IMG/VR virus record: IMGVR_UViG_3300042988_000307
Coordinates: 1-21,812 of that record
Source of the DNA: a virus
Strand: one strand, 5' to 3'
Length of the DNA: 21,812 nt
Shown one piece after another: positions 1 to 21,812 of this stretch (position 1 is the stretch's first letter; each line of letters begins with the position of its first letter). The notes under the pieces were generated by a model, which saw nothing but the letters and a program-made list of their open reading frames with translations, was not told the DNA's origin and did no database searches. A program made the translations under genes and the position numbers.

Positions 1-45
1 AAAGTAAAGTAAAAGAAAGTAAAGTAAAAGAAAGTAAAGTAAAAG
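1..45 (+). repeat. Three perfect 15-bp tandem repeats coding for a linker
   Basis: The 15-mer AAAGTAAAGTAAAAG occurs three times without gaps, followed by degenerate A-rich continuation to about 72. It lies in frame inside the partial replication protein and encodes SKVKE repeats, a flexible charged linker before the C-terminal domain. The array may continue upstream of the window. Confidence 0.85.
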
Positions 46-377
46 AAACAAAGGAAACAAAGAAAAAAGAATATATTGATTTTTCAAAACTTTTAAATAC
101 TGAACCTGTAGAACTACAAAAAGCTTTAAAAAACTACATACAGCATAGAAAATTAATTAAAAAACCTATTAAAAGCATTGTTGCATTAGAACTTATTATA
201 AAAAAAGCCAAAGAACTTGGCGAACCAATAGCAGTAATTGAACAAAGCATTGCAAATGGTTGGCAAGGTTTATTTGAGGTAAAAAAAGTTAAAAATAACA
301 GTTTAGAAACAAGCCAAAATGGAAATGTATTTTCAAGACTATTGGAAAAGGAGTTGAGCAAAAATGGACAAAGTTGA
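3..377 (+). CDS. Phage replisome-organizer-like protein, C-terminal part (5' end outside window)
   Basis: The reading frame is open from the window edge to a TGA at 375-377, so only the C-terminal ~124 residues are visible. It starts with a charged Lys/Glu/Ser/Val linker carrying three SKVKE repeats. A helical domain follows, ending in IEQSIANGWQGLFEVK; an 'IxxSIxNGWxGLF' signature is typical of the C-terminal domain of DnaD-like or replisome-organizer proteins of Firmicutes phages. Such proteins bind the phage origin, usually through an N-terminal winged helix (not visible here), and recruit the helicase loader. The next gene, a G39P-like loader, overlaps it by 14 bp and fits that role. The family call rests on this signature and on synteny. 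Confidence 0.7.
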   Translation, partial: SKVKESKVKESKVKETKETKKKEYIDFSKLLNTEPVELQKALKNYIQHRKLIKKPIKSIVALELIIKKAKELGEPIAVIEQSIANGWQGLFEVKKVKNNSLETSQNGNVFSRLLEKELSKNGQS

Positions 378-918
378 AACCTTAGCAATATTGAATGTTA
401 TAAAGATTTCATATCCTTATTTTTACAAAGACCTAAAGGATTCCGAAGCTGAAAATATGCTTAATGTTTGGGCAATGATGTTTGAAAATGATAATGCAAG
501 AATTGTTGTTGAAGCAGTTAAAGCAGTTATTACAAGTTCTAAATATCCGCCAAATATTGCTGATATAAAAGAAAAGATTACATTATTAACAAAAGATGAA
601 GGATTGACAGAAATGGAAGCATGGGGAATTGTTTACAAAGCAATTTGCAGTTCGGGTTATAACAGTATCGAAAACTTTGAAAAATTACCTGTAACGTTAC
701 AGAAAATAATAGGTAGTGCAAAACAATTAAAAGAATGGGCTATAACAGAAAATTTGAATATTCAAGTAGTGCAAAGTAATTTCATGCGAAGTTACAAAGT
801 TATGCAAGAAAGAAATAATTTGATTAACAAATTGCCTGAAAGTTGTAAAAATATGATTAATAAAGGGGTTGACCAATTATGTCTGGATGTATTAAATGTA
901 ACGGAAAAGGATTTATAA
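364..918 (+). CDS. G39P-like replicative helicase loader/inhibitor
   Basis: A 184-residue mostly helical acidic/basic protein. The N-terminal part (ETLAILNVIKISYPYFYKDL, then a segment ending near residue 70 with ITSSKYPPNIADIKEKI) resembles the SPP1 gp39 family, in which a protein binds the hexameric replicative helicase, holds it inactive and delivers it to the origin-bound initiator. The 'xYPPxIADIKEKI' segment is typical of these proteins in clostridial phages. Its position directly after a replisome-organizer-like gene supports the call. The ATG at 364 follows an AAGGAG at about 349-354. The gene overlaps the Cys-rich gene downstream by 40 bp. No helicase gene lies in the window, so phage or host helicase may be the partner. 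Confidence 0.65.
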   Translation: MDKVETLAILNVIKISYPYFYKDLKDSEAENMLNVWAMMFENDNARIVVEAVKAVITSSKYPPNIADIKEKITLLTKDEGLTEMEAWGIVYKAICSSGYNSIENFEKLPVTLQKIIGSAKQLKEWAITENLNIQVVQSNFMRSYKVMQERNNLINKLPESCKNMINKGVDQLCLDVLNVTEKDL

Positions 919-1100
919 GTTTTAAATCAAGTTACATGGGTTGTGAAAGTTTTGATTATAAGTCCTGTACATGTTTAGATTTATTTTTAAAAACCGCTTC
1001 ACCTATTGAAATTGTGGATTATTGCAGAAAAGGCATTATTAATTTAAAGCAAGTTAAAATGTTTGATGATGAAGGTTTGGCAGATTGTCCATTTGATTAA
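879..1100 (+). CDS. Small Cys-rich protein, putative zinc-binding
   Basis: A 73-residue protein beginning MSGCIKCNGKGF, with further cysteines at about residues 22, 30 and 32 (GCESFDYKSCTC). The CxxCxGKG plus C...CxC arrangement looks like a zinc knuckle and recalls the short N-terminal zinc region of some phage DnaC-like helicase loaders; here no ATPase domain follows. It starts 40 bp inside the loader/inhibitor gene, with AGGGG at about 864-868 as ribosome site, so the two are probably translationally coupled. A role in helicase loading is inferred only from position. Alternatively it could be a small nucleic-acid-binding regulator. No specific family is recognised. Confidence 0.65.
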   Translation: MSGCIKCNGKGFISFKSSYMGCESFDYKSCTCLDLFLKTASPIEIVDYCRKGIINLKQVKMFDDEGLADCPFD

Positions 1101-1125
1101 ATTAAACCAAAGGAGAACACAAAAA

Positions 1126-1671
1126 ATGAATGAAATAACTGTAATTGTTGATAGTCGTGAACGTTGTAATATGAATATTTTAAAGTATTTAAACGAAAAT
1201 AATATTAAATGGATTGTGGAAAAATTAGACTTTGGGGATTATACCTGCAAAGTAAACCTTGACGGAAAAGAAGTTGACCTTAGAAATATTTTGGTAATTG
1301 AAAGAAAAAATTCGCTTACAGAAATATCAAATAACTTTTGTAGGTGTAGAAACCAGTTTGAAACAGAGTTTTGTAAAGGAATAAACGCAGGTGCTAAGTG
1401 GGTTTTGCTTGTGGAGGACGAAAAAGTAAGGGAGAAATGTAAGTTAAGGATTGAAATGGATAAAGTAGGAATTGACCAAGAAACAATTTTTCGAAAAACT
1501 TGGAGAAGCAGAATGTCAGGTAATGCAATGACGGCAAGTTTTAAAGCATTCAAAGAACGGTACAACTTAGAATTAGTGTTTTGCAAACAGAAAGATACAG
1601 CAAAGCGAATGCTAGAAATATTTGATAGGGAAGTTGAAAGTATTAAATTATTAAATAAAGGAGATGATTAA
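1126..1671 (+). CDS. ERCC4 (XPF/Mus81-type) nuclease domain protein
   Basis: This 181-residue protein carries the ERCC4-nuclease hallmarks: VDSRER at residues 8-13, GDY at 37-39 and IERK at 58-61, with a helical FCRCRNQFETEF segment after it. These are the acidic and basic metal-site residues (D9, E12, D38, E59, K61) of the fold that cuts branched or flapped DNA. Standalone phage members probably process recombination or replication intermediates. I chose the ATG at 1126 because AAAGGAG at 1109-1115 is well spaced before it; the longer in-frame start at 1063 lies inside the upstream gene and has no comparable site. Its TAA is followed at once by the ATG of the Mom-like gene, so the pair should be co-translated. 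Confidence 0.85.
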   Translation: MNEITVIVDSRERCNMNILKYLNENNIKWIVEKLDFGDYTCKVNLDGKEVDLRNILVIERKNSLTEISNNFCRCRNQFETEFCKGINAGAKWVLLVEDEKVREKCKLRIEMDKVGIDQETIFRKTWRSRMSGNAMTASFKAFKERYNLELVFCKQKDTAKRMLEIFDREVESIKLLNKGDD

Positions 1672-2244
1672 ATGGATTATGAAATAAAAAAAATATCAAG
1701 AAACGAAACAAAAGACTTTATTATTAACATACATTATGCACACCGTATGCCAAGTATAAGTTGGGCATATGGAATGTATGATAATGGTGAATTAATTGGA
1801 ATTTGTACATATGGGAAACCAGCATCACCGTCTTTATGTATAGGAGTTTGTGGAGTTGAAAACTCTAAATATGTTCAAGAATTAAATCGCTTGGTCTTAA
1901 AATATAACAAACCAAATCAAGCAAGTTATTTAATATCTAAAACATTGAAGATGCTACCTAAACCAATGGTTATAGTTAGTTATGCAGATACTGAACAAGA
2001 ACATAAGGGGATAATATATCAAGCTACAAATTTCTTTTTTACTGGTACATCTAAACCAAGAACAGATATGGCTGGAAAAGATGGTAAACATAGCCGACAC
2101 CATTTAGGGGATAGGACACAAAGAGTTAACAGAAGTGCTAAACATAGATATATATATTTATTAGGTACAAAAAAAGAAGTAAAAAAATTAAAAAAAGAAT
2201 TAAAATATCCTATATTAGAATATCCTAAATTATTTAATAAATAA
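1672..2244 (+). CDS. Mom-like DNA adenine-modification protein
   Basis: The 190-residue protein resembles the Mom family, GNAT-fold enzymes whose phage Mu member converts DNA adenine to a methylcarbamoyl derivative and so protects phage DNA from restriction. Visible features are an early IHYAHRMPS block, a YG...LIGICTYG hairpin, the LNRLVLKY segment near residue 65, VIVSYADTEQEHKGIIYQATNF near residues 102-124 (the SYAD...H.G.IYQA.N block is the strongest marker), and a basic C-terminus (HSRHHLGDRTQRVNRSAKHRY). The chemistry here is inferred from the family; substrate and target sequence are unknown. It starts directly after the stop of the ERCC4 gene, with GGAG at 1661-1664 as ribosome site. 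A promoter for the next module follows. Confidence 0.8.
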   Translation: MDYEIKKISRNETKDFIINIHYAHRMPSISWAYGMYDNGELIGICTYGKPASPSLCIGVCGVENSKYVQELNRLVLKYNKPNQASYLISKTLKMLPKPMVIVSYADTEQEHKGIIYQATNFFFTGTSKPRTDMAGKDGKHSRHHLGDRTQRVNRSAKHRYIYLLGTKKEVKKLKKELKYPILEYPKLFNK

Positions 2245-2249
2245 AATAC

Positions 2250-2278
2250 TTGCATTATTTAATTATTTAATATATAAT
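2250..2278 (+). promoter_or_regulatory. Sigma-A-type promoter candidate
   Basis: TTGCAT (2250-2255), a 17-bp spacer and a perfect TATAAT (2273-2278) lie between the Mom-like gene and the next module. The -35 is weak but the -10 and spacing are consensus. Transcription would start near 2285, upstream of a 13-bp palindrome. Confidence 0.55.
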
Positions 2279-2294
2279 ATATTTAGAACCTGTG

Positions 2295-2307
2295 GACGGT
2301 CACCGTC
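2295..2307. promoter_or_regulatory. Perfect 13-bp palindrome, operator candidate
   Basis: GACGGT-C-ACCGTC is a perfect inverted repeat with one central base, at about +10 to +22 from the promoter above. It is GC-rich in an AT-rich gap and sits just before the ribosome site GGAGGT at 2315-2320. Repressor binding or a small RNA hairpin are both possible. Confidence 0.5.
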
Positions 2308-2326
2308 AAGGTATGGAGGTAATAAA

Positions 2327-2608
2327 ATGAAAAAGTGTATATTTAGAGGTAAAGATTCTGGGCTATATTATGGGGAAGAAATTTCTATTGAAGGTCAAAA
2401 GGCAGTAATAAGAAACGCACGAAATCTGTATTATTGGGAAGGTGCTACACGGATAGAACAACTAGCTACAGATGGAACTAACAAACCTGATAGATGTAAA
2501 TTTACGCAGACAGTGAGCGAAATAGAAATATATGATTTGGTGCAAAAAATACCTTGCACCGAGAAGGCTATAAAGAACATTGAGGAGGTGAAAGAATGGA
2601 AAATATAG
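2327..2608 (+). CDS. DUF6948-like small phage protein
   Basis: This 93-residue protein has the pattern I associate with DUF6948: an N-terminal strand region with a 'YYGEEIS' turn, the block [26 protein letters not shown] (residues about 25-50), a conserved Lys-Phe strand (CKFTQTV) and [14 protein letters not shown] near the C-terminus. The family is common in Firmicutes prophages and has no known function. A promoter and palindrome precede it, with GGAGGT at 2315-2320. Its end overlaps the start of the glycine-repeat gene by 13 bp, and that gene's ribosome site (GAGGAGGTG at 2582-2590) lies within it, so the two form a coupled pair. Confidence 0.75.
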
Positions 2609-3363
2609 ATATTTTTTTGAGTAAGTTGTCTGGGTATGGGTCTGGGTCTGGGTCTGGGTATGGGTCTGGGTCTGAGTCTGGGTCTGGGTATGGGTATGGG
2701 TCTGGGTATGGGTCTGGGTATGTGTCTGGGTCTGGGTCTGGGTATGGGTATGGGTCTGGGTCTGGGTCTGGGTATGGGTCTGGGTCTGGGTATGGGTATG
2801 GGTCTGGGTCTGGGTCTGGGTATGGGTCTGGGTCTGGGTATGGGTATGTGTCTGGGTTTGGGTATGGGTCTGGGTATGGGTCTGGGTATGGGTATGGGTA
2901 TAAAATAAATAGTATGATGATACATAACATTGATGGTATTAATACTATTATTAATATTATAAAAAGTAACATAGCAAAAGGATTTATTGTTAAACCTGAC
3001 CAAACATTAGAAAAAACTTATCTTGTAAAACAAAATAAGTTTTTTGCACATGGTAAAACATTAAAAGAAGCGTTAAAAAGTCTTGAAAAAAAGATTATTG
3101 CTAATTTAGAACCTGAGGAAGTAATTGAAAAGTTTCTAGATGAAGTAGATTTAGAAAAAAAATATACTGGTCAATACTTTTTTGATTGGCATGGAAAACT
3201 AACAGGTAGTTGTTTGCAAGGTAGGGAAACATTTATAAAAAATAATGGTATTAAATTAACTGACAAATACACGGTTTTTGAGTTTATTGAGTTGGTTAAA
3301 AATGAGTTTGGTGGAGAAATTATAAAGATGTTAGAAGATAGAATTAAGGAGGTGAAAAATTGA
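2596..3363 (+). CDS. Gly-Ser/Gly-Tyr repeat protein with conserved C-terminal domain
   Basis: A 255-residue protein in two parts. After 11 residues comes a 90-residue stretch of strictly alternating Ser-Gly and Tyr-Gly pairs encoded by hexamers (2629-2898). A conserved ~150-residue domain follows, with the landmarks [49 protein letters not shown] and [14 protein letters not shown] recall related Firmicutes-prophage proteins with a glycine-repeat head and a similar AHGxTLxEA...DWHxxLTGSC domain next to DUF6948-like genes; their function is unknown to me. The ATG at 2596 has an excellent GAGGAGGTG. The repeat is open in other frames too, which produces spurious ORFs on both strands. Its last codons overlap the TTG of the next gene (TTGA, 3360-3363). 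Confidence 0.8.
2629..2898 (+). repeat. 45-unit hexamer array TCTGGG/TATGGG (telomere-like, G-quadruplex-prone)
   Basis: Exactly 270 bp of uninterrupted 6-bp units. 42 of the 45 carry GGG; units 8, 16 and 37 carry GAG or GTG instead. One unit is TTTGGG. The remaining variation is the second base (C gives Ser, A gives Tyr). GGG tracts separated by 3-nt TCT or TAT loops are the geometry of telomeric G-quadruplexes, on the coding strand and therefore also in the mRNA. Units 20-27 (2743-2790) and 28-35 (2791-2838) are identical 48-bp blocks, showing expansion by duplication. Confidence 0.97.
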
Positions 3364-3536
3364 AAAAGTTTAAACCAGTGCAGATTGAAGCTGATTTGCA
3401 GGAACATTTTAAAATTGCTTGTGCAAACGAAGGTTTTTTTATGGGTGAAATATTAAACGCAATTATTAATAAATGGATGATGGAGGTTGGATATGACAAA
3501 ACTAGAAGAGCTCCTGCAAAAATGGAACAAAGCTGA
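3360..3536 (+). CDS. Ribbon-helix-helix (Arc/CopG-like) small protein
   Basis: A 58-residue protein from the TTG at 3360, preceded by AAGGAGGTG (3347-3355). KFKPVQIEADLQEHFKIACA followed by EGFFMGEILNAIINKWM fits the ribbon-helix-helix layout: an N-terminal strand, helix A, a turn and helix B. Such proteins bind DNA as dimers, often on tandem short repeats, and act as repressors. The start overlaps the preceding stop (TTGA). Several tandem-repeat arrays lie downstream (3924, 4994, 5840) and could be targets, which is inference. The C-terminal tail overlaps the next gene by 44 bp. Confidence 0.75.
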   Translation: MKKFKPVQIEADLQEHFKIACANEGFFMGEILNAIINKWMMEVGYDKTRRAPAKMEQS

Positions 3537-3654
3537 AAAATATTTTGCTAGAGAGGATATAACAGCAGAAGTTAAGCAAAGTTATGAGAAACAAACAATT
3601 GAGTTATGTAAGCAAATAGGCGAATTATGGGGGGAAAATAAAAATGCACATTGA
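3493..3654 (+). CDS. Small helical protein of unknown function
   Basis: A 53-residue charged protein (MTKLEELLQKWNKAEKYF...) likely to form one or two amphipathic helices with coiled-coil character. It has a good ribosome site (GGAGG at 3482-3486) before the ATG at 3493, although it begins inside the ribbon-helix-helix gene. No family is recognised. It overlaps the next small gene by 11 bp, a tight arrangement that supports real translation. Confidence 0.65.
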   Translation: MTKLEELLQKWNKAEKYFAREDITAEVKQSYEKQTIELCKQIGELWGENKNAH

Positions 3655-3769
3655 ACAAATGCAAAATCTAATAGGGAAAATAATTAAACCAAAAAATAAA
3701 AATTGTGTGCTTGATGGTAAATTTGAGATGATTATAAACGTGAAAAATTTCGATTTTTGGGTGGTATAA
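3644..3769 (+). CDS. Small protein of unknown function
   Basis: A 41-residue ORF (MHIEQMQNLIGKIIKPKNKN...) with a GGGGGG run at 3629-3634 serving as ribosome site. The end is hydrophobic and aromatic (NFDFWVV). It is part of the chain of overlapping microgenes. No family or motif is recognised; reality rests on spacing and coupling. Confidence 0.5.
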   Translation: MHIEQMQNLIGKIIKPKNKNCVLDGKFEMIINVKNFDFWVV

Positions 3770-3791
3770 ATTTAAATTGGGAGGATGCCAT

Positions 3792-3914
3792 ATGTGTAAA
3801 AACTGCAAAAATTACATAATAGTAAGAAATGATGACGGCTCGACAAGTTGTAAGTGCAAAAAAAGTAATGAAAATGTGTGTGGATATCAAAAAAAATGCA
3901 ATGATACAAATTAA
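3792..3914 (+). CDS. Cys-rich microprotein, putative zinc-binding
   Basis: 40 residues with six cysteines: CKNC at 2-5, CKC at 20-22, then C30 and C36. The two-pair spacing looks like a small zinc ribbon. The ATG at 3792 follows GGGAGG at 3779-3784. It closes the microgene string; a repeat-flanked promoter follows. Function unknown; an mRNA- or DNA-binding regulator is possible. Confidence 0.6.
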   Translation: MCKNCKNYIIVRNDDGSTSCKCKKSNENVCGYQKKCNDTN

Positions 3915-3923
3915 GCATTATTT

Positions 3924-3946
3924 GACGTTTTAAGCGACATTTTAAG
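3924..3946 (+). repeat. Two 11-bp direct repeats upstream of a promoter
   Basis: GACGTTTTAAG (3924-3934) and GACATTTTAAG (3936-3946) differ at one base and are spaced by 12 bp. They abut the -35 element at 3947, the place where an activator would bind. Confidence 0.6.
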
Positions 3947-3975
3947 TTAGACGTAAATTTATATTACTTTATAAT
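3947..3975 (+). promoter_or_regulatory. Sigma-A-type promoter candidate with upstream repeats
   Basis: TTAGAC (3947-3952), 17 bp and TATAAT (3970-3975). The consensus -10 with a poor -35 and abutting direct repeats suggests an activator-dependent promoter. It would drive the operon 4043-4979 that ends with the probable late regulator. Confidence 0.55.
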
Positions 3976-4042
3976 AAAAATTGAATGTACCCACCAAAGA
4001 ATTAATAATTTGCGGTTTTAAATTGAAGGGAGAATATGAGAT

Positions 4043-4309
4043 ATGAAAAATACACAAGAATTTTTAAATAAAGCTAAGTTGTATAAAGTAGAAATGTATA
4101 TATTGGACATTGATAATCATTATGGTATCTTAGAACATATAATAGAACATATCAATGACAGGTTAGAAAATGTTAGTTTACATGCTTATAACATTCATAC
4201 TGTTGAGTTTGAATGGTGTGATGAGCATATTTTGAATTATAGTACTTGTAAATATGAGGATTATAAAGGGATGTTTGGATTGAAGAGAGAATATGAAAAT
4301 GGATATTAA
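4043..4309 (+). CDS. Hypothetical protein, first gene of the regulator operon
   Basis: An 88-residue acidic protein with many His, Tyr and Glu residues (for example YILDIDNHYGILEHIIEHINDRLENVSLHAYNIH, described here in part). It does not match a family I know. The ATG at 4043 has AAGGGAGA at 4025-4032. It follows the promoter at 3947-3975 and overlaps the next gene by 17 bp, so it is the first cistron of an operon leading to the late-regulator candidate. Confidence 0.65.
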   Translation: MKNTQEFLNKAKLYKVEMYILDIDNHYGILEHIIEHINDRLENVSLHAYNIHTVEFEWCDEHILNYSTCKYEDYKGMFGLKREYENGY

Positions 4310-4436
4310 AAAAATAGTAGCATCTGCAATATTTGAAAATTGTGAAATATCTGAAATTGATTATGAATTTTACTTAAAAGATTTAAAAATGGATTATTTG
4401 CAGGAGATTTATGCTCAAAGTGGGAGGTTAAAATGA
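4293..4436 (+). CDS. Small hypothetical protein
   Basis: A 47-residue ORF, MKMDIKKIVASAIFENCEIS..., predicted mixed helix. It starts in the tail of the previous gene with GAAGAGAG (4282-4289) as ribosome site and ends with ATGA (4433-4436), shared with the next start. No motif is recognised. The four-base overlap argues for coupled translation. Confidence 0.55.
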   Translation: MKMDIKKIVASAIFENCEISEIDYEFYLKDLKMDYLQEIYAQSGRLK

Positions 4437-4516
4437 ATATAAAAATAACTTGGGAAGGTTTAATTTTTGGCATATTAATTAATATAATTATATTTCTAAT
4501 ATTAGATAAATCTTGA
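4433..4516 (+). CDS. 27-residue single-pass membrane microprotein
   Basis: MNIKITWEGLIFGILINIII... is one hydrophobic segment of about 18 residues with a short charged tail (LDKS). The ribosome site GGGAGG lies at 4422-4427 and the ATGA overlap couples it to the previous gene. Tiny membrane peptides of this kind are common in phages and usually uncharacterised; a holin is unlikely at this size and place. Confidence 0.5.
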   Translation: MNIKITWEGLIFGILINIIIFLILDKS

Positions 4517-4532
4517 AAATGGAGGTTAAACC

Positions 4533-4979
4533 ATGGATAAATCCGATTTCCAAACAATTAGAAGATTTCTAGAGGAAGAATTAAGCAATTATAAACGTAT
4601 GCAAGGAATTGTAAAGGGTGTTGACATTGAAGGTATAGGAGTACAAGCTCAGGTTTTGTCGGGTATGCCTCACAGTGTTACAAATAAGTTCAGTTCGGTT
4701 GTTGAAGTCCAAGCGTTCGACAGAAAAGAACTAAAGGAACTAAAAAAAGATATAAACAGAATTAAAAACTGTTTATCAATCTTGAAGCAAGATATACTTT
4801 TGTTTACAGTAACAGAATTAATCATAAATGGTAATACATTACAATATACAATAAAAAAATATAAACAAATAACAGGTGAATATTACAGCGAAGGCTACTT
4901 TAAAGATAAAAGAAAAAAAGCTTTGAACGAAATGACCAAACACTTGATTGATATTAAGTTTCGGGTTAGACCCTCTTAG
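4533..4979 (+). CDS. Probable late transcription regulator (RinA/ArpU-like position and architecture)
   Basis: A 148-residue protein. The N-terminal half is polar. A helical segment (RKELKELKKDINRIKNCLSIL) is followed by a C-terminal part (TVTELIINGNTLQYTIKKYKQITGEYYSEGYFKDKRKKALNEM) whose layout matches a sigma-region-4-like helix-turn-helix, with the final 'YFKDKRKKAL' as recognition helix. Genes of this size at the end of the early block, just before the terminase, are typically RinA/ArpU-type activators of late transcription in Gram-positive phages. The match is structural and positional, not a firm family hit. The ATG at 4533 has TGGAGGT at 4520-4526. The stop codon lies in the loop of a terminator. 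Confidence 0.55.
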   Translation: MDKSDFQTIRRFLEEELSNYKRMQGIVKGVDIEGIGVQAQVLSGMPHSVTNKFSSVVEVQAFDRKELKELKKDINRIKNCLSILKQDILLFTVTELIINGNTLQYTIKKYKQITGEYYSEGYFKDKRKKALNEMTKHLIDIKFRVRPS

Positions 4980-4992
4980 GAGGGTTTTTTTG
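4970..4992 (+). terminator. Rho-independent terminator of the regulator operon
   Basis: ACCCTC (4970-4975), loop TTAG, GAGGGT (4980-4985), then seven T. The loop contains the TAG of the upstream gene, so gene end and terminator coincide. Confidence 0.9.
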
Positions 4993-4993
4993 T

Positions 4994-5032
4994 GCAATAA
5001 GTTCAGGCAATAAGTTCAGGCAATAAGTTCAG
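4994..5032 (+). repeat. Three perfect 13-bp tandem direct repeats (iteron-like)
   Basis: GCAATAAGTTCAG occurs three times head to tail immediately after the terminator T-run. The unit is non-palindromic and noncoding. It could be a regulator binding array or part of an origin, since very AT-rich DNA follows. Confidence 0.9.
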
Positions 5033-5218
5033 TGTGGTCGACATAAAAAATAGTAAAAATGTAAATAAAATAGTAAAAATAAACATATTTAAATAACATA
5101 ATATCATATATTTTTTATATTGTCAACTATGTTTTAAAATGGCTTTATTACTATATTTCAATGTTTTAAAAATAATTTATTCTAATAAATATAAATTAAA
5201 AAATAAATTTTAAAAAAA
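5033..5218. other. AT-rich noncoding stretch with direct repeats
   Basis: No gene is visible. AAAATAGTAAAAAT occurs perfectly at 5047-5060 and 5067-5080 (20-bp period). The remainder is A/T runs. The 3' end (5191-5226) is nearly identical to 6172-6206, the stretch before the promoter of another gene in this island. I see no convincing sigma-A promoter here. Confidence 0.7.
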
Positions 5219-5248
5219 GTGTTAAGTTATTTTTAAAAAGTAACGATA
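5219..5248 (+). promoter_or_regulatory. Conserved non-canonical promoter, copy 1
   Basis: GTGTTAAG (5219-5226), 17 bp, CGATA (5244-5248). The same two blocks with the same spacing recur at 6199 and 6458, each 45-51 bp before a start codon. There is no TTGACA/TATAAT. CGATA at this spacing is reminiscent of sigma-28 (TAAA-N15-GCCGATAA) or ECF-type elements. A leader hairpin AGGTG-ATAAA-CACCT follows at 5258-5272. Confidence 0.6.
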
Positions 5249-5298
5249 GATATTTTGAGGTGATAAACACCTACTAAATATTAAAGGGGTTCGAGAAT

Positions 5299-5793
5299 AT
5301 GAAAAATTATTTTACCGCAACAACTTTGGAAAAATTGAAAAAAGAGTATAAAAAATTAGCAATGGAAAATCACCCTGATAGAGGTGGCAATGAGGAAATA
5401 ATGAAAAAAATAAATAACGAATATGAAAAGTTATTCAAAATATTAAAAGATACACACAACATAAACGCAACAAATGATACAACAGGTAAAACAAAAAAAA
5501 CAAACGAAATGTCGAAAGACTATGTTAATGCAATTATGACAATAATAAATATTGAAGATATAACAATTGAATTGTGCGGTTCGTGGTTATGGGTATCGTG
5601 GAATACATTCAAACATAAAGAAATATTTAAAAAAGCTGGGTATGAATGGTCAAAAGGTAAAAAAGAGTGGTATTGGAAGCCATCTAGTCAAGAAGGTTAT
5701 AAGTTTTATAGAGGTAATAAAAGTAAGGATTATATAAGGAAAACCTTTGGTAGTGAAAAAATTGATATAAAACAAAAACAATGTTTAGTATAA
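5299..5793 (+). CDS. J-domain (DnaJ-like) protein
   Basis: A 164-residue protein with an N-terminal J domain (residues about 3-50) and the catalytic motif HPDRGG, H-P-D at about 25-27. J domains stimulate the ATPase of DnaK-type Hsp70. A polar Asn/Thr/Lys linker (about 55-75) and a C-terminal Trp-rich domain (ITIELCGSWLWVSWNTF, then YEWSKGKKEWYWKP) follow. I recall this architecture in phages and mobile elements of Firmicutes; the C-terminal part probably gives client or partner specificity. There is no Gly/Phe region or zinc centre, so it is not a full DnaJ. The gene is a single cassette: conserved promoter, leader AAAGGGGTT at 5283-5291, gene, terminator. Confidence 0.85.
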   Translation: MKNYFTATTLEKLKKEYKKLAMENHPDRGGNEEIMKKINNEYEKLFKILKDTHNINATNDTTGKTKKTNEMSKDYVNAIMTIINIEDITIELCGSWLWVSWNTFKHKEIFKKAGYEWSKGKKEWYWKPSSQEGYKFYRGNKSKDYIRKTFGSEKIDIKQKQCLV

Positions 5794-5795
5794 TT

Positions 5796-5820
5796 AAAAC
5801 CATTCGGGGTTTTTTCTTTT
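5796..5820 (+). terminator. Rho-independent terminator
   Basis: AAAACC (5796-5801), loop ATTCGG, GGTTTT (5808-5813), then a T-rich tail. It lies directly after the J-domain gene. Confidence 0.6.
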
Positions 5821-5839
5821 TATTACTTCTAATAAATAA

Positions 5840-5887
5840 AAACTATTTAAAAAAGTATTTAAAAAACTATTGACAAAACTATTTATT
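5840..5887 (+). repeat. Four 12-bp tandem repeats overlapping a promoter
   Basis: Units AAACTATTTAAA, AAAGTATTTAAA, AAACTATTGACA and AAACTATTTATT follow without gaps. The -35 TTGACA is within unit 3. The placement suggests a cooperative repressor site. Confidence 0.75.
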
Positions 5888-5898
5888 TATGATAATAT
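5870..5898 (+). promoter_or_regulatory. Strong sigma-A-type promoter
   Basis: TTGACA (5870-5875), 17 bp, TAATAT (5893-5898). A consensus -35 and good -10 drive the gene at 5920; the 12-bp repeats span the -35 and spacer. Confidence 0.75.
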
Positions 5899-5919
5899 TA
5901 GATTAAAGGAGGTTTTCTT

Positions 5920-6120
5920 ATGTACAGTACAAAAAGCAAGTTAACACAAGCGGTTTGTGAAAAATTGGGTTTTAAATTTGAATCAGGTTTTATACAGACA
6001 ATGAAAAGAAAAGATAGAATTTATGTAAAAGGAACATTGGGGAAACCCGAAGAGTTTCAGGCTTTATTGAGAAAAGTAAAAGCAAATGGTTATATTTATG
6101 CCGGAAGAAAAGATATTTAA
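5920..6120 (+). CDS. Small basic hypothetical protein
   Basis: A 66-residue basic protein (MYSTKSKLTQAVCEKLGFKFESG...) with a compact alpha/beta look and no recognised family. AAAGGAGG at 5905-5912 is an excellent ribosome site. The gene is monocistronic: it has a strong promoter embedded in 12-bp repeats and its own terminator, so it may be expressed independently of the phage programme, for example in lysogeny. Basic surface and size would fit a nucleic-acid-binding peptide, but that is only a guess. Confidence 0.7.
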   Translation: MYSTKSKLTQAVCEKLGFKFESGFIQTMKRKDRIYVKGTLGKPEEFQALLRKVKANGYIYAGRKDI

Positions 6121-6128
6121 ATTAATTT

Positions 6129-6152
6129 AAACATCTTCGGAGGTTTTCTTTT
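6129..6152 (+). terminator. Terminator-like hairpin with TTCG loop
   Basis: AAACATC (6129-6135), loop TTCG, GAGGTTT (6140-6146), one A-G mismatch, then a T/C-rich tail. Confidence 0.55.
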
Positions 6153-6198
6153 GTCTAAAAAATAGTTAAAAATAAATTAAAAAATAAATTTTAAAAAA

Positions 6199-6228
6199 GT
6201 GTTAAGTAATATTTAAATTTGTACGATA
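6199..6228 (+). promoter_or_regulatory. Conserved non-canonical promoter, copy 2
   Basis: GTGTTAAG (6199-6206), 17 bp, CGATA (6224-6228). The upstream ~35 bp (6172-6206) match 5191-5226 except for one extra A, so promoter and flank were copied together. Confidence 0.6.
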
Positions 6229-6272
6229 TACATTACAAGAAACAAAAAAATAAAAAAAAGGGGTTGGCGAAT

Positions 6273-6449
6273 ATGAAAAGCTATTATAAATTAAATGGTA
6301 TAACAGTTATGAAGAATGGTTGGACAGGTTGGATTGAGGCAATTTATAAAACTGAATATATTGATAATATAAGATATGATAAAGATGTGATAATAACAGA
6401 TGAAGAAATTGAAAACATAATAAAAAATGGTAAATATTGGGAAACATAA
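6273..6449 (+). CDS. Small hypothetical protein of the cassette island
   Basis: 58 residues: MKSYYKLNGITVMKNGWTGW... followed by an acidic C-terminal half (DVIITDEEIENIIKNGKYWET). No family is recognised. I chose the ATG at 6273 because the conserved leader AAAGGGGTT (6257-6265) precedes it at the same distance as in the sister cassettes; an in-frame ATG at 6219 overlaps the promoter and has no ribosome site. No terminator separates it from the next promoter at 6458, so it may read into the next gene. Confidence 0.65.
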   Translation: MKSYYKLNGITVMKNGWTGWIEAIYKTEYIDNIRYDKDVIITDEEIENIIKNGKYWET

Positions 6450-6457
6450 TAAAAAAA

Positions 6458-6487
6458 GTGTTAAGTAAAAAACAAAAACATACGATA
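6458..6487 (+). promoter_or_regulatory. Conserved non-canonical promoter, copy 3
   Basis: GTGTTAAG (6458-6465), 17 bp, CGATA (6483-6487). It begins 9 bp after the preceding stop. A leader hairpin CACC-GCAA-GGTG with a GNRA-type loop lies at 6498-6509. Confidence 0.6.
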
Positions 6488-6535
6488 TATATAATAGCAC
6501 CGCAAGGTGACTAAAAATTAAAGGGGTTTGAGAAT

Positions 6536-6874
6536 ATGATTAAAATGATAAACAAAAAAGATTTAGAAGTATTAAAAGAAGAAATAGAAATATTGAAAAA
6601 GAAATATATTAAACAGCCAAGAAAAGTTATGAATCTTATTCACAGTAAAACGATGGAATTTATTAAAAATAAAAAAGATGCAGATGTGGTTTTCGACAAA
6701 AAATGTCTATTTATAATAGTTGAAAAAATTCAAATGGGTACAACAAAATGGTCAGATTATAGGTATAACATACGATTCGAAGAATTTAAAATAGAAAGAG
6801 AAACGAAAGAATTTTATATTTTTAATAGCAAGCAGAAACTAGCAAAAAGTAAATTTATCGGAATTGTAAATTAA
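6536..6874 (+). CDS. Hypothetical protein of the cassette island
   Basis: A 112-residue Lys-rich protein. The first 35 residues (DLEVLKEEIEILKKKYI) form a likely amphipathic helix; the rest looks like a beta-rich domain (VVFDKKCLFIIVEKIQMG, YRYNIRFEEFKIER). No family is recognised. The ATG at 6536 follows the conserved AAAGGGGTTTGAGA leader (6520-6533). It is the last of the three genes under the GTGTTAAG/CGATA promoter and is closed by a clear terminator. Confidence 0.7.
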   Translation: MIKMINKKDLEVLKEEIEILKKKYIKQPRKVMNLIHSKTMEFIKNKKDADVVFDKKCLFIIVEKIQMGTTKWSDYRYNIRFEEFKIERETKEFYIFNSKQKLAKSKFIGIVN

Positions 6875-6882
6875 TAAAAGAA

Positions 6883-6906
6883 AACCTCTAACGAGGTTCT
6901 TTTTTT
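6883..6906 (+). terminator. Rho-independent terminator closing the cassette island
   Basis: AACCTC (6883-6888), loop TAAC, GAGGTT (6893-6898), then C and seven T. Confidence 0.85.
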
Positions 6907-6978
6907 GTCTAAAAATTGGTGCTGAAATATGTCTACATTTTCATTTTTTTATATGCTATTATTATATTATACAAAAAT

Positions 6979-7010
6979 AACCCTTTGATTTTTTCAGGGG
7001 TTTTATTTTA
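6979..7010 (+). terminator. Terminator-like hairpin before the late operon
   Basis: AACCC (6979-6983) pairs with GGGTT (6998-7002), extendable by one T-G pair, followed by a T-rich tract. It sits 23 bp before the TM2 gene, in the gap 6907-7032 where a late promoter would be expected. I see no clear promoter there, so the hairpin may act in antitermination or just block read-through. Confidence 0.45.
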
Positions 7011-7032
7011 TTTTATTTTGGAGGTTGAGAAG

Positions 7033-7239
7033 ATGAAAAGTAAAATAACGGCTGGATTATTAGCATTATTTTTAGGCGGTTTAGGAATACATAAATTTTA
7101 TTTAGGTCGTGGCGGTGCAGGATTTTTATATTTGATTTTTTGTTGGACTTTAGTTCCTGCCGTGATTGCTTTTTTTGATGCTATATTTTTATTTTTGATG
7201 GATGATGTGATTTTTAATGCGAAATATAACAGGGTGTAA
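7033..7239 (+). CDS. TM2-domain membrane protein
   Basis: 68 residues with the TM2 signature: a first helix ([14 protein letters not shown]), the polar HKFYLGR turn, and a second membrane span ending with [17 protein letters not shown]2 proteins are small two-helix membrane proteins of unclear function, found in bacteria and as cargo genes in mobile elements. I chose the ATG at 7033 because TTGGAGG (7018-7024) precedes it and the domain begins at once; the longer frame from 6916 runs across a terminator hairpin. It precedes terS, so it is either the first late gene or a moron. Confidence 0.85.
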
Positions 7240-7261
7240 TTAAATTATAAATGAGGTGGTG

Positions 7262-7702
7262 ATGTTGGGCGAAAAATTAACACCGAAACAAGAATTATTT
7301 GTTCAGGGTTTATTCAAGGGCTTATCTCAAAGAAAAGCTTATAAAGAAGCTTATAATATAGAAAATATGAAAGATAAGAGTATAGATGAAAAAGCTTGTG
7401 AACTTGCCAAAAACGTCAAGATTATGTCAAGACTAAAAGAATTACAGCAAGAAACAACAAATAATAACAAGTGGACTATAGAAAAACTAATAGAAGAATT
7501 TCAAGATTTAAAAGAAATATGTAAATCTGAAAAACCTTTAAATAGTGGTGAGTATAAGTTTGAAGGTCAAACAGTTGTAAAATCCTTAGAAAATATAGGA
7601 AAGTTATTGGGTTATTATACAGAAAAACACAAAATAACTGGAAACATGGGAGTTAAAATAATAGACGATATAAAGGATGATGATGATGATGAGACTGACT
7701 AA
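7262..7702 (+). CDS. terS: Terminase small subunit
   Basis: About 146 residues. The N-terminal LTPKQELFVQGLFKGLSQRKAYKEAY is the typical PBSX/XtmA-type helix-turn-helix that recognises the packaging site. The central part is helical (oligomerisation) and the acidic C-terminus ends in a run of Asp. TerS binds the phage pac/cos region and feeds DNA to TerL. The start is ambiguous: GTG codons at 7256 and 7259, ATG at 7262 and TTG at 7265 are all in frame, with GAGGTG at 7253-7258 as ribosome site; spacing favours 7262 or 7265. The end overlaps terL across a GAT repeat. Confidence 0.9.
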   Translation: MLGEKLTPKQELFVQGLFKGLSQRKAYKEAYNIENMKDKSIDEKACELAKNVKIMSRLKELQQETTNNNKWTIEKLIEEFQDLKEICKSEKPLNSGEYKFEGQTVVKSLENIGKLLGYYTEKHKITGNMGVKIIDDIKDDDDDETD

Positions 7703-8948
7703 AGTCATTGCACCATCATTTTACAATATACATGACTTAATAAAACGACAAAAATATGTTCATTACTGGTTAAAAGGCGGTCGTGGCTCTACTAAATCAT
7801 CTTTTGTTAGCATAGAAATAATACTAGGCATTATGCGAGATGCTGAAAAAGGTCTATACTCAAATGCGGTAATATTGCGAAAAGTAAAAGACACACTCAG
7901 GACATCCGTATTCGAGCAGTTATGTTGGGCGATTGAAATATTAGGGGTTGCCGAATACTGGGATATAAAAGAAAGTCCTCTAACATTGACATATAAACCG
8001 ACAGACCAGAGAGTTTTATTTAGAGGTGCACTATTACAAAAAGATATTAAAAAAATTAAGTCAACAAAATTCAACAAAGGTTATTGCAAATACGTTTGGT
8101 ATGAAGAAGTTGACGAGTTTTCAGGAATGGAAGAAATAAGAAATATAAATCAATCATTACTTCGTGGTGGTGCTGATTACATTTCTTTTTACTCTTATAA
8201 TCCACCAAAATCAGTTAAATCATGGGTTAACGAGGAAGCCCAAACAGAACGCATCGACAAATACGTTCATAGCTCAACTTATAAAACAGTTCCTCGCGAA
8301 TGGCTTGGTGAACAGTTTATTATCGAAGCCGAACACTTGAAGAGGGTTAATCCGACAGCATATCAACATGAATACGGCGGTGAAGTAACGGGAACAGGTG
8401 GCGAAATATTCGCAAATGTAACAATTAGAAAAATTCCAGATGACGAGATTATGGAATTTGATAATATATATAGAGGTATTGATTGGGGTTATGCAGTAGA
8501 CCCATTTCATTATTCGGTAGTTCACTATGATTCGACAAGAAAAAAAATATTTGTATTTTTTGAAATTCATCAAGTACAATTAAGTAATAGAAAGGCAATT
8601 GAATTAATTAAATTAGAAAACAAAAATAATGGTATAATAACTTGCGATAGTGCAGAGCCAAAATCAATTAGAGAATTGAAAGATAACGGAATAAGAGTTG
8701 TCGGTGCAAAAAAAGGACCCGATTCAATAGATTATGGTATTAAATGGATACAAGATTTAGAAGAAATAGTAATTGATATAGACCGTTGCCCGAACACAGC
8801 AAGAGAATTTTTAAATTATGAACTTGAAAAAGACTCTAATGGTAATTTCAAAGGTGAATACCCCGACAAAGATAATCACAGTTTGGATTGTATCCGCTAT
8901 TCACTAGAAAATTGTATAAATTCAAGAAAAATTAAATATTTAAAATAG
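7683..8948 (+). CDS. terL: Terminase large subunit
   Basis: About 421 residues, the ATP-driven packaging motor and headful nuclease. A Walker A (KGGRGSTKSS) lies about 30 residues in and a Walker B (YVWYEEVDEF) about 140 residues in. The C-terminal RNase-H-like nuclease shows GIDWGYAVDP, ITCDSAEP and DNHSLDCIRY, each providing an acidic metal ligand. Length and motifs fit the PBSX/SPP1-like terminase family. Five ATG codons follow one another (7677-7691); AAAGGA at 7672-7677 favours 7683 or 7686. Translation is coupled to terS by overlap. Confidence 0.95.
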   Translation: MMMRLTKVIAPSFYNIHDLIKRQKYVHYWLKGGRGSTKSSFVSIEIILGIMRDAEKGLYSNAVILRKVKDTLRTSVFEQLCWAIEILGVAEYWDIKESPLTLTYKPTDQRVLFRGALLQKDIKKIKSTKFNKGYCKYVWYEEVDEFSGMEEIRNINQSLLRGGADYISFYSYNPPKSVKSWVNEEAQTERIDKYVHSSTYKTVPREWLGEQFIIEAEHLKRVNPTAYQHEYGGEVTGTGGEIFANVTIRKIPDDEIMEFDNIYRGIDWGYAVDPFHYSVVHYDSTRKKIFVFFEIHQVQLSNRKAIELIKLENKNNGIITCDSAEPKSIRELKDNGIRVVGAKKGPDSIDYGIKWIQDLEEIVIDIDRCPNTAREFLNYELEKDSNGNFKGEYPDKDNHSLDCIRYSLENCINSRKIKYLK

Positions 8949-8963
8949 AGGTGGTGTGTATAG

Positions 8964-10463
8964 TTGGCACAAATAACAGATACAGAATTAATTAGTATGC
9001 AGTTACAAAGCAATAGTCCAGTTTCGACAGAGGAAATTATAAAAGACCTTATACAAACTGATGTTGCTAGTGAAATAAAACAAGATATGTTTGACGGAAC
9101 ACAATACTACAAATCGAAAAATGTTGTTATTAATGCAAGGGATTTTTCATATTTTTCAAACGGTATGTTGAACAAGGATACTTTTAGAGCCAACAACAAA
9201 ATTGCAAACGGCTTTTTAAAAGTTATAATTGACCAAAAAATTAATTATAGTTTGTCAAAACCTTTTATAATCAAGGGTGCTGATAATTGTTTGAAGTTAT
9301 TTGATGTTAATACATTGTTGCGGAAAACTTGCAAGGAAGCAAGTAAAAAAGGCGTAGAGTGGGTACATACTTATATTAATAAAAATGGCGAATTTAAAGT
9401 AATTAACATAAGCGGTCAAGAGATTATTCCGATTTACGACAACTCTTTTGATGCTGAATTATTGCAAATAATACGATACTACACTGTATTATTACAGGAA
9501 GGCAAGGACACAAAGCAAAGATACAAAGTTGAAGTTTGGGACAAAGAAAAAGTAACTTATTACATGCAGGATAGCAATTCAAAATATTATCTTGATATAG
9601 AAGTTGACCCAAATCCAATGTATCACTGGCAGGAAGTTACAACTCAACTCGGAGAACTTACAAAAATTGAAGGTCATGGATGGGGAAAAGTTCCTTTTGT
9701 TCCGTTGTGGAATAATGATGAACATACAAACGACTTAGAACAAATAAAGGCACATATTGATATGTACGATATTATTATAAGTGATTTCTCAAATAATTTA
9801 GAGGATTTGCAGGATGCAGTTATCAAGCTAAAAAACTACTCAGGCGTAACAGAAAATATGGGCGAATTTCTCGAATATTTGAAAAGATATAAGGTTTTAC
9901 CACTTGACTCTGAAGGTGATGCAGAATATTTAACAACAGAAATTCCTATTGAAGCTAGAAAAGAAATGCTCTCAATTTTGCGTGATAATATATTTGAGTT
10001 CGGACAGGGTGTTGACGTAAATAAAACAGGTGACGGTAATATTACAAACGTTGTTATTAGAAATCGTTATGCAGGACTTGACTTAAAAGCGAATGATACA
10101 GAAGCAAGAATAAAAGAATTTTTAAAGGAAATATTTTGGTTTTGTAATGAATATTTAAAATTAACAAGTCAACAACAGGACGATATAAACAAATTTGAGA
10201 TAACTTTTAACAGGTCATTAATTATCAATCTCAAAGAAACAATTGAAAGCGTTGTTGCAAGTAAGGGAATTATAAGTGACAGAACGGTTGTTGCTAATCA
10301 TCCGTGGGTTGAGGATGTTGACAAAGAACTTAAAGAAATGGACACCGACAAAGAAAAACAAATGGAATTGCTAGGCGGTGATGATATTGACGATGGAGGA
10401 TTTAGACAGTCTGACGGAACGACAGGAGAAAAACCTACAAAATCAGCTGATAAAGGTTTATAA
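8964..10463 (+). CDS. Portal protein, SPP1 gp6-like
   Basis: 499 residues, about the length of SPP1 gp6. Typical blocks are YYKSKN near residue 50, the segment RANNKIANGFLKVIIDQKIN, the PFVPLWNNDEHTNDLEQIKAHID stretch, and a C-terminal polar tail. The portal forms the dodecameric ring at one capsid vertex through which TerL pumps DNA. The TTG at 8964 has GAGGTGGTG at 8949-8957. The gene ends one base before the MuF-like start region; an apparent longer frame for that gene simply reads through this C-terminus. Confidence 0.93.
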   Translation: MAQITDTELISMQLQSNSPVSTEEIIKDLIQTDVASEIKQDMFDGTQYYKSKNVVINARDFSYFSNGMLNKDTFRANNKIANGFLKVIIDQKINYSLSKPFIIKGADNCLKLFDVNTLLRKTCKEASKKGVEWVHTYINKNGEFKVINISGQEIIPIYDNSFDAELLQIIRYYTVLLQEGKDTKQRYKVEVWDKEKVTYYMQDSNSKYYLDIEVDPNPMYHWQEVTTQLGELTKIEGHGWGKVPFVPLWNNDEHTNDLEQIKAHIDMYDIIISDFSNNLEDLQDAVIKLKNYSGVTENMGEFLEYLKRYKVLPLDSEGDAEYLTTEIPIEARKEMLSILRDNIFEFGQGVDVNKTGDGNITNVVIRNRYAGLDLKANDTEARIKEFLKEIFWFCNEYLKLTSQQQDDINKFEITFNRSLIINLKETIESVVASKGIISDRTVVANHPWVEDVDKELKEMDTDKEKQMELLGGDDIDDGGFRQSDGTTGEKPTKSADKGL

Positions 10464-10464
10464 T

Positions 10465-11295
10465 GTGTCACTCAAAGAAACAAGGTTTGATTTATTGAGA
10501 GCCTATGAAAAATATTCTATTGACGGAATTTTAGACTTTGAAACAATGCAAAAATTTAGTAGGTTGGCAAGCCTTGAAGCTAATATAATTGACCAAATTA
10601 AAAATATTTATAATGAAACAGGGGAAATATTAACAAAAAATTTATCGGCTATTTATTTGCAAAATTATTTTTATGTTGGTTTTTTGGCGGAAACAGCAAG
10701 CCAAATTAAAATGTCTTTTGCTTTACTATCTCCTGATGTGATAAAAGAACAAATACAAAATCCAATTAGCGGTTTAACGCTTAATGATAGATTGAAAAAA
10801 AATAGGAATGAAATTATAATCAGAACTAGAGAACAGTTAACACAAGGTTTAATAAAAGGCGAAAGTATAAAAGATATGTCAACAAGAATAAAAGAATTAT
10901 ACGAATTTGATGTTAAAAAATCAATACGAATAGCACAAACAGAAACAAACAGAGTAAGAAACGCAGGAAAAGAAAAGGGCTATGAAAGAGCAAAACAAAA
11001 AGGTGTTGAGTTTACGAAAGAATGGATTGCAACGTTGGATGGTCGAACTAGAGATATGCACCAAAAACTTGACGGAATGTTAGCAGACAAAGAGGGATAT
11101 TTTACAGTATCAAGATTTAGGGCTAAATATCCTGGCGGTTTTGGGGTTGCTGAAATGGATATAAATTGTAGATGCACGACAAAAGCTAGTTTCAAAGGTT
11201 TAGAGTCTATAGTAAGACGTGAAAATGTTGATGGTAAAAACATTATTCCTTATGAAAAATATTCGGATTGGTACGACAACAGAGTTGCAAAGTAA
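10465..11295 (+). CDS. Minor head protein, SPP1 gp7 / Mu gpF-like
   Basis: 276 residues. The C-terminal MuF-type domain is clear: AQTETNRVRNAGKEKG, EWIATLDGRTRDMHQKLDG, YPGGFGVAEMDINCRC. The family is packaged with the portal and is a head morphogenesis protein. I chose the GTG at 10465 with AAAGG (10452-10456); the frame is open upstream to 10378, but that part overlaps the portal gene and reads as its out-of-frame tail. A 91-bp noncoding gap follows, unusual in this compact operon. Confidence 0.85.
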   Translation: MSLKETRFDLLRAYEKYSIDGILDFETMQKFSRLASLEANIIDQIKNIYNETGEILTKNLSAIYLQNYFYVGFLAETASQIKMSFALLSPDVIKEQIQNPISGLTLNDRLKKNRNEIIIRTREQLTQGLIKGESIKDMSTRIKELYEFDVKKSIRIAQTETNRVRNAGKEKGYERAKQKGVEFTKEWIATLDGRTRDMHQKLDGMLADKEGYFTVSRFRAKYPGGFGVAEMDINCRCTTKASFKGLESIVRRENVDGKNIIPYEKYSDWYDNRVAK

Positions 11296-11338
11296 CAAAC
11301 GAGGTTTAAAAGTTTCCTCTCAAAAAAGCAAGCCTTAT

Positions 11339-11356
11339 GCGTGGAGGGTTACACGC
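11339..11356 (+). other. Hairpin in the gap before the scaffold gene
   Basis: GCGTG (11339-11343), an 8-nt loop, CACGC (11352-11356) in a 91-bp gap. There is no T-run, so it is not a terminator; it might be an mRNA-processing or stability element setting high scaffold/capsid expression. Confidence 0.35.
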
Positions 11357-11386
11357 TAAAAAAACTAATTAGGAGCGGTGAATAAT

Positions 11387-11935
11387 ATGGATTTAAAAGA
11401 ATTGTTAGGCAAGGAATTATGGGAAAGCGTAAAAGAAAAACTAGGAGATAAGAAGCTAATAATAAATGATGGCTCATATCTACCGAAAGCAAAAATTGAC
11501 GAGAAAATTGACGAAATAAAATTACTGAAAGAGAAAGTTGACTCTCTCGAAAAGACGTCTAAAGAGACGGAAACACTCTTGAAAGATAATGAAGAACTCA
11601 AGAAAAAATATGATGTGTTACAAACGGAAAACAAAACACAACTTGAAGCAAAAGACAAACAGATTGCCAATATAGTCAAAAAGACAGCTTTGACAAAAAC
11701 ACTTACGGAAAAGGGTGCTAAATATCCTGATTTGCTTATGAAAGAGTTTGATATTGATACTTTAGAACTCGATGGCGAAAATGTTAAAAACTTTGAAAGT
11801 TTGTTTACTCCGTTGGCAGAAAAATACAAAGATATGTTCCCTGAGAAGAAAATTGAAGGGAAAGACCCTGCAAAGGGCAAAGAAGCGATTGACCCTACAA
11901 AGGGCGATTTTGCTTGGATGGATAATATTAAGTAA
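11387..11935 (+). CDS. Scaffolding protein, phage GP20-like
   Basis: 182 residues: MDLKELLGKELWESVKEKLG, then KKLIINDGSYLPKAKIDEK, a long coiled coil (about residues 40-100, KEKVDSLEKTSKETETLL...), and a C-terminal tail with two near-copies of D-P-[AT]-K-G. This is the usual layout of minor structural protein GP20-type scaffolds, which guide capsid assembly and then leave. The ATG at 11387 has AGGAGCGG at 11371-11378; a GTG at 11378 is within that site. The gene lies directly before the capsid gene. Confidence 0.85.
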   Translation: MDLKELLGKELWESVKEKLGDKKLIINDGSYLPKAKIDEKIDEIKLLKEKVDSLEKTSKETETLLKDNEELKKKYDVLQTENKTQLEAKDKQIANIVKKTALTKTLTEKGAKYPDLLMKEFDIDTLELDGENVKNFESLFTPLAEKYKDMFPEKKIEGKDPAKGKEAIDPTKGDFAWMDNIK

Positions 11936-11955
11936 AACTTAGGAGGTTTTTAATT

Positions 11956-12843
11956 ATGGCAAATTCAATAACATACGCAGTAAAATATCTAAATATGTTA
12001 GATAGAATTTACAAAGCTAATTCAGTTACATCAATACTTGAAGCGGATACAAGTAAATATAAATTTTCAAGTGTTCAAGAAAACGAAATAAAAATAAGAA
12101 AGTTAGCATTGCAAGGACTAGGCTCTTACAGTAGAGCAAGCGGTTACGATTCAGGCGATGCTACTGTAACATGGGAAACTCACACTTTTGCGGTCGATAG
12201 GTCAAAGAAGTTCAACCTTGACGCTATGGATTCGGCAGAAGCTTATCAAACCATTGCAGAATTAGCGGCTGAATTTGAAAGAACAAAAGTTGCTCCTGAA
12301 ATTGATGCTTACAGATTTGAAAAAATGTGTACTTTATGCGGACTTGATGTTAGTGAAAATTTGACAGACGATACAGCAATTGCGGCAATTGATACAGGTA
12401 TTCAAACTTTGAATGATGCAGAAGTTCCAGTCGAAGGCAGAGTTTTATTTGTGTCAAATAGCATGTATACTTTGATGAAACAGTCAGGCGAACATGTTAA
12501 TGTTAGAATGTCACAGCAAAACAATGCAGTTATTAACAGAAATATCGAAATATTTGATGATATGCCAATCGTGAAAGTTCCTGCTGCAAGATTTTATAAC
12601 AACTTTGATTTTGCTTCAAGCGGTGCGGGTGGATTTACTCCTGCCGCAGGCTCAAAAGCAATCAACTTTATGATAGTTCCAACGCAAGAAATCATTGCAG
12701 TTAAAAAGCACGTTGCTCCAAAGATTATAACTCCTGAATTAAATCAATCTTATGATGGTTGGATATTTGCATACAGAATTTACCATGATTTATTCATAGC
12801 AGAAAACAGACTTGACGGAACTTACATACATACAGTTGTATAA
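11956..12843 (+). CDS. Major capsid protein
   Basis: 295 residues following the scaffold gene. Recognisable segments are MANSITYAVKYLNMLDRIY, the GYDSGDATVTWETHTFAVDRSKKFNLDAMD strand-helix block near 62-92, a middle domain with VEGRVLFVSN, and the C-terminal VPTQEIIAVKKHV...DGWIFAYRIYHDLFI block typical of this family of clostridial-phage HK97-fold capsids. GGAGG at 11942-11946. Position, size and the strong ribosome site all fit the most abundant virion protein. Confidence 0.88.
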   Translation: MANSITYAVKYLNMLDRIYKANSVTSILEADTSKYKFSSVQENEIKIRKLALQGLGSYSRASGYDSGDATVTWETHTFAVDRSKKFNLDAMDSAEAYQTIAELAAEFERTKVAPEIDAYRFEKMCTLCGLDVSENLTDDTAIAAIDTGIQTLNDAEVPVEGRVLFVSNSMYTLMKQSGEHVNVRMSQQNNAVINRNIEIFDDMPIVKVPAARFYNNFDFASSGAGGFTPAAGSKAINFMIVPTQEIIAVKKHVAPKIITPELNQSYDGWIFAYRIYHDLFIAENRLDGTYIHTVV

Positions 12844-12899
12844 TGACAACTAAGTTGAAACGAAAATGGTTATAACATAACTAATAGGAGGTTAGCAAA

Positions 12900-13589
12900 A
12901 TGGCTAATACATTAAAAGGTAAACTAGATAGTATCGGTGACGGTTTATCTAGTATTTCAAGCATATCAAGTGTACTTGGTAGTGGTGCGACTGCTTTATC
13001 AGGTTTGACAAGCTCGGCTGATGTAATTAATTCAGCTGCAAGTATTATAGAAAGTACAGCTGCACTTATTGATGATGTATCAGTACAAGTCGATAGCGTT
13101 GGAACTCTTACAACAAGCAAAACAGGTAGCGTTGCGACATTAGTAACGAGTGTTGGAACGCTTACTTCAAGCGTAGGAACTCAAGCAGGAAGTGTTGGAA
13201 CTCTTGTTTCAACGGCATCTAGTAAGGTTGATTCTCAAGGTTTGTTAGTAGCAAGCGTTGGAACTTTGCAAAGTGCTATTGATTCAAAAATTGATAGTGT
13301 TGGCGTTAAAAGTTCAAGCGTTGGAACACTAACAACTAGCGTTGGAACACAAGCATCAACATTAATAACAACTACAGTTCCATCAGTAGGTACACAAATC
13401 GGAAGTGTTGGAACTCAAGCCAGTACACTTATAGCAACTACAGTTCCAAGCGTTGGTACGTTAGTCGGAAGTGTTGGAACATTAAACAGTACAGCAATAG
13501 TAAAAATTGATAGTACAGCATCAAGAATTGAATCAGCCCTCACAAGTATAATGTCGAAACTTGAAGTAATTGACGGTCAAGTCACATAA
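12900..13589 (+). CDS. Ser/Thr-rich SVGT-repeat protein, probable head fibre or stalk
   Basis: 229 residues, of which I count about 81 Ser or Thr. The middle and C-terminal parts contain 11 exact SVGT motifs, often spaced by seven (S-V-G-T-L/Q-x-x), putting Val and Leu at heptad a/d positions. This suggests a thin trimeric rod of unusual composition. Near the end a 22-residue block is present twice (SVGTQASTLI-TTTVP). The strong GGAGG (12886-12890) and place directly after the capsid gene suggest an abundant head component, comparable in position to head fibres of other Gram-positive phages. The Ser/Thr density makes it a good candidate substrate of the glycosyltransferase two genes downstream. 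No family is recognised. Confidence 0.7.
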   Translation: MANTLKGKLDSIGDGLSSISSISSVLGSGATALSGLTSSADVINSAASIIESTAALIDDVSVQVDSVGTLTTSKTGSVATLVTSVGTLTSSVGTQAGSVGTLVSTASSKVDSQGLLVASVGTLQSAIDSKIDSVGVKSSSVGTLTTSVGTQASTLITTTVPSVGTQIGSVGTQASTLIATTVPSVGTLVGSVGTLNSTAIVKIDSTASRIESALTSIMSKLEVIDGQVT

Positions 13590-13601
13590 TAGAGGTATGA
13601 A

Positions 13602-14090
13602 ATGGGTATATACAACAGAGTTGATGATTTAGAAACATTTGTAGGTATTAGATCAGATATGGCAAATGATGAAACATTATTAGGATATCTTAATTCCTTA
13701 TATCAGCATGTACATAATCAAGCCAAAGTATATCCAACTTTGGCTGATGGTATATTGGTACAAGGTGGAAGTGGTGCGTGGCAGTTAGGAAATTTTGTTC
13801 AAATTATTCCTGCAAATCAAATAACGACTCCTTTTGATATACATTACATCAACTTTGAGGGTGCAAGTGCAACAGACACATATGAATTTGTATTGTATAA
13901 AGGTTTGTTAGGTGAGGAAATAGAAATAGGAAGAATAAGGACTGACAGAGAATCAGCAACGAGTGGAATTACAAACGTACCGATTCAAATTCCTGCACAA
14001 CTTGAAAATACTAGAATAAGTTGTAAATTAGCAAGTAAATCAGGCAATGATAATGTTACAGTATCGGTTTATTATCATATTTACGTTTAA
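13602..14090 (+). CDS. Probable head decoration or fibre-tip protein
   Basis: 162 residues. A helical N-terminal part (YNRVDDLETFVGIRSDMANDETLL) precedes a beta-rich domain (residues about 60-162) with YEFVLYKGLLGEEIEIGRIRTDR and a final CKLASKSG...VTVSVYYHIYV strand pair. I recall this type of beta domain in proteins encoded next to capsid genes of Firmicutes phages, plausibly a jelly-roll decoration. It lies in the same reading frame as the SVGT protein, separated by consecutive TAA and TAG stops and its own ribosome site (AGAGGT, 13591-13596), so the two may be stalk and tip of one structure. Confidence 0.65.
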   Translation: MGIYNRVDDLETFVGIRSDMANDETLLGYLNSLYQHVHNQAKVYPTLADGILVQGGSGAWQLGNFVQIIPANQITTPFDIHYINFEGASATDTYEFVLYKGLLGEEIEIGRIRTDRESATSGITNVPIQIPAQLENTRISCKLASKSGNDNVTVSVYYHIYV

Positions 14091-14114
14091 ATTATAAAAC
14101 GAGGAGGTTATTAC

Positions 14115-15158
14115 ATGATAATTTGTCACATTGCCCCATTTGCACCTAATAGGTGTGGGCTTTATGAAGCCAGTCGAGATATGGCAAGGGCTGACATAGT
14201 CGGTAATAACCAAATTATTTTTATTGATGCAGGGATAACCATTAATGGGGTTCGAGAAGAGCCAGTAATTGGTGGTGTTGATGATAGAGCAGGGTTTAAG
14301 TTGGTAACGGCTGACCCTACTCTTATCAATATTGCTGATATAATAGTTTTACATACAGGTGTTCCTGACAATTGGCTAGTAAAATGTCAAGCTCCGATTA
14401 TTTGGGTAATTCATGGCAGACCTTTAGCCTGTTTTCGTCCAGAACTTCAAAACAAAACAAATTCTTACAGCTTATATCAAAATATCGCACAATGGCAACG
14501 TTCAAAAAAAATGGTTCATTTTTGGGAAGAACATATTCCTCATTGGGACATATTTATTCCTCAAGAAAAACAATATTGTTTTGACTATCCTGTTATTGAT
14601 GAAAATAGATTTAATAGTAACGGTCAAACTCACACATTGACAAATAAAGGAAAATATAACATCCTTATTTGTGATAGTAGCAGAGAAGATATTGACCTTT
14701 ACGAACTTGTAATCGGTTGCATTGAAGCCGTCAAGGTTATTCCAGATTTAAAGTTTCATTTTTATGGTTTTGACTTTCCCATTCCGAATTGTTGGAATAT
14801 CGTGCTAGGTAAACTCAAAGAATTAGGTGGTTTGGGTGATGTATCAGGCAGAGTTGGGAACATGGAACTTGTATATCGGTCATGCGATTGCTTAATAAGT
14901 CCAAACAGAATTATAACAAGAACAATAGCAGAAGCATTGAGTTGTGGGATACCTGTTATTTCTGAATTAGGTTGTAAAGTTGCAGATTATACATGTAACA
15001 TGGCAAACACAAAAGACGTAGTTGAGGCTATACAATTATTTGTGAATGATTTTGACAATAATAGACACAAAGACGGAGTTCTTGAAAGAGCAAAACTTTT
15101 CAATATGAAAAATTATTCTCAAAAAATGAATAAGATTTATGAAGAGGTGTTAAAATGA
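14115..15158 (+). CDS. GT-B (GT4-like) glycosyltransferase inside the head operon
   Basis: 347 residues with the two-domain GT-B look: an N-terminal IAPFAPNRCGLYEASRDMA block with the early glycine loop, and a C-terminal domain with ILICDSSREDIDLYELVIG, KFHFYGFD and the signature ISPNRIITRTIAEALSCGIPVIS (261-283). The second Glu of the GT4 EX7E motif is present (E273); an Arg stands where the first Glu would be. GT4 enzymes move sugars from nucleotide donors to acceptors. It sits between the decoration gene and the head-tail connector (ATGA overlap), with GGAGG at 14102-14106, so it is expressed with virion genes. Glycosylation of the neighbouring Ser/Thr-rich protein is the obvious inference. 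Confidence 0.85.
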   Translation: MIICHIAPFAPNRCGLYEASRDMARADIVGNNQIIFIDAGITINGVREEPVIGGVDDRAGFKLVTADPTLINIADIIVLHTGVPDNWLVKCQAPIIWVIHGRPLACFRPELQNKTNSYSLYQNIAQWQRSKKMVHFWEEHIPHWDIFIPQEKQYCFDYPVIDENRFNSNGQTHTLTNKGKYNILICDSSREDIDLYELVIGCIEAVKVIPDLKFHFYGFDFPIPNCWNIVLGKLKELGGLGDVSGRVGNMELVYRSCDCLISPNRIITRTIAEALSCGIPVISELGCKVADYTCNMANTKDVVEAIQLFVNDFDNNRHKDGVLERAKLFNMKNYSQKMNKIYEEVLK

Positions 15159-15709
15159 TTGCAACATTGACAGAAATTAAGGAACTATTGAAAATAACAA
15201 ATACTACAAATGATACTATGATTGATGCTCTCATTCTAATTATTCAGGATGATATTTTATCATTTTTGCGGAATAAGTTTTTGACTGAAATAGAAATTCA
15301 AGAAAATACAATTAGTTTTACCGGTAATTCGATTTTAGATTCCGGCAGTGGTTTTGTCAATGCAGGGTTTGTAGTTGGTGATATAGTAGTTCAAGATAGC
15401 AAATTAAACAATAATTTTTATACAGTTACAAACGTTACAGCAGGAACATTGACGGTAAGTGAATTACTATACATCGAAACAGCAGAAAACACAATAAAAA
15501 TAAATCAAGTGATATTTCCCTCTTCATTAAAATTAATAATGGCAAACATGATAGGTTTCACTATGAATAATAAGCATGGCGTAAAGTCGGAAACATTCTC
15601 AAGGTATAGTGTAAATTATGGAAGTGACATATCAAGTCTTATAAATGGTTATCCTGATACAATTACAAGACCACTTTTGAAATATAGGAAGGTGTATAAT
15701 GATTACTGA
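15155..15709 (+). CDS. Head-tail connector (gp6/gp15 adaptor-like) with an inserted beta domain
   Basis: 184 residues. The start (TLTEIKELLKITNTTNDTMIDALILIIQDDILSFLRN) and the end (IFPSSLKLIMANMIGFTM...SRYSVNYGSDISSLINGYPDTI) are the two halves of the helical connector that docks under the portal. Between them, about residues 45-115, lies a beta-rich insert (SGFVNAGFVVGDIVVQDS, NNFYTVTNVTAGTLTVS) of a type I recall as a module in phage virion proteins. The plain family is about 100 residues, so the length reflects the insert. Start by ATGA overlap with the glycosyltransferase. Confidence 0.8.
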   Translation: MIATLTEIKELLKITNTTNDTMIDALILIIQDDILSFLRNKFLTEIEIQENTISFTGNSILDSGSGFVNAGFVVGDIVVQDSKLNNNFYTVTNVTAGTLTVSELLYIETAENTIKINQVIFPSSLKLIMANMIGFTMNNKHGVKSETFSRYSVNYGSDISSLINGYPDTITRPLLKYRKVYNDY

Positions 15710-16016
15710 TTACTATACTCAAAGCATTGTAATTCAACGTGCTATAAAAACTAAGGTATCAGGGCGAACAGCTGAAACTTGGTCAACTCATTTAACTATA
15801 GATGGATATATTGATTTTATTAATGGCAAAGAAACAACGAAAAGTAATAAAATTGTTGAAGATGGAACACATGTATTAATGACGGCTAGCGGTCAAGATA
15901 TAACAAATAATGACAGGGTTTATTATAACAGCGAAATATACAGAATATTAAGCGTTGACACAGTTTTTGGACATCACTCCGAAATAATTTTAGAAAAAAT
16001 AGGGGTTGATAATTAA
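15699..16016 (+). CDS. Head-closure / head-tail joining protein
   Basis: 105 residues, beta-barrel pattern: YYTQSIVIQRAIKTKVSGRTAETW, DGYIDFINGKETTKSNK, an HVLMT strand, and DRVYYNSEIYRILSVDTVFGHHSEIILEK at the end, as in the head-tail adaptor (stopper, SPP1 gp16-like) family that seals the portal after packaging. It overlaps the connector by 11 bp and touches the next gene (TAATG). Confidence 0.8.
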   Translation: MITDYYTQSIVIQRAIKTKVSGRTAETWSTHLTIDGYIDFINGKETTKSNKIVEDGTHVLMTASGQDITNNDRVYYNSEIYRILSVDTVFGHHSEIILEKIGVDN

Positions 16017-16333
16017 TGTTTGAGTCAAATATAAGGCAAGTACAAGAAGAGTTAAGACAAATGAAAATAAGAGCATTGACACAAATAGGCTTGTATGTAG
16101 AGGGTGAAGCTAAATTGCGTTGCCCAGTTGATACAGGAAATCTGAGAGGAAGTATTGATAATAAGGTAATTGAATCGGATTTGTCAGTTATAATAGGTAC
16201 AAATGTCGAATATGCTATATATGTTGAAAAAGGAACTAGAAGGCAAAGAGCAAAACCTTATTTAACGCCTGCGGTTGAGGAAAACATAAACAATATTAGA
16301 ACAATTGTCGAAAGGAATGGTTTAAATGGTTAA
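16016..16333 (+). CDS. HK97 gp10-like neck/tail protein
   Basis: 105 residues: an N-terminal helix, then GEAKLRCPVDTGNLRGSI, VGTNVEYAIYVEKGT-like segment (IIGTNVEYAIYVEKGTRR) and KPYLTPAVEENI. These 'CPVDTGxLRxSI...YAxYVExGT...PFLxPA' landmarks define the HK97 gp10 family, a tail-completion/neck protein. It overlaps its neighbours by 1 and 8 bp. Confidence 0.9.
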   Translation: MFESNIRQVQEELRQMKIRALTQIGLYVEGEAKLRCPVDTGNLRGSIDNKVIESDLSVIIGTNVEYAIYVEKGTRRQRAKPYLTPAVEENINNIRTIVERNGLNG

Positions 16334-16709
16334 TTTGTTCAATGCGATTTATGAACAGCTAAAAAACTTTAGTGTTGAATCTTATAATGGCAAAGTTCCT
16401 GATGATGCCATATATCCTTTTATTTCGTATAATATTGTTAATTCGGTTGACATTGATGGTTGCGAGTCAGGAAGTCGAGAAGATTTTATTCTTGAAGTTG
16501 ATGTTTGGGATAATACAAGCGACACATTGAGAATTGAAACGCTTGTAAACAATATTGACAATGCTATTAACAGAATTAGATATAAAGACAGTAATATATT
16601 TGCATGTTTTTACAGGATAACAAGACTAAATTTGCCAGACCCTGATGAGAATTTGAGTCGTTGGCAATTGAGATATAGAGTCCCAGTTTGGCATAACTTC
16701 ACAACTTAA
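16326..16709 (+). CDS. Tail terminator-like protein
   Basis: 127 residues: NLFNAIYEQLKNFSVESYNGKVP, YPFISYNIVNS, DFILEVDVWDNTSD, then LVNNIDNAI and a final RWQLRYRVPVWH strand. The alpha/beta layout and position between the gp10-like gene and the tail tube gene fit the ring protein that caps the tail tube (DUF3168 / SPP1 gp17-like). Start overlaps the gp10-like gene by 8 bp. Confidence 0.75.
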   Translation: MVNLFNAIYEQLKNFSVESYNGKVPDDAIYPFISYNIVNSVDIDGCESGSREDFILEVDVWDNTSDTLRIETLVNNIDNAINRIRYKDSNIFACFYRITRLNLPDPDENLSRWQLRYRVPVWHNFTT

Positions 16710-16731
16710 AAAACTAATAGGAGGAATTATT

Positions 16732-17553
16732 ATGAATGCAGTTACAACAGCACAAATAAACAATATTATGTTAGATACTGGAGTTGTCTATATAGACTAT
16801 GGACAAGTCGGAGAAAGGGTACTTGCACCAACCAGAGGCGGTTCAAATTTCACGGTTGAGCAGGATGTTCGAGAAATTGAAAGGGATGGAGCATTAGGTA
16901 AAGAAAAAGGATTGAGAAGAGTTATAAAAGAAAACGCAATGTTAACAGTCAAATTTATGGACATGTCAGTTGCTAATCTTAATATGATGTTAAGAGGTTC
17001 AACGTTAAACAGCGTGACAATTTCTAGTACTGAAACAGGAACAATTGCATCAAGTGAGTATTTTACAAATGTTACTTGGATTGGTACAGATATGGAAGGC
17101 AAAAACAAGGTTATAACGTTGTTTAATGCTATGTCTGATAACGGCTTAAAAGCTGATTTTACCGACAAAGACGAATCAGTTTTAGAGGTTGTATTTTCGG
17201 CACATCGTGACCCAACGGATTCCACTCCTGCATGTTACACAATAGTTGAAGTTGAAGACCCAAGTCCAGATTTGACAGGGTTATCAGTTACAACGGCAAC
17301 TTTATCTCCTGCATTTGTTGGCACTACTTATGAGTATGTTTCAACAGTTGTAAATGGTACAACAAGTGTAACAGTTACTCCTACTTGTGCAACGGCTGAT
17401 AGCATAACTGTAAACGGAACTACAGTTGTAACGGCACAAGCATCAGGAAATATTGCACTTGCAACGGGTGTTAACGTAATAACAGTTAGAACGCTCAAAG
17501 CAGGCAAAACAACAACTACATACACAATTAGAATATCAAGAGCAAGCTCATAA
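16732..17553 (+). CDS. Major tail (tube) protein with C-terminal cadherin-like beta-sandwich
   Basis: 273 residues. Residues 1-175 form the tube domain (LDTGVVYIDYGQVGERVLAPTRGG, then EIERDGALGKEKGLRR). Residues about 182-273 are a separate Thr/Val-rich module (LTGLSVTTATLSPAF...YEYVSTV, ending TTTTYTIRISRAS) matching the cadherin-like beta-sandwich domain found in surface proteins. It would project from each tail ring and could bind carbohydrate or stabilise the particle. GGAGG at 16721-16725 is strong, as expected for an abundant protein. Confidence 0.85.
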   Translation: MNAVTTAQINNIMLDTGVVYIDYGQVGERVLAPTRGGSNFTVEQDVREIERDGALGKEKGLRRVIKENAMLTVKFMDMSVANLNMMLRGSTLNSVTISSTETGTIASSEYFTNVTWIGTDMEGKNKVITLFNAMSDNGLKADFTDKDESVLEVVFSAHRDPTDSTPACYTIVEVEDPSPDLTGLSVTTATLSPAFVGTTYEYVSTVVNGTTSVTVTPTCATADSITVNGTTVVTAQASGNIALATGVNVITVRTLKAGKTTTTYTIRISRASS

Positions 17554-17585
17554 AAGATTTAAAATAAAAATAAGAAGGTGATAGT

Positions 17586-17876
17586 TTGAAGATTGGCGAT
17601 ATAGTAATTTATACAACAAAAGAAGAAATAAAACTTCCTGCTATAGTCGTAAATGTTAGCGATGTAGAAAACAGAATAGTTGATTTGCAAGTGTTTACAA
17701 ATTGTCTAAATAGTATGTCAAAAGCTAATAGTTATGATGAAAGAATGAAGCCTACGCTTTGGAAAACATCAATATTATTTGACAAAGACGGAAAAACTGA
17801 AACATGGAATTATTTAGACGTTCCACAATCAACTATTAAAGCCAAAAAAGAAATAAAGGACGATAGCAAAGACTAG
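17586..17876 (+). CDS. Hypothetical protein between tail tube and chaperone genes
   Basis: 96 residues. The N-terminal MKIGDIVIYTTKEEIKLPAIVVNV resembles a small SH3-like barrel; the C-terminus is charged. No family is recognised. The TTG at 17586 has AGAAGGTGA (17572-17580). A terminator follows directly, so it ends the highly expressed head/tail-tube part of the operon. Confidence 0.65.
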   Translation: MKIGDIVIYTTKEEIKLPAIVVNVSDVENRIVDLQVFTNCLNSMSKANSYDERMKPTLWKTSILFDKDGKTETWNYLDVPQSTIKAKKEIKDDSKD

Positions 17877-17893
17877 GTTAAATTAAAATAATT

Positions 17894-17921
17894 GGGGGTG
17901 TAATTACACTCCCTTTTATTT
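17894..17921. terminator. Palindromic terminator inside the structural operon
   Basis: GGGGGTGTAATTACACTCCC (17894-17913) is self-complementary with one G-T pair and is followed by TTTTATTTT. An A-rich stretch upstream could let it work in both directions. It probably lowers tape-measure and hub expression relative to capsid and tube. Confidence 0.8.
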
Positions 17922-17960
17922 TAAAATGCCTTAAAAACGATTCTATGGAGGATGAAAAAA

Positions 17961-18269
17961 ATGAGAAAACTAAAAACAGCGGATATATTTGCAATTTCTA
18001 AAATTTTGAAAAAAATTAACATTAAAATAGATGCAGAAGGAAAATCAGAAGTCCAATTTGGATCTGAATTATTACTAACAGCTTTTGAAAATTTACATCT
18101 AGCAGAATATGAAGTTAACGAGTTTTTTGGAAGTCTAACCGGAATGACAGCAAATGAATTTTCTGAATTAGAATTTGAAAAGACTTTAGAAATTATAAAA
18201 GAATTTAAAGAAACATCAGGGATAGAAAGTTTTTTCAAATCAGCAGGTCGATTGACAACGAAACAATAA
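17961..18269 (+). CDS. Tail assembly chaperone, short product (gpG-like)
   Basis: 102 residues, helical, ending FKETSGIESFFKSAGRLTTKQ. Size and place before the tape measure gene fit the shorter of the two tail-assembly chaperones, which coat the tape measure and recruit tube subunits. I chose the ATG at 17961: the ATGGAGG at 17944-17950 is 10 bp upstream, whereas the in-frame ATG at 17952 is too close. A slippery heptamer (18230-18236) near its end shifts a fraction of ribosomes into the next frame. Confidence 0.8.
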   Translation: MRKLKTADIFAISKILKKINIKIDAEGKSEVQFGSELLLTAFENLHLAEYEVNEFFGSLTGMTANEFSELEFEKTLEIIKEFKETSGIESFFKSAGRLTTKQ

Positions 18270-18279
18270 TTGACTTGCT
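18230..18279 (+). promoter_or_regulatory. Programmed -1 ribosomal frameshift signal
   Basis: The heptamer T TTT TTC (18230-18236) is in the right phase: TTT and TTC are codons of the short chaperone. After 5 nt, AGCAGGTCGATT (18242-18253) pairs with AATTGACTTGCT (18268-18279): 12 pairs, two of them G-U, around a 14-nt loop. The zero-frame TAA (18267-18269) is at the loop/stem border. Confidence 0.88.
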
Positions 18280-18562
18280 TTTGAATAGATACAGTAATAT
18301 TGATTATATAATGTGTTTAGATTGGCAAGATGGAATAAATCAAATAAATAAAGCAGTTGAAAAAATTACAGAACAAAAAGAATGGGAAATGTGGCTAACT
18401 TTATATCCAGATATGGACAAAAATAACTTTATGTCATTTGAAAAATTCAGGCAAAAAGGCAAAAGGCAATCGGTTGAAAATAATACAAGTGATGAAGATA
18501 TATTAAAAAAAGTTGCAGAAATAAAGCGAGTTCATCAAATGAAGTTAAGAGGTGGTGAATAA
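18236..18562 (+). CDS. Tail assembly chaperone extension (T part), translated by -1 frameshift
   Basis: After slipping, the -1 frame reads QISRSIDNETIIDLLLNRYSNID..., which is uninterrupted to the TAA at 18560-18562, adding 108 residues to the first 92 to give a ~200-residue G-T fusion. The extension is helical with Trp-rich CLDWQDGINQ and KEWEMWLTLYP segments. A TTG at 18275 could serve as separate start but has no ribosome site, so frameshifting is the likely route. The longer product in this family links tape measure and tube protein during tail assembly. The tape measure ATG follows the stop directly. Confidence 0.82.
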   Translation, partial: QISRSIDNETIIDLLLNRYSNIDYIMCLDWQDGINQINKAVEKITEQKEWEMWLTLYPDMDKNNFMSFEKFRQKGKRQSVENNTSDEDILKKVAEIKRVHQMKLRGGE

Positions 18563-20278
18563 ATGGAGTTATTTAGATTGTTTGGTCGAATATTTGTTGA
18601 TGACAATAATGCGAATCGACAAATACAAAATATTGATAATCAAGCAAGACGAACATCAGGAACTTTTGAAAATATGGGAAGGTCGGCTAGTGGACTTGGT
18701 TCTGTGATGAAAAGTGCTTTCTCTTTTGCTGGTGGTATGGCAATATTTCAAGGGGTTACGGAGGGCATCAAGGCGAGTATTGGTGCAGGATGGGAATTTA
18801 ATAAAAGCATTGAAGATACAATGTCAAACTTTACTACAATGTTAGGGTCGGCATCAGAAGCTCAAAAAATGTTAGCAGACATAAAAGACTTTGCAGCAAA
18901 AACTCCATTTGAATTAACAGACCTTGCAAAAGGTACTCAAACACTTTTAGCATTTGGTACAGAGTCGGAAAAAATAATGCCAACTTTAAAAATGCTTGGT
19001 GATGTCAGTTTGGGTAATAGCGAAAAATTTAGTAGTCTAGCAGTTGTTTTTGGACAAATACAAAGTACAGGGCGATTGATGGGCGGTGATTTATTACAAT
19101 TAATAAATAACGGTTTCAATCCATTACAAGTTATATCACAGCAAACAGGTGAATCAATGCTACAATTAAAAGATAAGATGGAAAAAGGCGGTATTAGTGC
19201 CGACATGGTAACAAAGGCTTTTGAAAGTGCAACGGCTAAAGGTGGTCAATTTTATAATAGTATGGATAACGCAAGTAAAACATTTTCAGGGCAAATGTCA
19301 ACACTGAAAGATAATATTGCAACAACGTTCGGTGCAGTATTAGAGCCACTTTTTAATAATGCAAGTGGGAATATTATTCCAAAACTGAACACAGCTTTTA
19401 CTAACTTAGGAAATTGGATACGTGAAAACATGCCAATTATTCAAGCTGATATTAGTAGTGCTTTTAGTGGTTCCGGAAAAGTAATTGAATGGTTATCTGT
19501 TAATGTTTTACCAACTTTACAAGAAATATTTAAAGTTTTCATGGACTATATAAAAAATTATGTTCTGCCTACATGGACTCAAATATTTAATTTTCTTTCC
19601 GATGTTATTATTCCGAAATTAGCAGATGCTTTTTCAACATGGTTTCCAAAAATTAAAGAAATCATTGAAAATCTTTGGATAATTATAAAAATTATACTAG
19701 ACCAAATGAAATTAAATTTTGAGACAGTTTTTCCTTACATCAAAAATGTTGTTATTATTGCTTTTGACGGCATAAAAATAGCGGTTAATTTATTATTAGG
19801 TGTTTTAGGTGGTTTAATTAAATTTATAACAGGAGTTTTTTCTGGTGATTGGTCAAAGGCATGGCAAGGTGTAAAGGATATTTTTAAAAGTGTTTTTGAT
19901 GCAATAACAACGATATTTAGCAGTCAAATTGAATGGTTAACATCAAAAATAGAATGGGTGTTATCAAAGATTTCATCCTTAAAAAATACTATAAGTAGTG
20001 TTAGTTCTTATTTAACTGGTGCAACTTCTATTATTTCTGGTAAACGTGCTTCGGGTGGAAGTGTTCAAGCTAATAAAACTTACTTGGTTGGGGAGAGAGG
20101 GCCTGAATTATTTACTTCAAATCAATCAGGAACAATCATTCCAAACAACAAACTTTCAGGCGGTGGCAACACAATAATTAATGTAAATGTATCAGGTAAT
20201 TCTTTGATGAATCCAAGTGACGGCGATATTTTAGGAGACATGATAGTGGGAAGATTAAAACTGTTAGGGGTGACGTAA
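18563..20278 (+). CDS. Tape measure protein
   Basis: 571 residues, short for the family; at about 1.5 angstrom per residue it predicts a tail of roughly 85 nm. N-terminal helical part (RLFGRIFVDDNNANRQIQNIDNQARR), the tape-measure domain (WEFNKSIEDTMSNFTTMLGS, FAAKTPFELTDLAKGTQTLLAFG, GRLMGGDLLQLINNGFNPLQ), hydrophobic spans near residues 390-430 (IKIAVNLLLGVLGGLIKFITGVFSG), and the usual end motif ASGGSVQANKTYLVGERGPE followed by LF...GTIIPNN. It sets tail length and is probably involved in DNA passage. GAGGTGG (18549-18555) precedes the ATG. Confidence 0.93.
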   Translation: MELFRLFGRIFVDDNNANRQIQNIDNQARRTSGTFENMGRSASGLGSVMKSAFSFAGGMAIFQGVTEGIKASIGAGWEFNKSIEDTMSNFTTMLGSASEAQKMLADIKDFAAKTPFELTDLAKGTQTLLAFGTESEKIMPTLKMLGDVSLGNSEKFSSLAVVFGQIQSTGRLMGGDLLQLINNGFNPLQVISQQTGESMLQLKDKMEKGGISADMVTKAFESATAKGGQFYNSMDNASKTFSGQMSTLKDNIATTFGAVLEPLFNNASGNIIPKLNTAFTNLGNWIRENMPIIQADISSAFSGSGKVIEWLSVNVLPTLQEIFKVFMDYIKNYVLPTWTQIFNFLSDVIIPKLADAFSTWFPKIKEIIENLWIIIKIILDQMKLNFETVFPYIKNVVIIAFDGIKIAVNLLLGVLGGLIKFITGVFSGDWSKAWQGVKDIFKSVFDAITTIFSSQIEWLTSKIEWVLSKISSLKNTISSVSSYLTGATSIISGKRASGGSVQANKTYLVGERGPELFTSNQSGTIIPNNKLSGGGNTIINVNVSGNSLMNPSDGDILGDMIVGRLKLLGVT

Positions 20279-20279
20279 A

Positions 20280-21743
20280 ATGTCAAGAACTTATTTTGTT
20301 GGTGCTGATGCAGTTTACGTTTCACCTAACTGGACAATTTCGAGTAAAATTAATGCAAGGTCAACACTTAATATTGAGGTTGTGGATAAGTTATCGGCAA
20401 CAATTACAAACGGCAAATCATTTACTATTTATAACGGCGTTGATGTGTTGTTTCAAGGTATTATAGTTAATATCGACACAAAAGAAATATATCCGAGTTA
20501 TCTACAGTATTCACTTTCAATTGTGGATAACTCTGCAATTGCAGATAAAAGAATTATTGCAAAAGTGTACGAAAACGAACTTGCAGGCGATATTGTTAAG
20601 GATTTAATAACTGTAATCTTAGGCGAAGAGGGAATAACAGAAGGAACTATTCAAGACGGTATAACTATTGAAAAGGCAGTATTTAATTACATTAAAGTAT
20701 CTCAGGCACTTGATTATATAAAGAATGTAACAGGCTATATTTGGAATATTGACAATGATAAGAAATTACATTTTTTTGCAAGGTCAACAAATACGGCATC
20801 ATGGGAATTAACAGATTTAGTTCAACATTCAAAATTTACTCAAAAAACCGAAATGGACACTTACAGAAATACGCAATTTGTGAGGGGTGGAAAAGGAAAA
20901 ACGGCTACACAAACAAATGAAACTCCCTCTCCAAAACCTGACGGCGAATCAAGAAATTTTGTTTTGAGATTTCCAGTTGCGGAAGCTCCGACGATTGAAA
21001 TTAATTTGAATAGTGGCGGTTGGGTAGCAATTGCAACAGGTGATGTCGGAATAAATGGATTAAACACAGGTAAGAAATGGTATTACAGCTATGGAAGTAA
21101 TATATTAACTCAGGACAGTACACAGACAGTTCTTGCGACAGTGGATGCGATAAGAGTTACTTACATAGGATTGAGAAATTTGTTTACAAAAGTCGAAAAT
21201 CTAATTGAAATTGATGCAAGGGCATTAATTGAAAGTAATACAGGCATCTATGAAAATATGGCAATTGAAAAGTCAATAACGGAATCGGCACAGGCTCTAC
21301 AGTTTGGAAATGGACTTCTTGAAAAATTCGCAGAAATTAAAGATAAGGTAACATTTTCAACGGAAGTTGCAGGGCTTGAAGCAGGGCAATTATTGACGAT
21401 TACAAAGACATTATATTCTATCTCTGATACATTTTTAATTGAGTCTATTAATATTAGACCAAGGGACAATCTAAGTATTGAGTATACAGTTACATGTCTT
21501 GATGGTGTTTGTGTTGGCGGTTGGGAAGAATTTTTCAAAACTCTAATAAAAGACTCAAGAGACTTTTCTATTCAGGAAAATGAGGTCCTGATATTATTAA
21601 ACAATGTAACAGAAACAGGAAGCATTGAAGGAAGCATTGACGTTGATATATTTAATGCTCTTTATCCTGCAAATGACTTGTATCCTGCAAATAACTTGTA
21701 TCCAAATAATTTAGTAGCAAGCGAGGTGACATTGAGTGATTGA
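20280..21743 (+). CDS. Tail tip/baseplate hub protein
   Basis: 487 residues directly after the tape measure gene. The N-terminal half (WTISSKINARSTLNIEVVD, KSFTIYNGVDVLFQGIIVNI, LQYSLSIVDNSAIADKR) has the beta-barrel look of gp27/gp44-type hub proteins. A middle block (LRFPVAEAPTIEINLN, GINGLNTGKKWYYSYGSNILTQD) resembles an insert I recall in other hubs, and FSTEVAGLEAGQLLTI...DTFLIESINIRP is the returning hub barrel. The C-terminus has an LYPAN-type repeat (LYPANDLYPANNLYPNNL). There is no separate Dit gene between tape measure and hub, unlike many SPP1-like phages. Confidence 0.75.
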   Translation: MSRTYFVGADAVYVSPNWTISSKINARSTLNIEVVDKLSATITNGKSFTIYNGVDVLFQGIIVNIDTKEIYPSYLQYSLSIVDNSAIADKRIIAKVYENELAGDIVKDLITVILGEEGITEGTIQDGITIEKAVFNYIKVSQALDYIKNVTGYIWNIDNDKKLHFFARSTNTASWELTDLVQHSKFTQKTEMDTYRNTQFVRGGKGKTATQTNETPSPKPDGESRNFVLRFPVAEAPTIEINLNSGGWVAIATGDVGINGLNTGKKWYYSYGSNILTQDSTQTVLATVDAIRVTYIGLRNLFTKVENLIEIDARALIESNTGIYENMAIEKSITESAQALQFGNGLLEKFAEIKDKVTFSTEVAGLEAGQLLTITKTLYSISDTFLIESINIRPRDNLSIEYTVTCLDGVCVGGWEEFFKTLIKDSRDFSIQENEVLILLNNVTETGSIEGSIDVDIFNALYPANDLYPANNLYPNNLVASEVTLSD

Positions 21744-21812
21744 TAATATTGGTATAAGTGGCTCTTATGATATAATTGTAAATGGTAAATATGTTGAAAC
21801 TGTAAAAAATAG
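21736..21812 (+). CDS. Start of next tail gene (truncated by window end)
   Basis: GTG at 21736 with GAGGTG (21723-21728), reading MIDNIGISGSYDIIVNGKYVETVKN to the window end. It overlaps the hub stop by 8 bp. Position suggests a tail-tip or baseplate component; too little is visible for a family. Confidence 0.55.
   Translation, partial: MIDNIGISGSYDIIVNGKYVETVKN

Follow-up and report, generated by a model that had tools for sequence, protein, structure and literature searches.

A glycosyltransferase paired with a Ser/Thr-repeat stalk protein: a candidate virion glycosylation cassette in phage head operons

The window analyzed here, a 21.8-kb virus record, comes from an uncultured tailed phage and is possibly a fragment. 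Its late genes run in the order terminase, portal, minor head protein, scaffold and capsid, followed by three open reading frames at 12900–13589 (229 aa), 13602–14090 (162 aa) and 14115–15158 (347 aa), exactly as a sequence-only reading of this DNA had delimited them. The connector, head-completion genes, a tail protein and the tape measure come next. That reading had also placed a glycosyltransferase (GT) gene between capsid-associated genes and the connector, with which it shares an ATGA, and both coordinates and sequence agree. The same 4-base overlap of the GT and connector genes is found in L001, L016 and L058; these and the other L-numbered loci used for comparison are metagenomic fragments. 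An AGGAGG lies upstream of both the 12900 and the 14115 genes. The relevant features are as follows.

11956..12843, + strand: major capsid protein, upstream of the cassette (phrog_422 major head protein, E 9.5e-77)
12900..13589, + strand: SVGT stalk protein of 229 aa, presumed glycan acceptor and fibre (35% Ser+Thr; family alignment)
13095..13481, + strand: stretch with all 11 SVGT motifs (residues 66–194, from motif positions)
13602..14090, + strand: 162-aa protein, candidate tip or accessory protein (from gene order; not obligate)
14115..15158, + strand: GT-B, GT4-like glycosyltransferase of 347 aa (structural model; BshA Z 27.6; weak PF13692)
15155..15158, + strand: ATGA in which the GT stop codon overlaps the connector's start codon (sequence and coordinates)
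15155..15709, + strand: head–tail connector (PF05135, phrog_1236)
16732..17553, + strand: major tail protein with C-terminal cadherin-like domain, an alternative acceptor in the sequence-only reading (PF12733, phrog_885)

Elsewhere on the + strand, the window encodes a G39P-type helicase loader/inhibitor (364–918, PF11417), an ERCC4-like nuclease just under the Pfam cut-off (1063–1671), a 190-aa Mom-family protein (1672–2244, PF25680, E 9.5e-36), which modifies DNA in the manner of Mom from phage Mu, and a TM2-domain membrane protein just upstream of the terminase genes (6916–7239, PF05154).

The product of the 12900 gene had been described as Ser/Thr-rich with 11 SVGT motifs. Ser and Thr indeed make up 81 of its 229 residues (35%), and exactly 11 motifs are present, whereas 2000 shuffled sequences contain 0.1 on average and never more than 2. 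No other gene product of the window is as Ser/Thr-rich; the tail protein comes second at 24%. The presumed repeat fibre would contain few charged residues. The family alignment reveals a conserved N-terminus, TLKGKLDSIGxGLS, and an often conserved C-terminus, SKLEVID, which reads IMSKLEVIDGQV in the window; the repeat region between these termini varies in length among family members. Hydrophobic residues in the stalks recur with a period of 3.5 residues, which beats all shuffles in most members, and a heptad register, as in a trimeric coiled-coil phage fibre, fits the repeats with z values of 3.7–17.8. Ser and Thr occupy 58–66% of heptad positions c and f, compared to 35–38% in shuffles. When the heptads were scored blind to Ser and Thr, these residues still made up 58% of position c and 63% of position f, versus about 35% in shuffles. 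If the repeat region is a coiled coil, its hydroxyls would point outward at regular intervals, like the rungs of a ladder. In AlphaFold, the model of the stalk monomer contains an N-terminal helix at a pLDDT of about 75 and a weakly supported C-terminal helix; the repeats are assigned as strand-like at a pLDDT of 30–45, and the model is too poor for a fold search.

Several relatives depart from the stalk of the window. The Ser/Thr content drops to as little as 22% in the stalks of L022 and L024. In L020 a C-terminal domain is fused to the stalk, and the repeats of L036 are flanked by a beta-helix-like part on one side and a C-terminal domain on the other; both architectures fit a stalk-and-tip layout. 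In L058, two extra short Ser/Thr-repeat proteins (3932–4861) precede the main stalk gene, one of them with a C-terminal non-repeat domain.

The enzyme encoded at 14115–15158 scores 21.7 bits against PF13692, below the gathering cut-off of 27, which is why we call it GT4-like rather than filing it as a GT4 member; 14 of 22 GT relatives match this family at E 0.001 or better. A model computed from 22 sequences predicts a compact, two-domain protein with high confidence (pLDDT 93.2, pTM 0.90). Its fold neighbours (Foldseek, VIA-align) are GT4-type GT-B enzymes, with Z scores of 22–27 over about 300 residues, so that the GT4-like assignment proposed from the letters alone is supported at the level of the predicted fold. 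BshA matches with a Z score of 27.6 (320 residues, 3.0 Å), followed by MshA (26.6), HepE (26.0) and PglA (25). PimA, TarM and WaaG are also among the structural matches, and the Ser-repeat glycosyltransferases SdgB and GtfA are present in the Foldseek list. Among the residues invariant in all 22 sequences are GLYE at positions 15–18, His80, His100, Arg190, Arg269 and Glu273, a conservation that argues for a working enzyme. Glu273 is the second glutamate of the EX7E motif; the first position is Arg, Lys or another residue, with a shortened loop. Because this first glutamate is absent, the donor chemistry of the enzyme is not to be assumed. None of the 22 GTs has a Pfam match to the DUF1975 insertion or any match in PHROG, and no NCBIfam model matches the stalk, 162-aa or GT protein of the window. 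A GT with 63% identity is encoded at 1–1044 of L044, a contig of 5.5 kb assigned to a Calditrichaeota MAG; the contig may come from a phage and have been binned either together with its host or by mistake.

When just the GT or just the capsid protein served as query, searches for close relatives returned L001 only, and profile searches were therefore used. The stalk search yielded L001 and ten more contigs, the GT profile 30 loci and the stalk profile 21 loci. Removing near-duplicates at 90% identity left a non-redundant set of 22 GTs. A search for co-occurrence of GT and SVGT-like genes, which the earlier reading had proposed as a check, places a gene of the stalk family at most three genes upstream in 20 of these 22, a count to be read with the bias toward pairing of a GT profile first built from stalk-linked GTs. 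Homologous GTs therefore do not consistently occur without a Ser/Thr-rich neighbour. The two exceptions are L042, where a 155-aa Ser/Ala repeat lies directly upstream of the GT instead, and L041, whose GT is without any Ser-rich neighbour. Outside the first stalk search, a stalk gene is present in 16 of 19 GT contigs with upstream DNA, and the GT lies downstream in all four new stalk contigs that have downstream DNA. Every SVGT-family gene with enough downstream DNA is followed by a GT; the contigs of L006, L060 and L061 stop short of where a GT would lie.

None of 271 other ORFs of at least 150 aa in these loci reaches 28% Ser+Thr. A DNA-pattern scan of viral contigs for VGT at 7-residue spacing returned mostly unrelated repeats without this GT: among 44 such ORFs, a GT resembling GT alignment A4, the only kind scored, was found solely in two copies of an already known locus. 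In PMBT5, RG-TP1 and BUCT702, the annotated isolates examined among the nearest capsid relatives, the pair is absent between capsid and connector. INPHARED phages gave no match to the GT, tip or stalk of the window, nor to the divergent GTs of L008 and L042, and no match was found in plasmids.

Because the pair persists in about 20 distinct phages, some with unrelated capsids, the GT most likely coats a fibre-like protein with sugars. We consider it probable that it decorates the stalk's exposed Ser and Thr residues inside the host cytoplasm, either ahead of head assembly or in the course of it, to give a glycan-coated fibre. The proposed unit would be a two-gene virion glycosylation cassette within the head operon, comprising a heptad-repeat stalk and a dedicated, soluble GT4-like enzyme. 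The stalk is probably a head fibre that would be held by its conserved N-terminus. The GT, presumably translated together with the structural proteins, would use a nucleotide-sugar of the host to glycosylate Ser/Thr hydroxyls at fixed, outward-facing stalk positions, and an optional beta-rich protein or a fused domain would form the tip of the fibre.

The sequence-only reading had named the stalk, the tip or the tail module as possible acceptors. The linkage in 20 of 22 GTs favours the stalk, whereas the other two candidates are absent from many GT-bearing relatives. The gene for the 162-aa tip is missing from L001 and most relatives, and its product aligns weakly with those of genes at the equivalent place in L016, L004 and L020. 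Its supposed jelly-roll nature found no confirmation: the protein matches nothing in Pfam, PHROG or NCBIfam, and nothing meaningful among PDB sequences. The Thr-rich, cadherin-like tail extension occurs in the window, L001 and L016; the tail proteins of other relatives are without it or carry different terminal domains. This rules out both the tip and the tail-tube domain as obligate acceptors. That one of them, or the capsid protein, is nevertheless the acceptor, and that the stalk lies nearby through operon order, is unlikely. Such a reading can draw on the Thr-rich domain of the window's tail protein and on mycobacteriophages of the Che8 type (Freeman et al. 2023), for which PMC12619734 describes glycans on capsid and tail-tube C-termini. 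Against it are L036 and L038–L040, which have the pair but encode no homologue of the capsid protein found in the window.

The adjacency of GT and stalk could also be the inherited gene order of one phage lineage, without a functional link. Capsid, portal and connector families are common to most loci, and distances among GTs and among stalk N-termini are uncorrelated (rho 0.09), so that no co-evolution is seen; both points are in line with this explanation. However, the genes upstream of the stalk and downstream of the GT vary while the pair itself is kept, and GT distances do not track those of the portal (rho −0.03), whereas portal and scaffold distances do correlate (0.83). The pairing also recurs in other backbones, with GTs of 23–36% identity. 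L036 combines a GT with 36% identity, a protease-type capsid region and an SVGT stalk; L038–L040 encode GTs with 23–24% identity and an 886–890-aa SVGT/VDSK protein near a tail-fibre gene; and the GT of L042 (25% identity) is paired with its Ser/Ala repeat. Given the protease-type capsid region of L036 and the tail-fibre gene near the pair in L038–L040, the pair is not tied to one backbone, and we regard mere inheritance of gene order as quite improbable. As the stalks are of low complexity, homology between those of the other backbones and those of the main clade is not proven; if the pairing arose by convergence, the case for a functional link would be strengthened.

A role in altering the host cell surface, through modification of a receptor or modification of the O-antigen or teichoic-acid type, for example to limit superinfection, would agree with a fold common to the cell-envelope enzymes TarM, WaaG and PimA. 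Phage GTs that modify the host surface do exist, as noted in PMC12619734. The GT nevertheless lies between capsid and connector genes, overlaps a structural gene translationally and is linked to a stalk gene rather than to a flippase or anchor gene, which makes this role very unlikely. Sugar modification of phage DNA, for which the T4-type alpha-glucosyltransferase of the same fold (1y8z, Z 22.4) offers a precedent, is hardly credible given that the GT adjoins the stalk gene in a structural operon, that no hydroxymethyl-pyrimidine gene is among the genes scanned in this incomplete fragment and that a Mom-family DNA-modification protein is already encoded on it.

If the GT does glycosylate the stalk, the nearest systems in working principle would, by analogy, be the Ser-rich-repeat adhesins of bacteria and their GT-B enzymes. 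SdgA/SdgB and GtfA/GtfB, which contain an inserted DUF1975, glycosylate Ser-rich repeat surface adhesins of Gram-positive bacteria (PMC8561734). The phage system likewise consists of a GT-B enzyme and a Ser-rich repeat partner, here encoded beside the GT (20/22), but the phage GT is compact (347 aa) with no DUF1975 found, and the partner is a phage stalk. BshA, MshA, HepE and PglA represent the closest solved folds, yet they share only 11–16% identity with the phage GT and act on small-molecule or lipid-linked acceptors, and the phage GT is without the first glutamate of EX7E. In phage head fibres of the phi29 gp8.5 type, a fibre-like gene adjoins the capsid gene. The stalk gene is also found beside the capsid gene, but there is no sequence match, and the stalk's putative head location derives from gene order only.

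To our knowledge, few cases of phage virion glycosylation have been described, mostly in mycobacteriophages. In phage Maravista, PMC11256854 locates the GT genes close to the genome's 3′ end. The mycobacteriophage system and the present one are alike in that phage-encoded GTs are thought to modify virion proteins; they differ in that the window's GT lies inside the head operon and is paired with a Ser/Thr-repeat protein. The papers and databases searched contained no example of a dedicated enzyme paired with a repeat fibre within the head operon of a phage, and a literature search combining capsid fibre, GT and head operon returned nothing.

A broader reading, which we advance tentatively and as falling a little short of an even call, is that the heptad Ser/Thr-ladder stalk and its own compact GT constitute a mobile glycofibre cassette that provides several unrelated uncultured phage groups with sugar-coated fibres of adjustable length. 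Possible benefits include fibre solubility, protease protection, surface or lectin binding and tuning of adsorption; antibody masking, raised by the earlier reading, would be a purpose argued by analogy. Together, the enzyme and the probable acceptor make up a small gene pair that is recognizable by sequence, recurrent across backbones and missing from the INPHARED isolates. Two small genes thereby make it directly testable which virion protein a phage GT modifies, and they suggest that in uncultured phages sugar-coated fibres go under-recorded.

Two loci show further peculiarities near the head genes. In L024, a CBM96 protein (4599–5144; PF24517, E 3.8e-15) is encoded directly upstream of the stalk, and the same gene family is present in L030; its position next to the stalk suggests that these head operons may also hold sugar-binding parts. 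In L034 (3366–5100), a 185-aa ORF splits the capsid gene into two pieces; the beginning of this ORF, EIWKDIKDFEGCYQVSNLGRIKSL, is similar to HNH homing endonucleases, and an intron may be present.
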